Source: Acidimicrobiia bacterium (lineage in GTDB: Bacteria; Actinomycetota; Acidimicrobiia; Spongiisociales; ZC4RG35). From it: a stretch of DNA of 64,000 nucleotides. Positions within the stretch are counted from its first letter, which is position 1. The number at the start of each line of letters is the position of its first letter. The stretch is taken from the NCBI GenBank assembly GCA_028285585.1, contig JANQOU010000003.1:62001-126000 (forward strand). Reading direction: 5' to 3'. Positions 1 to 64,000 of the stretch are shown here, piece after piece. Made by a program: the position numbers and the translations under genes. Under the pieces are notes generated by a model. The model was not told where the DNA came from. It made no database searches and was given only the letters and a program-made list of their open reading frames with translations.

Positions 1-901
1 AAGCGGCGAGGTCGGAGGTGAACCCTCCGAGCTTGCCCAAGCCCTTGTAGGCGATCACGTGAGCCTCCGGCGCAATTCCTGAGATCTTTGCCACGGGCAT
101 GCCGAAAGCACTGGCCCTCACATCAGCGTTACCAGCCGCCGTGGACGCTGTGTGCGTTCCATGGCCGTCGTCGTCGCGTGCAGAGTCAAACTCGTCGGGA
201 TCGGCTCCAATCAAAGAGCGATATGTGAGGAGCATTTGCCTTGCTCCCAACAGCTTGTTCTGGCAGGTGAACGGAACATCATCGGCGTTGTGAGTTGTGT
301 TCCCGAAGTCGCAGGGAAGGGCTGAGACGTCAATCGATGGTGCCGGCATCCCGTTGTCGGCGAAGCTGGGGTGCTCCGGCCAGATGCCAGTGTCGATGAC
401 GCCCACGACGACACCTTTGCCGGTGTAGCCGGCCGCCCAGGCGGAGGATCGGGGGTTGCTTCCGTCCAGCCCGATGAATGTGGTGCTGGAATCGGTAGTG
501 ATCTGCTGCAATTCGTCGGGAACGACGAATGCGACTTTCGGGTTGGCTGCAACCTGCTCGGCTTCGGCGTGAGTGAGTAGCGCCGAGAACCCGTTGAGGG
601 CATTGACGTAGTGATGAACCTTCTCGTCCGTATTGAGACCTTCGTCTTCCAAGACCTGCTCGTGGCTCTCCTTAAGCTCTTCGGCCTCACGTTCGGCTTC
701 GGGTGTCCCCAATTCGTCCTGACCGAGCTTCGCTACAAGCGGTTCATCTTCCATTACGACGATGTAGCTGTTGAAGTTGCCTTCTTCGACAGGTGCTGTC
801 TGGTCGAACTCACCCGTCTGCGCTTCTTCGGCTTGTGCCATTGGCAGGGCCATCGCGAGGGCCGTTGCCAGAGCTGTCAGAAGAACTGCCGTCTTTCTCA
901 C
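1..901 (-). CDS. Secreted subtilisin-like serine protease (S8), N-terminal 300 residues
   Basis: The gene runs off the left edge, so the catalytic Ser is not visible. The GTG start at 901 is chosen because GGAGGAGA lies 4-5 nt upstream. Residues 3-24 form a signal peptide (hydrophobic core, then MAQA|EE). Residues 45-130 look like an I9 propeptide inhibitor (SYIVVMEDEPLV). The S8 domain starts near 155, with catalytic Asp170 in VVVGVIDTGIWP and His247 in DDDGHGTHTAS. Such proteins are exported, self-cleave the propeptide and degrade extracellular protein. It is divergent from htpX with a 114-nt gap. The family call is firm; the substrate is unknown. Confidence 0.9.
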   Translation of the reverse strand, partial: MRKTAVLLTALATALAMALPMAQAEEAQTGEFDQTAPVEEGNFNSYIVVMEDEPLVAKLGQDELGTPEAEREAEELKESHEQVLEDEGLNTDEKVHHYVNALNGFSALLTHAEAEQVAANPKVAFVVPDELQQITTDSSTTFIGLDGSNPRSSAWAAGYTGKGVVVGVIDTGIWPEHPSFADNGMPAPSIDVSALPCDFGNTTHNADDVPFTCQNKLLGARQMLLTYRSLIGADPDEFDSARDDDGHGTHTASTAAGNADVRASAFGMPVAKISGIAPEAHVIAYKGLGKLGGFTSDLAA

Positions 902-1015
902 TCTGTCTCCTCCGATCGATTGGGCGAAACGCCCATCTCCACATCGGCGACCATACCCTTTGGCCACGGAGCGTGAACGACAAAGTAGACGGAAACACCA
1001 AATATCCTTAGGGCC

Positions 1016-1858
1016 ATGAACAACGTCAAGACGGCAGGGCTTCTCGCCTTTCTCATAGTGCTCGTCTTCTCCGTGGTCTACGGCATCGGACGCAACGTTT
1101 CCATCGCAATCGTGTTCGCCTTTGGCCTTGGCTTCTTCTCCTACTTCTTCTCAGACAAGATCGCCCTCGCCTCCACCAGAGCCCGCCCGGTCACCGAAGA
1201 AGAGCTTCCCCAGGTGTACGGGATCATGCGTCGCCTCACTCAGGCCACGAACATGCCGATGCCATCGCTTCATGTGATCGACTCGCCACAGCCAAACGCC
1301 TTTGCCACGGGGCGAAGCCCGCGTAAGGCAGCGGTGGCGGTGACCACTGGGATTCTCGACACCCTCACCTACGACGAGTTGGAAGGTGTGCTTGCCCACG
1401 AGCTGGCACACGTCCGCAACCGCGACATCCTGATCAGCTCTATCGCGGCCATCGCCGCTTCGGCGTTGGTCATCCTGGGACGGTTTGCCATGTTCTCCCG
1501 GATGGGTGGCGACAGGAACAACCCATTGGGAGCCATCGGGCTGGTCATCTCGCTGATTGTTGCCCCGATTGCGGCGATGCTGATCCGCATGGCGATATCG
1601 AGGACTCGTGAGTTCGAGGCAGACGCCACCGGAGCAGAGATCACAGGCAGGCCGATGATGCTGGCCAGTGCGTTGGAGAAGATCTCCACCGCGGCGGAGC
1701 GTCGTCCGATGAAGGTCAACGAAGCAACGAGCCAGCTCTTCATCGAGAACCCGATGAAGGGGTTCAGGGGTCGGGGGATGTCACGCTGGTTCAGCAGCCA
1801 TCCGCCAACAGAAGAGCGGGTCAAGCGCCTCACCGACATGGCAATGGGCATCAGCTAG
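1016..1858 (+). CDS. htpX: Membrane zinc metalloprotease HtpX (M48B)
   Basis: 280 residues, the usual HtpX length. Two N-terminal membrane segments (about 8-25 and 29-46) are followed by the cytosolic peptidase domain with zinc motif H128-E-L-A-H132. The third ligand is probably the Glu in SRTREFEADATG near 205, and two more hydrophobic segments (about 143-158 and 175-195) lie between. HtpX degrades misfolded membrane proteins under envelope stress. The ATG start has no strong SD. A hairpin terminator follows at 1905. Confidence 0.93.
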   Translation: MNNVKTAGLLAFLIVLVFSVVYGIGRNVSIAIVFAFGLGFFSYFFSDKIALASTRARPVTEEELPQVYGIMRRLTQATNMPMPSLHVIDSPQPNAFATGRSPRKAAVAVTTGILDTLTYDELEGVLAHELAHVRNRDILISSIAAIAASALVILGRFAMFSRMGGDRNNPLGAIGLVISLIVAPIAAMLIRMAISRTREFEADATGAEITGRPMMLASALEKISTAAERRPMKVNEATSQLFIENPMKGFRGRGMSRWFSSHPPTEERVKRLTDMAMGIS

Positions 1859-1904
1859 CCCATTGGTCACACCACAGGCGCAAAGCTAAGATTCCCTGTC
1901 TGAG

Positions 1905-1929
1905 CCGTGCGTTGTCTACGCACGGTTTT
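1905..1929 (+). terminator. Intrinsic terminator after htpX
   Basis: A 7-bp stem CCGTGCG/CGCACGG with a 7-nt loop is followed by TTTT. It sits 46 nt past the htpX stop and 8 nt before tRNA-Tyr. Confidence 0.75.
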
Positions 1930-1936
1930 GGTGTGC

Positions 1937-2019
1937 GCCGGGATGTCCGAGCGGCCAAAGGAAGCAGACTGTAAATCTGCCGGCTTACGCCTACGGAGGT
2001 TCGAATCCTTCTCCCGGCA
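1937..2019 (+). tRNA. tRNA-Tyr (GTA)
   Basis: The 7-bp acceptor GCCGGGA/TCCCGGC closes a class II cloverleaf with a long variable arm. The anticodon loop CTGTAAA carries GTA, and the T arm contains TTCGAAT. The discriminator is A and no CCA is encoded. First of a three-tRNA run ahead of tuf, as in the tufB locus of many bacteria. Confidence 0.95.
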
Positions 2020-2079
2020 CGACGTTTCACGTCACCCTTGACAATCCACTGGCGAACCTGATGCGAGACATCAGGGCCT

Positions 2080-2152
2080 GCCCCCTTAGCTCAGTTGGTA
2101 GAGCGCTTCCATGGTAAGGAAGAGGTCTTCGGTTCAAATCCGGAAGGGGGCT
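2080..2152 (+). tRNA. tRNA-Thr (GGT)
   Basis: Acceptor GCCCCCT pairs perfectly with AGGGGGC. D-arm TAGCTCAGTTGGTAGAGC is canonical, the anticodon stem CTTCC/GGAAG encloses ATGGTAA with anticodon GGT, and the T loop is TTCAAAT. No CCA is encoded. Confidence 0.95.
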
Positions 2153-2167
2153 CGTGTGTCGATAAGC

Positions 2168-2388
2168 GACCCGAAGGGTCGCGTCGACACATCGGAGTTC
2201 GGCTGTGCCGAACTCCAGCGGCGAAAGCCGAAGAAAATGGAGTTTGGCGGGAGCCAAACTCCTGTGTGGGCCTGTGACCCGAAGGGTCGCGTCGACACAT
2301 TGGAGTTTGGCCCTTTGCCAGACTTGTGCGGTGTTGTGACGACCGAAGGGTCGCGTCGACACATTGGAGTTCGGCTTTGCCAGACTCC
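2168..2388 (+). repeat. Three-unit hairpin repeat between tRNA-Thr and tRNA-Met
   Basis: The string GAAGGGTCGCGTCGACACAT occurs three times (about 2173, 2281 and 2345), each time leading straight into a GGAGTTYGGC stem-loop (2194-2216 perfect 9 bp; 2302-2320 and 2366-2388 imperfect). A fourth perfect 10-bp hairpin of the same type lies at 2239-2262. At the first two units GACCC-GAA-GGGTC adds a second small hairpin. No coding gene is evident; the ORFs crossing it also cross the tRNAs. Confidence 0.8.
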
Positions 2389-2428
2389 GGCTTGTGGCTT
2401 CAGCCAAGCTGTGGGCACAAGCAGCAGA

Positions 2429-2502
2429 GGCGGCGTAGCTCAGTTGGTGAGAGCGCTCGACTCATAATCGAGAGGTCGGCAGTTCGAGTCTGCCCGCCGC
2501 TA
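2429..2502 (+). tRNA. tRNA-Met (CAT), elongator type
   Basis: Acceptor GGCGGCG/CGCCGCT has G-U at the first pair and six Watson-Crick pairs. The anticodon loop CTCATAA carries CAT and the T arm has TTCGAGT. A paired acceptor start and no run of three G-C pairs in the anticodon stem argue for the elongator rather than the initiator. It ends 60 nt before tuf. Confidence 0.92.
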
Positions 2503-2562
2503 CATAGACGCCGATGCGTAACCTGTTTCGGCGAGTTTCGAAGGAGAAAGGAACGACAACCG

Positions 2563-3753
2563 GTGGCTAAGGAAAAGTTTGAGCGGACCAAGCCCCATAT
2601 CAACGTAGGCACGATGGGCCACATTGATCATGGGAAGACGACGCTGACCGCTGCTATCACCAAGACGCTGACCGAGCGCGTTGGAGGCAAGAACCAGTTC
2701 GAGGCGTTCGAGGACATCGACAAGGCTCCCGAGGAGAGGGAGCGTGGGATCACGATCTCGATCTCTCACGTCGAGTATGAGACCGAGGCTCGGCACTACG
2801 CCCACGTCGACATGCCGGGTCATGCCGACTACATCAAGAACATGATCACCGGCGCCGCCCAGGTGGACGGTGCGATCTTGGTGGTGTCGGCAGCCGATGG
2901 CCCGATGCCGCAGACTCGTGAGCACGTGCTGCTCGCTCGTCAGGTTGGAGTGCCTTCGATCGTCGTCTTCTTGAACAAGGTGGACATGGTCGACGACGAG
3001 GAGCTCCTCGATCTCGTCGAGCTAGAGGTTCGTGACCTTCTCACCGAGTACGAGTTCCCTGGTGACGACGTCCCTGTCGTTCGTGGCTCCGCTCTGAAAG
3101 CTCTCGAGGGTGACTCGGGGGCTGAAGACCAGATCATGGAGCTGATGGTCGCAGTCGACACCTATATCCCGGATCCGGAGCGTGACACCGAGAAGCCCTT
3201 CCTGATGTCGATCGAGGACGTGTTCTCGATCACCGGCAGGGGAACCGTGGTCACCGGCCGCATCGAGCAGGGGATCCTCAACGTCAACGAAGAAGTAGAG
3301 ATCGTCGGCATCCGCGACACCCACAAGACCGTGGCCACCGGCATCGAGATGTTCCGCAAGCTCCTGGATCAGGGAGTTGCCGGCGACAACGTCGGTGTTT
3401 TACTCCGTGGCGTGGGCAAGGATGAAGTCGAGCGTGGCCAGGTGCTGGCCAAGCCGGGCAGCATCACCCCGCACACCGATTTCGAGGCTCAGGTCTACGT
3501 CCTGACCAAGGAAGAGGGTGGCCGTCACAACCCGTTCTTCCCCGGTTACCGGCCCCAGTTCTACTTCCGCACCACCGATGTGACCGGTGCCGTCCAGTTG
3601 CCTGAGGGCACCCAGATGGTCATGCCTGGTGACAACACGGAGATGACGGTGGAGCTGATCGCTCCCATCGCCATGGACGAGGGTCTGCGGTTCGCCATCC
3701 GTGAGGGTGGCCGGACCGTCGGTGCCGGGCGAGTGGTCAAGATCACCAAGTAG
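2563..3753 (+). CDS. tuf: Elongation factor Tu
   Basis: 396 residues. The GTG start at 2563 gives [12 protein letters not shown] and is preceded by AAGGAGAAAGG; upstream in-frame starts would run through tRNA-Met and are rejected. The GTPase motifs are all visible: GHIDHGKT at 19-26, DMPGHADY and NKVD. Two beta-barrel domains complete the protein. It carries aminoacyl-tRNA to the ribosome. Lying between tRNA-Met and rpmG, it occupies the ancestral tufB-like position. Confidence 0.97.
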
Positions 3754-3789
3754 CTCGGGCTGAGCCCAACCAACTGAAACGAGTACGAA

Positions 3790-3951
3790 ATGCCAAGCGA
3801 CAAGAGGCCGCCGTTGACGCTCGCCTGCACACAGTGCAAGCGCCGCAACTACGTGACGACCAAGAACAAGTCGAACACACAAGATCGGCTGGAGCTGAAG
3901 AAGTACTGCCGGTGGTGTCGCGAGCACACGCAGCACCGCGAGACCAGGTAG
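3790..3951 (+). CDS. rpmG: Ribosomal protein bL33
   Basis: A 53-residue basic protein beginning [20 protein letters not shown]. The two CxxC pairs (CTQC near 13-16 and CRWC near 41-44) mark the zinc-binding form of L33. It starts 36 nt after the tuf stop and is followed by a terminator-like hairpin. Confidence 0.95.
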
Positions 3952-3963
3952 TCGACGCGAGTG

Positions 3964-3983
3964 AGGCCCCCGCTAGGGGGCCT
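3964..3983 (+). terminator. Terminator-like hairpin after rpmG
   Basis: An 8-bp GC-rich stem AGGCCCCC/GGGGGCCT with a GCTA loop, then TTCTC. It lies 12 nt after the rpmG stop and only 22 nt before the next start, so it probably acts as an attenuator within the transcript. Confidence 0.6.
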
Positions 3984-4005
3984 TCTCAAAGGTACGGTGA
4001 CTCGG

Positions 4006-4794
4006 ATGGATCTGGGTGAGCTAGCCGGAAGTGAGTTCGGCCCGCGCACGCTCCATGTCTCGCCGGACGGCGTGGCTGACTTCGTGGCCGCCACAGGCGA
4101 TGATGCCGAGAGGTGGACAGAGTTCGCCCCTCCCGGCTTCATGTCGGTGGCACTTTTTGCAGTGGCCCCCGACCTTCTTGGCCTGCTCTACGAGCACTCG
4201 GTCATCCACGGCGACCAGTCGTTCACCTGGCATCGCCCCTTCGCCATCGGCACCGAGCTTTCGGTCAGCGGCGTCGTCACCCGCTCCAGGGAGCGTGGTG
4301 GCGTCTACTTCATCACATTCGAGATGGAGGTAAAAGACTCCGACGGCGTGGTCGCGGCTGGCTCGGCAGGGTTCCTCGCTGCCGGCGAGGCCGCAGCGAC
4401 TTCTTCGTCTGAACAGGCCGAGCCCGAGGCGACCGACGACGGAAGTCCAGGGCAGGGCCAAAAGGCCGCTTCGCGTGGTGACCTGGTGAGATATGCCGCC
4501 GCGACTCGTGACTGGAATCCGATTCACTGGGACCACGATGCTGCCGTTGAAGCAGGTCTTCCCGGCGTTGTAGCTCACGGACTGTTGCAGGCGAGCTGGG
4601 CTCTGGTCGAGGCATCGGCAACAAGGACTGGCGATCGCCCGCTTGCCCTCGCCAAGATCAGGTTTCGCAGCCCGTTGCCCCCGGCGACGCCGGTCGATGT
4701 GGCCTCGTCACAGGACGGATCGACTTGCAGCGTCGTGCTGTCGGGCCAGGATGTCGAGTATCTGAGTGCGCGAATCGAGCTGGCCGATGAGTAA
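4006..4794 (+). CDS. MaoC-fold (R)-hydratase/dehydratase, fused HadA-HadB type
   Basis: 262 residues from ATG 4006. The N-terminal half (about 1-130) resembles the MaoC-N hot-dog domain with a WHRPFAIGTELSV segment. An acidic linker leads to a second hot-dog domain with the hydratase signature RDWNPIHWDHDAA and GVVAHGLLQ, where Asp and His act on the 3-hydroxyacyl thioester. In other actinobacteria separate hadA and hadB genes sit between rpmG and tRNA-Trp/secE, so this looks like a fused version of that fatty-acid dehydratase. Substrate is inferred. Confidence 0.78.
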   Translation: MDLGELAGSEFGPRTLHVSPDGVADFVAATGDDAERWTEFAPPGFMSVALFAVAPDLLGLLYEHSVIHGDQSFTWHRPFAIGTELSVSGVVTRSRERGGVYFITFEMEVKDSDGVVAAGSAGFLAAGEAAATSSSEQAEPEATDDGSPGQGQKAASRGDLVRYAAATRDWNPIHWDHDAAVEAGLPGVVAHGLLQASWALVEASATRTGDRPLALAKIRFRSPLPPATPVDVASSQDGSTCSVVLSGQDVEYLSARIELADE

Positions 4795-5365
4795 CCACCA
4801 AGACCCGATGCAGGTCGAATCGGAGAAAGAGAAGGACCTGATCGCCCGTGCACAGGCGGGTGACAGAGCGGCGTTCGCCGCCCTGGTCCGGGCCCATCAG
4901 AACGAGGTCTACACATTGGCGCGCAGACTTGTCGGCGACCCACATCTGGCATCAGACGTGGCGCAGGAGGCGATGATTCGCGCCTGGCGTGCCCTGCCCC
5001 GGTTCCGCGGTGATGCACGGCTCTCGACTTGGCTGCATCGAATAACGGTCAACACCGCCTGGACTCACAAGAAGAAGGCGAAGCGCCACGCCGGCCTCCC
5101 GGTCGACGACTACATGGAGTTGCCGGCACCTGTTGGTGCGGACCATCCCGAGTTCGCCGGCGAGATCGTCGAGCTGCGCGGGAGGCTGCGTCAGGCTTTG
5201 GACCGCCTGCCCGACGGACAGCGTCAAGTCGTGATCATGAAAGACGTTTATGGCTGGTCCCATGCCGAGATCGCCGAGGCGATGGATATCACTGTCACGG
5301 CCGCCAAGGTGAGGCTGCATCGTGCCCGTGCCCGGCTGGTCAAAGACCTGGAGGAAGCGTCGTGA
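4787..5365 (+). CDS. ECF RNA polymerase sigma factor
   Basis: 192 residues from ATG 4787, overlapping the previous stop (ATGAGTAA). Region 2 carries DLIARAQAGDRAAFAALVR and DVAQEAMIRAWRALPRF; region 4 carries VYGWSHAEIAEAMDITVTAA and a basic C-terminal helix. The start could instead be the Met at 4808. It is translationally coupled to a ZAS-type anti-sigma at 5362 and heads the accessory island, so it is a candidate regulator of the halogenase/RiPP genes downstream. Confidence 0.88.
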   Translation: MSNHQDPMQVESEKEKDLIARAQAGDRAAFAALVRAHQNEVYTLARRLVGDPHLASDVAQEAMIRAWRALPRFRGDARLSTWLHRITVNTAWTHKKKAKRHAGLPVDDYMELPAPVGADHPEFAGEIVELRGRLRQALDRLPDGQRQVVIMKDVYGWSHAEIAEAMDITVTAAKVRLHRARARLVKDLEEAS

Positions 5366-5691
5366 GCCTGGTTTGCGAAGTGGCTGCTCCGTTTGTCGCC
5401 AGCAGTGCAGTTGACGACACCGAGGTGGCGAGGCCTCTGCGCCGCCACACGTCTTCCTGTCTCAAATGCCAGGCCCGGCATGCCGCGATGCTGAAGACGG
5501 CGCGAGCGCTTCGAGCACTTCAAGACGAGCAGGCCGAGGCCCCTGCCGATCTCGAATGGCGAGTCATGTCGTCGCTAGAAGGCGATCTCGCCATGGCCCG
5601 CTCCTGGCGCATGCCGGTCGCTGTTGTCGCCGGTGTCGTGTCGATGGCGGCAGCGATCTTGTTTTGGCGGCTGCGCCCGCGTCCGAGTTGA
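5362..5691 (+). CDS. Putative anti-sigma factor, zinc-finger type
   Basis: 109 residues; GTG start with GGAGGAAG upstream and 4-nt overlap with the sigma gene. The motif RRHTSSCLKC (H-x3-C-x2-C) is the zinc-binding ZAS anti-sigma signature. A single membrane segment (about 84-102) ends in a short basic tail. This topology fits a membrane-held anti-sigma that keeps the upstream ECF factor inactive. The signal it senses is unknown. Confidence 0.75.
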   Translation: MSLVCEVAAPFVASSAVDDTEVARPLRRHTSSCLKCQARHAAMLKTARALRALQDEQAEAPADLEWRVMSSLEGDLAMARSWRMPVAVVAGVVSMAAAILFWRLRPRPS

Positions 5692-5812
5692 GGGTTCATT
5701 CGACAGTCTTGAGTTGAGATTCTTCTACTAGAGGTACTGCTCAGCCAACGTATAATGACCCGCCGATGGGGTGGGTGGCTCCATCACGCAACATCTTGTC
5801 CAGGAGTCAGTA

Positions 5813-7210
5813 ATGGGGTACGCAAGTCCGGACGTATTGATTATCGGTGGAGGTCCAGCCGGTTCGACAGCGGCCCTTCGCTTGCTAGACAACGGGGTCA
5901 AGCCGCTCATCGTCGAGCGCGAGCAGTTCCCTAGATATCATGTTGGCGAGGCGATGACTGGCGAAGGCGGAGCCATTGTCCGTGAGTTGGGTATCGACAA
6001 GAAGCTCACTCTCGACGATCACACCGTCAAGTACGGAGTCAATGTCTTTGGTAGCCGCGGCAACCCAGATTGGTGGGTTCCTGTGATGCGACGCGATGAG
6101 GACTTCGTCCTCAGTGAGGCGAACACCTACTCGGTGCGTCGCAGTGTGTTCGACAAGCTTCTCCTTGACACGGCCTTGGATGGCGGGGCCGAGCTTCTCG
6201 ATGGGCGCGCTACTGAGCCACTGGTGGACGAGGCGGGAGTCGTCGGTGGGGCAAGGGTCCAGGTCAACGGGAAAGAGGTCGACGTTCAGGCATCGATGAC
6301 TCTCGATTGCTCCGGCCAGGCGACCTTCTTGGCCAACAGGAAGGCGACGGGGCCCAAGTACAAGGGGTCGTACGATAAGCAGATTGCCGTTTTCTCCCAG
6401 ATTGCCGGTTATCAACGCGCCGACGACAGCGAAAGGGAGCAGGGTGCAGGTAACACCCACATCTTCTACAAGAAGAAGTACCACTGGGCATGGGCGATCC
6501 CACTGGATCGGGACTTGACCAGTGTGGGGATTGTCATCCCAGCGGCTTACTTTCGTGACAGCGGACTCAGCCAGGAGGAGTTCATAAAGTCAGAACTTCG
6601 AACTCTCAACAAAGGCTTGGCCGAGCGGATCCCTGAGAACGTGGAGCTGTCAGAGCCACCCCATGTGGTGCCCAACTATTCGTTCCAAGTGCGGAAGTTC
6701 GCTGGTCCTGGCTACATCTGCGTGGGTGACGCCCACAGGTTCGTCGACCCGATCTTCTCCTTCGGGCTATACGTGGCCATGAAAGAGGCCGGGCTGGCCG
6801 TGGAGCAGGTGATGAGATGGCTAGACGGTGAAGGCCGTGACTCCGACAACCCTTTCCTCGACTACATGGTCCACACCGAAGGGGCCATCGACATGGTCGA
6901 GGACATGGTTGACACCTTCTGGGAGAATCCCCTCGCCTTCGCATACATGGCACACGACAAGTTCCGCCAGCAGGTGCTCGATATGTTTGCTGGTCGCATC
7001 TATGACGGCCAGCCCGTCGTAGATCGCGACGAGGCGCTGAGCGTGTTTCGCCGGCTCCTCAAGCGGGAGCGTACATACGATGCGACAGGCGAATACTCCA
7101 TCCCGATAGGGTCGAGATACCACGCAGACCGCGCCCCGCTTTGGAACTCGGAGCTGAGCGACATCGAGAGCACCGAACGCTGGCTCGCCGAGGCCACTGA
7201 GCCTGGGTAA
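5813..7210 (+). CDS. FAD-dependent halogenase-like oxidoreductase
   Basis: 465 residues from ATG 5813, with AGGAG 7 nt upstream; an earlier in-frame start at 5771 lacks a ribosome site. The Rossmann motif IIGGGPAGS is at 10-18. WAWAIP at 225-230 fits WxWxIP, the signature of flavin-dependent halogenases, and GDAHRFVDPIFSFG near 305 is the second FAD-contact region. Such enzymes use FADH2, O2 and halide to halogenate an aromatic group, usually on a carrier or peptide. Related monooxygenases and reductases share the fold, so halogenation is an inference. It precedes an ABC exporter and the RiPP genes. Confidence 0.7.
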   Translation: MGYASPDVLIIGGGPAGSTAALRLLDNGVKPLIVEREQFPRYHVGEAMTGEGGAIVRELGIDKKLTLDDHTVKYGVNVFGSRGNPDWWVPVMRRDEDFVLSEANTYSVRRSVFDKLLLDTALDGGAELLDGRATEPLVDEAGVVGGARVQVNGKEVDVQASMTLDCSGQATFLANRKATGPKYKGSYDKQIAVFSQIAGYQRADDSEREQGAGNTHIFYKKKYHWAWAIPLDRDLTSVGIVIPAAYFRDSGLSQEEFIKSELRTLNKGLAERIPENVELSEPPHVVPNYSFQVRKFAGPGYICVGDAHRFVDPIFSFGLYVAMKEAGLAVEQVMRWLDGEGRDSDNPFLDYMVHTEGAIDMVEDMVDTFWENPLAFAYMAHDKFRQQVLDMFAGRIYDGQPVVDRDEALSVFRRLLKRERTYDATGEYSIPIGSRYHADRAPLWNSELSDIESTERWLAEATEPG

Positions 7211-7268
7211 CCCTGACGTTCGCCCCTCGATTGCAGGTCGCCTCCTTTTTCTGACGCGGCGGTGAAGA

Positions 7269-8006
7269 TTGCTGGTTGTTGATCGACTTTCGAAGACCTA
7301 CCCCCCGGCATCCGGGGCTCTGCGCCTCGTCGTGCGCACGGCTGCCGAGGAGCCAGTGAACGCCCTAAAAGATGTCAGCTTCGAGGTCAAGGCGGGAGAG
7401 ATCGTCGGGCTTGTTGGAGCCAACGGTGCAGGCAAGACCACCTTGTTCCGCATAATCGCCGGTTTGCTCGAGCCGACTGGTGGCAGCGTCACGATCGACG
7501 GCCAGGACATCTCCAAGAGACGTAAGGAAGCGATACAGCAGCTGGGCCTCGTTCTCGAGGGGGCGCGTGGCGTCTACAAGCGTCTCACCGGACTGGAGAA
7601 CCTCGTGTTCTTCGGGGTGATGCAAGGGCTGACCAGAGATGAGGCGGCGAGCCGAGCTGTAGAGCTATTGGAGAGGCTAGGCCTGGCCGATCGTGACCGG
7701 CGTGCCTTCGGGTACTCGGCAGGGATGAGGGTTCGACTGGCCCTGGCACGCTCTCTCATCGCCGATCCCTCACTGTTGTTGTTGGACGAGCCGACTCGAA
7801 GCCTTGACCCGGCCGCTTCGCTCGATGCGATGAGGCTGGTTCTCGAACTGGCAAGCCAGGGACGTGCCGTGCTGCTGGCAACTCACCGTCTCGACGAGGT
7901 CCGGGAGTTCTGTGATCGCGTAGTCGTCTTGGAACAGGGTCGACTCACTCATGTCGGCACTCCGGCGACAACCGACTTCAAAGCCGTGTTTGGGGCCGAG
8001 ACATGA
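7269..8006 (+). CDS. ABC transporter ATP-binding protein
   Basis: 245 residues. Walker A GANGAGKTT at 50-58, signature YSAGMRVRLALAR, Walker B LLLLDEPTRSLDP and the H-loop ATHRLDE are all intact. The start codon is TTG at 7269 and is not certain. It overlaps the next gene by 4 nt and energises that ABC-2 permease. Likely cargo is the island's peptide or halogenated product. Confidence 0.88.
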   Translation: MLVVDRLSKTYPPASGALRLVVRTAAEEPVNALKDVSFEVKAGEIVGLVGANGAGKTTLFRIIAGLLEPTGGSVTIDGQDISKRRKEAIQQLGLVLEGARGVYKRLTGLENLVFFGVMQGLTRDEAASRAVELLERLGLADRDRRAFGYSAGMRVRLALARSLIADPSLLLLDEPTRSLDPAASLDAMRLVLELASQGRAVLLATHRLDEVREFCDRVVVLEQGRLTHVGTPATTDFKAVFGAET

Positions 8007-8812
8007 AGATATCGGTGCAACAAGTGCTGGCGGTGCTGAGACGTGACCTACAGGTCCAGCTGACCTATCCCTTCCAGTTCCTGTCTCGAGGGATCGGCAT
8101 CTTCGTCTCGCTGTTCACCTTCTTCTTCTTGGGGCGCCTCGTCGGCGCGTCGTCTTATCTCGATCAGTACGAGGGTGGGTACTTCGCATTCGCCCTCGTC
8201 GGGGTGGTGACCATGATCCTGGCGGGAGCGGCTTTGCAGAGCTTCACGAGCGGGCTTGGGTCCGACGCGGGCGCAGGGACCCTCGAGATCCTGCTCGCCT
8301 CCAGGGTTCGTCTCGGTGTCCTGGTGACGGGATGGATGTTGTATCCGTTGCTGCTGGCATCCGTCCAGGGACTAGTCATGTTTGGTTTCGGATGGTTCCT
8401 GGTGTCCGATGCGTTCCACCTCGGCGGTCTGTTGATCGCCGTGCTGCCCTTTGCGTTGTTGGTCCTCACGTTTTTGGCGGTGGGCGTCGCAGCCGGTGCG
8501 TTCACCGTGATCTCCAAGCGCGGCGATCCCATCTCCGGGATCTACCTGAGTGTCTCCACACTGCTCGCAGGCGCAGTGTTCCCAGTCGAGGTGCTCCCGG
8601 AATGGCTTCAGGCTATAGCCCGCCTCTTCCCGGCCTTCTACGGCTTCCGAGCGATACGCGAAGCACTCATCGGCGGAAGCACCTTTGCCGACATTCGCGG
8701 AGACGTGCTGATCCTCGTGGCCTTCAACATCGTGCTGCTGCCACTTGGCATGTGGACTCTGCGCCGAGCGCTGCACTTCGCCCGGGTGATGGGAACCCTG
8801 GCTACTTCCTGA
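8003..8812 (+). CDS. ABC-2 type transporter permease
   Basis: 269 residues with about six hydrophobic segments, coupled to the ATPase by an ATGA overlap. The late motif SGIYLSVSTLLAGAVFPVEVLPEWLQ (split here around the P-x-E loop, residues about 178-203) is typical of ABC-2 exporters of drugs, polysaccharides or peptides. It ends 13 nt before the convergent B1 gene. Probable role is export or immunity for the RiPP locus. Confidence 0.85.
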   Translation: MKISVQQVLAVLRRDLQVQLTYPFQFLSRGIGIFVSLFTFFFLGRLVGASSYLDQYEGGYFAFALVGVVTMILAGAALQSFTSGLGSDAGAGTLEILLASRVRLGVLVTGWMLYPLLLASVQGLVMFGFGWFLVSDAFHLGGLLIAVLPFALLVLTFLAVGVAAGAFTVISKRGDPISGIYLSVSTLLAGAVFPVEVLPEWLQAIARLFPAFYGFRAIREALIGGSTFADIRGDVLILVAFNIVLLPLGMWTLRRALHFARVMGTLATS

Positions 8813-8824
8813 GCGGTTGGTGCC

Positions 8825-9088
8825 TTACTTCTCCAGCATGTTCAGCTCGTCGAGCTGATTGATGAAGGCTTGTGCGTCGGTCTGGGCGAGATCGAGCTCG
8901 ATCTCGAAGGTGTCCACCAGCTGCTGGGCGAGGGCATCGACTGTCGCACCATCCTTGAGGGATTCCCACAACACCGTTCCAGCCGGGTTGGTTGCGAAGT
9001 ACTGCTCCGAATCGTCGTCGAGGATCACGGTCTCGTCGACCGCTTTCACCGACTCGAGATCGGACCTGAGTTTGAAGAGTCTTTCCAT
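8825..9088 (-). CDS. PqqD-like RiPP recognition protein (lasso B1 type)
   Basis: 87 residues from ATG 9088 with GGAGGAAAC directly upstream. The sequence pattern (ILDDDSEQYFATNPAGTVLW, then a helical half ending DELNML) is that of stand-alone PqqD-fold proteins, which bind precursor leader peptides and hand them to modifying enzymes. It follows the B2 gene by 30 nt on the same strand. In lasso peptide clusters the B1-B2 pair removes the leader. Partner precursors lie 1.5-3.2 kb away. Confidence 0.82.
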   Translation of the reverse strand: MERLFKLRSDLESVKAVDETVILDDDSEQYFATNPAGTVLWESLKDGATVDALAQQLVDTFEIELDLAQTDAQAFINQLDELNMLEK

Positions 9089-9118
9089 GTTTCCTCCGCC
9101 GGGCAGGCTAACCACGTT

Positions 9119-9583
9119 TCATCTGAACGAATCTGGGCCTGCAGTCTCAGCTTGATCCGTGGACAAAGGCAGGTACTTCGTCTTGACCGACTGCGGGTCG
9201 TTGAGCACCAACCCATCCAGCTCGACCCAGGCGTGGAACTGATGCGGCTCGCCGGTCTCGCCCCTGGTGACGCCTCGGACGATGTGTGCGTCGTCTCCGG
9301 CCACCCAGAGGACGGCAAGGGAGCGCTCCAGGCAAGTGAAGACCAGTGGCCGAAGCCGGGCAACCCGATCCACGAAGTGGGCGACTTCCGGCATCTCATC
9401 AGGGCCCATGGTCGGGATTCCTGTGTCTTTGAGAGCACTCAGCGTGGTTGCGTAGCCGTCCCGCCGAAGCGAGCGCCTCGCTTTGGGAAGATAGGCCAGG
9501 GCCTTCAGCGCGGTCTTCCGGGCAGGCCGAGACAGGGCTCGGTATTGCCTGACTCCTCTGAGCAGTTTCCGCATCATCGACAT
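9119..9583 (-). CDS. Lasso-peptide B2-type leader peptidase (transglutaminase-like)
   Basis: 154 residues. The Cys-His-Asp triad of this family is visible: Cys84 in TCLERSLAVLW, His117 in PHQFHAWVELDG and Asp129 in LNDPQ. B2 enzymes cleave the leader from RiPP precursors with help of the B1 protein encoded just downstream. The ATG overlaps the ATG of the divergent kinase gene inside one CATG, leaving no shared promoter gap; an alternative start is Met4. No asparagine-synthetase-like cyclase gene is present nearby. Confidence 0.85.
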   Translation of the reverse strand: MSMMRKLLRGVRQYRALSRPARKTALKALAYLPKARRSLRRDGYATTLSALKDTGIPTMGPDEMPEVAHFVDRVARLRPLVFTCLERSLAVLWVAGDDAHIVRGVTRGETGEPHQFHAWVELDGLVLNDPQSVKTKYLPLSTDQAETAGPDSFR

Positions 9584-10430
9584 GATCTCACGACAGCGGA
9601 TCGCAGTCGATTACCGTCGCCAGGTGTCCACATCTTCACACGGTGCCTACGGTTTTCGTCTGTCCGGGCTGGACGATGCTCTGGATTGGTTGAACCCCGC
9701 ACCGGACGACTGGCCGACGGTAGAGGTGAAGCAGGAGGTCGCTCCGCCTGATGAGTCTTCGCGGTTCGACGAGGAGGTGAGGGCGTTTCCGCTCATGGGG
9801 GGCTACCGACTCGAGGTGATGCGTGCCGAACGAAGGGTTCTGTTCTCAGGCCCTGAGCCACTGAGTAGCCCTGCCCTCATCCACCCATTCCTGGCCCCGG
9901 CTGCGTCGGTGTTGTGTCGATGGGAAGACTGGCCCCCTTTTCATGCTGGGGCGTTCGTCGTCAACGGAGAGGCCTGGGCCCTGACTGCTGACCGAAACGG
10001 AGGGAAGAGCACCACGCTTGCTGCTCTCGCCGAGTCGGGTGTGCCGGTGCTGACCGACGACTTGGTCGTCCTCAAGGAGAGTCACGTGGCAGCCGGCCCT
10101 CGTTCCGTTGACTTGCGGGATCCTCGCGACTTCTCAGATGTCGAGTATCTAGGGGAGCTGGGAAGGCGGGAGCGTTGGAGGAAGCAGCTAGCGCCGGTGC
10201 CGGCGGAAGTGCCCGTGGCTGGTGTCATCCAGCTCGTTTGGTCCGATGCTCCCGGTGTTCACTGGGTTTCGATGGAAGAGAAGCCGGAGATCATCAAGGA
10301 AGGGCTCTCGTACTCAGCCTCTGGTCGGGCCATGCTCGATGTGCTGCGTCTCCCTATGGTCCGGGTCGGCCGTCCGCGAGGAGAGCTGACAGAGACGATC
10401 GATCTGGTGCTGGAGGCGGTGAGGGCGTAG
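9582..10430 (+). CDS. HPr-kinase-like RiPP-associated kinase, copy 1
   Basis: 282 residues. A P-loop ADRNGGKST sits at 136-144, preceded by FHAGAF (His121) and followed by PVLTDDLVVL; this is the HPrK fold used by kinases that phosphorylate Ser in lasso precursors. No PTS gene is in the window, so a regulatory HPr role is unlikely. It is about two-thirds identical by eye to copy 2 at 10713. The downstream convergent gene encodes precursor 1. Likely reaction: ATP-dependent phosphorylation of a Ser/Thr in the precursor core. Confidence 0.75.
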   Translation: MISRQRIAVDYRRQVSTSSHGAYGFRLSGLDDALDWLNPAPDDWPTVEVKQEVAPPDESSRFDEEVRAFPLMGGYRLEVMRAERRVLFSGPEPLSSPALIHPFLAPAASVLCRWEDWPPFHAGAFVVNGEAWALTADRNGGKSTTLAALAESGVPVLTDDLVVLKESHVAAGPRSVDLRDPRDFSDVEYLGELGRRERWRKQLAPVPAEVPVAGVIQLVWSDAPGVHWVSMEEKPEIIKEGLSYSASGRAMLDVLRLPMVRVGRPRGELTETIDLVLEAVRA

Positions 10431-10461
10431 GAAGGGAACCTGCGCAAGCTGCTCAGACAAA

Positions 10462-10491
10462 GAAGCCGGGCCCCTTCGGGGGCCCGGCTTC
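10462..10491. terminator. Bidirectional terminator between kinase 1 and precursor 1
   Basis: A perfect 13-bp stem GAAGCCGGGCCCC/GGGGCCCGGCTTC with TTCG loop. On the minus strand it is followed by TTTG and would end the precursor 1 transcript; on the plus strand it would end the kinase transcript. Confidence 0.85.
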
Positions 10492-10510
10492 CGTAAGCGA
10501 CTGTCGAGGT

Positions 10511-10636
10511 TCAGGCTACGTCGTTCACGGGCGTAGTGGTGACGATGATGGACACGACCGGGGCCGTATCAGGCACGCCTTGGGTCAGCTCGGCAACGCT
10601 GCCAAGCGAACGGACTGTTGGTGCTTCGTAGGACAT
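10511..10636 (-). CDS. RiPP precursor peptide 1
   Basis: 41 residues, too short for routine gene calling. Leader MSYEAPTVRSLGSVAELT matches the lasso-type pattern YxxP...LG...LT, with the Thr expected at position -2 of the cleavage site. The predicted core starts GVPDTAPVVS and ends TPVNDVA. It has Asp at core position 4 and none at 7-9, so a standard lasso ring cannot be drawn. A strong SD (GGGAGG) lies 7 nt upstream. Leader identity with precursors 2 and 3 makes this a real gene. Confidence 0.85.
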   Translation of the reverse strand: MSYEAPTVRSLGSVAELTQGVPDTAPVVSIIVTTTPVNDVA

Positions 10637-10682
10637 GTGCTGCCTCCCTGTGTTCGCGGTCGCAATAAACCCACCTGATGCC

Positions 10683-10706
10683 AGCGTAGCAGTTCAATAC
10701 TCTCCG
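10683..10706 (-). promoter_or_regulatory. Putative promoter of precursor 1
   Basis: Read on the minus strand: CGGAGAGT, a 10-nt gap, then TACGCT. The same CGGAGAGT box with TATTGT or TAGATT follows at the same distance upstream of precursors 2 and 3. Shared position before three paralogous genes is the evidence; the sigma factor is unknown. Confidence 0.5.
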
Positions 10707-10722
10707 TGACGAGTGGTCACGG
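10704..10722. promoter_or_regulatory. Palindrome CCGTGAC-N5-GTCACGG, possible operator
   Basis: A perfect 7-bp inverted repeat between the divergent precursor 1 and kinase 2 genes. It recurs at 11893-11911 with a different 5-nt centre but intact arms, which suggests selection. It overlaps the upstream end of the CGGAGAGT box, so a repressor here could block precursor transcription. Confidence 0.5.
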
Positions 10723-11573
10723 TGCGTTTCTACTTGAGGTTGGTCACGGTCGATTACCGTCGGAAGGTGTCAACACCTTCGCATGGTGCTTACGGCTTTC
10801 GCTTCTCGGGAGTTGAGGATGCACTGGATTGGTTGAACCCTGCACCATCTGATTGGCCTGTCGCGGACGTGGAGCAGCGTGTCGGTGTAGTCACGGAGCC
10901 ATCTCGTCCTCGCGACGACGTGATGGAGAAGCTGCTCAAGGGAGACCGGAGCTTGCGCGTCTTTCCGTTCGAGCGGCGAGCCGTGCTGACCGGGCCCAAG
11001 CCGGTAAGCAGTGCTGCTCTCATCCATCCTTACCTGGCACCGGCTGGTGCCGTGTTGGCCTGGAGAGAAGATTGGCCTTCCCTGCATTCAGGTGCCTTCA
11101 TGGTGGGGGACAAAGCCTGGATTCTGGCCGCCGACAAAGATGGAGGAAAAAGCACCACACTTGCTGCTCTCACCGACTCAGGCCGTCCAGTCTTGTCAGA
11201 CGATGTCGTCGTTCTCAAGAACGGTCAGGTGGCGGCTGGCCCCCGTTCCATTGACCTGAGAGCACCGAGCGCTGCTCCCGATGTCGAGCATGTGGGGGTG
11301 TTGGGGCGGAGAGAGCATTGGAGAAAACGACTTCCGCCGGTACCGCCGGAAGTGCCGGTAGCGGGTTTGATTCAGCTCGTCTGGTCAGACACGGTGAGCG
11401 TCGCTCCAATTCCACTCGGCGAGAGACCGGACCTGGTTAAGAGCAGGTTGGCGTACCCGGCCTCCGCTCGTCCGACGTTGGGCATCCTTCGTCTTCCCAT
11501 GATTCGGGTCTCCCGGCCTCGCGGAGATCTCAGCGAGACGACCGACCTGGTTCTCGAGGCAGCCGACGGGTAG
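10713..11573 (+). CDS. HPr-kinase-like RiPP-associated kinase, copy 2
   Basis: 286 residues. Same architecture as copy 1: LHSGAF, P-loop ADKDGGKST, PVLSDDVVVL, then the C-terminal RPRGDLSETTDLVLEA. The longest reading starts at GTG 10713, inside the palindrome; TTG at 10734 or 10740 would align better with copy 1 and leave the palindrome untranslated. The second half of the 10.4-11.9 kb segment repeats the layout kinase (+), terminator, precursor (-), so a cassette duplication is clear. Confidence 0.75.
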   Translation: MVTVRFYLRLVTVDYRRKVSTPSHGAYGFRFSGVEDALDWLNPAPSDWPVADVEQRVGVVTEPSRPRDDVMEKLLKGDRSLRVFPFERRAVLTGPKPVSSAALIHPYLAPAGAVLAWREDWPSLHSGAFMVGDKAWILAADKDGGKSTTLAALTDSGRPVLSDDVVVLKNGQVAAGPRSIDLRAPSAAPDVEHVGVLGRREHWRKRLPPVPPEVPVAGLIQLVWSDTVSVAPIPLGERPDLVKSRLAYPASARPTLGILRLPMIRVSRPRGDLSETTDLVLEAADG

Positions 11574-11596
11574 CCGTAGTTGGCCCGCCAAGAAAA

Positions 11597-11627
11597 AAGA
11601 CGGGAACTCAGAAGAAGTTCCCGTCTT
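11597..11627. terminator. Terminator between kinase 2 and precursor 2
   Basis: A 12-bp stem AAGACGGGAACT/AGTTCCCGTCTT with a 7-nt loop. On the minus strand it runs into TTTTTT, a strong intrinsic terminator for precursor 2. Confidence 0.85.
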
Positions 11628-11693
11628 AGTCGACTGCCAGAAAGGCACCGCTTGTGTGCCTCTCTGCTCAGCCTCTGCGTGTGTTCTTGGTGA

Positions 11694-11816
11694 TTAGGGC
11701 AGTGCCGTTGTCGGGACCGTAGGTCTGACGGACACGTCCGGAATCGTCTTCGTCACTTGAAGGGTGATCTCGGCCACGCTCCCGAGTGAGCGCACTGCTG
11801 GTGCTTCGTAGGACAT
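11694..11816 (-). CDS. RiPP precursor peptide 2
   Basis: 40 residues; ATG with GGGGAGG upstream. Leader MSYEAPAVRSLGSVAEIT differs from precursor 1 at two of 18 positions. The predicted core begins QVTKTIPDVSVR and ends PTTALP. With cleavage two residues after the Thr rule, Asp falls at core position 8, the usual ring-closing place of a lasso peptide, although residue 1 would be Gln rather than Gly. Codon use differs little from precursor 1 in the leader and strongly in the core. Confidence 0.85.
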   Translation of the reverse strand: MSYEAPAVRSLGSVAEITLQVTKTIPDVSVRPTVPTTALP

Positions 11817-11871
11817 TGTCCGGGCCTCCCCTTGTTCTCTGTTCCTTGGTCGTATCGACCCACCTGTGGCA

Positions 11872-11895
11872 ACAATAGCATCCCAATACTCTCCG
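11872..11895 (-). promoter_or_regulatory. Putative promoter of precursor 2
   Basis: On the minus strand CGGAGAGT, 10 nt, TATTGT. This matches the element before precursor 1 and is the best -10 sequence of the three. Confidence 0.5.
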
Positions 11896-11911
11896 TGACG
11901 AGCCGTCACGG
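11893..11911. promoter_or_regulatory. Second copy of the CCGTGAC-N5-GTCACGG palindrome
   Basis: Arms identical to 10704-10722, centre GAGCC instead of GAGTG. Retained although the adjoining kinase copy is deleted, which points to a role for the divergent precursor promoter. Confidence 0.5.
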
Positions 11912-12066
11912 TGTGTTTCTACTTGAGGTTGGTCACGGTCGACTGCTGTCCAAGGTGCTCACACCTACATGTGGTGCCTACGGCTTTCGTTGATTCGGGT
12001 CTTCCGGCCCTCACGGAGATCTCAGCGAGACGACCGACCTGGTTCTCGAGGCAGCCGAGGGGCTGG
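11911..12066 (+). pseudogene. Internally deleted third HPr-kinase-like gene
   Basis: The first about 80 nt match the 5' end of kinase 2 (TTTCTACTTGAGGTTGGTCA, later GGTGCCTACGGCTTTCG). The sequence then jumps to the last about 70 nt of kinase 2 (ATTCGGGTCTTCCGG, then TCAGCGAGACGACCGACCTG). About 700 bp including the P-loop are missing, so no kinase can be made. It is followed by the same terminator type and by precursor 3, marking a third decayed cassette. Confidence 0.85.
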
Positions 12067-12091
12067 TGGCAAAAGGCCGCCACCGCAAAGG

Positions 12092-12123
12092 AAAGACGGG
12101 AACCCATGAGAGTTCCCGTCTTT
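12092..12123. terminator. Terminator between kinase remnant and precursor 3
   Basis: Stem AAAGACGGGAAC against GTTCCCGTCTTT, nearly the same as 11597-11627, with T runs on both sides. Its likely function is to end precursor 3 on the minus strand. Confidence 0.8.
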
Positions 12124-12173
12124 CGTCAGTTAGCGAGTAGGCAAGAACCTTCTCGCTCAGTTCTTGGTTGTGA

Positions 12174-12302
12174 TCAGTCCAGTGAGGACGCCGAAACCCC
12201 GTTCGGGACTCTTATGGAACCGTTCGGAAGCGTCTTGCTCACCTGAAGTGTGATCTCAGCAACGCTCCCGAGTGAGCGCACCGATGGTGCTTCGTAGGAC
12301 AT
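12174..12302 (-). CDS. RiPP precursor peptide 3
   Basis: 42 residues; ATG with GGGAGG upstream. Leader MSYEAPSVRSLGSVAEIT is again conserved. The predicted core begins QVSKTLPNGSIR and ends SASSLD. It aligns without gaps to precursor 2 (QVxKTxP), but core position 8 is Asn rather than Asp, so a normal macrolactam would need another residue. The core is rich in Ser, a possible kinase target, although its own kinase copy is deleted. Confidence 0.83.
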   Translation of the reverse strand: MSYEAPSVRSLGSVAEITLQVSKTLPNGSIRVPNGVSASSLD

Positions 12303-12355
12303 TATTGGGCCTCCCATTATCTCTGTCGGCGATAGACCGCCGCCGCCTGGTGAGA

Positions 12356-12378
12356 AATCTAACGGCTGCCACTCTCCG
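12356..12378 (-). promoter_or_regulatory. Putative promoter of precursor 3
   Basis: On the minus strand CGGAGAGT, 9 nt, TAGATT. The palindrome found at the other two copies is lost here (CGCGGTCA remains). Confidence 0.4.
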
Positions 12379-12453
12379 CGGTCAACCTCCGACGAGGACT
12401 ATTCATGTTGCACTAGTCATCGTCTCTCAGAGTGGTGGAGCGGATGGGTACCG

Positions 12454-12792
12454 CTAGTAGGGGGCCGTCGGATCGATCCCGAGTTTCTCCGCCCACAACT
12501 CCAGCAGCGACTCCAACTCTGACTCGATGTCGACGTTCTGGTCCTTAGGGGGTGGGAGCAGGTCGAGAACTTCGAATTGGAACCCGGCTTGGCCATTGGC
12601 GTCCCAGTCGTCTTGCAGGCCACGACTCGGATGGCTGCCCAACTCGAGTTGAGTTTGGATGCGGCGGAGCCGGGCGGGGGCGTCGGGGCTGGTTCCGACC
12701 ATTGTCCGGCCGCTTGCGACATGTGTTACTCGATAGATGCCAGCGGGCCGGGGCGTCTCCTGATAGCGACGAATCTCTTCTTTGCGATCCAC
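12454..12792 (-). CDS. GIY-YIG-like nuclease-family protein
   Basis: 112 residues. The segment AGIYRVTHVASGRTMVGTSP resembles the GIY-YIG core (GIY, then MVG for YIG), followed by ARLRRIQTQLELGSHPSRGL, a helix with Arg. The usual catalytic Glu comes later and cannot be assigned with certainty. Small stand-alone GIY-YIG proteins of this type are common and mostly uncharacterised. It lies on the minus strand between precursor 3 and the second sigma operon, and its role in the island is unknown. Confidence 0.6.
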   Translation of the reverse strand: MDRKEEIRRYQETPRPAGIYRVTHVASGRTMVGTSPDAPARLRRIQTQLELGSHPSRGLQDDWDANGQAGFQFEVLDLLPPPKDQNVDIESELESLLELWAEKLGIDPTAPY

Positions 12793-12862
12793 GTCAGCAG
12801 CCTATGACGCCGCGCTCTTCATGTGTCCAGCGTTTTCGGGCCAACCAGACGTATCAGCGTGG

Positions 12863-13693
12863 CTATTCGTCCCTGGCGGTGAACGCGAAACTCGTTAGAG
12901 GATTACCCCTCTCGTCAAGTGACTCACCCTCGAAGCGGTCGCCGTCGACCAGCACGGTGTCGAAGACCACGACGCCAGCAATCGGGCGTTGCCAAACCGA
13001 CCCGCCGTTGACTGTCAACACCACCACGGCCGCGTTGAGAGGCACATCCCAAGTGAGTTGGCCGGGGCCACCCACTTCGTGGGTTGGTCCATCCCTCGGA
13101 TCCGGTTGAAGGAGCTCGGTGGGATCGATCGACGGGTCATCTACCAACTCACCGGCACACCCACCGCTGGGAATCACGCATCTGGTCTGGAGTCGGCGGC
13201 CATCACCAGGAGAGTTCTCATAGAGATGAAGGATCACGATGTCGTCGCCTCCGGTAGTTGTTCCCACCGAAGTGATCCTCAGCACGTCGGGGTCAGAGGC
13301 CATTTGAAGGTGCAACGCGGCAGCCGCCTCGATACGACGAGTGTCTGAGAGGGCGGTCAAGGGTTGCTCCACACCAAGCGAATCGGTGTCGAACACGGGC
13401 TCCGGGGCAGGCGCTCCCTGGACAATCACCGGGTCGGTGGCGAGCAGGGTTTCGCCCTCCGCTAGCACCGGAGCTACAGGCGCTCGCTCTTCCTGATTGA
13501 TCGCTACCAGATTGGCTACCACCAGAACGACAGTTAGGAGAGCGATGCCTGTTGTTGCGAATCTGAGCGAACGGTCCCTTCGTACTCTCTTCGCCGCGGC
13601 CGCTTTCACTTCGTCGATATCTGTCGGCTGTCCGGCTGGTTCGTCGGCTGCTGCGGCCCTCAAACCGGATCGGATGCGTGTTTCGAGGCTCAT
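12863..13693 (-). CDS. Membrane-anchored sigma-regulator-like protein
   Basis: 276 residues from ATG 13693, overlapping the sigma stop (ATGA). Residues about 1-40 are cytosolic and charged, one membrane segment lies at about 46-64 (FATTGIALLTVVLVVANLVA), and an extracytoplasmic domain of about 200 residues follows with Cys pairs (TRCVIPSGGCAG). Genes in this position after ECF factors usually encode anti-sigma factors. No ZAS motif is visible, so the assignment rests on coupling and topology. Confidence 0.5.
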   Translation of the reverse strand: MSLETRIRSGLRAAAADEPAGQPTDIDEVKAAAAKRVRRDRSLRFATTGIALLTVVLVVANLVAINQEERAPVAPVLAEGETLLATDPVIVQGAPAPEPVFDTDSLGVEQPLTALSDTRRIEAAAALHLQMASDPDVLRITSVGTTTGGDDIVILHLYENSPGDGRRLQTRCVIPSGGCAGELVDDPSIDPTELLQPDPRDGPTHEVGGPGQLTWDVPLNAAVVVLTVNGGSVWQRPIAGVVVFDTVLVDGDRFEGESLDERGNPLTSFAFTARDE

Positions 13694-14181
13694 AGGACGA
13701 GCTCCTTCCTCAACCGTTCCAAGCCCCGGCTGAGCCGACTCTTGACGGTTCCTGGCTCTAACCCGAACGTTTCGGCGATTTGCTCCTGAGACAGATCGAG
13801 CAGATATCTCGCCACGATCACGTCTCGTTGCTTTGCCGGCAATCTTCGAACTGCTTCGATCAGCGCCGGATCCGGGGGTGTTGGCACTTCGACCAGTGGT
13901 TCCGGAGGCTCGGGAAGCTTCTTGGCCAGGGACCGGCGTTTCAGCCCAGTCCTTGCCCAGTTCACGGCCACTCGGTAGACCCAGCCTTGCGGGTTGGACA
14001 TTCTCGAAACGTCTCGCCACTTGGTGAATGTCCTGACCATTGCCTCATCGACCGCCTCAGCTGCCAGGTCGCGGTCACGGATGACAACCGCAACCGCCCG
14101 GTACACCTCGGGCCAGGTCACCGAGTAGAAGGCGTCGAAAGACGCCACCACAGGCTCACGAGCCTCATCCAAACTGGCCAT
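13690..14181 (-). CDS. ECF sigma factor (SigE-like family)
   Basis: 163 residues. Region 2 shows EVYRAVAVVIRDRDLAAEAV with DEAMVRTFTKW and NPQGWVYRVAVNWARTGLKR; region 4 shows VIVARYLLDLSQEQIAETFG and LEPGTVKSRLSRGLERLRK. It is transcribed with the membrane protein at 12863. Its targets are unknown; the CGGAGAGT boxes of the precursor genes are candidates for either this factor or the one at 4787. Confidence 0.88.
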   Translation of the reverse strand: MASLDEAREPVVASFDAFYSVTWPEVYRAVAVVIRDRDLAAEAVDEAMVRTFTKWRDVSRMSNPQGWVYRVAVNWARTGLKRRSLAKKLPEPPEPLVEVPTPPDPALIEAVRRLPAKQRDVIVARYLLDLSQEQIAETFGLEPGTVKSRLSRGLERLRKELVL

Positions 14182-14460
14182 CCGATCGACAGACCATCCA
14201 GGAGCCAGTTTCGTTCCCGTGAATGTTGGTCAACCGGTTCATGACCGAGGTTGGATATGTCACGGTCCATAGATGGTGCTGCCTAGCTCAGTCGTCAGTG
14301 GCAGGTTGCCTGGGGAAGCATCACCAAGTTTCATCGTCGTCCCCCGACACTGAAGCGTGGGGACCGCTGTTATCCCATTGCCAGGACCAGCACTAGACCC
14401 CACCGCACTGTTGTGCTCACATCTAATGCCGTTTCCTTGTTTGTGTTCTGGCGTAGTGAT

Positions 14461-14967
14461 TCATCCACCACCGCCTACGTATTCGAGAGTGATGCCAATC
14501 TGGTTGCGTGGTCCTCGTATGTCTGGGTCGGGGTCGCTTGTTTGCAGCCCTATCCAGATTCTGCCCTCGCGTCCGGAGAGGTCCTTTGTTCCGACGTAGA
14601 GAGTCTCTGTGGTCGAGGATTGGGCTACGTCCCAGCCTGAAGATGCGGCGTCAGCCACGGTGGCTCCAAGGATGCTCATCGACTGGGACTCTTCGATTCG
14701 GAATGATCTTATGACCTTGGCGTAAACCGGCTTCCCCAGTAGCTCTCCCGCTTCCTGCTCTCGGGACGAGACAAGTTCGGACTGAGCAGGGACATACGAG
14801 GCCATTGGATCTGCAAGAAGCCCCGGGAGGAATGTCTCATCACCCGAACAAGACGCATTGAGTATGGCGGCGATGAGAAGAAAGGCAACGGCCCTCCCCG
14901 TTCCTTGCCTTCTACTATCGGCGGTCCCGCCTCGGTGTGACCCGCCGAGTTTTGAGGAACCGGTCAT
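14461..14967 (-). CDS. Predicted lipoprotein, FLPxLLADPMASY family, copy 1
   Basis: 168 residues from ATG 14967; an in-frame Met at 14991 is also possible. A signal peptide ends in a lipobox-like LNASC near residue 38-42, then GDETFLPGLLADPMASY. This last motif and GKPVYAKVIRSFR recur in the protein at 34174, so the two are paralogs. The family is not one I recognise. Expected location is the outer face of the membrane. Confidence 0.65.
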   Translation of the reverse strand: MTGSSKLGGSHRGGTADSRRQGTGRAVAFLLIAAILNASCSGDETFLPGLLADPMASYVPAQSELVSSREQEAGELLGKPVYAKVIRSFRIEESQSMSILGATVADAASSGWDVAQSSTTETLYVGTKDLSGREGRIWIGLQTSDPDPDIRGPRNQIGITLEYVGGGG

Positions 14968-15416
14968 CACGTCTTCGCAACGTAGCGTCATATCCGCGCG
15001 ATCGGTGCGCGCAGTCAACCCTCCTATCGCCCGCTGTTGGACATCGCCTCTGCATTTACCGTCTGGGATCAGCGGGAATCGGACGAGTAGTCGAGTTCCC
15101 CCAATTGTCGGAGGATGTCCCAACCTCACTGCACATCAGGACTTCGAACACCGGATCACCGTCGCAACGAGTACTACATCCGGGAGATCCAAGAGCAGCC
15201 CACCGCTCAGAGCGTCTATCGCGAACTCATCGAACTCGTGGGCCGTTGGGATCAAGTCTGAATCTTGCTGGTCCGCCCGGCGGCTGGCGGCATCCACCAG
15301 TCCCCAATCCGTTTGAAGCGTCTAACCACGCCCTCCCGGGGAAAGCGGACAATTTCACCTGAGGCAGGCTAAGTCCCGCGGCGGTAAATCGCCCCCCAGG
15401 TCTCCGATTGCAGTCG
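14968..15416. other. 449-nt gap with one possible small gene
   Basis: Separates the lipoprotein and FtsX-like genes, both on the minus strand. Apart from the small plus-strand ORF at 15115 I see no RNA gene, strong terminator or repeat here. Confidence 0.4.
15115..15261 (+). CDS. Possible small hypothetical protein (48 aa)
   Basis: ATG preceded directly by GTCGGAGG, which is very close for an SD. The product ends in an amphipathic stretch (EYYIREIQEQPTAQSVYREL, then IELVGRWDQV), and its codons have G or C in the third position in most cases, as real genes here do. No homology recognised. It lies antisense in a gap, so it may be chance. Confidence 0.3.
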   Translation: MSQPHCTSGLRTPDHRRNEYYIREIQEQPTAQSVYRELIELVGRWDQV

Positions 15417-16319
15417 CTACTTGGTCGCGACGCGGCCAATGCTGGCAACTGTGGCTAATCCGACAACGACTGTTGCTGCCATGGCCAGGACTATCCCAGT
15501 GGAGACGGTTTGCTGCGCGACATGGTTCAGTGCAACGCCACTTGGCAGAAACGCGGAGACAATTGAGCTAGCAGTCAGAGCTACAACCGTTGTAGTGGCG
15601 ACAATCGACAAGACCGTTGGAACGGCTACGACGAGACCAGTCCGGATCACTATCGAGAGTGTTGTCCCACCGACGAGCCGCATCGCCTCGGCTTCAGCTC
15701 TTCGTGTCCTAGCCAGCAGGAACGAGAGGTTCGCGATCAGAATCAAGGCGGATACGAAGAAGGCGATAGCCACCCACGGCAAAAGGGCCCTAACGAGGGC
15801 GATCGTCATCTGCGAAGGGACTCCCACGCCGAGAGCCACGTCGGATACTCCTCGAATGTCCAGGGCTTCTTGACGGATCGCTTCAACCCGTACACGGCCC
15901 GTCGGCTCAATAACCAGGGTCTCGCCGCTGGTGAACCTGAAGATCTGATTTGGTGGTAGAGCCTCCAGATCTTGTGTGGTTGATGGCCGCACCAACTGGA
16001 CTCCATCTACCGAAGACACAGCATCGGCCAATTCGGCGATGTCAATTGGTGTTGACGAGTCTGCCAACACGATCAACTCCGAGTTCATCGTGACGTACTC
16101 GTCACCCGCGTCGACCGCCTCGTCCAGAAGAGGGCCCAGAAGGGTCAGGACAGACCCGACACTGACCGTCGCCGCGATCATCAACACAAGTCCCCTGTGT
16201 CGTCCGATATCGCGCAAACCAGACCGTATCGAAGCGGCCCACGACCTGGCCAGTTGTCTCCCGCTATCGACTTCGTTGTCCTCTACGCCGAATGGATCCA
16301 CGCGTTTCTCGCCAGCCAA
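15417..16319 (-). CDS. FtsX-like ABC permease
   Basis: 300 residues. One membrane segment at about 46-65, an extracytoplasmic domain (about 70-185), then three more segments with the FtsX-typical stretch SFLLARTRRAEAEAMRLVGG between them. FtsX works with the ATPase FtsE to activate cell-wall hydrolases. No ftsE-like gene is adjacent, and the island ATPase at 7269 belongs to another permease, so this could be a FtsX paralog rather than the division protein. Confidence 0.7.
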   Translation of the reverse strand: MAGEKRVDPFGVEDNEVDSGRQLARSWAASIRSGLRDIGRHRGLVLMIAATVSVGSVLTLLGPLLDEAVDAGDEYVTMNSELIVLADSSTPIDIAELADAVSSVDGVQLVRPSTTQDLEALPPNQIFRFTSGETLVIEPTGRVRVEAIRQEALDIRGVSDVALGVGVPSQMTIALVRALLPWVAIAFFVSALILIANLSFLLARTRRAEAEAMRLVGGTTLSIVIRTGLVVAVPTVLSIVATTTVVALTASSIVSAFLPSGVALNHVAQQTVSTGIVLAMAATVVVGLATVASIGRVATK

Positions 16320-16529
16320 CGTAGTCGTCGACCAACCAAGCCTGCGGAGGGCCGCGGCGACCTTAGGGTGTTCTTTGTCACGTGGGTACGGAGTCGGATG
16401 CTGTGGTGTACGTCAAGCACAGACCTCGGATCGCTACGGTTGAGTCGATGCTTCTGAGGGGCGCAGTCGTCGGGTCGGGGTGTCCTCCTCTATATCCCCA
16501 CTGAGTTTCCACAGTGAGACGGCGGGCCG

Positions 16530-16535
16530 TATACT
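16530..16535 (+). promoter_or_regulatory. -10 box TATACT before tRNA-Trp
   Basis: A good -10 hexamer 22 nt before the tRNA start, so transcription would begin around 16541. A weak -35 (TTTCCA) lies about 18 nt further up. It probably drives tRNA-Trp, secE and nusG. Confidence 0.5.
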
Positions 16536-16557
16536 TGACCGGCCCGCGAACCCCCCT

Positions 16558-16635
16558 AGGGGTGTAGCTCTAATTGGCTAGAGCGCCGGTCTCCAAAACC
16601 GGAGGTTGGGGGTTCGAGTCCCTCCACCCCTGCCA
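16558..16635 (+). tRNA. tRNA-Trp (CCA)
   Basis: Acceptor AGGGGTG/CACCCCT is perfect; anticodon loop CTCCAAA carries CCA; the T loop is TTCGAGT. The 3' CCA is encoded (16633-16635). It precedes secE by 33 nt, as in many actinobacteria. Confidence 0.96.
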
Positions 16636-16668
16636 GGCTTTCCAAGTAAGAACTCATAGGGATAACGG

Positions 16669-16998
16669 ATGAACCGAGAGATGCGTCGCCTCCAGGAACG
16701 GGAGGAGCGACGGAAGCAGAAGGAAAAAGAAGGCGGCACCAGGGCGCAGCGCAAGGCTGCGCAGATGCAAGCCAACGCCGGCGCGCCCAAAGAGCGCAAG
16801 TCGTTCGTCCGCCGCATCGGCGACTACCTCCACGAGGTGAGAGTCGAGCTGCGCAAGGTCACCTGGCCCACTCGTGAGCAGATGATCGCCTTCACCACGG
16901 TCACGGTCATCACTTCGACAGTCCTCACCGGTGTCATCTTCGGCTTCGACTTCGCCGCCAAGCAGTTTGTCCTCTGGCTGATCGATCTCACCCGCTGA
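16669..16998 (+). CDS. secE: Preprotein translocase subunit SecE
   Basis: 109 residues. A long charged N-terminal extension (about 1-45) precedes the conserved RIGDYLHEVRVELRKVTWPT amphipathic helix and a single membrane segment at about 77-100. SecE clamps the SecY channel. Position after tRNA-Trp and before nusG confirms the call. The stop overlaps the nusG start by one base. Confidence 0.95.
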   Translation: MNREMRRLQEREERRKQKEKEGGTRAQRKAAQMQANAGAPKERKSFVRRIGDYLHEVRVELRKVTWPTREQMIAFTTVTVITSTVLTGVIFGFDFAAKQFVLWLIDLTR

Positions 16999-17816
16999 TG
17001 GCCGACATGATCGAAACCACCGAAGAAGTGCTCGACGCCGTCGAAGAGGTAGTCGAGGAAGCCACCGATGAAGTTGTGACGGAGGAAGCCCCTGCCGAAG
17101 AGGCTTCGGCCGAGGAAACCGCGGTCGAGGCCCCGGCTGCCGACGAGGAGGAAGCGGCAACCGAAGAGACTCCAGCTGAAGAAGAATCGGCTGTTGAGGA
17201 GTCAGCTTCCGACGAACCCGAGAGCAGTGACGAAGAGGATGAAGAGCCGGAGCCGCCACGCCCGGCCAGCCCCTACGACCTGCCCGGTGACTGGTACGTC
17301 ATCCACTCGTACTCCGGCTACGAGAACAAGGTCAAGGCCAACCTCGAGACCCGCATCCAGTCGATGCACATGGAGGACCGGATCTTCGAAGTCCACATCC
17401 CCATGGAAGACGTGGTCGAGTTCAAGGGCGGCAAGAAGGTCACCGTCCCCAAGAAGGTCTTCCCCGGCTACATCCTGGTGAGGATGTCGCTCGACGACGA
17501 CTCCTGGTACGCCGTCCGCAACACCCCGGGTGTCACCGGTTTCGTCGCCGGTAACGCACAGAAGCCCACACCTCTCTCACGACGCGAGGTCGAGCGTTTC
17601 CTCGGCGTCCAGGAAGAAGAGGAGAAGGGCAAGCCACGTTTCAAGCCCGAATGGGAGGTCGGCGAGCAAGTGCGTGTCGTCACCGGCCCGTTCGCGGACT
17701 TCAACGGAATCATCGAAGAGATCAACATCGACCAGCAGAAGGTGGTCGTGTTGGTCAACATCTTCGGCCGGGACACTCCGGTCGAGCTTGGCTTCGAGGA
17801 CATTCAGAAGAACTAA
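16998..17816 (+). CDS. nusG: Transcription antitermination factor NusG
   Basis: 272 residues: an acidic, low-complexity N-terminal extension of about 85 residues (Glu/Ala-rich), then the NGN domain from WYVIHSYSGYENKVKANLE with FPGYILVRM, and a C-terminal KOW domain GEQVRVVTGPFADFNGIIEE. It binds RNA polymerase and couples it to Rho or the ribosome. The extension is longer than in E. coli but acidic tails are usual in actinobacteria. Confidence 0.95.
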   Translation: MADMIETTEEVLDAVEEVVEEATDEVVTEEAPAEEASAEETAVEAPAADEEEAATEETPAEEESAVEESASDEPESSDEEDEEPEPPRPASPYDLPGDWYVIHSYSGYENKVKANLETRIQSMHMEDRIFEVHIPMEDVVEFKGGKKVTVPKKVFPGYILVRMSLDDDSWYAVRNTPGVTGFVAGNAQKPTPLSRREVERFLGVQEEEEKGKPRFKPEWEVGEQVRVVTGPFADFNGIIEEINIDQQKVVVLVNIFGRDTPVELGFEDIQKN

Positions 17817-17828
17817 CGGGAACCAGGA

Positions 17829-18257
17829 ATGGGAAGAAAGAGACTCGTCACCACGCTGAAACTCCAGCTGCCCGCAGGGCAGGCCACACCGGCACCGCCG
17901 GTGGGCACCGCCCTCGGTCCGCACGGCGTCAACTTGATGGACTTCGTCAAGGCCTACAACGACGCCACCGGCAGCCAGCGCGGTCAGATCATCCCGGTTG
18001 AGATCTCGATCTACGAGGATCGGTCTTTCACCTTCATCACCAAGACGCCGCCGGCGGCAGCGCTGCTGCGCCAGGCCGCCCGGGTGGAGAAGGGCTCTGG
18101 TGAGCCCAACAAGGAGAAGGTGGGGACCGTCACCAAGGCGCAGGTCAAGGAGATCGCCGAGATCAAGATGCCCGACCTCAACGCCATCGACATCGAAGGC
18201 GCGATGAAGGTCGTCGAGGGCACCGCCCGATCGATGGGGATCACCGTCGAGGGGTGA
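17829..18257 (+). CDS. rplK: Ribosomal protein uL11
   Basis: 142 residues with N-terminal [20 protein letters not shown] and the rRNA-binding C-terminal domain containing [15 protein letters not shown]. It forms the GTPase-associated stalk base. It starts 12 nt after nusG. The 139-nt gap to rplA holds a run of hairpins. Confidence 0.97.
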
Positions 18258-18359
18258 CGAAAATCACCTTCTAGTTCGATGAGGTCGAACTAGAGCAGAC
18301 AATCACATCTAGGTGGGAGGCCGATGAAATCGGCTTCGAGTTCGATGCAATCGAACTCG
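18253..18359 (+). repeat. Four consecutive hairpins between rplK and rplA
   Basis: Stem-loops at 18253-18268 (GGTGA...TCACC), 18271-18293 (CTAGTTCGA-TGAGG-TCGAACTAG), 18321-18333 (CCGAT-GAA-ATCGG) and 18337-18359 (CGAGTTCGAT-GCA-ATCGAACTCG). The second and fourth share GTTCGA arms. They begin at the rplK stop and end 37 nt before rplA, so they could be L1 control, RNA processing or stability elements. None is followed by a T run. Confidence 0.75.
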
Positions 18360-18396
18360 GGCCTCTGGATCGGCCGAACGGACCACAAGGAGAAAC

Positions 18397-19110
18397 ATGA
18401 GACACGGCAAGAGCTACCGCGAGGCATCGCAGCGGTACGACAAGAACCACCCCTATCCCGCCGCCGAGGCGGTCGAGCTGGTCAAGACCCTGGCGTCGGC
18501 CAAGTTCGACGAGACCGTTGAGATCGTTTACGCCCTCGGCATTGACCCGAAGAAGGCCGATCAGATGGTCCGAGGCACAGTCTCGTTGCCTCACGGGACC
18601 GGCAAGGAAGTCCGGGTTGCCGTCTTTTGCCCGGGAGACAAGGAGAAAGAGGCCACCGAAGCCGGCGCAGACGTGGTTGGTGGCAAGGAACTGGCAGAAG
18701 CGATCGCCAACGGGCGAGAGCTCGACTTCGACGTCGCGATAGCCACTCCGGACATGATGTCCGAGGTCGGCAAGCTGGGCCGGGTGCTCGGGCCCAGGGG
18801 GCTGATGCCCAACCCCAAGGCCGGCACCGTGTCGGCCGACGTGGGCAAGGCTGTCTCAGAGTTCAAGGCCGGCAAGATCGAGTATCGCAACGACCGCTAC
18901 GGCAACGTCCATGTCCCTGTGGGCAAGGCCAGCTTTGAGGTTGGTCAGCTCGTTGAAAACCTCGCATCGCTCACGGCTGAGATCGAGCGAGCCAGGCCAT
19001 CAGGTGCCAAGGGCCGCTACATGAAGGCGATGACTGTCTCATCGACGATGGGCCCCGGGGTCAAAGTTGACACGGGCCATCTGGAGGACCTGATAGAGCT
19101 GGCCCAGTAG
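18397..19110 (+). CDS. rplA: Ribosomal protein uL1
   Basis: 237 residues, usual length. Conserved segments include [19 protein letters not shown] and [16 protein letters not shown]1 binds 23S rRNA at the L1 stalk and, in other bacteria, represses its own L11-L1 mRNA. AAGGAG precedes the start. A strong terminator follows, so transcription of rplJL is separate. Confidence 0.97.
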
Positions 19111-19133
19111 GAACCACGAAGATACGAACGTGA

Positions 19134-19157
19134 GAAAGCCCCCGGAAGGGGGCTTTC
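19134..19157 (+). terminator. Intrinsic terminator after rplA
   Basis: Perfect 10-bp stem GAAAGCCCCC/GGGGGCTTTC with GGAA loop and a short TTC tail, 23 nt after the rplA stop. Confidence 0.85.
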
Positions 19158-19575
19158 TTCTTGAACTAGGGGGATCTCCGCGCCCCGGAACTCCGTGGGC
19201 TGGGAGGGCTATCGGCTGCCAGGTCCACCGTCCGCACGTCAGCCGACTTCTCGTCTGTGGACCAGGGTAGGGACTGGTCTCGATCGTCGGCCACGCGGCC
19301 CTCACTATTCGGGTCCGAGGAGCGGGCGGGGGCGGTCAGGGAACCCGCCCGGTCACACGGAGACCCCCTGTTTTCAAACGTCACCCAAGTGTCGCGCGAG
19401 GTGTCACCAGTGTCCAGGGAGATTCTGGAAATCAGGTCTATCAGGACTGGCTTCGGCGTCGGAGAGTGGTGCGGAGCACGGAGCGTGATCGAAAGAGGGC
19501 ATCTTGGCTGTTCGCCAGCGGGGGCTAGCCTGATCGTCGGGTCAGACCCGTGCCATCAGGGGGCTTCAACTTTCA
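19158..19575 (+). other. 418-nt leader region without a recognised gene
   Basis: Lies between the rplA terminator and the nucleotidyltransferase. It contains the palindrome GGGTCAGACCC at about 19539, whose sequence also occurs inside the palindrome at the other end of the nucleotidyltransferase gene. A minus-strand ORF of 72 codons (19166-19384) is Pro/Ser/Arg-rich and not convincing. No RNA gene is evident. Confidence 0.5.
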
Positions 19576-20673
19576 ATGGATAGTCGACAACGTCTTCTTG
19601 CTTTCTTCTCCCCTGAACTGGCTGCGGTCCCCGGCTCGGTCGAGCTGTTTCAGCTGCTGCTGGCCGGCGGCGAACGTAGCGAGCCGTTGCATCTGGATGC
19701 GGAGAGCGAGTCGGCCTTCGTCGAGTGGGCCAACCAACACCGTCTGACTCCACAACTTCTGGCCGCCATCGACCACGGGGCGATCAGCGTGTCGAGCCAG
19801 CTCACTGAGACCGCCAAGGGCTGGTCGAGAGAGTTGGCGATATCGAGATTGTCACTCGATCGTCTGTTGCTTGTCATCGCCGAGACGCTGTCGTCGCACG
19901 AGATCGAGTTCATCGTGTTGAAAGGCGTTCCCACCGGGCGCCTCGACTACAGCACCCCGACGCAGCGGGTCATCTCCGACGTGGACATCTTGGTTAGACG
20001 CGAGCACCTGGATACGACCGTGGAAGCCTTGAGCGGTGCCGGATTCGCACGCACCGGGGATCTCGTCCTCCTCGACAAGGGGGAGAGCTTGTACTCCGAC
20101 TTGGGAGCAATCGACGTGCACACCCGGCCTCACGCAGCCGGTGGCTTCCTCGGCGAGTGGTGGTGGGACAACGCCGAGGAGTTCGTTGTGGCCGGGCAGC
20201 CATTTCAGGCGTTGCCTCGAGGTGGGCGGCTGGGCCATGCCTGTAGTCACCTTGCTGTCTCCTATCCGAACCACCGGCCCATCACCTCACTGCTCGACAT
20301 CGTCACCATCTCCCGGTCTGCATCTGATCAAGACAGAGCTGTTGCCAACGAGTTCCTCGCTGAGATTGGCGTCTCGGACCTCACCTCGCGAGTGATGGAG
20401 AGAGCCGCGGTGCTTCTCGATGACCCGGGTCTGGCGTTCGGCTCATCTAGAGCCGGGCTCAGCAACTGGGCCCTGCGGCGGGCTTACGACCGGCCGGATC
20501 TGGACCTGCGCGCCGTCAAGCTCGCCAAGACGATCGGGATGCCCTGGAGTGAGAAGCCGCAGGCAGTAAGGCGGCTGATAGCGCCGCCCCCTGAGTTCCT
20601 CGCCTTGGGCGGGTACTCCTCTCGGCGTGATCGCCTCCGTTCGCTCCTCAGACGCAAGAAAGGTGGGGTCTGA
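19576..20673 (+). CDS. Nucleotidyltransferase family protein (NTP_transf_5 type)
   Basis: 365 residues. The family core is visible: VLKGVPTGRLDY at 114-125, then RVISDVDILV with Asp135 and Asp137 as metal ligands, followed by a helical C-terminal part. Proteins of this family occur in lasso peptide clusters beside HPr-kinase-like genes, and this organism has both. It sits alone between the rplA terminator and the rplJ leader, a place where other bacteria have nothing. Target (peptide or small molecule) is unknown. Confidence 0.72.
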   Translation: MDSRQRLLAFFSPELAAVPGSVELFQLLLAGGERSEPLHLDAESESAFVEWANQHRLTPQLLAAIDHGAISVSSQLTETAKGWSRELAISRLSLDRLLLVIAETLSSHEIEFIVLKGVPTGRLDYSTPTQRVISDVDILVRREHLDTTVEALSGAGFARTGDLVLLDKGESLYSDLGAIDVHTRPHAAGGFLGEWWWDNAEEFVVAGQPFQALPRGGRLGHACSHLAVSYPNHRPITSLLDIVTISRSASDQDRAVANEFLAEIGVSDLTSRVMERAAVLLDDPGLAFGSSRAGLSNWALRRAYDRPDLDLRAVKLAKTIGMPWSEKPQAVRRLIAPPPEFLALGGYSSRRDRLRSLLRRKKGGV

Positions 20674-20680
20674 CCCCACC
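20662..20680. repeat. Palindrome GGTGGGGTC-T-GACCCCACC over the stop codon
   Basis: A perfect 9-bp inverted repeat around a single base; the nucleotidyltransferase TGA stop is in its centre. Its core GGGTCtGACCC is nearly the GGGTCAGACCC found upstream of the gene. Confidence 0.8.
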
Positions 20681-20689
20681 CTGTCTCCC

Positions 20690-20730
20690 CGTGTGCAGAA
20701 AGGAGTACTAGGTACTCCTTTCTGCACACG
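20690..20730. repeat. Perfect 19-bp inverted repeat with 3-nt loop
   Basis: CGTGTGCAGAAAGGAGTAC, loop TAG, then the exact complement. No T run follows, so it is not a standard terminator. It lies 16 nt after the nucleotidyltransferase stop and 182 nt before rplJ. Confidence 0.9.
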
Positions 20731-20825
20731 CATAGGGGGCATCGAATTGATCAGCGGGGGCTCGTCGATACAATGTCATTCGTAATCCCAATACTCGGCC
20801 GAAGACCGCCGGTGTCACCGACTCA

Positions 20826-20876
20826 AAGGGGCTCGCCCCGCCAGCGCAGGACCGCTTCTCGCAAGCCCCTTGTTTT
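20826..20876 (+). promoter_or_regulatory. Attenuator-like stem in the rplJ leader
   Basis: AAGGGGCT (20826) pairs with AGCCCCTT (20871), enclosing about 30 nt, and TGTTTT follows. It fits the place of an L10 leader, where the L10-L12 complex binds its own mRNA. The match to the known L10 leader structure was not tested. Confidence 0.5.
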
Positions 20877-20912
20877 CTGCCGAGGGGCTTCATTGATGTC
20901 TAGGGAGAAGCA

Positions 20913-21518
20913 ATGCCCAGACCAGAAAAGGTCCAAGCTGTAGCTGACATCCGAGAGAGACTCGAGGGCGCCGAGGCGGTGTTCCTCACCGAGTACCGCG
21001 GGCTGACGGTTTCCGCCGTGCAAGAGCTTCGCAAGAGCCTGCGTGACAGTGGGGCCGACTACAAGGTCGTCAAGATGACGCTGACCCGATTGGCGGCGGA
21101 AGAGGCCGGGTTCGAGGGGATGGACGAGTATCTCGCCGGTCCCACGGCTCTCGCCTTCGCCCAGGACGATCCGGTCGCGACGGCCAAGGCCCTGAAGGAG
21201 TTCGGCAAGGCTCACGATGTCTTCGTGCTCAAGGCCGGGTTCCTCGCAGGGGACGTCCTCAGCCCTGAGGAAGTCTCGAAACTCGCCGAGATCGAGTCTC
21301 GTGAGGTGCTACTGGCGAAGATCGCCGGAGCGGCCAAGGCACCCTTGTACAAGGCCGCCGGCATGTTCGGCTCCTTCACGAGCGACGCAGCATCGATGTT
21401 CTCGCAGCTTTTGGACAAGAAAGAGTCGGGTGAACATCTGCCTGATGGCGGCGGCGACGCCAGCCTTCCCGCAGACGAGCCCGCCGACACCACGGCCGAC
21501 CAGGCCGAGGAGGAATAG
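20913..21518 (+). CDS. rplJ: Ribosomal protein uL10
   Basis: 201 residues. Starts [20 protein letters not shown] with the [11 protein letters not shown] core, typical of L10; the C-terminal part is Ala/Asp-rich and binds L12 dimers. AGGGAGAAGCA precedes the ATG. Two nt separate it from rplL. Confidence 0.96.
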
Positions 21519-21520
21519 CA

Positions 21521-21910
21521 ATGGCAAAGATGACCACTGACGAGCTGCTCAGCTCGTTCGAGGAGATGACAGTCCTCGAGCTCAAGGAGTTCCTTGATGC
21601 TTTCGAGGAGAAGTTCGACGTGACCGCTGCAGCTCCAGTTGCCGTGGCTGCCGCCCCGGTCGCTGGTGGTGACGGAGGTGCCGGCGGTGAAGAGGAGAAG
21701 GACGAGTTCGATGTCGTCCTCACCGATGCCGGCTCGCAGAAGATCCAGGTGATCAAGGAAGTCCGCGGGCTGACCAGCCTCGGGCTCAAAGAGGCCAAGG
21801 ATCTCGTCGACGGTGCTCCCAACGCCATCCTCGAAGGCGTTGACAAGGAAGCAGCCGACAAGGCCAAGGAGGCCATCGAGGCCGCAGGCGGCTCGGTAGA
21901 GCTCAAGTAA
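21521..21910 (+). CDS. rplL: Ribosomal protein bL12
   Basis: 129 residues: N-terminal dimer domain ([20 protein letters not shown]), Ala/Gly hinge, and C-terminal factor-binding domain with [20 protein letters not shown] and [12 protein letters not shown]. It recruits translational GTPases. It is the last gene of this cluster; rpoB does not follow. Confidence 0.97.
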
Positions 21911-21933
21911 CGAACTCTGCGGAAAGCTCGTGG

Positions 21934-21958
21934 AAAGGCCCCCGGTCAGGGGGCCTTT
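21934..21958. terminator. Terminator between rplL and pepN
   Basis: Stem AAAGGCCCCC/GGGGGCCTTT, 10 bp, 5-nt loop. It stands between convergent genes and could serve both. Confidence 0.85.
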
Positions 21959-21959
21959 C

Positions 21960-24497
21960 TCATGCGCCGAAGTATTCGGTGAGCGTCGGTGTCTCCCGCT
22001 CCCGGAGAGCGACGTTGGCGTCGAGCTTCTCCAGGTTCTGCTCGATCGACATCGCTGCCTCGGGAACCGGGTGCTCGGCGAAGAAGCCACGGATGCGCGG
22101 GGCTATCTCCGGCCCACTGAGAGCGGAGACCCCTTCGGCGACCCGTCCGCGGGTCATCCCCGGCATCGTCTCCAAGACATCATCCCAGCGCGAGGCTGCC
22201 GAGTCCCACACCACAGGGCCCGCTTTCCCCATCAGCGTGATGGCGAACACCCAGAAGGCGTCCTGAGTGCGGATGTCGCCGGCCACGACCTTGTCCAGGG
22301 TCGAGATCGCCAGGTCGGGCTCGTTGACCGATGCCAGGGCACGCAGGTAACGGTTGCGATCCAGCGGCGTCGAAGCGTCGAGATGCCGGCTCCACAGCGT
22401 GTCGTATTCCTCCGATGAGCCGTGGCGGGCGTAAACCCCGAGAGCAGCGGTGGCCACCTCTGGATCGACGGTCGCACCGTCGAACGCCGCCGCCGTGACC
22501 TGGCGCGCCTTCTCGATTGTTTCCGGGTCCTCTCCGAGATTCCCCAGACATGCGATCAACTCGCCACGCAGCTTGCGGTCCAGATCGGACTCGTTGTCAC
22601 CCGGCTCCCAACCGAGACGCTCGAAGGCAGGACCGGCCAGGTTTCTCACGAACTCCTCGAAGGCGGGCCGGACTTCTTCGTCGAGAGTGTGGTGCTCGAG
22701 TAGCGAAAGACCGCCGATGATGACCGACCAGATCGCCTGCTCTGTCTCCTCCGAGAACTCGGCAGCCAGGTCGAGGAATGCACTTGCCGGGAGCGTGCCG
22801 TTCTTGACGAAAGCGAGCGTGTCGGCGAGAAGGCTGTAGCGCTCCTTCTCGGTGAGTGATGAGACGTTGGCCAGCAACGCCGAGAACAGGTCGTCGGCGT
22901 AGAAGGTTCGGTAGAACCCGCTTCCTCCGCCGTTGGCCATCATCCAGTCCACGGTCCCGTCGATCGGGACCACCAACTCGTCCTCTTCGAGCAAGACCTT
23001 CGACTCGAACGGCTCGCCGTCGACCGACCCTCTCAGGAGAATCGGCACCTTCCAGATGGTGGTGTCGCTGTCGTCTGGTATCACCAGATGGCGGCGCTGG
23101 TGCAGCTCGATGCCGCCATCGGCAGGTGTGACGTCGATCTGAGGGAAGCCGCGCTGGTAAACCCAAGTGTTCATGATGTCGGACACGGGCCACTCCGACG
23201 CACCGTCTAGGCCCTCCCAGAGGTCGGTGGTGACGGTGTTGGCGTATTCGTGCTTGCGCAGGTAGTTGCCCACTCCGGCACGGAACTGCTCCGCTCCGAT
23301 GAACTCATCGATCATGTGGAGAACGGCCGAGCCTTTCCCGTAGGTGATCGCATCGAACATCTGGTCGACTTCTTCGGGAGCCGTGATTTCAAACTCGATG
23401 GGCCGCGTGCTTGCCAGCTGGTCGGTGCCCATCGCCCACGGCACTTCGCGATTGAGGAAGGCCAACCATCGCTTCCATTCCGGTCTCATCGCATCCGTCG
23501 CCTTCAGCTCCATGAAACTGGCGAAAGCCTCGTTGAGCCATGCGCCTTCCCACCAAGCCATGGTGACGAGATTGCCGAACCACTGGTGGGCGATCTCGTG
23601 GCCGATCACGTCCAGGCTGAGCAGCAGCTCGCCTTGGCTGGCCTTCTCGGGATCGACGACGAGGTAGGCGTCGCGGTAGGTGATCAGGCCGACGTTCTCC
23701 ATGGCTCCCGCGGCGAAGTCGGGTATGGCGATGTGGTCGAGCTTGTCGCCGGGGTAGGGGATTCCGTAGTAATCCGAGAGGAACTCGAAGCAGAACACGG
23801 CGTTCTCGAGGGCGATGTCGGTGAGATGGAGATTCCCCTTGGGAACGATGATCCGAGTTGGCGTGCCGCGCACGTCAACCGGGTCGGTTGCCTCGAACGG
23901 GCCGACGATGAACGCCAGCAGATAGGGCGACATCTTCATCGTCTTGGCGAACTCGAACCGGACCCGTCCGTCGTCGGTATGGCTGCGGGCCAGCTCTCTA
24001 GCGTTCGAGTAGGCCTCGAGCCCGTCGCTCACCACCATCGTTGTCTTGAAAGTGGCCTTGAAGTCCGGCTCGTCGAAGCTGGGGAAGATACGGCGGGCGT
24101 CGGTCGACTGGCATTGCGACGCGGCGATGGGCTGCTCGACACCGTCTGAGTCCTTGAACATCGACCGATACAGGCCACGCAGCTGATCGTTGATCACTCC
24201 GGTGTGCTCGATCTCCAGCCGGTAGGAGCCGGTTGCCAGTTCCGATCCGAAGGTCAACGTCGCTCTTTCGTACTCCTCGTCGTAGGAGATCTCTTCAACT
24301 GGTTCACCCGACGAAATTGTGGCCGATTTGATGTCAACTTCGGCAACGTTGAGCACGATCTGCGAGGTCGGTTCGAGAACGTCGACGTCCATTCCAACCG
24401 AGCCGGTGAAAGTGAAGGTCTCCAGATCGGGTTCGAGAACGAGGTCGTAGTGACTCGGGATGACGTGGCGCGGCAGACGCCAAGGATTGTCAGACAA
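21960..24497 (-). CDS. pepN: Aminopeptidase N (M1 metallopeptidase)
   Basis: 845 residues. GAMEN exopeptidase motif in AAGAMENVGLITYRD, zinc motif HEIAHQWFGN with WLNEAFASFME giving the third ligand, and a long helical C-terminal ERAP1-like domain. It removes N-terminal residues from peptides in the cytosol; no signal peptide is seen. It converges on rplL and diverges from serB with a 92-nt gap. Confidence 0.95.
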   Translation of the reverse strand: MSDNPWRLPRHVIPSHYDLVLEPDLETFTFTGSVGMDVDVLEPTSQIVLNVAEVDIKSATISSGEPVEEISYDEEYERATLTFGSELATGSYRLEIEHTGVINDQLRGLYRSMFKDSDGVEQPIAASQCQSTDARRIFPSFDEPDFKATFKTTMVVSDGLEAYSNARELARSHTDDGRVRFEFAKTMKMSPYLLAFIVGPFEATDPVDVRGTPTRIIVPKGNLHLTDIALENAVFCFEFLSDYYGIPYPGDKLDHIAIPDFAAGAMENVGLITYRDAYLVVDPEKASQGELLLSLDVIGHEIAHQWFGNLVTMAWWEGAWLNEAFASFMELKATDAMRPEWKRWLAFLNREVPWAMGTDQLASTRPIEFEITAPEEVDQMFDAITYGKGSAVLHMIDEFIGAEQFRAGVGNYLRKHEYANTVTTDLWEGLDGASEWPVSDIMNTWVYQRGFPQIDVTPADGGIELHQRRHLVIPDDSDTTIWKVPILLRGSVDGEPFESKVLLEEDELVVPIDGTVDWMMANGGGSGFYRTFYADDLFSALLANVSSLTEKERYSLLADTLAFVKNGTLPASAFLDLAAEFSEETEQAIWSVIIGGLSLLEHHTLDEEVRPAFEEFVRNLAGPAFERLGWEPGDNESDLDRKLRGELIACLGNLGEDPETIEKARQVTAAAFDGATVDPEVATAALGVYARHGSSEEYDTLWSRHLDASTPLDRNRYLRALASVNEPDLAISTLDKVVAGDIRTQDAFWVFAITLMGKAGPVVWDSAASRWDDVLETMPGMTRGRVAEGVSALSGPEIAPRIRGFFAEHPVPEAAMSIEQNLEKLDANVALRERETPTLTEYFGA

Positions 24498-24589
24498 AGA
24501 AGTACTCCCAGGGTCGAGCGAGGGCGATCCTACTTAGGCCGATGGGCAAAGGGAGACGGCTCGGGTGCTGAGAGGATTCCGAGCTGATC

Positions 24590-25840
24590 ATGACGGCTCC
24601 TACCCTTTCGCCCGTGAGTGAGCAGAAGACGATTTTGGTGTCGGTCAGTGGGCCGGACGGTCCTGGGATCTCCGCCGGGCTGATGGACGCACTCCATGCG
24701 GGCGGTGCGGAGATCTACGACGTAGAGCAGATCGTTGTCCGTGGCCGGCTCACACTCGAGGTTTTGTTCGGAGTCACCACCGAGCAGGCCACGATCAAAG
24801 ACCTCCTGTTCTTTGGATGGGAGAAAGGTCTCCATATCGACTTCGAGCTGATCGAGGCCGATCCGGCACCGATAAAAAGGATGGCCGTGGTCACCGTCAT
24901 CGGGGCAACGGTGTCGGCTGCCCAGTTCGGTGCCGTTGCTCGTGCCATCGCCAACGGTGGCGGCAACATCGAGAGGATCTTCAGACTCAGCCGATACCCG
25001 GTCGTGTCCTACGAGCTGGTCATCTCCAACGGTGACTTGGACACGATCCGCACCGAGCTGGTGGCGGTGGCGGCTGGCGCACCCATAGACCTGGCGATCC
25101 AGCCCGACGGTTTGGAGCGGCGGGCCAAGAGGCTGGTGGTTCTCGACGTCGACTCGACACTGATCCAGCAAGAAGTCATCGACCTCCTGGCCGCGGAGGC
25201 CGGTCACGCCGACGAGGTGCAGCGAATCACGGCCGCAGCGATGGCAGGCGATATCGACTTCATCGACTCGCTCAACCGCCGTGTGGCATTGCTGGCTGGC
25301 ATCGGCCACGACGCACTCGCACGGGTCGCCACGCAAATGACCTTGACTCCGGGAGCCAAGACCTTCATACGGACGTTGCGCCGGATGGGGTTGAAGACGG
25401 CCATCGTCTCCGCAGGGTTCACACGATTCACCGAAGCTCTGGCCGCCGAGTTGGGTGTCGACTACGCCTTGTCGAACACGCTCGAGGTGGTCGACGGGAA
25501 GGTGACAGGGCGTCTCGCCGGTGAGTTGGTCGACGCCAAGCGCAAAGAGCAGTTCCTCACCGAAGTCGCTGCGAAGGAAGGCATCCCGATGAGCCAGACG
25601 GTGGCGGTGGGGGACGGTGCCAACGACTTGCTCATGCTGGCCGCCGCCGGCCTGGGAATCGCCTTCAACGCCAAGCCGATTGTCACCGAGCAAGCCGACA
25701 CTGCGGTGTCGGTCCCCTTCCTCGATGCGATCCTGTTCTTGATGGGTGTCAGCCGTGACCACGTCGAGGCAGCCGACGCGGCCGACCCCGAGTATCACCC
25801 GCCACCACTGATCGACGTCGAGGGCACCCCTCCGGTCTGA
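24590..25840 (+). CDS. serB: Phosphoserine phosphatase with N-terminal ACT domains
   Basis: 416 residues. Residues about 12-180 form two ACT-like regions (VSVSGPDGPGISAGLMDALH). The HAD domain starts with LDVDSTLIQQEV (nucleophile Asp and acid Asp) and ends with VGDGANDLLMLAAAGLGIAF. It makes serine from phosphoserine; the ACT part suggests serine feedback. Family repeat B begins 11 nt after the stop. Confidence 0.95.
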   Translation: MTAPTLSPVSEQKTILVSVSGPDGPGISAGLMDALHAGGAEIYDVEQIVVRGRLTLEVLFGVTTEQATIKDLLFFGWEKGLHIDFELIEADPAPIKRMAVVTVIGATVSAAQFGAVARAIANGGGNIERIFRLSRYPVVSYELVISNGDLDTIRTELVAVAAGAPIDLAIQPDGLERRAKRLVVLDVDSTLIQQEVIDLLAAEAGHADEVQRITAAAMAGDIDFIDSLNRRVALLAGIGHDALARVATQMTLTPGAKTFIRTLRRMGLKTAIVSAGFTRFTEALAAELGVDYALSNTLEVVDGKVTGRLAGELVDAKRKEQFLTEVAAKEGIPMSQTVAVGDGANDLLMLAAAGLGIAFNAKPIVTEQADTAVSVPFLDAILFLMGVSRDHVEAADAADPEYHPPPLIDVEGTPPV

Positions 25841-25850
25841 CCGACACCCG

Positions 25851-25900
25851 TTGCTATAGCAACCCGTCGCGCTGGGCGACACGCTGTGCACGCGCGACAG
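25851..25900 (+). repeat. Repeat family B, copy 1
   Basis: Perfect 12-bp palindrome TTGCTATAGCAA, 3 nt, then a stem GTCGCGC...GCGCGAC enclosing TGGGCGACACGCTGTGCAC. Copies lie at 40265-40350 and 45225-45273. This copy fills the gap between the convergent serB and gnd genes. Confidence 0.85.
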
Positions 25901-25910
25901 GCCGGTTCGT

Positions 25911-27320
25911 CTAGTCGTCACTCCAGTCGTGGTGGAAGAACTCGCCACGGGGCCGGTCGGTCCGTTCGAAGGTGTGGGCCCCGAAGAAGTCTCGTTGCGC
26001 TTGGATCAGGTCAGCGGGGAGCCGTCTAGATCGCATGCCGTCGAAGTAGGACAAGGCGCTCGCATACGCCGGCACCGGCAATCCGGCGGAGACGGCATCA
26101 GCCACGACGGCGCGCCAGGAGCCGTCCGCTCCCTTCAATGCCCGACTGAAGAACGGGGACAACGTGAGGTCTTCCAGGTCTGGCTCTGATCGGTAGGAAG
26201 CAGTGATGTCATCGAGGAAAGCGGCGCGGATGATGCAGCCGGCCCGCCACAACCCTGCGATGGAGCCCATGTCCAGGTCCCATCCGTACTCGTCGGAGGC
26301 CGCGCTGAGCAGGCGAAAGCCCTGCGCGTAGGAGATGATCTTCGATGCGTAGAGAGCGGCTTCGATGTCATCGACGGTGGCCTCGTCAAGCAAGTCCGTC
26401 GGGTCGTCGAAGATTCCTGCGATGGCCTGCCTTCTTGCTGGGTCGGAGCTGACGATCCTGGCGTACACCGCCTCGGCGACGAGTGCTGTCGGCTCGGCTA
26501 GATCCATCGAAGCGATGACCGTCCACTTGCCGGTGCCCTTCTGGCCGGCGGCGTCGAGGATCAAGTCGATGAGAGGCTGCTCATCCTCCTCCACCTTCAG
26601 GATGCTCGCGGTGATCTCGATCAGATAGGAGTCGAGGCGGCCTTGATTCCACCGCTCAAAGACATCTCCGATCATCGCCGGTGCCATGCCAAGGCCGCGT
26701 CGCATCAGGTCGTATGCCTCCGCTATGACCTGCATGTCGCCGTATTCGATGCCGTTGTGAACCATCTTCACGAAGTGCCCGGCTCCGCCAGGGCCGACCC
26801 ACTCGCAGGTGGGTGTGCCGTCAGGTGCCACTGCGGCGATCGATCGGAGCATTGTCTCGACCACCGGCCATGCGGAGGCGTCGCCTCCGGGCATCAGTGA
26901 CGGGCCGTGTCTTGCGCCTTCCTCTCCACCGGATATGCCCATCCCGATGAATCGGATGCCTTTCTGCGAAAGATCCTCATAGCGCCGGTCGGTGTCGGTG
27001 AACAGCGAGTTGCCGCCGTCGATGATGATGTCGTCGTCGTCGAGCAGGGGGACCAACTCGTCAATCACCGCGTCGACGGGGCCGCCGGCCTTCACCATGA
27101 TCAGGACGACTCGGGGCTGCGCCAGGTTGCCCACCAGCTCGGCGAGATCAGAGCTGGGCACGATGGGCTTTTCTGCTGCCTCGCCGGCCATGAACTCATC
27201 TGTCACCGACTTGGTTCTGTTGTAGACCGCGACGTTGTTACCGGAGTCGGCGAGGTTGAGGGCGATGTTCGCCCCCATCACGGCCAGGCCGACGACTCCT
27301 ATGTCTGCTTTGGTGTTCAC
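25911..27320 (-). CDS. gnd: 6-phosphogluconate dehydrogenase, decarboxylating
   Basis: 469 residues from GTG 27320, the normal length; a longer reading to 27605 would cover the divergent ppgK gene and is rejected. NADP site GVVGLAVMGANIALNLADSG, substrate site GISGGEEGARHGPSLMPGG and the catalytic HFVKMVHNGIEYGDMQ region with Lys are intact. It gives NADPH and ribulose 5-phosphate. The neighbouring ppgK supplies glucose 6-phosphate for the same pathway. Confidence 0.96.
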   Translation of the reverse strand: MNTKADIGVVGLAVMGANIALNLADSGNNVAVYNRTKSVTDEFMAGEAAEKPIVPSSDLAELVGNLAQPRVVLIMVKAGGPVDAVIDELVPLLDDDDIIIDGGNSLFTDTDRRYEDLSQKGIRFIGMGISGGEEGARHGPSLMPGGDASAWPVVETMLRSIAAVAPDGTPTCEWVGPGGAGHFVKMVHNGIEYGDMQVIAEAYDLMRRGLGMAPAMIGDVFERWNQGRLDSYLIEITASILKVEEDEQPLIDLILDAAGQKGTGKWTVIASMDLAEPTALVAEAVYARIVSSDPARRQAIAGIFDDPTDLLDEATVDDIEAALYASKIISYAQGFRLLSAASDEYGWDLDMGSIAGLWRAGCIIRAAFLDDITASYRSEPDLEDLTLSPFFSRALKGADGSWRAVVADAVSAGLPVPAYASALSYFDGMRSRRLPADLIQAQRDFFGAHTFERTDRPRGEFFHHDWSDD

Positions 27321-27370
27321 GAAGCTGAGGCTATATCCAGACCCTCGAATTCGCTTACTCTGTCTCCGCT

Positions 27371-28111
27371 TTGACTGAGACACGACTTGGAATCGACATC
27401 GGCGGAACGGGGATGAAGGCCGCTCTGGTCGACGTGACAACCGGAGACCTCGTATCAGACCGGCATCGACTCGACACGCCACGACCCGCCTCGCCCGAGG
27501 CGATGACAGCCACCCTCCTCGAGCTGGTGGGCAGGTTCGAGTACTCGGGCCCGATCGGGGTTGGGTTTCCTGCCGTGGTGGAAGACGGCACGGTGTCGAC
27601 TGCAAACAACATCAGTCAGACGTGGGTAGGCCGGAACGCTCGACGGGAGTTCTCCGCGGCCCTCGGCCAGGACATCATGTTGATGAACGACGCCGACGCG
27701 GCCGCAGTGGCGGAGGCACAATTCGGCGCGGCTCGCGGGGTAGGTGGCTTGGTGCTGATGGTCACCTTCGGCACGGGGATCGGATCCGGGATGCTCGTCG
27801 ATGGCCAACTGGTGCCCAACCTCGAACTGGGGATGCTCGAGTTGGAGGGCCATACGAGGAGCGAGGTCTACTTCGCGGCCAAAGCCATGAAAGACGAGGG
27901 CCTCACCTGGGAAGAGTGGGGTGATCGAGCCAACCGCTTCCTGATGCACGTAGCGACAGTGTTCTCGCCCAAGCTGCTGGTGATTGGTGGCGGGGTGGTG
28001 AAACGGTGGGAGCTTTTCAACGAGAGATTCGACCCGGCCTTGCCCATCGAGCTTGCCGTCATCAGAAACAACGCCGGAATAGTCGGAGCGGCGGTCTCGT
28101 CTAAGGGGTGA
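27371..28111 (+). CDS. ppgK: Polyphosphate glucokinase
   Basis: 246 residues, ROK fold. Phosphate motif GIDIGGTGMKAALVD at the N-terminus, catalytic Asp in NDADAAAVAEAQFG, and TFGTGIGSGMLVDGQLVPN, which is the PPGK-type loop. The enzyme phosphorylates glucose with polyphosphate (or ATP). Start codon is TTG. It ends inside the last 11 bases of the convergent hflX. Confidence 0.92.
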   Translation: MTETRLGIDIGGTGMKAALVDVTTGDLVSDRHRLDTPRPASPEAMTATLLELVGRFEYSGPIGVGFPAVVEDGTVSTANNISQTWVGRNARREFSAALGQDIMLMNDADAAAVAEAQFGAARGVGGLVLMVTFGTGIGSGMLVDGQLVPNLELGMLELEGHTRSEVYFAAKAMKDEGLTWEEWGDRANRFLMHVATVFSPKLLVIGGGVVKRWELFNERFDPALPIELAVIRNNAGIVGAAVSSKG

Positions 28112-29411
28112 CGAAGTCGGCGAAGGCGCCGACAGACTTGGACGGCACTCTCACATCGAGGATGGTGCCTAGGTCGTCGTGCTTCTCCTCGACCACCTCA
28201 CCAACTCGATGTGCTGCCGCCACCACATCACCCCTCTCGTAGGGCACCGTGAGCTTCAGAGTGACCGTGTTCCTCGCCAGGGCTTGAGACACCGCCTGGA
28301 GGAGAGAGCCGAAGCCGGCAGATTTGACAGCTGACACGAGGATCGCATCTGGGTAGAGATTGGCGATGCGCTTCCTCTGCTGGTTGTCAAGAGCGTCGAT
28401 CTTGTTGATGACCAGCAGCTCCGGGATCTTCTCGGCGTCGATCTCGTCCAGCACTTCGCGAACGGCCGCGATCTGTCCTGGCAGATCCTCGTCTGTCCCG
28501 TCGACCAGGTGGACGAGCAAATCCGCCTCGGCCGCTTCGGCAAGGGTCGACTGAAACGCCTCTACCAAGCCGTGGGGGAGACGACGGACGAAGCCCACGG
28601 TGTCGGAAAGCAGGACCTCACGGTTGTCGGGCAGCTCGAGGCGCCGGACCGTTGGGTCGAGCGTCGCAAAGAGCCGATCTTCGACCAACGCGTCGGCGTC
28701 GGTGAGCGCGTTGAGCAAAGTGGACTTGCCGGCGTTGGTGTATCCGACGATGGACACCTGGGGGATCCCGTTCCGCTTTCTCTGCTTGCGCTGAGTGTCG
28801 CGATGCCGTGCCTTCTCTTTCAGCTCTTTCTCGAGTTTCGAGATTCGAGCGAGGATCCGGCGGCGGTCTGTTTCGAGCTTGGTCTCACCCGGGCCACGAG
28901 TTCCGATGCCGGCGCCCTGCTGTGAGAGGGCCTTTCCCTTGCCGCGAAGGCGCGGCAGGTTGTAACGAAGCAAGGCCAGCTCGACTTGGAGGGCACCGAT
29001 CCGCGAGGTCGCGTGCTGGGCGAAGATGTCGAGGATCAGTGCCTCGCGATCGACCACGTCGCAGTGAAAGATGGCTTGCAGGTTGCGTTGCTGCGCCGGC
29101 GTGAGGGGGTGGTCGAAGACGACCACGTCGATGTCGAGGGCAGTGGTCAGCGCCGCCAGGTCTTCAGCCTTGCCCGAGCCGATGAAGGTGGCCGGATGGA
29201 TGCCGTCCCTCTTCACCATCTCCTGATCCACCGGATCGGAGCCGGCTGTGTCGGTGAGCAGGGCCAGCTCGTCGAGCGACCGCTCTTCGTCGGCGGATGT
29301 CATCCCGGGCAGGAGGACACCGACAAGAAACGCTCGCTGTACTGCGACATCGAGGTCGGTGACGGTCGCGGTGAGCCTGCGACGTGAGCGCGCCTGGTGT
29401 TCCTGGGTCAT
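28101..29411 (-). CDS. hflX: GTPase HflX
   Basis: 436 residues. N-terminal HflX domain (about 40-190) with a Lys/Arg-rich coiled helix, then the G domain with GYTNAGKST, DTVGFVRRLPHGLVEAFQST and NKID. HflX splits stalled ribosomes. The GAGIGTRGPGETKLE segment is diagnostic. Confidence 0.95.
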   Translation of the reverse strand: MTQEHQARSRRRLTATVTDLDVAVQRAFLVGVLLPGMTSADEERSLDELALLTDTAGSDPVDQEMVKRDGIHPATFIGSGKAEDLAALTTALDIDVVVFDHPLTPAQQRNLQAIFHCDVVDREALILDIFAQHATSRIGALQVELALLRYNLPRLRGKGKALSQQGAGIGTRGPGETKLETDRRRILARISKLEKELKEKARHRDTQRKQRKRNGIPQVSIVGYTNAGKSTLLNALTDADALVEDRLFATLDPTVRRLELPDNREVLLSDTVGFVRRLPHGLVEAFQSTLAEAAEADLLVHLVDGTDEDLPGQIAAVREVLDEIDAEKIPELLVINKIDALDNQQRKRIANLYPDAILVSAVKSAGFGSLLQAVSQALARNTVTLKLTVPYERGDVVAAAHRVGEVVEEKHDDLGTILDVRVPSKSVGAFADFVTP

Positions 29412-29466
29412 GACGACGTCGGATGTTGGCCGGAGTGTGGAGTCTGTGCGGTGGGATTAACCCGGC

Positions 29467-29775
29467 TCAGAGGTATTGGCCCTCGTCGCCAACATGGTCT
29501 GGCTCTTCCTCGGCAATGATCTGCGACTCGCGCACGGCAACGACAGGTTTGCCCGTCGGCGGCCAGATGAAACGCCAGGCTCCGGTGGGCACCGCCCAGA
29601 AGCGCTGGCCGGTCTGGACGTCCACCAAGGCGAGGGCGTCGTTGCCGTCCTTGGTGCCGATCGGCACCAAGAGGCCGGAACGCGTCTGAGCCTCCTCTGG
29701 GGGTTGACCGACACGCCAGCCACCCATCACCTTGTAGCCGTTGTCGTGAAAGATCGGAAGATCTGTTTCCAACAT
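29467..29775 (-). CDS. Hypothetical protein, 102 aa
   Basis: Begins MLETDLPIFHDNGYKVMGGW and contains ALVDVQTGQRFWAVPTGAWR. It is soluble, Trp/Gly-rich, and without a motif I recognise. Coding-like codon usage supports it; the SD is weak. It lies upstream of hflX on the same strand, separated by 55 nt. Confidence 0.5.
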   Translation of the reverse strand: MLETDLPIFHDNGYKVMGGWRVGQPPEEAQTRSGLLVPIGTKDGNDALALVDVQTGQRFWAVPTGAWRFIWPPTGKPVVAVRESQIIAEEEPDHVGDEGQYL

Positions 29776-29825
29776 CAGCAGGGATTCTCGCAGGTCCCGC
29801 CCAGAACGTCACCCCCACCAACCGG

Positions 29826-29874
29826 CAACCTCAGGTAATAGCGCCCATATACGGGCCCTATGGCCTCATGTTGC
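29826..29874. repeat. Repeat family A, copy 1
   Basis: CAACCTCAGGTAATAG at one end and CTATGGCCTCATGTTG at the other form an imperfect inverted repeat around GCGCCCATATACGGGC. The central string matches the family core ATAGCGACCAGATACGGGCC with two changes. It lies just before the malic enzyme gene. Confidence 0.8.
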
Positions 29875-29894
29875 GCCCGGGGTAGGGTTTGGTG

Positions 29895-32171
29895 ATGGCG
29901 GACAAGCGGAACTTTTCCGAAGCACTCGAATATCACGAGACTCCTCGCCCCGGCAAGATCGAGATCAGCTCGACCAAGCCGACTGCCACCCAGTCGGACC
30001 TGAGCCTCGCATACACCCCCGGGGTTGCCGAGCCTTGCCTGGTGATCGCCGACGACCCTGACGCGGCGTTCAGATACACGAACAGGGGCAACCTGGTGGC
30101 TGTCGTGTCCAATGGAACGGCGGTGCTGGGCTTGGGCAACATCGGCGCTTTGGCCGGCAAGCCCGTCATGGAAGGCAAGGCGGTTCTCTTCAAGCGCTTC
30201 GCCGACATCGACGTCTTCGACCTCGAGATTGACGCACCCGATGCCGAAGATGTGATCCGATTCTGTGAATTGCTGGCACCGACGGTGGGAGGGATCAACC
30301 TCGAAGACATAAAGGCACCCGAATGCTTCTACATCGAAGAGACCCTTCGTGACCGGCTCGATGTGCCGGTGTTCCACGATGATCAACACGGCACGGCCAT
30401 CATCGGTGGCGCAGCGTTTCTCAACGCGCTGGAGCTGACCGGCCGCGACATCGCCAACACCAAGATCGTCGTTGCCGGGGCGGGGGCTGCCGGTGTCGCC
30501 TCGGCCAGGTTCTTCATCACGCTTGGCGTTGACCCGGCCAACATCCTCATGACCGACTCCCGCGGTGTGATCCACACCGATCGGGACGACCTCTCCGGGA
30601 TCAAGCAAGAGTTTGCGGTCGAGACAGAGGCCAGATCCCTCGAGGATGCCCTCGTCGGGGCGGACGCCTTCATCGGAGTCTCCGTGGCCGGCACCGTCAC
30701 CAAGGAGATGGTCCAGTCGATGGCAGACGCTCCGATCGTGTTCGCCCTCGCCAACCCGGATCCTGAGATCACCTATCCGGATGCCAAAGCAGCGAGGCCC
30801 GACGTGGTCATGGCGACCGGTCGTTCCGACTATCCGAACCAGGTGAACAACGTGCTGGGGTTCCCTTTCATCTTCAGGGGTGCCTTGGACGTTCGGGCCA
30901 CGGCCGTGTCGGAGGGGATGAAGGTGGCCGCTGCGAAGGCGTTGGCGGAGTTGGCCAAGGAACCTGTGTCCGATGCAGTGCTGCGTGCCTATGACTTGCA
31001 GCAGCTCTCATTCGGTCCCGAGTACCTGATACCGAAGCCGTTTGACCCTCGCGTCTTGTGGAAGGTGGCTCCTGCCGTTGCCCGGGCGGCGATGGAGGAG
31101 GGGCTTGCCCGACGCCCGATCGCCGACTTCGACGTGTACCGCGCCGAGTTGCAAGCGCGATTCAGTGCCTCCCACGCCTTGATCAATTCAATCACAACCC
31201 AGGCGAGGGAGCAGCCGAAACGCGTCGCCTTCCCCCACGCCGACGACCTCCGAATCATCCGCGCAGCTCGGAGGGTCACCGATGAGGGGATCGCCTCCCC
31301 GATCCTCCTCGGGGCCGTGGACGAGATCGAGGGCCTCGCCGGCGGGTCCGGGATCTCATTGGACGGGATGGAGGTCATCGACCCGAAGTCCGCAGATTCG
31401 AGCTTGGCTCGATATGCAGGGGTCCTCGAGGAGTTGAGACGCGATCGCGGGATGTCACTCCACGATGCGGAGAGAGCGGTCGCCGACCCGAACATGTATG
31501 CCTGCCTGATGGTTGGCCTCGGGGACGCTGACGCCGTGCTTGGCGGCTTGACCACCTACTACCCGGAGACGATCAGGCCCGCACTCCAGGTACTTAAGGT
31601 GGAGGAGGGTCGCTCCATCGTCTCGTCGATGTATCTGGTGGTGGTGCGCGGCCAGCCCTATTTCTTCACCGACTGCGCTGTCAACATCGAGCCCACAGCC
31701 GATCAGCTCGCTGAGATAGCGCTGGCGGCGACTCGCGCCGCAGAGGAGGACTTCGCCCGGGCACCGAGAGTCGCCTTCATCTCCTACTCCGACTTTGGCT
31801 CTGCCGGTGGCGACGAGCCCGCAAGGGTGCGTCGGGCCGTGGAGTTGTTCCGCCAAGCCCGGCCTGATATCCCGGTCGACGGCGAGATGCAGGCGGACAC
31901 CGCCGTGGTCGGCGAGCTGATTTCGAGACGCCGCCCGGACGGCCCGCTGTCTCGTGCCGCCAACGTTCTGGTGTTTCCGAATCTGACTGCGGCCAACGCC
32001 TCCTACAAGCTGCTCAACCGTTTGACCGACGCCGAAGTCATCGGCCCGATTCTCAGCGGCCTCTCCAAGACGGTTCACGTGCTCCAGCGTGATGCCTCCG
32101 TCATCGACGTTGTCAACATGACGGCGATTGCAGTCGCAGAGGCGCAGCGTCGGGAGCGGGTCCAGGCCTGA
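29895..32171 (+). CDS. maeB: Malic enzyme with C-terminal phosphotransacetylase-like domain
   Basis: 758 residues from ATG 29895 (GTG 29892 is possible). The malic domain carries [12 protein letters not shown], catalytic [27 protein letters not shown] and the nucleotide site [16 protein letters not shown]. From about 430 a PTA-like domain follows ([19 protein letters not shown]); in this enzyme family it is regulatory, sensing acetyl-CoA. The product is pyruvate, CO2 and NADPH. Confidence 0.94.
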
Positions 32172-32190
32172 GCCGGCGGAGACGGGCGGA

Positions 32191-33861
32191 TCAGTTCGGG
32201 TCAGTTGTCGCCTGCCCGCCGAGGTGATCGGCGAGCCTCAAAGAAAGCGCCATCGCGGTCAGTGTCGGGTTAGACACTCCGCTTGTGGGGAACAACGAGG
32301 ACCCAGCCGCGTAGAGGTTGGAGCACGCATGAACACGACCATTCGGGTCGCAGACACCGGTCTCCGGGTCCGTCGACATGCGAGTGGTCCCCATGTGGTG
32401 ATAGCCACCCGACATCAAGATGTGTTTCTGGTTTCTGTTTGGGAGAAACCGTCCGACACCTCTTGTTTCCAGCTCCTCGCCGAAGGCGGCGAACCCCTCC
32501 CAGATCCTCTTCATTTCGCTCTGTGGGAACTCCCAGTTCAGCTTCGCCTGAGGTTGCCCGATTGCGTCTCGTTGACTTGACAGCGTCACCCTGCTCTCGA
32601 GGTGGGGCAGCTGCTCGGCCACGGCATCAATGCGAAGAACCGTGCCCAATTCTCGGTCACGGCCAACCCGCTCACCGACGAACCAACGGGTTGTTGCCAA
32701 GAGGCTCTTGGTGACTCCCGGTATGTCTCTTGCCATTCTTCTGATGACTTCGCCGCTGTCGCTTGTCAGGCCTTTTCGTCGTCGCCTTCGGTGTATGAGG
32801 TAGGCGCGCGTTCCGTCGCTGGACCTGCTTGCTTGTGCTCTTCTCATCTCGCTCAGCGATGTCGGTCTCAACGCGAACGCAATGTTTGGGACCTCTAGCT
32901 CGGCCATGCGATCAGACGTGTATCTGAACCAGAGCTCGGCCAGTGAACCTGACATCTGATGAAGCCCATCGGTGTTTTTTGAAGGCGCAAAGTCTGACGG
33001 GTCGAGAAAGCCTGCTCGAGTGTGAAAGTGCTCCATGAAGTTGCGGCCAACCAGGTCGTAGCCGTTGCCAATCGCCTGACCCTGGTCTTCCGGGTTTGTG
33101 AGAAGGAGCAATCGAGCGTTCTCGATGCCTCCGGTCGCCAAGACGAATGACGAAGCCTCGACGACCAGATGGCCACCGGTGAGCGATATCGCTTCGATCC
33201 GGTCGACCTCTCCGCTGGTTGACTGGCGAATGCCGGCGACCGTGGCCCCGAGCACGACATCGACCGAGTCATGCTCGATCAGCTTCTCGGCGTGGTCGAA
33301 CAGTGGTGCCACCCGACCCATCCAGAAGGCAGTGCTCTTCAAGGAGCTCGACGTGTCTAGACGATCTGCAACCGGGTCCTCTGCGTTCGGTGGCTCGTTC
33401 GACGGGATGCCGAAGATGCGTTCTGCCCTCTCGTAGTGCTGGTCTAGCTCCGAGATGTCGAACGGCCAGCCGGAGTTGGGAAGCCAAGGTCGCACCCGGA
33501 AATCCGATTCGTCCATTCGTCGCAGACGGAGCCCAGGAGAGCCGCCGCCGAGGTCGATGTTCCAGAAATGTGCCGTCCCGCCCAAAGCCCGTGCGCGGGC
33601 GTGATCGAGCCGGCTGTAGCTGTATCCGGACACCTCTCCTTCGGCGAGCCGCTGGCTTTCGTCATCCGGTTCCCGAGGGCCCGCATCGAGCAACACGACA
33701 TGAGCGCCTAGGTCCGCCAGCCGACTGGCCAGAGCTATTCCACAAGGGCCTGCGCCAACCACGCAGACGTCACCTTTGAGGGAGGTCGGGCGCCCCTTGC
33801 GCAGGTCGTGCAGCATGCTCGAGTCGGTTTTAGTTGAAAGCGACGATGAATGCCGGTCCAT
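32191..33861 (-). CDS. GMC-family FAD-dependent oxidoreductase
   Basis: 556 residues from ATG 33861; a Met at 33816 would also work, and earlier starts would overlap tRNA-Sec. FAD site VCVVGAGPCGIALASRL and the C-terminal GMC domain with HHMGTTRMSTDPETGV and GVSNPTLTAMALSLRLADHL (active-site His and Asn). Such enzymes oxidise alcohols or sugars. Substrate unknown. It follows tRNA-Sec by 35 nt on the same strand. Confidence 0.85.
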   Translation of the reverse strand: MDRHSSSLSTKTDSSMLHDLRKGRPTSLKGDVCVVGAGPCGIALASRLADLGAHVVLLDAGPREPDDESQRLAEGEVSGYSYSRLDHARARALGGTAHFWNIDLGGGSPGLRLRRMDESDFRVRPWLPNSGWPFDISELDQHYERAERIFGIPSNEPPNAEDPVADRLDTSSSLKSTAFWMGRVAPLFDHAEKLIEHDSVDVVLGATVAGIRQSTSGEVDRIEAISLTGGHLVVEASSFVLATGGIENARLLLLTNPEDQGQAIGNGYDLVGRNFMEHFHTRAGFLDPSDFAPSKNTDGLHQMSGSLAELWFRYTSDRMAELEVPNIAFALRPTSLSEMRRAQASRSSDGTRAYLIHRRRRRKGLTSDSGEVIRRMARDIPGVTKSLLATTRWFVGERVGRDRELGTVLRIDAVAEQLPHLESRVTLSSQRDAIGQPQAKLNWEFPQSEMKRIWEGFAAFGEELETRGVGRFLPNRNQKHILMSGGYHHMGTTRMSTDPETGVCDPNGRVHACSNLYAAGSSLFPTSGVSNPTLTAMALSLRLADHLGGQATTDPN

Positions 33862-33896
33862 CGAGGCCAAGCCGATCGGATCGCTGATCTGGGAGC

Positions 33897-33992
33897 TGGC
33901 GGAGGCGGACGGGAATCGAACCCGCCAGAGACGAAAACCGCCTCTCACCGGTTTTGAAGACCGGGGGACCCACCAGGCGTCCGGACGCCTCC
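33897..33992 (-). tRNA. selC: tRNA-Sec (TCA), selenocysteine
   Basis: 96 nt with encoded CCA. The anticodon loop CTTCAAA carries TCA, reading UGA. The long D region, the long variable arm (GAGAGGCGG...) and acceptor GGAGGCG/CGCCTCC are tRNA-Sec features, and the T arm is GCGGG-TTCGATT-CCCGT. Its presence implies a selenocysteine system (selA, selB, selD), none of which is in this window. The first 16 bases plus 51 upstream bases are duplicated at 34732. Confidence 0.92.
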
Positions 33993-34043
33993 ACTAATGG
34001 GTTGCCGAGCTTAGGGGTCGTGTTCAACAAGCCTCGTTTGGGT
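33977..34043. repeat. 67-bp direct repeat, left copy (in tRNA-Sec 5' end)
   Basis: Identical to 34732-34798 at 65 of 67 positions. It covers the 5' end of tRNA-Sec and its upstream flank, so it probably includes the tRNA promoter. The pair brackets 688 bp with one lipoprotein gene. Confidence 0.9.
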
Positions 34044-34173
34044 GGACTCGAGGGTCACGAGAAGAGCCTGTGGATGTTGTTGCACGTGTCGTCGATGCGT
34101 GCGCGTCTACGTAACCACCTGACCCCAACAGGTACAGTGCGTGCCGATCTGAGCCTGCGCGGGGGGATTTGGA

Positions 34174-34647
34174 ATGTCTAGTGCTTGCTCTGTATTTCGA
34201 CGGCGGTTGGGTCGAGCAGTGTCGTATGCGCTGGTTGCCGTAGTTGGTGTTTCTGTTGGGGGGTGTTCGTCTGACGATACGTTTCTTCCGGCGTTGTTGG
34301 CTGATCCGATGGCTTCTTATCAGGCTGAGGGTATTTCGTTGGTGCGGTCCGACAATCAGGCTCGCGGAACCAGTTTGGTTACTGGTAAGCCGGTTTACGC
34401 CAAGGTAGTTCGTCGATATGAGCTTGAGGATGAGGACGAAGGGGAGGAGGTGTTGGGCCGGGCGATAGTTGCGGCAGAGGCCGCGGGCTGGGTCTTTGAT
34501 GACGGTCCGCCGCGGGAGTCCGTTTTCGATGCTCGTGTAACCGGTGCGTCGAAGTCTTTTGATTGGGGTTCGGCTCGTCTGATCTTGACCGTTGGTCCGG
34601 GTACTACCGAGGGCGACATTTTGTTGAGTGTCACCTTGAGTGAATGA
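34174..34647 (+). CDS. Predicted lipoprotein, FLPxLLADPMASY family, copy 2
   Basis: 157 residues. A signal peptide ends in GVSVGGCSSDD (lipobox near residue 30), then TFLPALLADPMASYQ and GKPVYAKVVRRYE. These match the paralog at 14461. Codons favour T in third positions (GTT, TCT, GGT), unlike the GC-rich neighbours, which suggests recent transfer. It lies between 67-bp direct repeats next to tRNA-Sec. Confidence 0.75.
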   Translation: MSSACSVFRRRLGRAVSYALVAVVGVSVGGCSSDDTFLPALLADPMASYQAEGISLVRSDNQARGTSLVTGKPVYAKVVRRYELEDEDEGEEVLGRAIVAAEAAGWVFDDGPPRESVFDARVTGASKSFDWGSARLILTVGPGTTEGDILLSVTLSE

Positions 34648-34731
34648 GGGGGGAGGATTGAATGGAGGTTGGTGCAGGGTCGTACGAGATTGGGGATGTC
34701 TCCGGTCGGCCCAGAACTGGGCGAGCCGCTG

Positions 34732-34798
34732 CGTCCAGACGCCTCCACTAGTGGGTTGCCGAGCTTAGGGGTCGTGTTCAACAAGCCTCGTTTGGGTC
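34732..34798. repeat. 67-bp direct repeat, right copy
   Basis: Truncated copy of the tRNA-Sec 5' end with its upstream flank. Only 16 bases of tRNA are present, so no second tRNA can be made. It joins directly to repeat family A. Confidence 0.9.
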
Positions 34799-34906
34799 GA
34801 ACCTGAGGCCATAGCGACCAGATGCGGGCCGGCGCCTCGAAGCGAGGCGATGGAGTTTCTCGCAGAAACTCCATCTTGCTTTCAGCAAGCATTACCTGAG
34901 GTTCGC
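34798..34906. repeat. Repeat family A, copy 2
   Basis: Starts TCGAACCTGAGGCC, then ATAGCGACCAGATGCGGGCC, and ends ATTACCTGAGGTTCGC, so the ends are inverted. The middle holds an insert with hairpin ATGGAGTTTCTC-G-CAGAAACTCCAT at about 34850-34874. It fills most of the 309-nt gap before the HTH gene. Confidence 0.8.
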
Positions 34907-34956
34907 AAAGGGGGGTGTTGGGGAACTATTCGAGGAGGGATAGCATTTGTTCGCCC

Positions 34957-35586
34957 ATGCCCGAGAGGACCTTTGGACGGATGGTGCGTTCCCATCGCAC
35001 CAAGCTTGGGATCAGCCAGACCAAGTTGGGAGAGCTGATCGGTCGCTCGCCAACGACCATTCGCTCCTGGGAGAGAGATCAGTCCCAACCCAACGATCCC
35101 GAGGTGATCACCGCTCTCTCGGCAGTGCTCGGCATTCCCGAGCACACGGTCTACGACAAGACCGGCCAGCAGATGCCGGTGGTGGAGGAGAGCCCGACGG
35201 TGGAGCAGGCCCTCGCCACACTCAACCCTGACCCGGTCGAGCTCGACGAGGCCGCATCGACCGTGGCCGACGTGCAAGATCTGGCTGAGCTTGCCGAGTT
35301 GGATGACTCTGCGGCCCCTGAACCGACGATTTCAGATGAGCCTCTCTCTCAAGAGCCGGCATTCCTGGCTCCTCCCGACCCCTATTACGTCACCACCGCC
35401 GTGCCTCCGGCACACGAGCCGTCGTACATGGAGGATCGCGTCCAGCGACAGCTCTATCGCGTTCGCACACTCGCCACGGTCGTCATCCTGGTGTCGCTCG
35501 GGATTGCCTTCTTGTGGGCTTTCTCACAGAGTTGGGAAGCCCTCGGAGAGTGGTGGAGCGAGTTCTTCGGGAACCTCCGGCTCTAG
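34957..35586 (+). CDS. HTH (XRE-like) protein with C-terminal membrane anchor
   Basis: 209 residues from ATG 34957. The N-terminal 60 residues are an XRE-type helix-turn-helix (RTKLGISQTKLGELIGRSPT and WERDQSQPNDPEVITALSAV). An acidic Pro/Ala linker follows, then a membrane segment near 178-197 and a short Trp-rich tail. The design suggests a membrane-bound transcription factor or a RodZ-like protein. The start is uncertain; an upstream GAGGAGGG lies about 20 nt away. Confidence 0.75.
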   Translation: MPERTFGRMVRSHRTKLGISQTKLGELIGRSPTTIRSWERDQSQPNDPEVITALSAVLGIPEHTVYDKTGQQMPVVEESPTVEQALATLNPDPVELDEAASTVADVQDLAELAELDDSAAPEPTISDEPLSQEPAFLAPPDPYYVTTAVPPAHEPSYMEDRVQRQLYRVRTLATVVILVSLGIAFLWAFSQSWEALGEWWSEFFGNLRL

Positions 35587-35992
35587 CTGCCGGAGGCAAA
35601 AACCACGACAAGCACCGCACAGATCAGAGCGAGTCTCTTCTTTGATGTGCCCCCCTTTGGTGGCCGTCGGATGTAGACATCCAAAATCTCCTTTCGCAGC
35701 CATCTGGATGTGGCAAACTCCACTCACCAGAGAAAGGAGGTGGTCCGAAGTTGTATGAATGTTTAAGGACTCTGGAGGTGGTCGGGCGCTGAGTAGCGCT
35801 GACTACCGGAGGCGCTGCTCGTCGGTTCCGAACCATTGGCCGACACAGGTGGCGACTTCAAACCCGGACCACCCGGCTACGGATACTGCGGATCTTGTCC
35901 ACCCGCGGCCTGATGGAAGAAACGCCGTAGCTGACGTTTGTGAAAGACCCCTGCCGCACGGCGGGGGTCTTTCCTTTGCGAATCAAGGTCGA
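35587..35992 (+). other. 406-nt convergent gap with a possible small transcript
   Basis: Between the HTH gene and the end of the cysteine synthase-like gene. At 35731-35746 AGAAAGGAGGTGGTCC can pair along its whole length with the 16S 3' end (one G-U). Candidate starts after it give tiny peptides: TTG 35751 (13 aa, to 35792) and ATG 35755 (M-N-V only). A terminator follows at 35943. I cannot assign it to a known RNA family. Confidence 0.45.
35943..35972. terminator. Terminator between the small transcript and cysK-like gene
   Basis: AAAGACCCC/GGGGTCTTT with an inner GCCG/CGGC stem; usable on both strands. Confidence 0.8.
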
Positions 35993-36946
35993 TCAGGTGT
36001 CGAAGCCGTGTTCGGTCAGCCAGGCATCGTTGAAGGTCTTGGACAGATAACCGCGGCCTGAATCGGGGAGAATCACGACGACTAGCCGATCGTGGTCTTC
36101 GTCCGCGACGAGCCGTGCGGCGTGAAGGGCGAGACCGCCGCTGCCACCGGTGAGAACACCTTCGACGCGGGCAGTCTCCTTCGCCATCGCAAATGATTCG
36201 GCGTCGGTCACCTCCACGAATCGGTCGATGAGGTCGAGGTCAACGGTCTCCGGGTAGAAGTCTTCACCTACCCCCTCCACGTAGTACTGATGGAGGTCGC
36301 CGTCGGCGCCTTTCGTGTAGATCGATCCTTCGGGGTCGGCTCCCACGACCTCGATGTCTGTGTTCTGCATCTTCAGGTATCGACTGATGCCTGTGATGGT
36401 GCCGCCCGTGCCGACACCAGCGACCACAGCACCCACCTGTCCAGCGGTCTGCTCCCAGATTTCCGGCCCCGTCGTCTCGAAGTGGGCCTGGGGGTTGGCC
36501 ATGTTGAAGTACTGATTGGGTTGGAACGAGCCCTCGATCTCCGAGGCAAGTCTGCTGGCCACCCCGTAGTAAGAGTCGGGATGGTCGGGGCCGTAGGAGG
36601 TAGGTGTCTCTATGACCTCCACCCCGTATGCCCTCAACAGATCCTGCTTCTCCTGAGAGACTTTGTCGGGCACCGTGCAGATCACCCTGTAGCCGCGGAC
36701 TGCGCCGACCAAGGCGAGGCCGACGCCGGTGTTCCCCGAAGTTGGCTCGATGATGGTGCCGCCGGGCTTCAACAGCCCTTCGCGCTCTGCCTGGTCGATC
36801 ATCGAGACGGCGATCCGCTCCTTGACCGACCCACCGGGATTCATGTATTCGAGTTTGGCCACGAGGTTCCCCGGAGGATGAAGCCGAGCGAGACGAACCA
36901 GGGGAGTGTCACCGATCGCGGCGATGACGTCTTCGAAGATCTTCAC
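35993..36946 (-). CDS. Cystathionine beta-synthase / cysteine synthase family enzyme
   Basis: 317 residues, PLP fold II. Lys42 in NPGGSVKERIA binds PLP, TSGNTG and GTGGTITG bind its phosphate and the substrate. The stretch YYVEGVGEDFYPETVDLDLI is more like bacterial CBS than CysK. The C-terminal CBS domain of many actinobacterial homologues is absent. It makes cystathionine or cysteine from serine-type substrates; which one cannot be decided here. Confidence 0.88.
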   Translation of the reverse strand: MKIFEDVIAAIGDTPLVRLARLHPPGNLVAKLEYMNPGGSVKERIAVSMIDQAEREGLLKPGGTIIEPTSGNTGVGLALVGAVRGYRVICTVPDKVSQEKQDLLRAYGVEVIETPTSYGPDHPDSYYGVASRLASEIEGSFQPNQYFNMANPQAHFETTGPEIWEQTAGQVGAVVAGVGTGGTITGISRYLKMQNTDIEVVGADPEGSIYTKGADGDLHQYYVEGVGEDFYPETVDLDLIDRFVEVTDAESFAMAKETARVEGVLTGGSGGLALHAARLVADEDHDRLVVVILPDSGRGYLSKTFNDAWLTEHGFDT

Positions 36947-36958
36947 GGAGCGGCGAGG

Positions 36959-37078
36959 TTAGGGCGATCTGTCCTTGCGTGATTCGGTGAGCATCACCGC
37001 CATCACTATCACTGCCGCGACCAGGGTGAGGGTGCCGGCGAACCAGTAGGAGGCTGCGAGAGTCACTGCTGAGGCCAC
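36959..37078 (-). CDS. Possible small single-span membrane protein (39 aa)
   Basis: GTG start; the product begins MASAVTLAASYWFAGTLTLV, continues with AAVIVMAVML and ends in ESRKDRSP. It forms one hydrophobic helix with a charged tail. It ends 12 nt before the cysteine synthase-like gene on the same strand. There is no SD, so confidence is low. Confidence 0.35.
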   Translation of the reverse strand: MASAVTLAASYWFAGTLTLVAAVIVMAVMLTESRKDRSP

Positions 37079-37135
37079 GGGCGAATCATGCCACGTTCGA
37101 TTCTGGGTAGTCCGTCTGGTTTCTATTCTCTGCTC

Positions 37136-38026
37136 ATGCCCCGGCTGGTGCGTTTCGCCTGGTTCGTCCTCGTCTTCAACGTCGGCGTGATCCTTCTCGG
37201 CGCGTTGGTGAGGGCCACCGGGAGTGGTGCCGGGTGTGGTCGCAGCTGGCCCACCTGCCAAGGGGAGATCGTCCCGGCGCTCGAGGGCGCAACGGCGGTT
37301 GAGTTCTCGCATCGCCTCTTCAGCGGTGTTGCCCTGCTTCTCGTGTTGGCTTTGACTGTTTGGACTTTCAGGGCGGTGGAGAAAGGCCATCCGGCGCGTC
37401 TGGGCGCCGTTTTGTCTTTGGTGGCGATAGTCGGTGAGGCATTGATCGGAGCGATGATCGTGCTGGCGGAGTGGGTCGCAGACGACGCTTCGCTTGCAAG
37501 GTCGATCGCTGTGCCTCTTCACTTGGTGAACACTCTGTTTCTGCTGGCCGCCCTGACCTTGACCATCTTCTGGCTGGCGGGCGGCGGTCGCCTCGATTGG
37601 AAACGTGACCGGGGTGTTCGTAGGGCGGTTCTGCTCGGGGGTGCTGCCATCGTCATCATCTCGGCTTCTGGTGCGATTACCGCTCTCGCCGACACTCTCT
37701 TCCCCAGCGACGGGATAGCGGCCGACTTCTCGGAAGGTGCCCACTTCCTCACCCGTCTTCGCGTCCTGCATCCGATCTTGGCGGTCCTGGCTGCCGGATT
37801 GGCTTGGTGGTTTGGTGGTCAAGCCGGCCAGCATCGGAGCAGGGCCGTTCGGGCGCTGCCCGTGCTTGTCGGGGTGTTGTTGCTGTCCGGGGCGGTCAAC
37901 GTGTTGCTGGGAGTTCCGGTCTGGATGCAGCTCCTTCACCTTGCTCTCGCCGACGCTCTGTGGGTTGTCTACGTTCTCGCCTCGGCCGAGGCGCTGTCGG
38001 GTCAGCCGGCTCCGGCCGTCACCTGA
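37136..38026 (+). CDS. ctaA: Heme A synthase (COX15/CtaA)
   Basis: 296 residues from ATG 37136 with about eight membrane spans. The cysteine pair C34-GRSWPT-C41 is the conserved external loop of actinobacterial and Bacillus CtaA; heme-ligand His occur in FSHRLFSG and VPLHLVN. It converts heme O to heme A for cytochrome c oxidase. The stop overlaps the convergent soxR by 8 nt. Confidence 0.92.
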   Translation: MPRLVRFAWFVLVFNVGVILLGALVRATGSGAGCGRSWPTCQGEIVPALEGATAVEFSHRLFSGVALLLVLALTVWTFRAVEKGHPARLGAVLSLVAIVGEALIGAMIVLAEWVADDASLARSIAVPLHLVNTLFLLAALTLTIFWLAGGGRLDWKRDRGVRRAVLLGGAAIVIISASGAITALADTLFPSDGIAADFSEGAHFLTRLRVLHPILAVLAAGLAWWFGGQAGQHRSRAVRALPVLVGVLLLSGAVNVLLGVPVWMQLLHLALADALWVVYVLASAEALSGQPAPAVT

Positions 38027-38474
38027 CGACTTCGGAGCTGCTGTTTCCCATCAGGTAGCGCGGTCCCGATCCAAGCTCCGACGCCGCGTCGCCAGGATTG
38101 AAGATGGCACAAGACTTGAGCGACAAGCATCCGCATCCGATGCAGTCGGTCAGCTCGTCGCGCAATGCTTCCAGCTCGGCGATCTGCCGGTCCAGGCGTT
38201 TTCTCCATGATTTGCTCAGGCGGTGCCAATCAGCCTTGGTAGGCGTAGCGTCGTGGGGGAGTTTGGCCAGGGCTTCGCTCAACTCGGCGAGGGTCAGCCC
38301 GACCTCCTGGCCCGCTCTGATCAGTGAAACCCGGCGAAGGGTTGCCCGCGGGTAGCGACGTTGGTTCCCGTCGGTGCGCTCAGAGGCAATCAACCCTTTC
38401 GTCTCGTAGAACCGCAGCGCCGAGGTCGCCACGCCGGAGCGGGTCGAGAGCTCACCTATCGATAGCCAGTCCAT
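38019..38474 (-). CDS. soxR: Redox-sensitive regulator SoxR (MerR family)
   Basis: 151 residues from ATG 38474. MerR helix-turn-helix (SIGELSTRSGVATSALRFYE) and Cys111, 114, 116 and 122 in CIGCGCLSLKSC, which hold the [2Fe-2S] cluster. Redox cycling compounds oxidise the cluster and switch on the target promoter. The operator lies 22 nt upstream, shared with the divergent Rieske gene, which is the likely target. Confidence 0.95.
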   Translation of the reverse strand: MDWLSIGELSTRSGVATSALRFYETKGLIASERTDGNQRRYPRATLRRVSLIRAGQEVGLTLAELSEALAKLPHDATPTKADWHRLSKSWRKRLDRQIAELEALRDELTDCIGCGCLSLKSCAIFNPGDAASELGSGPRYLMGNSSSEVVR

Positions 38475-38492
38475 GGAGGCCAGAGTAACCCC

Positions 38493-38523
38493 TTGACTTG
38501 AAGTTAACTTCAAGTTGTAGGTT
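38493..38523 (+). promoter_or_regulatory. SoxR-type operator and promoter
   Basis: TTGACT (-35) and TAGGTT (-10) are 19 bp apart, the stretched spacing of MerR-controlled promoters. The spacer is almost filled by the perfect 20-bp palindrome ACTTGAAGTTAACTTCAAGT (38496-38515). Expected start is around 38530, so the Rieske mRNA would be leaderless. Confidence 0.85.
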
Positions 38524-38530
38524 GAGGAAC

Positions 38531-40258
38531 ATGAAGTCTCACAACGGTGATTGGGTGCCGGCGGCGGGCATCGACGATCTGCCTATCGGCGGCCGCAAGC
38601 TGTTTCGTCACTATGACAAGCGAATCGCCTTGTTCCGCACCGAGAGAGACATCTATGCCATCGACAATCGGTGCCCCCATCAGGGATACGCCCTGCTTCA
38701 GGGCGATGTGAAGGGTGAGCAGCTGACCTGCGCCTGGCACAACTGGAAGTTCGAGCTGGACGAAGGTGGAGCTTGTAGTTTCGGTGGTGAGGCTGTCCGG
38801 TCGTACCCAGTAGAGGTGCGTGGCGGCCAAGTGTTCGTAGACGTCACCGACCCGGCTGCCGAAGTGATGGCTCCGCAGCTGTTCGGAAGCCTCGTCGAAG
38901 CGATGGGCGATGTGGATGTCGGGCGGATGGCCCGGGACACCATGCGTCTTCGTCAGCTGGGAACCCCGTTGGCAGAGGTGGTCAAGGAGGGGGTCACCTA
39001 TGGGGCTCCGCGCATGGAATACGGCTGGAACCACTCGCTGGCGACACTGACCGACTGCCTCAACCTCGCCTCTCTGTTCGAGGGGGAGCTTCAAGCTCTG
39101 CCGGTCGTGCAAGGCATGTCCGTGATCTCTCAGACGGAGGTTCGCAGGCCCCATCGCCCGCGTCCCGATCCGATCGACCCGGTCGAGGTGTACGACAGCC
39201 TCGAAGACGCACTGGCTGCATATCCGGTCCTCGTCGACGACGAACAGCACGTTGCGGCGGAAGCGTTGATGCGAGGCCTGATCGCAACTGGGGTTGCCCC
39301 AGATCGGATCAGGCACGCGTTGCTGAGTGCGATCACGGATCACTTCCTCGGCTACGGCCATCCCATGATCTACGCCCAGAAGTCGTTTGAGATGCTCAGC
39401 TCGATCGGATGGGAGCACGCAGACACGGTCCTCAGCCCGCTGGTCCCCAACATGATCTACTCCACCCGTTACGACCGGCTGCCGTACATGAAGAAGTTCT
39501 TGAGAGCGTGGGAGAACGAGTCACCCGACCTCGACGAGCAGGTCGCCAAGCAGAACGGTGTTGCCTTTGACGACCAGGCTTTCCGCACCCGGATCTTGGA
39601 CGGAAGCGATCAGGAGGCTTTCGCGGCTCTCAATGCGGTACTGAACGATGGCGTGTCGGTTGAGAAGATCCTGAACGCGACCTCTTTGGCCGCATCGGAG
39701 CGATTACGGAGATTCGACATCGATCTCGACGCCGACGACACCAACGAGTGGGGGTGGCTCGATGTGACGCACAATCTGACTTATCTCGACGCCCTGAGGT
39801 GGGCGTGGTCGGTGAGCCCCTCGCCAGAGCTGCTCCGCGGGGTCTATCACGCGGTTTGGTTCGTCAACTTCACTCGTCAGTTTGACCAGCGTGGTGGCGC
39901 TGATGATGTGGTGGCCTTCCCGGTGACTGACGCTGACTCGGTTCTCGAGTCGATCCGGGCGAAGGACCCAGAGGGCACTCAGGCTCAGATCGCAGGATTC
40001 GAAGGCCCGATTGAAGAGCTCCATGGCGCTCTGGCCCAGGGAGCGTCTGAGGACAACTCGGTGGCGCCGATCATGATTGCCCATGCGGTCAAGACGGCGC
40101 GGGCCTCGATCGTCGAGTCCGAGGTGGTGGGCTCGCGGGAGCCGATGATGGCCGCCGGGCGGTTTCTCGCCTCACCCAAGCGAGAGCGGTTCGTGTTCAA
40201 CGCGACGCTCGAGGCAATCGACTTCACCAAGGGCCGCGCCCGCGGCGAGGGCCAGTGA
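38531..40258 (+). CDS. Rieske [2Fe-2S] protein with large uncharacterised domain
   Basis: 575 residues. Rieske ligands C48-P-H50 and C67-x2-H70 sit in residues 9-105. The remaining about 470 residues are mostly helical and contain several His (HFLGYGHPMIYAQ; WGWLDVTHNLTYLDALRWAW; HAVWFVNFTRQFD), possibly a second metal or heme site. It lacks the normal Rieske oxygenase mononuclear iron pattern that I would expect. SoxR control suggests a role against redox-active compounds or electron transfer. Confidence 0.75.
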   Translation: MKSHNGDWVPAAGIDDLPIGGRKLFRHYDKRIALFRTERDIYAIDNRCPHQGYALLQGDVKGEQLTCAWHNWKFELDEGGACSFGGEAVRSYPVEVRGGQVFVDVTDPAAEVMAPQLFGSLVEAMGDVDVGRMARDTMRLRQLGTPLAEVVKEGVTYGAPRMEYGWNHSLATLTDCLNLASLFEGELQALPVVQGMSVISQTEVRRPHRPRPDPIDPVEVYDSLEDALAAYPVLVDDEQHVAAEALMRGLIATGVAPDRIRHALLSAITDHFLGYGHPMIYAQKSFEMLSSIGWEHADTVLSPLVPNMIYSTRYDRLPYMKKFLRAWENESPDLDEQVAKQNGVAFDDQAFRTRILDGSDQEAFAALNAVLNDGVSVEKILNATSLAASERLRRFDIDLDADDTNEWGWLDVTHNLTYLDALRWAWSVSPSPELLRGVYHAVWFVNFTRQFDQRGGADDVVAFPVTDADSVLESIRAKDPEGTQAQIAGFEGPIEELHGALAQGASEDNSVAPIMIAHAVKTARASIVESEVVGSREPMMAAGRFLASPKRERFVFNATLEAIDFTKGRARGEGQ

Positions 40259-40264
40259 GTCGGC

Positions 40265-40350
40265 GTTGCGCGTGCACAGCGTGACTCTGAGCGACACGCC
40301 TTGCTATAGCAACGTGTGTCGGTCAGCGCGACGCGGTGCACGTCAGACGA
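40265..40350. repeat. Repeat family B, copy 2 (two-armed)
   Basis: TTGCTATAGCAA at 40301-40312 with arms on both sides: GTTGCGCGTGCACAGCGTGA to the left (inverted) and a diverged GTCAGCGCGACGCGGTGCAC to the right. It starts 6 nt after the Rieske stop and reaches the 3' end of the convergent YyaL-like gene. Confidence 0.85.
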
Positions 40351-42301
40351 GCTGGTTCGACATGATGTCCGGGTCTTCGGTCGGCAGCTCGCAGACAAAC
40401 CCCTCGCAAACGTAGGCGAGGGTTGCACCAGGTCGATAGCGACCCTCGAGCAGTGGAATCGAGTCGTCTCCATCGGCGCTAACCGCCAGCACCACGTTGG
40501 GCCGGTATCGAGACCAGAACACCCTCTCGAAGCGAGCCGCGTCTTCCCCGACGATGGCCAACTCTTTGCCGTGGCCCATCGAATGCGCCACGCCGAGGTG
40601 ATGGCCCACCATCGTCGGGTATCTCCCCATCAGGACCCCGACCGAGGCCAGGGCAGCCTCAGAGCGCTCTAACAGTGAGGTCTCCCCGGTCAGTGATCCG
40701 GCGATGAAAAGGGCCTCGGCGGCCAAGGCGTTCCCAGACGGGAGCGGGTTGTCGGTGTTGTCGACAGGACGTTTGATCAGGCCGGTCTGCTCTTCGGACG
40801 TGCTGAAGAACCCTTCTGAGTCAGACTCGAATCGGTCCAGGTGAGAGATGAGACGCATCGCCTCGTCAAACCAATTGGATTCCCCCGTCGCTTGGTAGAG
40901 AGCCAGCAGCCCGACCGCCATGGAAGCGTGGTCGTCGATGAATCCGGGGACCGACGTCCTCCCCTCGCGCCACGACCTCATCAGACCTTGGTCGCTTCGA
41001 AGGTTCGTCAAGACGAACTGCGCCGCGTCGCGGGCGTTCTGAAGGTATTCATCCGATCCGAGGGCGGCGCCTGCTTCGGCGAAGGCGCGGATGGCCAGAC
41101 CGTTCCAGGAGGCGATCACCTTGTCGTCGAGCCCGGGTCGGACACGTCGCGACCTGGCCTCGAGCAGCGCGGCGTTGAGCCGATCGAGATCAGCCGGCGC
41201 GTCGTCACCTCTCACATGGAGGATGTTGGAGCCTTCGAAGTTCCCCTCTTCAGTCACTCCGTAGTACTCGACGACCGAAGCAGCATCTTCTCCCAGCAAA
41301 GCCCTGATCTCGTTCTCAGACCAGACGTAGAACTTGCCTTCAACACCCTCAGAGTCGGCGTCCTCAGAGCTGAAGAACCCTCCTTCCGGATGACGCAGAT
41401 CCCGAACCATGTAGTCGAGGGTCTTCCGAGCAACCTCCAGGAAGTCGGGGCGTCCCAACTCGACTCCAGCCCATAGGTAGAGACGAGCCAGCTGTGCGTT
41501 GTCGTACAGCATCTTCTCGAAGTGCGGGACCAGCCATTGTGCGTCGACCGAGTAACGGGCGAAGCCACCCCCGATCTGGTCGTGGATGCCCCCGTCGGCC
41601 ATCTCCTCGAGAGTCTTGATGACCATGTGCCCGGCTTGGGGCGCCCAGGCTTCGGTGTGAGCGCGGAGGAGGAACTCCAACACGGGCTGTTGCGGGAACT
41701 TCGGCGCCCCGCCGAAACCACCTCGTGCCGAATCGAACTGGTTGGCGATGACGTCGTAGGACGTGGCGAGAGCGTCGCCGGTGGGCACCGTGCTCGGCGG
41801 CAGATCCCGCGAGATGGCGTCGACTAGCCGCTGGGCCTGATCGTTCACCTCGTCTCTCCGTGTCTGCCAGGCGTTCGAGATCGCTTCCATCACCTGGCCG
41901 AAACTCGCCATCCCCTGTCGTGGTTTGCTCGGGAAGTACGTACCGGCGAAGAAGGGGCGGCGCTCGTGGTCGAGCCAGACGGTCATCGGCCACCCGCCGT
42001 GGCCCGACATGGCTTGCACCGACTCCATGTAGATGGAGTCGACATCGGGCCGCTCCTCGCGATCCACCTTGATGTTGACGAACAGCTGATTCATGACTCC
42101 GGCAGTCTCCGGGTCTTCGAACGACTCGTGAGCCATGACATGGCACCAGTGACATGCGGCATATCCGACACTGAGCAACACCGGCACGTTGCGCTCCGTC
42201 GCCAACTCGAACGGCTCATCACCCCACTCGTGCCAGTCGACGGGGTTGTCTTTGTGTTGGAGGAGGTAAGGCGATGTCGATTTCGCTAGACGATTCGGCA
42301 T
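40343..42301 (-). CDS. YyaL/SSP411-like protein with thioredoxin domain (DUF255)
   Basis: 652 residues. The N-terminal thioredoxin-like domain begins [20 protein letters not shown] and has C50-HW-C53 in [16 protein letters not shown] long (alpha/alpha) barrel-like region follows (about 200-650), as in N-acylglucosamine epimerase folds. The family is broadly conserved and its reaction is not established. No signal peptide. Confidence 0.88.
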
Positions 42302-42389
42302 CTACATCTCCAGACTCGATCGGGACATCGTCGTCATCAACGTACCTGTGTGCCGCGCCTGTCGGGACACGCCGATATCTTCCGAGTTG

Positions 42390-42896
42390 ATGAAGACCCT
42401 GCTGCTGATGCGTCACGCCAAGTCGGACTGGGCCGCCGACTACGAGTCCGACCACGAGCGGCCTCTGAACGACCGGGGGATTCGCTCGGCAAAGCTGATG
42501 GGCAGGCTGGTCTCAGGTCTCGGGATGATCCCGGATCACGTCATCTCCTCCACGGCCGTGCGCGCCCGGACAACAGCAGCTTTGGCTGCCGATGCCGGTC
42601 AGTGGGAAACCGGAATCGCTCTGGAGCGAGGTCTGTACGGGACCGGCCCGAACGGTGTTCTCGAAGTGGCGGCGAACGCACCCGATGTGGAACGGCTGAT
42701 GCTCGTGGGGCATCAACCCACGTGGGGGCTGCTGGTGAATCGGCTCTCCGGAGCCGTGGCCGACATGAAGACCGCATCGGTTGCGACCATCGACTTCATG
42801 ATCGATGGCTGGGACGAGATCTTGGATGCGCAGGGTGTGCTCACCTCTCTTCACCATCCCCGGCCCTATTTCGGGCCGCAGTGGGATCTGGGCTGA
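42390..42896 (+). CDS. SixA-type histidine phosphatase
   Basis: 168 residues from ATG 42390. Catalytic LLLMRHAKSDW at the N-terminus with the phospho-accepting His, then RPLNDRG and the second His in LMLVGHQPTW. SixA proteins dephosphorylate phosphohistidine on signalling proteins. It lies 20 nt before the MBL-fold gene. Confidence 0.88.
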   Translation: MKTLLLMRHAKSDWAADYESDHERPLNDRGIRSAKLMGRLVSGLGMIPDHVISSTAVRARTTAALAADAGQWETGIALERGLYGTGPNGVLEVAANAPDVERLMLVGHQPTWGLLVNRLSGAVADMKTASVATIDFMIDGWDEILDAQGVLTSLHHPRPYFGPQWDLG

Positions 42897-42916
42897 AGGC
42901 CTGGCATGATCCGGAG

Positions 42917-43747
42917 ATGACCTGGAAGCTCGACTGTGGTTCGTACACCTTGTTCGTGATCGAAGACGGCTACTACTGGCGTGACACGACCGGGTACCAC
43001 GACGATGCAACGGATCACGACTGGCGATTTCACCCGCGAAACGACTCGGGTCAAGTCCGAATGAACTTCGGCTGCTATCTGATCACCAACGGCGACAGGA
43101 CCGTGATGATCGACGCCGGCATCGGCGACCGGCCCGGCGGCCCTCCAGGGATGACGGCAGGGCTCATGCCCTCGGCCGTCGATGCGCTGGGCATCGACCG
43201 CACCTCGGTGGACACTGTTGTCTACACGCACATGCACTACGACCACATCGGGGGCAGCCAGCGCGACGGGAGAGTGGTGTTTCCCAACGCTCGGCATGTG
43301 TTCCACTCCAAGGAGTGGGAGCACTGGAGCGAAGCGGACGGCGACCTGGCTCGAGCGGCTCGAGACATCATGGCTCCGCTACTGGAAGCGGACTTGGTCG
43401 ACTTCATCGATCAGGACACCGAGGTTCTTCCCGGGGTCTCCGCTATCGAGGCCTTCGGTCACACCCCAGGCCATCTCTGCGTGAGTGTCATGTCTGATGG
43501 GACTCGTACGCTGATCGGCGGTGATGTGAGCAATCACCCGTTCCAAGTCGAGAACCCTCACTGGAGCCTTCCGGTGGACAACGACCCAGTGCATGCGGGT
43601 CGCACCAGAGATCGAGTCTTCGATGATCTTCGCCAATCCGGAGCGACATTCCTCGCCGGCCACTACCCGATGCCCGGCGTGGGCAAGATCGTCATCGATG
43701 ATGGAGTTCGGGTCTATCAACCCGGCTCCGTGGCTTCGGTCAGCTAG
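42917..43747 (+). CDS. MBL-fold metallohydrolase
   Basis: 276 residues from ATG 42917. Metal motif THMHYDHIGG, later His in GHTPGHLCV, Asp in IGGDVSNHP and a final GHYPMPG. This is the lactonase/glyoxalase-like pattern; substrate unknown. Its stop overlaps the next gene by one base. Confidence 0.88.
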   Translation: MTWKLDCGSYTLFVIEDGYYWRDTTGYHDDATDHDWRFHPRNDSGQVRMNFGCYLITNGDRTVMIDAGIGDRPGGPPGMTAGLMPSAVDALGIDRTSVDTVVYTHMHYDHIGGSQRDGRVVFPNARHVFHSKEWEHWSEADGDLARAARDIMAPLLEADLVDFIDQDTEVLPGVSAIEAFGHTPGHLCVSVMSDGTRTLIGGDVSNHPFQVENPHWSLPVDNDPVHAGRTRDRVFDDLRQSGATFLAGHYPMPGVGKIVIDDGVRVYQPGSVASVS

Positions 43748-44103
43748 TGGCGACAGAGCCAGCCCCACGGATTCGCCGCTTGCCACTGAGGATCGTCGGT
43801 GTCTTCGGCTTCCTCAACGCAGCGGTCTATCTGGCGGTGATTGTGGGCGTGGAGGGTGATACCGGCCTGTCTCTGGGCATCGTCTGGCTCGGGCTGATGG
43901 TGCTGGCAGGCGTTTTGGCGTGGTTTGCGGACACGGTGCCGGGCCGGGAGCGGGTCATGGCGATGGGCGCCACGGGAATCTTTTTCTTGCTCGCGATGTT
44001 CTCTTCTGCGCTGTTCGCTCTCATCTATTTGATTGCGACATCCGTGGCGGCGTTTGGTTGGGCCTGGCTGCCGCAAGCCCAGGCGAGCAAAGCGACCGAC
44101 TAG
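43747..44103 (+). CDS. Small membrane protein, four spans
   Basis: 118 residues, GTG start overlapping the MBL stop. Hydrophobic stretches at about 14-34, 41-60, 70-92 and 94-108. No recognisable family. Co-transcribed with the MBL hydrolase. Confidence 0.65.
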   Translation: MATEPAPRIRRLPLRIVGVFGFLNAAVYLAVIVGVEGDTGLSLGIVWLGLMVLAGVLAWFADTVPGRERVMAMGATGIFFLLAMFSSALFALIYLIATSVAAFGWAWLPQAQASKATD

Positions 44104-44230
44104 TCCCTCTGGTCGTCTTCCGCCCTGTGGAAAAGAGGGGGGTTCACAATCCCCCCAAACTGCGTATATTTGAGTGCTCGGGGTTGCCACCCGTCGACAC
44201 GAGTGCCCCTGTGGAGGAATTCTCATAATC

Positions 44231-45220
44231 ATGCCCGCCCCTGACACGCGTAATAAGACAACCGAGAAGCCCCGGCGCGTCCGTCTTCAGTCGAAGCTCA
44301 CGGACGAGAGAGGCCGTCTCACCACCGACCTGGTCTCGCAGTACCTGACTGCGATTGGCGAATACGACCTGCTCACCGCAGAGCAGGAAGTCGAGCTTGC
44401 CCAGAAGATCGAGTCCGGCGAGGAGGCCGCCGAGAAGCTCGAGGAAGGCACCTACTCCGGCAAGCGTGAGGAGATGGAGCTGCGACGCCTCGCCCGTCGC
44501 GGTGCGCAGGCCAAGGACGACTTCCTCACCGCCAACCTCCGCCTGGTCGTTGCCAACGCCCGTCGTTATGCCAACACCTCCGGCATCGACTTCCTCGATC
44601 TGATCCAGGAGGGAAACCTCGGCTTGATCAGAGCGGTCGAGAAGTTCGACTGGAGGAAGGGCTTCAAGTTCTCGACCTATGCGACATGGTGGATCCGTCA
44701 GGCCATCACCCGCGCCATCGCAGACAAGTCGCGGACGGTGCGTATCCCGGTTCATCTTCATGACACACTCGCCGCTGTCCGGGCGGCGCAGGCTTCGTTG
44801 AAGGCGGAGCTTGGGCGTGACCCTCGTCCCGACGAAATTGCCGAGGAAGCGGGTGTCACCACCGACAAAGTCGAGCTGGCTCTCAGCGTTGCGGACACGG
44901 TTTCCCTGGAGCAGCCCATCGGTGAGGATGGGGCCCAGCTCGGCGACTTCATCGAGGATGAAGATGCCGCCGATCCCGTCCAGATGACCGAGGAGATGGA
45001 CGTCGCCAACTCGCTCAGAGTGTCGATCGAGCGCCTGCCAGATCGTGAGGGTCGGATTCTCGCATTGAGATACGGTTTCTACGACGGGGTGCCTCGCACC
45101 CTCGAGGAGATCGGCGACGAGTTCAACCTCACCCGGGAGCGGATCCGCCAGCTGGAGAAGCTCGCCCTTTGCCGTCTTCGTCACCCGTCTTTCGGCATAC
45201 GCGAAGCCGACCTCGTCTGA
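44231..45220 (+). CDS. Principal-type RNA polymerase sigma factor (sigma-70 group 1/2)
   Basis: 329 residues from ATG 44231; GGAGGAATT is 11 nt upstream. Region 1.2 ([20 protein letters not shown]), region 2 ([18 protein letters not shown] and [20 protein letters not shown]) and region 4.2 ([20 protein letters not shown]) are complete. It lacks the long N-terminal region of HrdB/SigA, so it resembles group 2 factors like SigB of mycobacteria. Confidence 0.9.
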
Positions 45221-45224
45221 CCCT

Positions 45225-45273
45225 TTGCTATAGCAAGCGGTCGCGCTCTGCGACACGCTGTGCACGCGCAACA
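45225..45273 (+). repeat. Repeat family B, copy 3
   Basis: TTGCTATAGCAA at 45225-45236, then GTCGCGCTCTGCGACACGCT and GTGCACGCGCAACAG. It starts 4 nt after the sigma factor stop. Confidence 0.85.
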
Positions 45274-45329
45274 GAAGATCAGACGATCTCGGGGTGGGAA
45301 TTCCGCCCAGACCCGATAGCGTGGCGCTT

Positions 45330-45707
45330 GTGAACATCGGTCAACTGATCGGCGAAAGCCCCCATGTGTGCGGCCCAGACACTTCGATGGCCGAGGCGGC
45401 CGCCGTCATGGAACGCTCAGACCTCGGCTCCCTGGCCGTCGTCGAGGGGATGACGCTGCTTGGGCTGGTAACCGAGCGAGACATCCGCCGGGCCGTGGCA
45501 GCCGGCGCTCATCTCGACGCCACACACGTCTCAGAGATGATGAGCCGTGACCCGGACACCTTCGGTCCTGATCTCGATGTCTGGGATGCTGCGGCGTGGA
45601 TCGCGGAAGCCGGCTACCGCCATCTCCCCGTGGTCGACGACGAGGGAGCGTTACTCGGCATCGTCTCACCCCACGCTCTGCTCAAGGCGCTGGTCGACAC
45701 CGTCTAG
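45330..45707 (+). CDS. Two-CBS-domain protein
   Basis: 125 residues from GTG 45330. CBS 1 (SMAEAAAVMERSDLGSLAVV with GLVTERDIRRAV) and CBS 2 (DVWDAAAWIAEAGYRHLPVV with GIVSPHALLKAL). Such pairs bind adenine nucleotides and control partners. Overlaps the 3' end of the convergent HerA-like gene by 4 nt. Confidence 0.85.
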   Translation: MNIGQLIGESPHVCGPDTSMAEAAAVMERSDLGSLAVVEGMTLLGLVTERDIRRAVAAGAHLDATHVSEMMSRDPDTFGPDLDVWDAAAWIAEAGYRHLPVVDDEGALLGIVSPHALLKALVDTV

Positions 45708-48070
45708 GAAACGGGGACCCACACCAGCTTGGCCTCAGCCACGCGGATGTCGGTCTTCTCCAACGGGATCTGCACGACTTCGACCTGCTCGGCCAGGGCG
45801 GCCTGCTCATCGACGATTTCGTTGATGGCTTCGGCAAGCTCGTCTTCCAAGTCGATCAGGTCGGTCTGCTTCTCGTCGAGTTTCACCTGAGCGGTGTCGA
45901 CTCTCGCTCTGGCCTTGTGAGTCGCTGCGCGCCGTGAGGCAGCCTTGCCCAGCGGGTTTGAGCTCTTGCGGCCGCCGAGGAGGGCACCGAGCAGGTCGCC
46001 GGCACCGGACAGCAACTCGTCCTGTTGCTTAGCCGAGGCTTCGCCCTCGAGTTCGGCGACTCTGTGGTCAGCCGCCGAGATCTGATCTTTGAGTCGATCT
46101 ATCCGGGTCTTGTAACGGTCGGTCAGCTTGGCCACTGCTGCGTCGGCGGCAGTCTCAGTCGCCTCCTGGCATCTTGCTCTGAATTGCTCCTCGGTCTCAC
46201 CGACCCGCGAGTAGAGCTTGAGCCCGGGGCATGCCCAAACGTCGAGCTTCTGGTTCGCCACCAGGTATGTCTTGAGGTCGGCTCCGAGGCCAGTCCAGAA
46301 GGTCTTGTTTCTCAGCTTCAAATCACCGGTCTCGTAGCTGGCGCCCGCTAGGGCCTCAGACGTGAAGTCCCGGTCGTCGTGGTCGAGTGCGAACACCTCA
46401 CCCTGCTCCACAAGTCCATCAAGCGGGTGGACAACTGCCTCGAACACCTCACTGTGGTTGATGCCGGCCTTGGTGTCGTCATAAAGAAGTTGGACGGTCA
46501 CAGCGGCAGCCGGGGAGTAACGGGTAGCGGTCGGATCCGCTCCGACCACACTCGCCCAGGAAGCTCCAGGATCGAGATGCACCACTTCGACTCCGTCAGC
46601 CACGTCCGGGAGCACGACCGGTGCCGGTGGTGGCTCGGGCGTTGTGCTGTCGGGTGACTTCGGTGCCTGAGTCGGCTGGCGCCGTCCCTCCATCATCGAG
46701 GACACCTGTTCCCGGGTCAGCGGTCCATATCGGAAGCACATCGACTGGCGGCGTCGGAACAGCTCTTGGCCCGACTTCTTGGCGCGATGGAGGATGAACT
46801 GCCGCTTGGCGAGGTTGGAGATCTGGGTGTCGAGGTCCACAATCCCCGTCTCCTGGTCGAGGGTTTCCATCCCTTCGAGGATTCGCCTCTTGTCGTTCTC
46901 GGTTTGAAGCCGGCCAACGATCCAAGTCCCGGCATTCGACATCGCCTTGTAGTCGAGGTCTATCGGGTTCTGCGTCACCAGAATGAGGCCGACGCCGAAC
47001 GCCCGCGCTTGTTTCAGGATGGTCATGATCGGCTTCTTCGAAGGCGGCTCCGCAGTCGGCGGCGCATATCCGAAAGCCTCGTCCATGAAGATGAGAGCAC
47101 GCAGCTCGGAGCTTCCCGGCTGGCTTCTGATCCACGTCACGACTTTCGACAGAAGCAGCGACACCACGAATTGGCGTTCCTCGTCTGAGAGATGTGCCAT
47201 GTAGATGACGGCGCATCTGGTCTTGTCCGACCCCATCAAGAGCTCTTCGACGTCGAGGGGCTCGCCCTCGAGCCAGGCTGCGAACGAAGGCGAGGCGAGC
47301 AGGCCGTTCAGCTTCAAGGCGAGGGCCATTCGCTCCTTCTCGGGCATGAAGGTGTCCAACTCGAATACACCGAGTTTGCGGAACGGCGGCTTCGGTATCT
47401 GTGCAACCAAGTTGGCCAAGTCGAGGTCCTTGCCCTGTCGCCACCAGGTCTCGACGATCGTGGCCAGCAGAATGTGCTCAGGCCCGGATACGGGGTCGGA
47501 CTCGATGCCGGCAAGGACCAGGATGGAGGAGACGATTCCTTCGATCTCGTCCCTGATCACCTCGCCCGAGGTCTCGAAGTCGAGCTCGGGCGCCTCGAGG
47601 CTTCCGAGGATGTTGAGGCCTACGCCTGCCGACGATCCGGGTGTGTAGATGGTGACGTCGGTGCTGTCGCGAAGACGCCCGATGCGCTCCTGGGTGATCT
47701 CGTCCTCGGCGAGGTCAGCGATGCGTTCCGCTGACTCTTCGACGGCGAGCTCCTGGGTGGTCACCCCTTTTCTCTTGGCCTTCGCCTCGTCCATCCATGG
47801 CTCGAGGTCTTCGGGCCGGTTCTCAGGGAAGATCAGGCCGATGTTGCCAAGATCTCCCTTGGGGTCGATCACGAGGGTGGGGATGCCGCTGAGAAGGGCC
47901 TCTTCTATGACATTGACGCCCAGGCCGGTCTTCCCGGACCCAGTCATGCCCACGATGACACCGTGGGTGGTCAGGCCGTCCGCCTTGTAGATCAACGGCT
48001 CGTCGGTTGCCGAGTCACGGCCGATGTAGAACCGGCCTTTCTTGGTGTCCACGGAGCGGCAACGTAGCAC
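45704..48070 (-). CDS. HerA-like DNA-translocase-family ATPase
   Basis: 788 residues. Walker A GVIVGMTGSGKTGLG near 37-51, Walker B LRALIFMDEAFGYAPP near 330, and arginine-rich ILKQARAFGVGLILVTQNP. The C-terminal 250 residues include a coiled coil (about 640-760). HerA/FtsK-like ATPases pump DNA or organise nucleases. No NurA-like partner is adjacent. GTG start. Confidence 0.82.
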   Translation of the reverse strand: MLRCRSVDTKKGRFYIGRDSATDEPLIYKADGLTTHGVIVGMTGSGKTGLGVNVIEEALLSGIPTLVIDPKGDLGNIGLIFPENRPEDLEPWMDEAKAKRKGVTTQELAVEESAERIADLAEDEITQERIGRLRDSTDVTIYTPGSSAGVGLNILGSLEAPELDFETSGEVIRDEIEGIVSSILVLAGIESDPVSGPEHILLATIVETWWRQGKDLDLANLVAQIPKPPFRKLGVFELDTFMPEKERMALALKLNGLLASPSFAAWLEGEPLDVEELLMGSDKTRCAVIYMAHLSDEERQFVVSLLLSKVVTWIRSQPGSSELRALIFMDEAFGYAPPTAEPPSKKPIMTILKQARAFGVGLILVTQNPIDLDYKAMSNAGTWIVGRLQTENDKRRILEGMETLDQETGIVDLDTQISNLAKRQFILHRAKKSGQELFRRRQSMCFRYGPLTREQVSSMMEGRRQPTQAPKSPDSTTPEPPPAPVVLPDVADGVEVVHLDPGASWASVVGADPTATRYSPAAAVTVQLLYDDTKAGINHSEVFEAVVHPLDGLVEQGEVFALDHDDRDFTSEALAGASYETGDLKLRNKTFWTGLGADLKTYLVANQKLDVWACPGLKLYSRVGETEEQFRARCQEATETAADAAVAKLTDRYKTRIDRLKDQISAADHRVAELEGEASAKQQDELLSGAGDLLGALLGGRKSSNPLGKAASRRAATHKARARVDTAQVKLDEKQTDLIDLEDELAEAINEIVDEQAALAEQVEVVQIPLEKTDIRVAEAKLVWVPVS

Positions 48071-48247
48071 CGCGTAATTCGAAGGTGCTCAGCGAGCGTC
48101 GGTCTTAGTATCCGAGCTGCTCACTCTTCGAGCTGGATCCGACGCGGGCTGACTCAGCGATTCGCTACCACCACAGATCGGCTCGAGGAGGATGAAGGCT
48201 TGCCTTGAACCAAACTTGAAGTTGTACCTTGATCGTGCCTCACCAAG

Positions 48248-50041
48248 ATGACTGAACGAAGACTGACACCATGGGCCGTGGTGCGTGGGGGAACTCGACT
48301 GATCGGTCGATTTGTCCGCATGCACCCAACGGCGTTCGCAACGGCCGTGATCGGAGCGGCTGTGTTTGCCGGTGCGATCATCGTCTCGTCGCTCGTGATC
48401 GGGTGGGTCACTGACACAGTGATCATCCCGATTCTCGATGAGGGCGAAGAGCCTGATCTTCTCGCGGCAGCCGCTCTGGCGATCATGGCCGTGGCTCTGG
48501 TCAAGGCGGTTGGCATCGTGGTCAGACGAACTGCTGCGGGTTACCTGACAAGCGCGACGCGTCGCGATCTCCGCAACGAGCTGTTGGAGCATCAGCTGAA
48601 CCTGAAGATGTCCTGGTTCAGTCGGCAGGCGATCGGAGATCTGCTCGCGGTCGCCGACTCGGACGTTCAACAAGGGACCGGTGTGCTGGGGCCGCTTCCC
48701 TATGCATCAGGCGTCTCGCTGCTCCTGGTGGGCACGGTCACAATGATCGCCACCATCGACCCCTGGCTTGCTGTCGGAGCTGTGATCGGCCTTGCCTCGG
48801 CCATCGCCATCGATGTCCACGGGAGCTGGATCACATACGGGATGTGGGAGCAGGTCCAAGTGATGCGTGGTGAGGTGTCATCCGTTGCTCATGAGGCTTT
48901 CGATGGTGCCCTCACCGTGAAGGCTCTCGGGCGTGAGTCGCACGTCTCGGCGCGATTCGGCGACGCCAGCGAGGAGCTGAGGAACCGGCTGATCGAGGTG
49001 AATTCGACGTGGACCAAGTATCAGGTGGTGATCCGAGCCCTGCCACAGGCTCTGATCGTCCTTCTCCTGGTCGGCGGGGCCGCACGAATCGCGGCTGGGG
49101 CGATGACCGCCGGCGAGATGGTCACCATCGCCTACTTGCTGGCGCTCCTCTCCTTCCCCATTCAACTCATCGGCTTTGTGTTGTGGGACCTGGCAGGCAG
49201 TCTCGCCGGCTGGAAGCGGGTTCAGGATGTCTTCGACGCTGATGAGTTCATCAGCTACGGCGACACGGCTGCCAGCGAGTCCACCGTGGCAGCGCCGGTC
49301 ACCGGGACGACTGTGGGCTTCTCCTATGACGAGGACGAGCCGGTCCTCGACGAATTGGAACTCGAACTCGACGCAGGAACCACTCTCGCCGTTGTCGGGC
49401 CCACTGGATCAGGAAAGTCGACGTTGGGGCTCCTGCTGGCCCGTCTCTGGGACCCGGACTCTGGCCAGATCCGCCTCGAGGGTCGGGATCTGCGCGATTT
49501 TGCTATCTCCGAGCTGTCCAAAGAGGTCTCGTACGTGGCGCAGAACGCTTTTCTCTTCGACACGACGGTCCGGGGAAACATCACGCTCGACAGCGACTTC
49601 AGCGAGGTCGAGATAGAGACGGCGATGCGCCTCGCCCAGGCGAAGACCTTCATCGAAGAGCTTCCTCAGGGCATCGACACCGAATTGGGAGAGCGGGGTG
49701 CGACGCTGTCCGGCGGGCAGCGCCAACGTCTTGCTCTCGCTCGTGCGTTGATACGAAAGCCACGGCTTCTGATCCTCGACGATGCGACGTCTGCGGTCGA
49801 CCCTTCGGTCGAGGCTGAGATCCTGAGAGGCCTGAAGAGTGCAGCACTTCCTTCGACCATCGTGGTGGTGGCGTATCGCCCGTCGTCCATACGTTTGGCG
49901 GACGAGGTTGTCTACGTCGACGACAAGCGCATCCTCGGTCACGGCACACACGAAGAGCTTCTTTCCTCGGTGCCGGGTTATGCCCGGCTCGTCCAGGCGT
50001 ATGAGGAAGAAGCCGAGCGTTTGCGAAAGGAAGCGTCGTGA
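48248..50041 (+). CDS. ABC exporter half-transporter, subunit 1
   Basis: 597 residues: six-span membrane domain, then ATPase with Walker A GPTGSGKST, signature LSGGQRQRLALARAL and Walker B LLILDDATSAVD. Asp replaces the catalytic Glu, as in the degenerate site of heterodimeric exporters. It is joined to subunit 2 by a 4-nt overlap. Cargo may be drugs, lipids or peptides. Confidence 0.9.
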   Translation: MTERRLTPWAVVRGGTRLIGRFVRMHPTAFATAVIGAAVFAGAIIVSSLVIGWVTDTVIIPILDEGEEPDLLAAAALAIMAVALVKAVGIVVRRTAAGYLTSATRRDLRNELLEHQLNLKMSWFSRQAIGDLLAVADSDVQQGTGVLGPLPYASGVSLLLVGTVTMIATIDPWLAVGAVIGLASAIAIDVHGSWITYGMWEQVQVMRGEVSSVAHEAFDGALTVKALGRESHVSARFGDASEELRNRLIEVNSTWTKYQVVIRALPQALIVLLLVGGAARIAAGAMTAGEMVTIAYLLALLSFPIQLIGFVLWDLAGSLAGWKRVQDVFDADEFISYGDTAASESTVAAPVTGTTVGFSYDEDEPVLDELELELDAGTTLAVVGPTGSGKSTLGLLLARLWDPDSGQIRLEGRDLRDFAISELSKEVSYVAQNAFLFDTTVRGNITLDSDFSEVEIETAMRLAQAKTFIEELPQGIDTELGERGATLSGGQRQRLALARALIRKPRLLILDDATSAVDPSVEAEILRGLKSAALPSTIVVVAYRPSSIRLADEVVYVDDKRILGHGTHEELLSSVPGYARLVQAYEEEAERLRKEAS

Positions 50042-51801
50042 GCGAGCGCTACACCACAGGTGCGATCATCAGGAGAGCTCTCACCGAGGCTCCCGTTCTC
50101 CGGCTCGGGCTGCGACTCACGCTCTTCCTGGCCATGGTCGGCCAAGCGATCACCGTCGTGACTCCGATTGTGATCCAGCAGATCATCGACAACGAGATCC
50201 TCAACGCCGACGGAATCGACATGTCGAACGTCATGGTCATGGCCGGGTTGGCCCTGCTCGCGCTGGTCGTCGGAGTGTTCATCGGAAGAACGTCACTGCT
50301 TCGCCTGGTCAAGACCTCGTCATCCGGCCTGAACGACCTCCGAACGAAGACCTTCGACCACCTGATGAACCAATCCGTCCTCTACGTGCAGGCGGAGCGC
50401 AGGGGGAACCTGGTTTCCAGGGTCACCAGCGACATCGCAACGCTTCAAGAGTTCATGGAGTGGGGCGGTGTCGGCTTGATCGTCGCATCGAGCCAGGTGG
50501 TCTTGGCGACCGGCGTCATGCTGATCTACGAGTGGCGGCTCGCTCTGATTGCCGTGGGCGGTGTCGTCATCTATCTCACGATGATGCGCTGGTTCCAGAG
50601 GATGCTGTCGGAGCGTCATGATGAAGTGCGACGCGAGGTGGGTGTGTCTCTCGGAGTTTTGTCAGAGTCGATAACCGCCATTCCGGTCGTCCGTGCTTAT
50701 GGCACCGAGCATGCGACCAAAGGGAGGCTGGCAGGTGCCCTGCAACGGCGCTTCGACGTCGAGTACAGGACCGCCCGTTTCGGCAACTTCCTCTATTCGT
50801 CGGCAGAGATCTTCGCCGGCGCTCTCACCGCGGTCCTTGTGGTTGCCGGAGTGCTCATCGGGATCGGCCAAGGAACCTCTGCCGGCGTGCTGGTCGCGTT
50901 CCTGTTCCTCACCTATCTGCTGATCGAGCCACTTCAAATCGTCGTAGAGACCCTTGATTTCGCCCAGTCGGCAGCCTCAGGTCTTCGCCGGGTGATTGAG
51001 GTTCTCGACGGTGAAATCGAGATCGAGGAGCCCGACTCTCCTGAGGAGCTTGGTGCCGGCGGTCTCAGCGCAAGGTTCGACCAGGTCGGGTATGCGTACC
51101 CCGGCGGAGACGAGGTCTTGAGCGATGTGACACTCGACATAGCCGTCGGCAGCCGGGTGGCCGTGGTCGGTGAGACCGGCTCTGGCAAGACGACCTTCGC
51201 GAAACTGCTGGTTCGCTTGCTGGATCCGGGATCCGGGAGCATCCACATCGGCGGGATCGAAGCTTCCCGAATCGCCCTGACGGATCTTCGGTCTCGTGTT
51301 GCTTTCGTGCCCCAGGACGGCTTTCTGTTCGATGACACGGTTGCCAACAACGTCCGGTATGGGCGTTTGGAAGCCGAAGACGCCGAGGTGTGGGCTGCGT
51401 TCAATGAGCTGGGCCTGGATAGCTGGGTCGAGAGGCTGCCCGAGGGCCTCCAAACTCGAGTGGGCGAGCGTGGCGGCAACCTCTCTGCCGGGGAGCGACA
51501 GCTCGTTGCATTGGTTCGGGCTTGGATCGGCTCGCCCGATCTTCTCGTGCTCGACGAGGCGACGTCAGCGGTCGATCCCGCTTTGGACGTGGCGTTGCGC
51601 CACGCCATAGACCGGCTCACCGAAGGCCGGACATCGGTGACAATCGCTCACCGGCTGTCAACAGCCGAGGGTGCCGACGAGGTCCTCGTCTTCGATCAGG
51701 GAAGGCTTGTCCAGAGGGGCCACCACGGGGAGTTGATCGGCGAGCTCGGTGTGTACGCCGACCTGTATGCGGATTGGGCTGCCGGCACCAAGTCGGTGTG
51801 A
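50038..51801 (+). CDS. ABC exporter half-transporter, subunit 2
   Basis: 587 residues. Walker A GETGSGKTT, signature LSAGERQLVALVRAW (Ala for the usual Gly) and intact Walker B LLVLDEATSAVDP. With the canonical signature in subunit 1, this gives one working and one degenerate nucleotide site. GTG start. It ends beside the convergent Nudix gene. Confidence 0.9.
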   Translation: MSERYTTGAIIRRALTEAPVLRLGLRLTLFLAMVGQAITVVTPIVIQQIIDNEILNADGIDMSNVMVMAGLALLALVVGVFIGRTSLLRLVKTSSSGLNDLRTKTFDHLMNQSVLYVQAERRGNLVSRVTSDIATLQEFMEWGGVGLIVASSQVVLATGVMLIYEWRLALIAVGGVVIYLTMMRWFQRMLSERHDEVRREVGVSLGVLSESITAIPVVRAYGTEHATKGRLAGALQRRFDVEYRTARFGNFLYSSAEIFAGALTAVLVVAGVLIGIGQGTSAGVLVAFLFLTYLLIEPLQIVVETLDFAQSAASGLRRVIEVLDGEIEIEEPDSPEELGAGGLSARFDQVGYAYPGGDEVLSDVTLDIAVGSRVAVVGETGSGKTTFAKLLVRLLDPGSGSIHIGGIEASRIALTDLRSRVAFVPQDGFLFDDTVANNVRYGRLEAEDAEVWAAFNELGLDSWVERLPEGLQTRVGERGGNLSAGERQLVALVRAWIGSPDLLVLDEATSAVDPALDVALRHAIDRLTEGRTSVTIAHRLSTAEGADEVLVFDQGRLVQRGHHGELIGELGVYADLYADWAAGTKSV

Positions 51802-52680
51802 TCAGACCGAGGGTGGCTTCACGTACTTGCCTGTGGTGAAGCGACCACCATCAACGCCGACTTCCCAGATGCTTCCCTTCGAGCAGTAGAAGCGAGACTC
51901 CAGTGTGAGGCCGGCCCACATCAGCCGGTTGACAACCGCGGGAATCACGTCGCCGTGTGAGCACAGCACCGCGTTGTTGCCCACCAAGGAGTCGATGAGG
52001 TCATATGCAGCGTCGATGTCTGGGCCTTCCGCCAAGGCCTTCGAGGTCTCGATGTCGGCGCCGATGGCCTCAGCCAGCGGCTGGACCGTCTCTACACAGC
52101 GCCGGAAGGGGCTCGTCAGGACACGCTCGATGCCTCGATCCCCAAGTCGCTCTGCCAGTGCATTCGACTGCCGTCGGCCCTTCTTGGTCAGGGGCCGGTC
52201 TCGGTCGTCTCCGTCCCACTTGAGCCGATCGCCTGCCGCGGCATGTCGCAGCAGATGGATGGTGCCTGTCTGCGACAGTGCTTTGAAGTCGGCCTGTTCG
52301 ATCAGATCGCGGTCGTTCTGGTAGTCGAGGATCTCCTTCGCCTTCTTCCTGCTCAGCCAGCGGACCTCATCGACTTCTTCGTTCTCCTTGAACCCGGGGC
52401 TGGCGGGCAACGGGCGCATCGCATACCAATGGACTTCCTTGATGCCGCCATTGATGCGGTATCTGGTGGTCGACAGCGGGGCGACGATCCGGCAGTTGAA
52501 CCCGGTTTCTTCGAGGACCTCCCTCAGGGCTGTTTCTTCCAAAGACTCACCTTCGTCACGTTTGCCTTTGGGAAGTCCCCAATCGTCGTATCCGGGTCGA
52601 TGCGCCACCAGCACACGCAAGTTCCCCTTGGGGTTGCGTCGGATGAGCAGACCGCCGGCAGCCTGGACGATGCGAGTCAC
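51802..52680 (-). CDS. Nudix hydrolase fused to histidine phosphatase (MutT1 type)
   Basis: 292 residues. Nudix box at 38-60 (GKRDEGESLEETALREVLEE); the phosphatase domain starts near 143 with LLRHAAAGD and has SPFRRCVETVQ and a late CSHGDVIPAV. Mycobacterial MutT1 has the same plan and removes 8-oxo-dGTP or cleaves diadenosine polyphosphates. The stop is at the very end of the convergent ABC gene. Confidence 0.92.
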   Translation of the reverse strand: MTRIVQAAGGLLIRRNPKGNLRVLVAHRPGYDDWGLPKGKRDEGESLEETALREVLEETGFNCRIVAPLSTTRYRINGGIKEVHWYAMRPLPASPGFKENEEVDEVRWLSRKKAKEILDYQNDRDLIEQADFKALSQTGTIHLLRHAAAGDRLKWDGDDRDRPLTKKGRRQSNALAERLGDRGIERVLTSPFRRCVETVQPLAEAIGADIETSKALAEGPDIDAAYDLIDSLVGNNAVLCSHGDVIPAVVNRLMWAGLTLESRFYCSKGSIWEVGVDGGRFTTGKYVKPPSV

Positions 52681-52700
52681 GGCCGGGAGGTTAGAGCTCT

Positions 52701-52937
52701 CTAGGAGGCTTCGGTCCTTTGGGCGAGCTTGGAGAAGAGGCCTTTTCCGTTGAGCACGATCGGCTCGGTCAGCTCACTAGCACCACTCAAGTCAATCGTG
52801 ACGGCACCGCATTCGGAGCAGACCTGACGTGTGATTCCGGCGCCAATGTCTGTCGACTCGCCGTATAGGTGCCGGCCCCTCTTGCAGTCGGATCGCCGAT
52901 GCTTGCCGACGCGATCCGATGGGCGAAGGTGACTCAT
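52701..52937 (-). CDS. Small zinc-ribbon-like protein (78 aa)
   Basis: ATG 52937. Cys/His pattern SDCKRGRHLYG with RQVCSECGAVTIDLSG could bind one zinc. The C-terminus is KGLFSKLAQRTEAS. No known function. It may be co-transcribed with the Nudix gene 20 nt downstream. Confidence 0.65.
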   Translation of the reverse strand: MSHLRPSDRVGKHRRSDCKRGRHLYGESTDIGAGITRQVCSECGAVTIDLSGASELTEPIVLNGKGLFSKLAQRTEAS

Positions 52938-53053
52938 GGCGGGTGCCCAGGGTAGATCCCGCGATTGGCAAACTGAGTATCTGCCGGGATGGTCGTTGTG
53001 GACTTGTCTTGGCGACAACATCAGGCAGATGCCGGAGATTCAGCAGGCCGCGT

Positions 53054-55135
53054 TCACCCGGCGAGAGAGTCCTCGATGCCCATGATCACCCTGTCGGTGT
53101 CTATGAGCGCATGATCTTCGATCGCGAATTGAGGCCAGGGCACATCGAAGCCGGTCACTCTGACGATTGGGGCGACCAGGTCGTACATCGCCTCCTCGGC
53201 CACAACCGCAGCCACCTCGGCCGCCACACCTGCTGAGCCCTGCGGCTCCTGCACCAGCAGCAACCTGCCTGTCTTCGTGACCGAATCGAGGACGGTCTGC
53301 CGGTCCCAGGGGAAGAGAGTTCTCAGGTCGATCACTTCGACGCTGTGCCCGGACTGTTTCGCGGCCCCCAGGGCGACGGGCACCATTCCGCCGTAGGTGA
53401 CGAGGGTGAGGTCGGAACCCGCCTTCCGAATGCGGGCTCGACCGATGGGCAGCGTGAAGTGCTCGATCGGCACCTGCTCACGTCCCGCCCTGTAGAGGAC
53501 CTTGGGCTCCAGGAAGATGACCGGGTCCTCGCTCTCGAGTGCCGCAGCGAGCAAACCCTTTGCGTCAGTCGGGGTCGAGGGACAGATGACCACCAGCCCC
53601 GGAGCGTGGACGAAGTAGGCCTCGGGGGAGTCGCAATGGTGCTCATGGGCACCGATCCCTGCACCGTTGGGCATCCTCACCAGCACAGGGACGCTCGAGT
53701 TGCCTCTGGTCCGATAGCGGAATCGGCCTAGATGGCTGACTATCTGGTCGAACGCCGGGTACACGAACCCTTCGAACTGGATCTCGGCTATAGGTCGAGC
53801 GCCGGCGAGGGCCATGCCGACGGCGGACCCGACGATCCCTGACTCGTTGAGAGGGGAGTCGATGACCCGATCAGGCCCGAACACGTCCTGAAGCCCTTCG
53901 GTGATGCGAAACACGCCCCCCGCCTTCCCGATGTCTTCACCAAGGATGATTGTCTCGTGATCGCTCTTCATCACCTGATGCAGTCCGGCGTTGAGAGCCT
54001 CTGCCATGTTCCAGTTCTCTGTTGGCCCGTCGGGCAGTTGATCCGTGCCCACCTCCCAAATCTCGTCGGAGGAGAAGGCGGTCTCGGCCTCGCCGTGTGC
54101 TCGCTGCATGGCGTGCAGCTGGTCCACCACGTGCTCCGGGATCTTGTGGAAGGCGTGCTTGACCGCGCTGTCACGCTCCGGCAGCGGCTCGGCTTCGATG
54201 GCTGTGATCGCGGCGTCGACAGAGTCGGTGACCTCCATGGCCACCTTCTCACCGACACGCTCGTCCCACTCGCCCCGGTTCTCGAGATGACGCCGCAGCC
54301 GCTCGATGGCGTCCTTTTCCTTCCAAGCTTCCACCTCATCGGTTGATCGGTAGAGCGTGTCGTCGTCAGCAGTGGCGTGCGGTCCGTACCGATAGGTCAT
54401 GGCTTCGATGAGGGTCGGGCCTTTCCCCTCCCGGGCTCGCCTAGTGGCCATTCGAGTGGCGAGGTACACGGCGATCGGGTCCATGCCGTCGACTCGCAGC
54501 CCTTCGAAGCCGTACGCCTCCGCTTTTTGGGCGATCGTCTCCGACGCTGTCTGCTTCTCGTACGGCACCGAGATCGCATAGAGGTTGTTGGCGCAGATGA
54601 AGACGGTGGGCGTCTTCCAGACTCCGGCGAAGTTCATACCCGAGTGAAAGTCGACCTCTGAGGTGGCCCCGTCGCCGAAGTAGACGGTGGTGACAGTGCC
54701 CTCACCTCGGAGCTTTGTCACATAGGAGTAGCCCACGGCATGAGGAAGCTGGCTGGCGATGGGGACGGTGACGATCCCGGTCCGATACTTGTCCAGATCC
54801 CACCCTGCGTTCGGCAGACCTTTCCAATACGCGAGAAGGGCCTCCATCGGGAGGCCCCTGGTGATCTGCACACCGTGCTCTCTGTAGCTGGGAAAGACGA
54901 AGTCTTTCGGCTCCATAGCCATCGCCGAGCCGATCTGCACGGCCTCCTGACCTTCCAACATCGCATAGGTGCCGATGCGGCCCTGACGTTGAAGGGCGAG
55001 CATTCGCCGGTCCAGTTCCCTTGACAACACCATGGAGCGATACATCTCCTGCAAGGTGTCGGACGCCAACCCTGGATCCTCTCCCACCAGCTCACCAGCG
55101 CTGTCGATGATCCTCAACGTCTCGTATCGCCCCAT
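53054..55135 (-). CDS. 2-oxoacid dehydrogenase E1, alpha and beta fused
   Basis: 693 residues from ATG 55135. The alpha half binds thiamine diphosphate (YFGDGATSEVDFHSGMNFAG with NNLYAIS). After residue about 360 the beta half begins (MAEALNAGLHQVMKSDHETI, then GEDIGKAGGVF and PIAEIQFEGFVYPAFDQIVS). Usually these are two genes (bkdA/bkdB or pdhA/pdhB). E2 and E3 are not nearby. The substrate may be pyruvate or branched-chain 2-oxoacids. Confidence 0.88.
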   Translation of the reverse strand: MGRYETLRIIDSAGELVGEDPGLASDTLQEMYRSMVLSRELDRRMLALQRQGRIGTYAMLEGQEAVQIGSAMAMEPKDFVFPSYREHGVQITRGLPMEALLAYWKGLPNAGWDLDKYRTGIVTVPIASQLPHAVGYSYVTKLRGEGTVTTVYFGDGATSEVDFHSGMNFAGVWKTPTVFICANNLYAISVPYEKQTASETIAQKAEAYGFEGLRVDGMDPIAVYLATRMATRRAREGKGPTLIEAMTYRYGPHATADDDTLYRSTDEVEAWKEKDAIERLRRHLENRGEWDERVGEKVAMEVTDSVDAAITAIEAEPLPERDSAVKHAFHKIPEHVVDQLHAMQRAHGEAETAFSSDEIWEVGTDQLPDGPTENWNMAEALNAGLHQVMKSDHETIILGEDIGKAGGVFRITEGLQDVFGPDRVIDSPLNESGIVGSAVGMALAGARPIAEIQFEGFVYPAFDQIVSHLGRFRYRTRGNSSVPVLVRMPNGAGIGAHEHHCDSPEAYFVHAPGLVVICPSTPTDAKGLLAAALESEDPVIFLEPKVLYRAGREQVPIEHFTLPIGRARIRKAGSDLTLVTYGGMVPVALGAAKQSGHSVEVIDLRTLFPWDRQTVLDSVTKTGRLLLVQEPQGSAGVAAEVAAVVAEEAMYDLVAPIVRVTGFDVPWPQFAIEDHALIDTDRVIMGIEDSLAG

Positions 55136-55181
55136 GGGCTGAGTCTGCCACAAGTCGGCTATGAGGGTCCGGGGCTAACTT

Positions 55182-56285
55182 GTGGGCGTGCCCAAGTTCC
55201 GGCCGGAGATCCAAGCTCTCAACCCCTATCAGGTTGGAAGGCCGATAGACGAGGTGGCTCGCGATATCGGCCTCGGCTCGGCATCGATCGTCAAGCTGAC
55301 TGCCAACGAGAGCCCCGACGGGCCATTTCCAGGAGTGGCCGAGGCTGTGGCCGCCGCCGTGTCCGGGGTCAACCGATATCCGGACAACGACCTGTGGGAG
55401 TTGAGTCATGCGCTGGCCGGCGAGATCGGGGTCTCCAGGGAGGCGGTCCTGTTTGGAGCCGGCAGCGTCGGGTTGATCGCCGAGATCATGAGTGCTGCTG
55501 CTGGGCCAGGCACCAATGTGGTCTATGGCTGGCCGTCCTTTGTCATGTACCGGTTCGCAGCCACTTGGTCAGGTGCAGCCCATGTCGAGGTGCCACTGGA
55601 TGACGCCCACGAGTTAGATCTAGATGCTCTTGCCTCGGCAATTGATGACGCCACCCGGGTTGTCATCGTCTGCAACCCCAACAACCCCACGGGGACGATC
55701 AAGTCGGGTGACGAGATAGAGGACTTCGTAGCAGCCGTTCCTGAAGACGTCCTCGTGGTTGTCGACGAGGCGTATCACGAGTTCGTCCGTGATGAGCGTT
55801 ATCGCTCGGCTGTCCCGGTCGCCGCGGCGCGGCCCAACGTGGTGGTCTTGCGCACGTTCTCGAAGATCTACTCGTTGGCCGGGCTCCGGATCGGTTACGC
55901 CGTCGGCCAACCACCGACACTCGCCGAGATACGAAAGGCTCAGGAGCCGCTCACCGTGACCACCGTCTCGCAAGCGGCTGCACACGCCTCGCTGGGCCAG
56001 CCCGAGGAGTTGGAGCGGAGGGTGATGGCGAACGAGGCGGCACGGCATCATCTCCAGGGAGCGCTGATCGAGCGCGAAGTGGAGTTCGTCGAGTCGCACA
56101 CCAACTTCATCTACTTCAAGATGCCGGGAGGAGACTCCGCCGGTCTTTCTGACGCCTTCACTGCCCGAGGCGTCATTCTTCGGCCGATGGGTGGCGGCTG
56201 GCTCAGGGTGACGGTGGGGTCCGAAGCCGATAATCGCCAGTTTGTGGCGTCGCTGGACGCCATACTGAGCGACAGCAGGGCCTGA
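55182..56285 (+). CDS. hisC: Histidinol-phosphate / aromatic aminotransferase
   Basis: 367 residues, GTG start. PLP Lys in RTFSKIYSLAGLRIGYA near 227; CNPNNPTGT, VVVDEAYHEF and the final GWLRVTVG are all present. It makes histidinol phosphate and may also act in Phe/Tyr synthesis. No other his gene is in the window, so an aromatic role is possible. Confidence 0.88.
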   Translation: MGVPKFRPEIQALNPYQVGRPIDEVARDIGLGSASIVKLTANESPDGPFPGVAEAVAAAVSGVNRYPDNDLWELSHALAGEIGVSREAVLFGAGSVGLIAEIMSAAAGPGTNVVYGWPSFVMYRFAATWSGAAHVEVPLDDAHELDLDALASAIDDATRVVIVCNPNNPTGTIKSGDEIEDFVAAVPEDVLVVVDEAYHEFVRDERYRSAVPVAAARPNVVVLRTFSKIYSLAGLRIGYAVGQPPTLAEIRKAQEPLTVTTVSQAAAHASLGQPEELERRVMANEAARHHLQGALIEREVEFVESHTNFIYFKMPGGDSAGLSDAFTARGVILRPMGGGWLRVTVGSEADNRQFVASLDAILSDSRA

Positions 56286-56353
56286 TTTTGCTTTGTTGCG
56301 GAATCCGGCTTCTATTTACACCGTAAACCTCTACGTCTCACGCAGGAGCAGTC

Positions 56354-58930
56354 GTGAAAGCAATCGTCTCAGGTCTTGCCGCTGTCGCGCGCCGAGCCCC
56401 CGTAATCGTCATCATTGTCACCCTGGCTCTCACCGGTGTCTTTGGCTACTTCGCCGGCCAAGTCGAGATTGCGTCGGGCAACGAGGGGTTCGCGCCCGAG
56501 GGTGACGAGATCTCCGCATCGGAGCGCATAGCTGACAAGTTCGGAGAGGACACCGCCGAGTCTGCGATTCAGGTGATCATCCGAGATCTGGATGGCGATG
56601 TCATCACGGTCGAGGGCCTCAAGACTGCCATCGAGACGATTGCGGTGATGCGCGCCTCGGACGTCGGTGCTCAGATCTCCGACCGGCCCGACCGCCCAGG
56701 AGCGTTCCACTACCTGACAGGTGTTGAGCAGGCGATGCAGGCTCAGGGAATCCCTCTAGAGGCTATGACCGATGAGATGGTCAAGCAGTTCTATGTGGCC
56801 TCACTGGATCCGGCCAACTCAGCGCCGGAGCAAGTTTCCTTCCTGACGCGCCTCATTGCCGAGGATTACGACCCGGCGACGGTCTCGGCGACGTCGGGGA
56901 TGGCGCTCGCTTTCACTCTTCCGTTCCCAGGTGCCGACTTCGACGAGCAGTTCCAGAACCAGATAGACGCCGAAGCAGCCATGGCGGCCGACCTCGAAGC
57001 GATCGATACCTCATTCGAGATAAGACCCTTCTCCTTCGGGCTCCTGCTTTCAGGCTCGGATGACTTCCAGCAGGAGATCGGCACGCTGTTCGGTCTCGCC
57101 TTCATGGTCATCCTCATCATCCTGCTTTTTGTCTATTGGCTGAAGCCCGGCAAAGAGGGGAGCCGCTGGGCATCGATCCGCAGAACCCTCGCGGACATGG
57201 GTCTCACGCTGCTCACGATCGTCATTGCGATCTTCTGGATGCAGGGCCTCGGCTTCTTGGCAGCCGAAGCCGGGATCATCGACGCCTTCTCGGCACCAAC
57301 GCAGATCGTGCCCATCCTCCTCATCGGCTTGGGCGTCGACTACGCGATCCACCTCACGTCCCGCTACCGCGAAGAAGTGGGCCAGGGTGAGTCGGTCGAC
57401 GGCGCCATGACCGGGGCCATTCGATCGGTCGGCATTGCCTTGGCGCTTGCGACGATCACCACGGTCATCGGGTTCCTGACCAACGTCTTCAACCCGGTCC
57501 CGGCGCTCAAGGACTTCGGGATCCTGGCAGCAATCGGCATCGTCGTGTCATTCCTGCTGATGCTCACCTTTGTTCCTTCGGTCAGGATGTTGGCTGATCG
57601 CCGCGCCGAGCGTTTGGGGCGTCTGCCGGTGGCTTCTCTCCAGAGTCATGGAGAGCGCTTGCTCCCCAACCTGATGGAGAAACTGGCGGTGTTGGCTCGG
57701 CATGCAGCGGTTCCCACGATCATCGTGGCCATCGTCCTCGGTGGTGCCGGCTTCTACGGCTTCACCCAGCTGGAGACAGAGTTCTCGGTGACCGACTTCC
57801 TTCCAGACGATTCGCCTTATGTCGAGACGCTTGACGTCCTCGCGACCAATTTCGGCGGCGGGTTCGGCGAGCAAACTCAGGTGCTGGTCGAGGCCGCGGC
57901 GGATCAGGCGATCAATGCCGAAGTGCACAACGCTTTGGTTGTCGCCAACCAGCAGTTGGCAGAGCTCGACGATGTCGCGACCGTCGACACGCCACGAGGC
58001 GCATTCGTAATCGGCAGCTCGCCTCTTGCGTTGCTGGGTCAGATGTTCGCCGAGGGGCCGGCGACAGCACCGCCCGCAGTTCTAGAAGCGGCTCAGGCCG
58101 TCGGCCTTGGCCAGGACCTGATGGTCTCGGCGGGTGCCGATGTGACACCCCTGTACATGGCGATGCTCGATGCGGTGCCGGAGCAGGCGGCACGAGTGAT
58201 CTACGTCGAAGATGGGCAGATCAACGCCTTGCTTTGGGATGTCACCACTACCGCAGGCGAAGAGGTCGAGGCTTTGAGAACGGGGTTGGACGATGCATTC
58301 GCTCCGATCAACGACCTGGGTGCAGCCGCCATCGACACCTCCCAGAACATCATCACCGATGAGGTGATCAACGAACTCACCGAGTCGCAGTCGAGCTCGT
58401 TGTTCCTGACCATTGTCGTGTCTGGCCTTGTGCTCGTGATCAACTTCGTCATCGAGGCGAGACGCTGGTTCCTCGGAGTCATCACCATCGCCCCGGTGGC
58501 GCTGGTTGTCTTGTGGACTTACGGACTGATGTTCGTGACCGGCATCCCGTTCGGACCCGTCACGGCGACTCTGGCAGCGCTGGCGATTGGCATCGGCGTG
58601 CCATTCACGATCCACATCGCGCGCAGGTTCACCGAGGATCGCAAGCTGATGTCTGACGCCGACGACGCGATGCGCTCGACCATGCGGCACACGGGCGGAG
58701 CCCTCGCCGGCTCGGCCTTCACCACGATGGCCGGGTTCGGGGTGCTGATGACTTCCAGCCTCGTGCCGTTCCGGCAGATGGGTCAGGTGACCGTCTACGC
58801 GATTGGCCTGGCGCTGTTGGCAGCTGTTGCCGTTCTGCCGTCGATGCTGGCGCTTTGGGACAGGTATCACCGTCGCAGAGGCGACACTCAAATTGGGTCG
58901 GAAGAACCGGGGACGATCACTTCCACCTGA
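56354..58930 (+). CDS. MMPL/RND-family transporter
   Basis: 858 residues, GTG start. Twelve predicted spans in two halves, each with a large external loop. The sterol-sensing-like segments (ILLIGLGVDYAIHLTSRYRE and AALAIGIGVPFTIHIARRFT) are typical. Such proteins export lipids or hydrophobic compounds using the proton gradient. Followed by a strong terminator. Confidence 0.88.
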   Translation: MKAIVSGLAAVARRAPVIVIIVTLALTGVFGYFAGQVEIASGNEGFAPEGDEISASERIADKFGEDTAESAIQVIIRDLDGDVITVEGLKTAIETIAVMRASDVGAQISDRPDRPGAFHYLTGVEQAMQAQGIPLEAMTDEMVKQFYVASLDPANSAPEQVSFLTRLIAEDYDPATVSATSGMALAFTLPFPGADFDEQFQNQIDAEAAMAADLEAIDTSFEIRPFSFGLLLSGSDDFQQEIGTLFGLAFMVILIILLFVYWLKPGKEGSRWASIRRTLADMGLTLLTIVIAIFWMQGLGFLAAEAGIIDAFSAPTQIVPILLIGLGVDYAIHLTSRYREEVGQGESVDGAMTGAIRSVGIALALATITTVIGFLTNVFNPVPALKDFGILAAIGIVVSFLLMLTFVPSVRMLADRRAERLGRLPVASLQSHGERLLPNLMEKLAVLARHAAVPTIIVAIVLGGAGFYGFTQLETEFSVTDFLPDDSPYVETLDVLATNFGGGFGEQTQVLVEAAADQAINAEVHNALVVANQQLAELDDVATVDTPRGAFVIGSSPLALLGQMFAEGPATAPPAVLEAAQAVGLGQDLMVSAGADVTPLYMAMLDAVPEQAARVIYVEDGQINALLWDVTTTAGEEVEALRTGLDDAFAPINDLGAAAIDTSQNIITDEVINELTESQSSSLFLTIVVSGLVLVINFVIEARRWFLGVITIAPVALVVLWTYGLMFVTGIPFGPVTATLAALAIGIGVPFTIHIARRFTEDRKLMSDADDAMRSTMRHTGGALAGSAFTTMAGFGVLMTSSLVPFRQMGQVTVYAIGLALLAAVAVLPSMLALWDRYHRRRGDTQIGSEEPGTITST

Positions 58931-58951
58931 GATCAATTCGATAAGAATGTC

Positions 58952-58978
58952 GGGCGGGCCTCTGGCCCGCCCTTTTTT
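58952..58978 (+). terminator. Intrinsic terminator after MMPL gene
   Basis: Perfect 9-bp GGGCGGGCC/GGCCCGCCC stem, TCT loop, six T. The next ATG follows after 2 nt. Confidence 0.93.
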
Positions 58979-58980
58979 GT

Positions 58981-59967
58981 ATGGATGCATCACGAATCGC
59001 CAAAGAGGCTTCAGCCCTCCTCCCGCTTGCCCACAGGGTCTTGAAGCGGTACCCGTTCCTCACCAGTGAGGTTGAGCACCTGGCCACGCACTCCAACGTG
59101 ATGTACCGGGTGGTGACCAGCAACGGTGAGCAGCTCGTCTTGCGAGTGGGCACGCCTCACGCCAACACCCGTTCCAACATCCAGTTCGAGGTCGAATGGC
59201 TGGACGCTCTGAATCGTGAGACATCATTGGATGTCGTGGCACCGATACGCACTGCGGGCGGCGGGTTGATCGTCGACGAGATGGACCCCGACTTGGACAA
59301 GGAGCGGCCTTGTGTCCTCTTCAGCTGGATGCCGGGCACTCCTCTCGGCGACGGTGCCGGTCCTTTCGGATACAGGTTGTTGGGCCAGATGTGTGCTGCT
59401 CTTCAGCAGCACGGCCGCAGCTGGACACCGCCTGCCGTTGGCGAGATGAGGAAGTGGGATCGCGTCTTCTACTACGACAAGGACGCCGACCCGGTCGTCG
59501 TGAACGACCCGCTCTACGGCCACCTGTTCGATGTTCCGCGTCAGAAGATGATCGAGAAGGCCGCTTTGACGAGTCAGCAATACATCAAAGATGCCTGGTC
59601 TTCGGAATCGCCTCAGGTGGTGCACGGCGACCTTCACGAATGGAATGTCCACGTTGTGAGGAGCCGGGTTTATGCCTTCGACTTCGAGGACGTGATGATC
59701 GCCACGCCGGGGCAAGATGCCGCCATCTGCCTCTACTCGTCGCGAATGGACGACTCCCGTGACGAGATCCGGGGCGCTTTCCGAAAGGGCTATGAGAGCA
59801 TCGCCAAGTGGCCGATCATCGACGAATCCCAACTCGATGCATTCCACGCTGCCAGGCAGGTGATGCTGATGAACTACGCAGCCCGGACGCTCGCCATGAA
59901 CGAGGCGCGCGACTACCTGGATCGGGTGTTCCCGTGGATCCAGAGCTACGTCACCAAATACGCCTGA
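58981..59967 (+). CDS. Aminoglycoside-phosphotransferase-fold kinase
   Basis: 328 residues. Catalytic loop VVHGDLHEWNVHV and metal site AFDFEDVMIA are clear; the N-lobe has NVMYRVVTSNGEQLVLRVG. Similar proteins phosphorylate small metabolites such as homoserine, choline or methylthioribose. The ATG sits immediately after the terminator T run, so either it is leaderless with a promoter overlapping the hairpin or the true start is further in. Confidence 0.82.
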   Translation: MDASRIAKEASALLPLAHRVLKRYPFLTSEVEHLATHSNVMYRVVTSNGEQLVLRVGTPHANTRSNIQFEVEWLDALNRETSLDVVAPIRTAGGGLIVDEMDPDLDKERPCVLFSWMPGTPLGDGAGPFGYRLLGQMCAALQQHGRSWTPPAVGEMRKWDRVFYYDKDADPVVVNDPLYGHLFDVPRQKMIEKAALTSQQYIKDAWSSESPQVVHGDLHEWNVHVVRSRVYAFDFEDVMIATPGQDAAICLYSSRMDDSRDEIRGAFRKGYESIAKWPIIDESQLDAFHAARQVMLMNYAARTLAMNEARDYLDRVFPWIQSYVTKYA

Positions 59968-60031
59968 GTCAGGTCTCCTCCCCGCCTGTCACCGCTACGG
60001 TCAGGTGACCACGAGCTCAGAGAGGTTTGAC

Positions 60032-60439
60032 ATGCCGTCGATGGAGAAGTTCTGCACGATTGAAGCCAGCCTGGAGATGAACGTCATCGGGAAGGGGCCC
60101 GGTGGGATGAGGATCGACTTCCCGTTCGAAGGGACGGCCACCAGTGAGCACTGGGAAGGTGAACGCCCGGTCAAGGGTGTCGACTATTTGACCGTTCGGG
60201 AGGACGGGAACATGGATCTCGACATTCGGGCCACCATCGGCGAGAAGAGAGAGACGGTCAGCTATTCGGGAACGGGTGTCTCCATCGCCAACCCGGACCA
60301 GTCGGCAGACCCCAAGGAGTTGATCACGTTCCACACCGGAAACGAAGACTTGGCCTGGCTCAACAACGAGGTCGGAGTCGCGTTTGGCCATGGCGAGGGA
60401 GGCACAATCGCCCTCACCATCTACCTCCTCAAACCCTAG
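60032..60439 (+). CDS. DUF3237-like protein
   Basis: 135 residues from ATG 60032, chosen for AGAGAGG 7 nt upstream; GTG 60005 is the alternative. Pattern FPFEGTATSEHWEGERPVKG, then DYLTVREDGNMDLDIRATIG resembles DUF3237 beta-barrels. Function unknown. Confidence 0.6.
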   Translation: MPSMEKFCTIEASLEMNVIGKGPGGMRIDFPFEGTATSEHWEGERPVKGVDYLTVREDGNMDLDIRATIGEKRETVSYSGTGVSIANPDQSADPKELITFHTGNEDLAWLNNEVGVAFGHGEGGTIALTIYLLKP

Positions 60440-60455
60440 ACAACCCCCGTACCTG

Positions 60456-60567
60456 CAACCTCAGGTAATAGCGACCAGATACGGGCCCAATAGCCTCGAG
60501 TTCAATGAACGCGGCTTCAACCCGAGGCCATAGCGACCAGATACGGGCCGTATTACCTGAGGTTCGC
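60456..60567. repeat. Repeat family A, copy 3 (double core)
   Basis: AACCTCAGGTAATAGCGACC...GGGCC at 60457, a second core TAGCGACCAGATACGGGCC at 60531, and TATTACCTGAGGTTCGC at the end. The two ends are inverted. The element stops exactly at the enoyl-CoA hydratase stop codon. Confidence 0.85.
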
Positions 60568-61344
60568 TTAGGCGGGGTTGCGGAAGTTTGGGGGGCGTTT
60601 CTCGAGGAAGGCGGTGACGCCTTCCTGATGTTCGGCTGTCTTGCCGAGCCGGCCCTGTTCCCTCTTCTCCGCTTCGAGCGCCTCGTCGAAGGTCAGGCTG
60701 GTGGCGCCACGGATGAGGCGACGGGTGGTCACCAGAGAGTCCGGGACCATGTCGGCGAGTGACGCAGCCAACTCAATGGCTCGGTCCACAACCTCACCGT
60801 CGGGCGTGACCTCGGTGCAGAGACCAAGCTTCTGCGCCTCCTCGGCGGAGACACGCTTGTTGGTCATCGCCAGCTCGATCGCTTTCGACACACCCACATG
60901 GTGGGGCAGCCAATAGGTGGTTCCCGAGTCCGGGGCGAGGCCGATGGCGGTGAACGCCGATGTGAAGAAGGCGGACTCGGCCATGAGCCTGATGTCGCAT
61001 CCCAGGGCGATCCCGAGCCCTGCTCCAGCAGCGACACCGTTGATGGCGGCGACGACCGGCACCGGAGCGTCGGTGATGGCGTGGACGAGTGGGTGGAAGA
61101 TGTCATCGAGGAATTGGGCCAGGTCGACACCGTCGCCGGGTTGGATCACTGCGAGGTCTGCGCCGGCGCAGAAGGCTCTGCCGGCTCCGGTGAGGACGAG
61201 GGCTCGTGCCTCGTCGCCGGCACGGTCGATGCCGTCCATTACGGCTTTGACCAGCTCGCCTTCTATCGCGTTGAACACGTCGGGTCGGTCCAGGGTGATG
61301 ACGGCGACATCCTTTTCAAGCTGATAGCGAGCACTCATGGTCAT
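60568..61344 (-). CDS. Enoyl-CoA hydratase/isomerase family protein
   Basis: 258 residues (Met3 at 61338 possible). Crotonase oxyanion-hole segments GRAFCAGADLAVI and AINGVAAGAGLGIALGCDIR; Asp in APDSGTTYWLPHHVG resembles PaaG-type isomerases or dehydratases. It acts in beta-oxidation or phenylacetate-type degradation. Confidence 0.9.
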   Translation of the reverse strand: MTMSARYQLEKDVAVITLDRPDVFNAIEGELVKAVMDGIDRAGDEARALVLTGAGRAFCAGADLAVIQPGDGVDLAQFLDDIFHPLVHAITDAPVPVVAAINGVAAGAGLGIALGCDIRLMAESAFFTSAFTAIGLAPDSGTTYWLPHHVGVSKAIELAMTNKRVSAEEAQKLGLCTEVTPDGEVVDRAIELAASLADMVPDSLVTTRRLIRGATSLTFDEALEAEKREQGRLGKTAEHQEGVTAFLEKRPPNFRNPA

Positions 61345-61450
61345 GATCGTAAAGGAAGGAAAACACCGGCGCGTCAGGCGTTTGGGCCTATGGTTACTGG
61401 CAATTCGTCGCAGCAGAGCGCCGCGAGATCACCGACCCAAAGGAGGGGCC

Positions 61451-61744
61451 GTGAACAAATCTGATATGGCGGACAAGCTGGCAGCCAAAGCCGATGTCTC
61501 CAAGGCGAAAGCCGCCGAGATCATCGAGCACATCTTCTCGACCAAAGATGGCGAGGGGATCATCGCTGTCGAGCTGGATGCCGGGCGCAAGGTGAATATC
61601 ACAGGGTTCGGGACCTTCAGCACCAAGCACCGCGCAGGTCGTCAGGGCCGCAACCCGGCCACGGGCGAGACGATCTGGATCGCACCCAAGAACTACGCAC
61701 ACTTCTCAGCCGCCAAGGGGCTCAAGGACCGAGTTTCCGAGTAG
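61451..61744 (+). CDS. DNA-binding protein HU
   Basis: 97 residues from GTG 61451, with AGGAGGGG just upstream. Begins MNKSDMADKLAAKADVSKAK; contains VNITGFGTFSTKHRAGRQGR and NPATGETIWIAPK, the DNA-binding arm. No long Lys/Ala tail as in mycobacterial HupB. A terminator follows. Confidence 0.95.
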   Translation: MNKSDMADKLAAKADVSKAKAAEIIEHIFSTKDGEGIIAVELDAGRKVNITGFGTFSTKHRAGRQGRNPATGETIWIAPKNYAHFSAAKGLKDRVSE

Positions 61745-61767
61745 CCGACAATCAAGACGAATGGAAG

Positions 61768-61790
61768 CGGCGGGCCTTCGGGCCCGTCGT
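61768..61790 (+). terminator. Terminator after HU
   Basis: CGGCGGGCC, TTCG loop, GGCCCGTCG, then TTTCTTTT. Confidence 0.88.
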
Positions 61791-61819
61791 TTCTTTTGCC
61801 CGGAGTTAGCGTGACGCCC

Positions 61820-62617
61820 ATGAGTCTTGATCGGGATCGATGGGGCCCTCCGGTACCGATCGCCCATCGTGGCAGCCGTTTCTTGTGGCCCGAGAACACC
61901 ATGCTGGCCTTCCAGAGTGTCTACGACCTGGGGTTTCGCCACTTCGAGACCGACCTGCACTTGTCCTCGGACGGCGTCCTCGTCTGCTTTCACGACGACC
62001 ATCTCGACCGGACCACCGACGGGGCAGGCCTTGTCTCAGGCTTCACTTTGAGTGAGCTCCAGGCACTCGATGCGGGGTATCGCCATGGCACCTCGGACGG
62101 TTATCCGTTCCGTTCGCAGGGCGTCAGCGTTCCCACTCTCGAGGAGCTTCTGCTGACTTTCCCCGACGCCAGCGTGGTCTTGGATCTGAAGACCGATGGG
62201 CTCGCCGAGCCGCTGGCTGCACTGGTCGAGCGACTCGATGTCGCTGATCGTCTCATCGTCGGGTCCTTCAGCGACGAGAGATTGGATCAGTTCCGTGGCC
62301 TCACCGATGGCCGTGTGCCGACGTCAACTGGCCCGGTTGCCGCCCGGATGTGGGTTCTCGCATCCAGGATGGGACGAGCAGCCGGCGGGGTGGCCACGGC
62401 ACTGCAACTGCCCACCCATCTGCGCGGCGTCAGGGTTGTGGACGAGAAGCTGATTCGCGCGGCCCACGAGGCTGGTGTTCAAGTTCACGTCTGGACCGTC
62501 AACGATCCAGACGAGATGACCCGCCTGCTCGATATGGGCGTCGACGGGTTGATCTCCGATCGTGGCGACCTGCTCAAGGACCTGCTGATCGAGCGTGGGG
62601 ATTGGGTCGACAGATGA
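61820..62617 (+). CDS. Glycerophosphodiester phosphodiesterase
   Basis: 265 residues from ATG 61820. GDPD core: IAHRGSRFLWPENTMLAF, ETDLHLSSDGVLVCFHDDHL with catalytic His and Glu, and the late VWTVNDPDEMTRLLDMGVDG. It splits glycerophosphodiesters to glycerol 3-phosphate. Cytosolic; no signal peptide. Confidence 0.93.
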   Translation: MSLDRDRWGPPVPIAHRGSRFLWPENTMLAFQSVYDLGFRHFETDLHLSSDGVLVCFHDDHLDRTTDGAGLVSGFTLSELQALDAGYRHGTSDGYPFRSQGVSVPTLEELLLTFPDASVVLDLKTDGLAEPLAALVERLDVADRLIVGSFSDERLDQFRGLTDGRVPTSTGPVAARMWVLASRMGRAAGGVATALQLPTHLRGVRVVDEKLIRAAHEAGVQVHVWTVNDPDEMTRLLDMGVDGLISDRGDLLKDLLIERGDWVDR

Positions 62618-63117
62618 AAGCGGTTGCGCTGGGCCTCCTGGTGTCGTTGTTTCTTGGTGGGGCCTTTGGCAACGCCAAAGCCGAGGTGGAGTCCCTTGTC
62701 GGAGATTCGATGGTGCTGACACTGGAGGTTCAAGTGGCGGTGTCCGCTCAGGCTGTGGTTGCCCATCTCGCCTTCGACGATGACCCGTCGATAGCTCTAC
62801 CCATGCTCGATCGGGGCGGTGGCCTATTCGGCATCACCACCGAGTTGCCGGCGAAGAACTACGCCGTCGTGTTCGAGGCGGTTGGCTCTGACGAGGACTT
62901 GTCGTTGCCGGTACTCATCTCCGATCTGGGAGCGGACTTCGACGGGACCGACGTTCCGACGCCTGCCACCGAGCCACCGGAACCCGAAGGGCTTAGTGAT
63001 GAGAGCCGCCGCTTTGGCTGGCTGGCGCTCGCCCTGGCCGCAGCATCTCTGGCCGTCCTTGCAGTGTGGGTGGTCATCGGCAAAGACGAGGATGATGACG
63101 CCGATGAGGAGGAGTGA
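62614..63117 (+). CDS. Exported, C-terminally anchored hypothetical protein
   Basis: 167 residues from ATG 62614, overlapping the GDPD stop (ATGA). Signal peptide to about residue 23 (GNAKA), a 90-residue extracellular domain, a Pro/Glu linker and one membrane span near 137-155 with an acidic tail. No known family. Confidence 0.65.
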   Translation: MKAVALGLLVSLFLGGAFGNAKAEVESLVGDSMVLTLEVQVAVSAQAVVAHLAFDDDPSIALPMLDRGGGLFGITTELPAKNYAVVFEAVGSDEDLSLPVLISDLGADFDGTDVPTPATEPPEPEGLSDESRRFGWLALALAAASLAVLAVWVVIGKDEDDDADEEE

Positions 63118-63614
63118 TGATTCGGCCGGGCACGCTGGCCGACGCTGAAGCCCTCGGCCGTCTCCATGTCCGGTCTTGGCAAGCCGCCTACGCCGACATC
63201 TTCCCCGACGACTTCCTTGCAGGTCTCGATCCGATCGCACGGTCGCAGGCATTTAGGACTGGCATCGAACGGGGTGAAGTTCCGCTGGTCGCCGTCGAGG
63301 AAGGCGATGTGGCCGGCTTCTGCTGGAGCGGCAAGTCTCGTGACAACGACTGGGGTGAGATCTACGCCATCTACGTGGATCCGGCTTATTGGGGAAGAGG
63401 CCATGGCGCCAGCCTCATCACCGAGGCCGAGGGCGTCATGAGAGCCGATGGCTATGAGAAGGCCCTGCTTTGGGTCCTTGCCGAGAACAGACAGGCCCGC
63501 CGCTTCTATGAGCGGATGGACTGGGTCCTAGGGCGGCCAATCAGGCTGGAGGAGATCGGGGGCGTCCAGGTGACCGAGGTCAGGTACGAGAAGAATTTGA
63601 GAGCAACGATCTGA
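63114..63614 (+). CDS. GNAT acetyltransferase
   Basis: 166 residues; GTG 63114 or ATG 63117, overlapping the previous stop. Acetyl-CoA site YVDPAYWGRGHGASLI and AENRQARRFYERMDW are typical. Substrate unknown. Its last 35 bases overlap the convergent ispD. Confidence 0.88.
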   Translation: MMIRPGTLADAEALGRLHVRSWQAAYADIFPDDFLAGLDPIARSQAFRTGIERGEVPLVAVEEGDVAGFCWSGKSRDNDWGEIYAIYVDPAYWGRGHGASLITEAEGVMRADGYEKALLWVLAENRQARRFYERMDWVLGRPIRLEEIGGVQVTEVRYEKNLRATI

Positions 63615-64000
63615 CACGCTCTATGTCTCGAGGGAAGGTCACCTTGATGTTGTCGGCTGAGCCAGGGATCGCTGCGATCTCGACTTTGCTTGTGCGCTGG
63701 ACGATCTCCACGGTGTCGTGCCCGTCCTCGCCGTGCCATTCGTTGTAGGCGTCGACCAGCTCGGGCCCTCGAAAGACCTGAGGGGTCTGTGCTTTGAACA
63801 CGTTGTCAACGATCGTCAGGCGTTGTCGGTCGATCAGCGGGCGATCAGGCTTCATCACTGGCACGGCTCCTCCGACTTCGGACGCCTTTTCGAAGAGCAA
63901 ATCGATCGTCTTTGGGTCGACAACAGGACGTGCCGCATCGTGAATCCCGATCAGGTCGTACGCTTCGGCCAAGGCGTTCAGGCCCGCGACCTCGCTCATG
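63580..64000 (-). CDS. ispD: 2-C-methyl-D-erythritol 4-phosphate cytidylyltransferase, C-terminal part
   Basis: About 140 residues; the N-terminus lies beyond the right edge. IHDAARPVVDP, AVPVMKPD and TPQVFRGPELVDAY are IspD motifs, with the final DNIKVTFPRDIERVRSLL. It makes CDP-methylerythritol in the MEP isoprenoid pathway. Confidence 0.9.
   Translation of the reverse strand, partial: MSEVAGLNALAEAYDLIGIHDAARPVVDPKTIDLLFEKASEVGGAVPVMKPDRPLIDRQRLTIVDNVFKAQTPQVFRGPELVDAYNEWHGEDGHDTVEIVQRTSKVEIAAIPGSADNIKVTFPRDIERVRSLLSNSSRT

Follow-up and report, generated by a model that had tools for sequence, protein, structure and literature searches.

Here we describe a lasso-type pathway that appears to have lost its macrolactam cyclase and that now probably makes linear phosphopeptides, encoded at one locus of the 64-kb stretch of actinomycetote DNA analysed in full (the window). 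The analysis shows the genes themselves, their intact catalytic residues, the predicted kinase fold, the lack of a cyclase in the genome assembly and substitution patterns consistent with purifying selection; phosphorylation, its site, leader cleavage, export and the linearity of the product we infer. The initial annotation had already described a lasso-type RiPP locus without a cyclase, and in this it is borne out.

The leader-processing genes are those of a lasso pathway, namely a discrete RRE and a B2 cysteine peptidase. The PqqD-like RRE protein B1 (8825–9088, reverse strand; PF05402, 4.6e-14) starts at an ATG at position 9088 with a GGAGG, and its best NCBIfam model is lasso_PqqD_Strm (NF033530), at 49 bits below that model's cut-off of 70. 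The adjacent leader peptidase B2 (9119–9583, reverse strand; PF13471, 9.5e-16) scores 45 bits on lasso_biosyn_B2 (NF033537), above the cut-off of 33, and its Cys-His-Asp residues lie in CLERS, FHAW and LND motifs conserved with lasso relatives; both proteins are as first annotated. That annotation missed an ABC transporter at 7269–8812, which on sequence grounds we count as part of the locus: a DrrA-like ATPase and probable exporter (7269–8006, forward strand; PF00005, 4e-34) with its ABC-2 permease partner (8003–8812, forward strand; PF01061, 2e-15). Among 34 genomes of the family, an ATPase copy with 66% identity occurs only in G022, inside a lasso locus whose permease is 48% identical to the focal one. 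A flavin-dependent, CmlS/Trp-halogenase-like gene (5771–7210) lies 58 bp ahead of the transporter on the same strand, and could be imagined as the real tailoring enzyme with the kinases secondary; we give this very little credence, as its close orthologues (62–79%) in G020 and G008 have no B1, B2 or kinase in the stretch around them, a homologue is absent from the lasso loci tested, and the focal cores contain no Trp, Tyr or Phe. On the context of its orthologues the gene was rejected as a member of the locus.

Three precursor genes lie on the reverse strand: P1 (10511–10636; MSYEAPTVRSLGSVAELTQ / GVPDTAPVVSIIVTTTPVNDVA; 28.7 bits), P2 (11694–11816; core QVTKTIPDVSVRPTVPTTALP; 22.3 bits) and P3 (12174–12302; core QVSKTLPNGSIRVPNGVSASSLD; 21.0 bits), of 41, 40 and 42 amino acids and each with a GGGAGG-type ribosome site. 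All score above the cut-off of 19 for lasso_leader_L3 (NF033521), in keeping with the three short precursors with a common leader first reported here. That leader, YEAPxVRSLGSVAE[LI]T, carries the YxxPx[L/V] motif and, in P1, P2 and P3 alike, the Thr at -2 of lasso precursors. The cores depart from the lasso pattern. Lasso rings need Asp or Glu at core positions 7–9, and an acid is found there in one of the three focal cores (Asp8 of P2; position 8 is Asn in P3) as against 9 of 12 cores from cyclase-positive loci. Taken alone this is a weak argument, because three of six cyclase-positive loci (G354, G162 and G295) also hold a predicted core without such an acid, and we dropped the focal cores alone as proof of linearity. 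Asp8 itself counts against a linear phosphopeptide, as the P2 core could still form a ring.

The lasso cyclase is absent from the window, as the initial annotation had stated: the best HMM match has an E-value of 0.26 and tblastn gave chance-level matches, in a search in which short-type relatives pick out the cyclase of G022 with values of 1e-62 or lower. A cyclase pseudogene or remnant in the window was ruled out by hmmsearch --max and tblastn. The suggestion that a cyclase might be encoded elsewhere fared poorly. Across the genome assembly (2.59 Mb in 14 contigs, 96.85% complete), no Pfam Asn_synthase match exceeded the cut-off, the sole sub-threshold match being MnmA, and a profile built from five of the closest lasso cyclases found only CysD, at 18.8 bits; both of these sub-threshold matches were rejected as candidates for the missing enzyme. 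The roughly 3% of the genome that is missing does count against a linear product, and a cyclase there or acting in trans, a reading that Asp8 of P2 also favours, would make the products ordinary phosphorylated lasso peptides. We consider this quite unlikely, given that the locus lies well inside a 230-kb contig, that the sensitive profile search was negative, that neither P1 nor P3 has an acid at positions 7–9, and that the cyclase lies within the cluster in eight other genomes (G022, G241, G354, G162, G170, G320, G240 and G337).

The two HPrK-like genes first noted here appear to encode intact peptide kinases. K1 (9582–10430, forward strand; start codon uncertain) and K2 (10713–11573, forward strand; start possibly further downstream) are 60% identical and hold the residues H, K, S, D and D (H121, K142, S143, D159 and D160 in K1, with K146 and D164 as the Lys and second Asp of K2) at the exact spacing of BsfK (+21, +22, +38, +39). 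At 36 positions invariant in eight other kinases, K1 retains 35 residues and K2 32, and a PDB comparison of the AlphaFold model of K2 (pLDDT 86) returns the PEPCK/HPr-kinase fold (6asn, 3e-8; the HPr kinase 3tqf, 2e-6). The His-Lys-(Ser)-Asp-Asp motif together with this predicted fold is what marks kinases of the lasso/HPrK type. The kinase genes were duplicated along with the precursors, as divergent pairs with one common promoter region. A perfect, operator-like 7+7 palindrome lies in the P1/K2 divergent promoter region (10704–10722) and recurs between P2 and a kinase remnant (11893–11911), giving two copies in the window against 0.02 expected, though the copies are not independent because both lie in duplicated DNA. 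It could be argued that the kinases act on another protein, leaving a leader-cleaved but unmodified peptide, since homologous kinases and PqqD proteins occur in polysaccharide-type loci with no visible precursor; the joint duplication of kinases and precursors, and the fact that characterised kinases of lasso peptides and of linear polyphosphorylated peptides (LPPs) act on precursors (PMC10368454, PMC13381572), leave this reading with little likelihood.

A locus in decay, with the cyclase lost, the other genes on their way out and no functional product, is an unlikely reading that nonetheless draws on several features. The cyclase has vanished from the window without trace, an acid at the ring position survives in just one core, and a third kinase has been deleted; the remnant suspected from the start is real (11905–12062, forward strand), 11905–11989 matching the 5' end of K2 at 84% and 11977–12062 its 3' end at 90% by blastn, with an internal deletion of about 685 nt. 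This loss of a kinase copy also counts against a linear phosphopeptide. Against decay, B1, B2, K1, K2, both transporter genes and the three precursors are open, with catalytic residues kept. Furthermore, K1 and K2 show a dN of 0.307 and a dS of 1.655 (NG86), a dN/dS of about 0.19 that, with dS near saturation, is a rough long-term average and may predate cyclase loss. The P1 and P2 leaders differ at 2, 0 and 7 first, second and third codon positions (12, 10 and 12 in the core), and since these leader changes are mostly third-position or synonymous the leaders look maintained, again as a long-term average that could be older than the loss of the cyclase. These substitution patterns fit purifying selection on kinases and leaders.

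Under the linear-phosphopeptide reading, B1 would bind the YEAPxV motif of the common leader and present the precursor to K1 and/or K2, which would phosphorylate a Ser or Thr of the core. Thr5 and Ser10, common to all three cores, are candidate sites, as is position 3, the site used by BsfK and LppK, in P2 (Thr) and P3 (Ser). Position 3 is Pro in P1, and LppK rejected an S3T change, both of which count against the proposal. B2 would then cleave one residue past Thr(-2), removing the leader, and the ABC transporter would export linear phosphopeptides of 21–23 residues.

Related loci argue that the focal one is a derived lasso pathway. A cyclase is present in G241, G354, G162, G295 and G537, which combine the same kinase subfamily with further lasso genes and whose contigs reach far enough (G395 and G314, whose contigs end too soon for a cyclase to be called present or absent, were not counted), and also in the G022 locus, which shares transporter and B2 with the focal locus; cyclase loss is therefore the simplest reading. 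The G022 locus (contig C335, same family) resembles the focal one in its transporter (66% and 48%), B2 (42%), B1 (47%) and similar leader (YESPTIRVLGSIHELT), and differs in having a cyclase, a nucleotidyltransferase-like gene, a kinase from another HPrK subfamily and a core with Gly1 and Asp9. No cyclase lies near four other B1-B2-kinase loci of Acidimicrobiia either, and the predicted cores of G156 and G122 have three or four residues only (FSF, FSVV). In a contig scan for kinase loci, alignment A1 was too diverse and a smaller alignment returned four loci, only one of which was new; the f3 kinases (G239, G352, G255 and G340), with Wzz-like and SLC13-like neighbours and no precursor seen, were set aside as a different system. 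We tentatively propose that the cyclase-free loci (the focal one, G069 and a group of G156, G122 and G376) may be a recurrent Acidimicrobiia kind of RiPP that evolved from lasso pathways on more than one occasion, separately from LPPs, and in which the lasso peptidase would free linear phosphopeptides. Parsimony gives three changes in the cyclase-free character, but the B2 and kinase trees have too few well-supported branches for a count of losses, and a single origin may suffice.

Among known systems, the HPr-rel-A system (TIGR04352/TIGR04353) likewise joins a PqqD-like protein to an HprK-related kinase and requires no cyclase, but K1 and K2 match HprK_rel_A (TIGR04352) weakly, at 18.5 and 23.5 bits against a curated cut-off of 200, and B1 reaches 21 bits against 35. 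The phosphorylated lasso peptides Bsf of Bradymonas sediminis (PMC10368454) and paeninodin (PMC9266682) share with the focal locus B1, B2, an HPrK-like kinase, an ABC transporter and a YxxP leader, and BsfK its catalytic spacing; both systems encode a cyclase, and a ring is part of their definition, while phosphorylation of the paeninodin type falls on a C-terminal Ser, which every focal precursor lacks. Also close are the LPPs, described in 2026 as RiPPs that have RREs and leaders like those of lasso precursors, that an HprK phosphorylates and that lack a cyclase (lppA-K-B-S-D-N of Paenibacillus alginolyticus) and reported as restricted to Bacillota (PMC13381572). The initial proposal that phosphorylation replaces ring closure is the best fit to the focal genes, but not as a new class: LPPs precede it, and these related but differently built peptides supply the only laboratory proof so far of a linear phosphorylated kind (PMC13381572). 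The focal locus shares with them a discrete RRE, an HprK-like kinase, a YxxP-type leader, a transporter and the lack of a macrolactam cyclase, and its genes lead us to expect a product that is likewise linear and phosphorylated. A nucleotidyltransferase, usual in LPP clusters and common in phospho-lasso ones, was not recognised among the focal neighbours, which counts against a linear phosphopeptide. If the reading is right, the pathway has given up the ring that defines lasso peptides yet still recognises its precursors, phosphorylates them, removes their leaders and exports the products, and the role of phosphorylation becomes directly testable without the ring as a confounder. The LPP leader is YxxPxVLxHQxIxFETxxS, cut after T(-1) by an archaeal-type SpI peptidase in a Bacillota host, whereas the focal leader differs, has its Thr at -2, and is paired with a lasso B2 in that role in an actinomycetote with Acidimicrobiia relatives, which suggests that the outcome known from Bacillota possibly arose again from different parts.

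The focal genome (2.59 Mb, 96.9% complete) yielded no asparagine-synthetase-like macrolactam cyclase, the enzyme that closes a lasso ring. PF00733 gave a single genome-wide match, below cut-off, which is MnmA; a profile built from five close lasso cyclases, specifically for the short cyclase type, gave only CysD. The initial annotation had noted the absence within 64 kb, where indeed no match rose above chance, but its alternative of a cyclase elsewhere in the genome is countered by these genome-wide profile searches, whose only returns were MnmA and CysD. The locus lies far from the ends of its 230-kb contig. Cyclase loss in the focal lineage is the simplest reading of this gene content, because a cyclase sits inside the B2 (leader peptidase) cluster of other genomes of the same class (G022, G241, G354, G162, G170, G271, G320, G240, G328, G337, G342), accompanies the subfamily of the focal kinases K1 and K2 in G241, G354, G162, G295 and G537, and is present in G022, whose transporter and B2 make it the nearest relative and whose core has Gly1 and Asp9.

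Several related loci differ in content. The B1-B2-kinase loci of G156, G122, G069 and G376 have no SGGxDS-type cyclase within the 17-20 kb read (at least 6 kb each side of B2). That of G069 (genome 100% complete; stretch L092, 5357-10662) holds B1, B2, a weak HPrK-like kinase, an ABC transporter and a nucleotidyltransferase-like gene, with two Cys in the core of its precursor VKYETPQIKDFGSIAEHTFMPGDCKPRLLTFQQYDGCHHS and no cyclase in 20 kb. In G156 and G122, precursors such as MKRPYRKPQVRRLGLLRKLTRFSF (L088 6164-6238 and 10478-10558, both +; L091 10456-10593, -) would have predicted cores of just 3-4 residues (FSF, FSVV) if B2 cleaves one residue past Thr(-2); B2 there retains Cys and His (GHCW), not the usual Asn-Asp. 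At L044 6241-7233, a lone K1/K2-subfamily kinase in G360 lies directly upstream of a lasso-like precursor, YEAPLLSIIGRVEDLTEGDSPPSQVN; B1, B2 and cyclase are all absent from the 20 kb read around it, and the genome (84% complete) has zero Asn_synthase or Transglut_core3 matches. In the G241 lasso locus (L034 5824-7661), seven or more short lasso-like precursors follow one another, mostly with DGS shortly past the leader, adjoined by an acyltransferase-like gene (LpxL-like by eye) also present in G354.

From 7269 to 12302, the focal locus comprises a two-gene ABC transporter (+), B1 (a PqqD-like RRE) and B2 (-), and three kinase-precursor units, each with kinase (+) and precursor (-) convergent. 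Precursor P1 with K2, and P2 with the third kinase, form divergent pairs around a common promoter region of ~90 nt whose copies are 84% identical; each region harbors a perfect palindrome, CCGTGAC-N5-GTCACGG (10704-10722 and 11893-11911), which may be a regulator-binding site. The third kinase, initially noted as deleted, lacks ~685 nt of its middle. B1, B2 and precursors are matched by Pfam/NCBIfam models, with B1 and the kinases scoring under NCBIfam sub-family cut-offs. A flavin-dependent halogenase-like gene (CmlS/Trp_halogenase family; 5771-7210) lies 58 bp upstream of the transporter. G008 has two copies of this gene, one of them interrupted by an in-frame TGA.

Cut one residue past Thr(-2), the predicted cores are GVPDTAPVVSIIVTTTPVNDVA, QVTKTIPDVSVRPTVPTTALP and QVSKTLPNGSIRVPNGVSASSLD, with V2, T5, P7 and S10 common to all in ungapped alignment (shuffle p 0.047 for P1-P2 and 0.005 for P1-P3, non-independent tests, P2 and P3 being close copies). 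Lasso ring closure uses an acid at core positions 7-9 (PMC9266682), found here in P2 only. Such an acid occurs in 9/12 cores of cyclase-positive loci versus 1/7 of cyclase-free ones (Fisher p 0.02; same-locus cores non-independent), and half of the cyclase-positive loci fall short by this measure. The three focal cores all lack a C-terminal Ser and with it the paeninodin-type site; at position 3, the site used by BsfK (the Bradymonas sediminis lasso kinase) and LppK, P3 has Ser and P2 Thr. P1-P2 differences by codon position are 2, 0 and 7 in the leader, concentrated at third positions, and 12, 10 and 12 in the core, as is usual where the leader is conserved and the core diversifies. Between K1 and K2, dN is 0.31 and dS 1.66 (NG86), a ratio of ~0.19 that is approximate since dS is high; these measures are averages and give no date for cyclase loss.

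HprK_rel_A scores for the focal kinases are weak (18-23 bits; cut-off 200). Against the PDB, the predicted K2 model (pLDDT 86, pTM 0.84) retrieves PEP carboxykinases at 3e-8 and HPr kinases at 2e-6 to 1e-5, two families with a common P-loop fold. Focal His, Lys, Ser, Asp and Asp at +0, +21, +22, +38 and +39 have spacing identical to the BsfK residues H148, K169, S170, D186 and D187 (PMC10368454); together, predicted fold and spacing bear out the proposed HPrK-like identity. Of 36 residues invariant across eight relatives, K1 keeps 35 and K2 32. BsfK is impaired by G163 to Ala (PMC10368454), and the focal kinases have Ala there; so do those of G241 and G354, two genomes of the focal order, so this is family variation.

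We infer every chemical step at the focal locus: B1 would bring in the precursor via the leader YEAPxV, a kinase would modify it, B2 would cleave it and the ABC transporter would export the product. In Bradymonas, BsfB1 strongly accelerates BsfK phosphorylation and also aids cleavage (PMC10368454); in the linear polyphosphorylated peptide (LPP) system, leader removal is poor without phosphorylation (PMC13381572).

The initial annotation had envisaged, as its other alternative, a RiPP class with phosphorylation in place of a ring; this fits best, but such a class is not unprecedented, as the LPPs of Bacillota are already described as linear, cyclase-free, HprK-phosphorylated, RRE-dependent peptides with an SpI-type peptidase (PMC13381572), a study that treats them as the linear counterparts of phosphorylated lasso peptides. 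While a cyclase-free HprK/RRE linear-peptide pathway is thus known, a B1-B2-kinase version lacking the cyclase did not turn up in a limited set of open-access literature. LPPs have a polysaccharide setting, of which the family f3 loci (L036, L039, L040, L042) are reminiscent: the neighbours of the kinase homologue are an SLC13-like transporter and a Wzz-like protein, several of the loci also contain PqqD, and no precursor was found in them. Judged from its genes, the focal locus would work like an LPP pathway, yet its leader motif sets it outside the LPPs, and it has B2 where they have an SpI-type peptidase.

Follow-up and report, generated by a model that had tools for sequence, protein, structure and literature searches.

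A lasso-type gene cluster with paired HprK-like kinases and precursors, and no detectable cyclase, in an Acidimicrobiia bacterium

The window, by which we mean the whole stretch of 64,000 nucleotides that was analysed, contains a gene cluster assembled from lasso peptide parts in which no macrolactam cyclase is detectable. The cluster combines three precursors that have a lasso-type leader with a PqqD-like recognition protein (B1), a lasso leader peptidase (B2), HprK-like kinases and an ABC exporter pair. We consider it rather probable that these parts, working without a ring-forming step, yield a linear, leader-cleaved phosphopeptide. The window covers positions 62001-126000 of a 230,556-base contig, and the cluster lies mid-contig, far from both ends. 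The genome itself is 2.59 Mb in 14 contigs and is 96.85% complete. Cluster genes were recognised between 5771 and 12302 (flavoprotein, ABC pair, B1, B2, kinases and precursors), and an ECF sigma factor gene (4766-5365, plus strand) stands just upstream of the flavoprotein gene. The features are listed below in window coordinates. Core starts were predicted by the Thr(-2) rule, in which the cut falls after the residue next to a conserved Thr.

5771-7210, plus strand: flavin-dependent halogenase-like protein with GxGxxG and WxWxIP motifs; pathway membership uncertain
7269-8006, plus strand: ABC exporter ATPase (phmmer 2.8e-96 to that of a cyclase-bearing relative)
8003-8812, plus strand: ABC-2 permease (phmmer 4.3e-75 to that of the cyclase-bearing relative)
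8825-9115, minus strand: B1, PqqD-like RiPP recognition element (RRE; PqqD, 52.9 bits)
9119-9583, minus strand: B2, lasso leader peptidase, transglutaminase-like (lasso_biosyn_B2, 45.1 bits, cut-off 33)
9582-10430, plus strand: K1, an HprK-like kinase that retains His, GKS and Asp-Asp; convergent with P1
10511-10636, minus strand: precursor P1, 41 aa, leader MSYEAPTVRSLGSVAELTQ (codons 10580-10636) and, after the predicted cut, core GVPDTAPVVSIIVTTTPVNDVA (10514-10579)
10713-11573, plus strand: K2, an HprK-like kinase sharing 59-60% identity with K1; convergent with P2
11597-11627, no strand assigned: terminator-like hairpin between K2 and P2
11694-11816, minus strand: precursor P2, 40 aa, leader MSYEAPAVRSLGSVAEITL (codons 11760-11816) and, after the predicted cut, core QVTKTIPDVSVRPTVPTTALP (11697-11759), the sole core of the three with an acid at position 8
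11884-12062, plus strand: K3, kinase remnant with approximately 685 bp deleted relative to K2
12174-12302, minus strand: precursor P3, 42 aa, leader MSYEAPSVRSLGSVAEITL (codons 12246-12302) and, after the predicted cut, core QVSKTLPNGSIRVPNGVSASSLD (12177-12245)
19576-20673, plus strand: NTP_transf_5 protein, the only copy in the genome, 7.3 kb from P3; membership uncertain

The three precursors share the leader YEAPxVRSLGSVAE(I/L)T, which is of lasso type, with YxxPx(V/L) and Thr(-2) present in each. They score 28.7 (P1), 22.5 (P2) and 21.0 bits (P3) against NCBIfam lasso_leader_L3 (cut-off 19), and dN/dS (omega) among their leaders is 0.07-0.14, a sign of purifying selection; they are therefore not chance open reading frames. 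Around each precursor start, 94 nucleotides align in three copies. P1-P3 are certainly genuine paralogues and, as such, together amount to close to one observation. Across the first 11 core codons dN/dS is 0.43-1.7, a range that rests on few sites, with two of its three values lying close to 1. The earlier note on this DNA was centred on 11694-12302, an interval that takes in P2 and P3; P1 lies outside it.

The genes are arranged as three tandem units, with a kinase first and a convergent precursor after it in each. These units repeat in register, kinase and precursor having been duplicated together. By sequence, P2/P3 and K2/K3 are the younger pairs and P1/K1 the older, as expected if the units were copied whole. 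The K3 remnant consists of a 5' end resembling 10695-10801 (85%) joined to a 3' end resembling 11486-11570 (90%). A sequence similar to the hairpin between K2 and P2 is present, inverted, at approximately 12092-12123, between the K3 remnant and P3; the number of terminator-like hairpin hits in the region is not above that in shuffles. K1 and K2 have a dN/dS of 0.19 and keep the His, P-loop Lys and Asp-Asp of characterised lasso kinases (PMC10368454, PMC9266682). The first P-loop Gly is Ala in both, as it is in the kinases of genomes G017 and G019. A kinase profile search finds HPr kinase chains (E 0.0024), and an AlphaFold model of the kinase (pLDDT 87.3) matches PEPCK (E from 7e-10) and HprK (E from 7.7e-6), which are known fold relatives. 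With a profile built from a narrower kinase alignment, the contig scan returned only two loci, both already known from the analysis. Two of the kinase relatives belong to Acidimicrobiia MAGs.

B2 retains its catalytic triad of Cys (TCLERSL), His (FHAWVE) and Asp (VLND). In related systems B1 speeds phosphorylation by such kinases and guides B2, and BsfK phosphorylates core Ser3 with B1 help (PMC10368454). By analogy, the window product would be a linear phosphopeptide that is released by B2 and exported. B1 would bind each precursor through its YxAPxV leader motif and present it to a dedicated HprK-like kinase, which would add at least one phosphate to a core Ser or Thr. B2 would then remove the leader, cutting after the residue next to the conserved Thr, and the ABC pair would export the linear phosphopeptide. 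K1 would act on P1, and K2 on P2 and probably also on P3, for which only the K3 remnant is left.

The macrolactam cyclase expected of a lasso peptide cluster was not found in this 96.85% complete genome. Searched over the genome, Pfam Asn_synthase (PF00733) gave nothing over its cut-off and one sub-threshold match, which from its sequence we take to be the tRNA-thiolation gene mnmA. Short cyclases of relatives do come up in the same search, the most divergent of them at 29.6-31.7 bits. With a profile built on four short cyclases of related clusters, and all 21 candidates in the genome scored, the best hit was 17 bits over 47 residues, and a profile of 11 local cyclases found nothing meaningful in the window or in the 14 kb before it. 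The assembly is in 14 contigs and falls a little short of completeness, so a cyclase could lie inside a gap. Among related loci, L032, L033, L043, L044, L069, L070 and L071 encode lasso cyclase-like proteins of approximately 385-425 aa that match the synthetase domain only. These short proteins seem to be without the N-terminal glutaminase-like domain that is usual in lasso cyclases.

The cores begin GVPDTAPVVS (P1), QVTKTIPDVS (P2) and QVSKTLPNGS (P3). As the earlier note had read them, they align without gaps as xVxxTxPxxS, with Val2, Thr5, Pro7 and Ser10 common to all three and residue 8 being Val in P1, Asp in P2 and Asn in P3. The first residue is Gly in P1 and Gln in P2 and P3. An Asp or Glu at core positions 7-9 is present in one of the three (Asp8 of P2), and a ring in P1 through Asp4 was rejected, as position 4 is outside 7-9. 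We compared 22 Acidimicrobiia precursors, picked by leader patterns and including paralogues that are not independent, and found an acid at core 7-9 in 12 of the 15 with a cyclase in the locus or genome versus one of the seven without (Fisher p=0.0066); among these seven, L040 adjoins a kinase and comes from a genome that has no B2. Counted by genome majority, the acid is present in five of seven genomes with a cyclase versus none of five without (p ~0.03, by hand). These counts support, but do not prove, that the ring acid goes with the cyclase among Acidimicrobiia. A uniform acid at 7-9 in homologues had been named beforehand as evidence against reading these cores as non-lasso; the homologues are split, the acid being mostly kept where there is a cyclase and not where there is none.

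That the cores are unsuited to a lasso ring and likelier to be phosphorylated, as first proposed from the letters, is reinforced by the failure to find a cyclase and by the two intact HprK-like kinases that adjoin. The accompanying suggestion that Thr5, Pro7 and Ser10 are conserved functional residues did not hold up. P1 and P2 agree at V2, T5, P7, V9 and S10, of which P3 keeps four; given a P2/P3 core identity of 6/11, this has P ~0.25 (hand calculation), and the sharing is no more than the similarity of close paralogues predicts. The Thr5, Pro7 and Ser10 codons are identical in all three precursors (ACG, CCG and TCC), and the pattern is absent from the precursors of the related genomes compared. 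We therefore rejected it as a modification motif. Characterised HprK-like peptide kinases modify core Ser3 or a C-terminal Ser (PMC13381572, PMC10368454, PMC9266682). In P1, P2 and P3, core position 3 is Pro, Thr and Ser, and the C-terminal residue is Ala, Pro and Asp; there is no C-terminal Ser, and at neither position is a Ser or Thr common to all three cores. With Thr5, Pro7 and Ser10 unsupported and with core 3 and the C-termini varied, the target residue is not readable from sequence.

The closest B2 (44% identity) belongs to a genome of the same family, G126, and is sister to the window B2 with support 95/94. The G126 cluster (L069) and the window have in common a similar ABC pair, B1, a lasso leader, an HprK-like gene and NTP_transf_5. 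The G126 cluster differs in having a short (~400 aa) cyclase, a precursor with a normal Gly1-Asp9 lasso core (GSASGAYLD...) and a kinase of another subfamily. The closest grouping of K1 and K2 is with the kinases of G241, G017 and G019, and not with the G126 kinase; kinase and B2 thus have different histories. A B2 scan of 395 genomes gave 23 over the cut-off. Among those read, B1-B2 clusters without a neighbouring cyclase are present in five other genomes: a kinase accompanies those of G051, G210, G378 and G236, and an NTase that of G054, which lies at a contig edge and whose genome is 77% complete. In G051, G210 and G378 (94-100% complete), every Asn_synthase match in the genome is short and low-scoring, and G236 has cyclase-family genes elsewhere in its genome. 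Cyclase-less sets fall in three places in the B2 tree, the deeper branches of which are weakly supported: the window next to G126, G051 together with G054, and a group of G236, G378 and G210. The B2-like proteins of this last group have a Cys and a GHCW motif, unlike the usual sequence. A leader-pattern search did not find precursors in L112, L114, L106, L109, L111 or L117. In G210 (L115, 9456-9593, minus strand), a lasso-type leader, MKRPYKKPTLTDLGLLRKLTR, is followed only by FSF and adjoins B1, B2, a kinase and NTP_transf_5.

Among known systems, we compared the cluster with the linear polyphosphorylated peptides (LPP) of Bacillota (Popov et al. 2026, Nat Commun, PMC13381572). LPP clusters have an RRE and an HprK-like kinase without a cyclase, their peptide, linear by the authors' inference, is phosphorylated on core Ser3, and they are described as restricted to Bacillota (PMC13381572). 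Both kinds of cluster have an exporter, a discrete RRE with an HprK-like kinase, leaders of YxxPxV type and variable cores, and no macrolactam cyclase is detectable in the window. LPP clusters include an NTP transferase; the genome's sole NTP_transf_5, 7.3 kb from P3, may or may not be its counterpart. The LPP leader peptidase is a SipW-like signal peptidase (LppS), whereas the window has a lasso B2 in that place and no SipW-like peptidase among the cluster genes recognised at 5771-12302. The LPP exporter is MsbA-like, whereas that of the window is an ABC-2 type pair; the LPP leader motif is YxxPxVLxHQxIxFETxxS, whereas the window leader is lasso_leader_L3 and agrees only in YxxPxV; and the window host is an actinobacterium. 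The phosphorylated lassos of paeninodin/pseudomycoidin type (PMC9266682) and BsfA of Bradymonas (PMC10368454) share with the window the leader, B1, B2 and an HprK-like kinase with the His-Lys-Asp-Asp motif, and clusters of this kind sometimes contain NTP_transf_5. They have a cyclase and a Gly1/acid core, and the window has neither, except for Gly1 of P1 and Asp8 of P2. The window product cannot be assigned to lasso peptides, as cyclase and ring acid fail, nor can it be counted as an LPP member, as peptidase and leader motif fail. By analogy, the cluster probably works like LPP.

In the RRE-Finder survey, peptidase and cyclase accompanied only approximately 4,000 of the almost 8,000 discrete lasso-type RREs, and the remainder were set aside as possible false positives (PMC7470986). 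In the window, unlike those leftovers, precursors and kinases are identified and the peptidase is kept, without a cyclase. Together with the other cyclase-less loci found, this suggests that some of the RREs set aside belong to real pathways, in which lasso leader processing operates with no lasso. What is new is probably that a lasso leader, a lasso B2 and kinases occur together with no cyclase, LPP-type linear phosphopeptides of Bacillota being already known; we found no earlier account of a B2-bearing, cyclase-less form in the open-licence literature, which is weak evidence of novelty. If our reading is true, linear phosphopeptide biosynthesis reaches beyond Bacillota and a lasso B2 can serve non-lasso products. 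The paired kinase-precursor paralogues would offer material for studying residue choice by HprK-like kinases. Mining tools that require a cyclase overlook such clusters, and tools without that demand may mislabel them as lasso peptides.

Tentatively, and at slightly less than an even chance, we propose a cyclase-independent lasso-type branch in Acidimicrobiia, distinct from Bacillota LPP, in which leader, RRE and B2 lead to linear phosphopeptides, kinases duplicate and co-diverge with their own precursors, and the cyclase was lost or never had in at least three B2 clades. The ancestor of the window lineage would most likely have been a lasso cluster of paeninodin type; once its cyclase was lost, the acid at core 7-9 would have ceased to be maintained. 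A decaying lasso cluster, with its cyclase lost, its third kinase broken and its precursors drifting to pseudogenes without a product, is unlikely. A third kinase that is already a remnant also fits decay, as do the near-neutral core dN/dS in two comparisons and the cyclase of the nearest relative, but RiPP cores commonly diversify, and the low dN/dS of the leaders and of K1/K2 counts against decay. The genes for the three precursors, the two kinases, B1, B2 and the exporter pair are all intact, sets without a cyclase are found again elsewhere, in genomes of two further B2 clades, and kinase and precursor were duplicated together at least two times, which points to use.

We regard it as quite unlikely that the linear phosphopeptide is displaced by the product of another enzyme (the halogenase-like flavoprotein, NTP_transf_5 or something unrecognised) acting as the main core modifier, with phosphorylation minor or intermediate, for example preceding hexosylation as proposed for pseudomycoidin PsmN. 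The flavoprotein, with its GxGxxG and WxWxIP motifs, adjoins the exporter, yet none of the three cores has the aromatic residue that a typical flavin halogenase would use, and no gene for it was seen in the cluster of G126, although the contig there stops nearby. The NTP_transf_5 protein belongs to the family of the NTase in paeninodin-like and LPP clusters and is close by; its gene is inserted among ribosomal protein genes, between rplA-like and rplJ-like ORFs. LPP end products are still unknown (PMC13381572), which leaves some room for a further modifier. Very improbable is an ordinary lasso cluster with its cyclase missed or in an assembly gap, an eight-residue Gln1-Asp8 ring in P2 and P1 and P3 off-pathway: P2 has its Asp8, cyclase-bearing relatives have Gln or other residues at core 1, and G335 and G282 encode a cyclase away from B2, but two models over the whole genome found no cyclase and two of the three cores lack an acid at 7-9.

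Several related loci were observed alongside this analysis. The HprK-like kinases of G060-G062, G087, G089 and G090 were set aside, as they lie in polysaccharide-type loci in which no B2 or leader was found. Kinases of the same subfamily in L034, L036, L037, L038 and L041 also lie in polysaccharide-type loci, beside large Wzz-like and permease-like proteins; some of these loci have a PqqD-like gene, and a peptidase or leader was not found in them. G017 and G019 have B1, B2, a kinase and a short cyclase, and their clusters (L032 6876-7661, plus strand; L033; L073) contain up to seven tandem lasso-leader precursors. The cores are very short (6-13 residues) and contain Ser, as in DDGSVFDADPTN, VDGSFGDREQP and VPGSIT, the last being too short for a lasso. 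A Gly/Ala-Ser step recurs near core positions 3-4. A lipid A acyltransferase-like protein adjoins B1 in L032 (5824-6804, minus strand; PF03279) and L033 (900-1928, plus strand), and the product there could be acylated.
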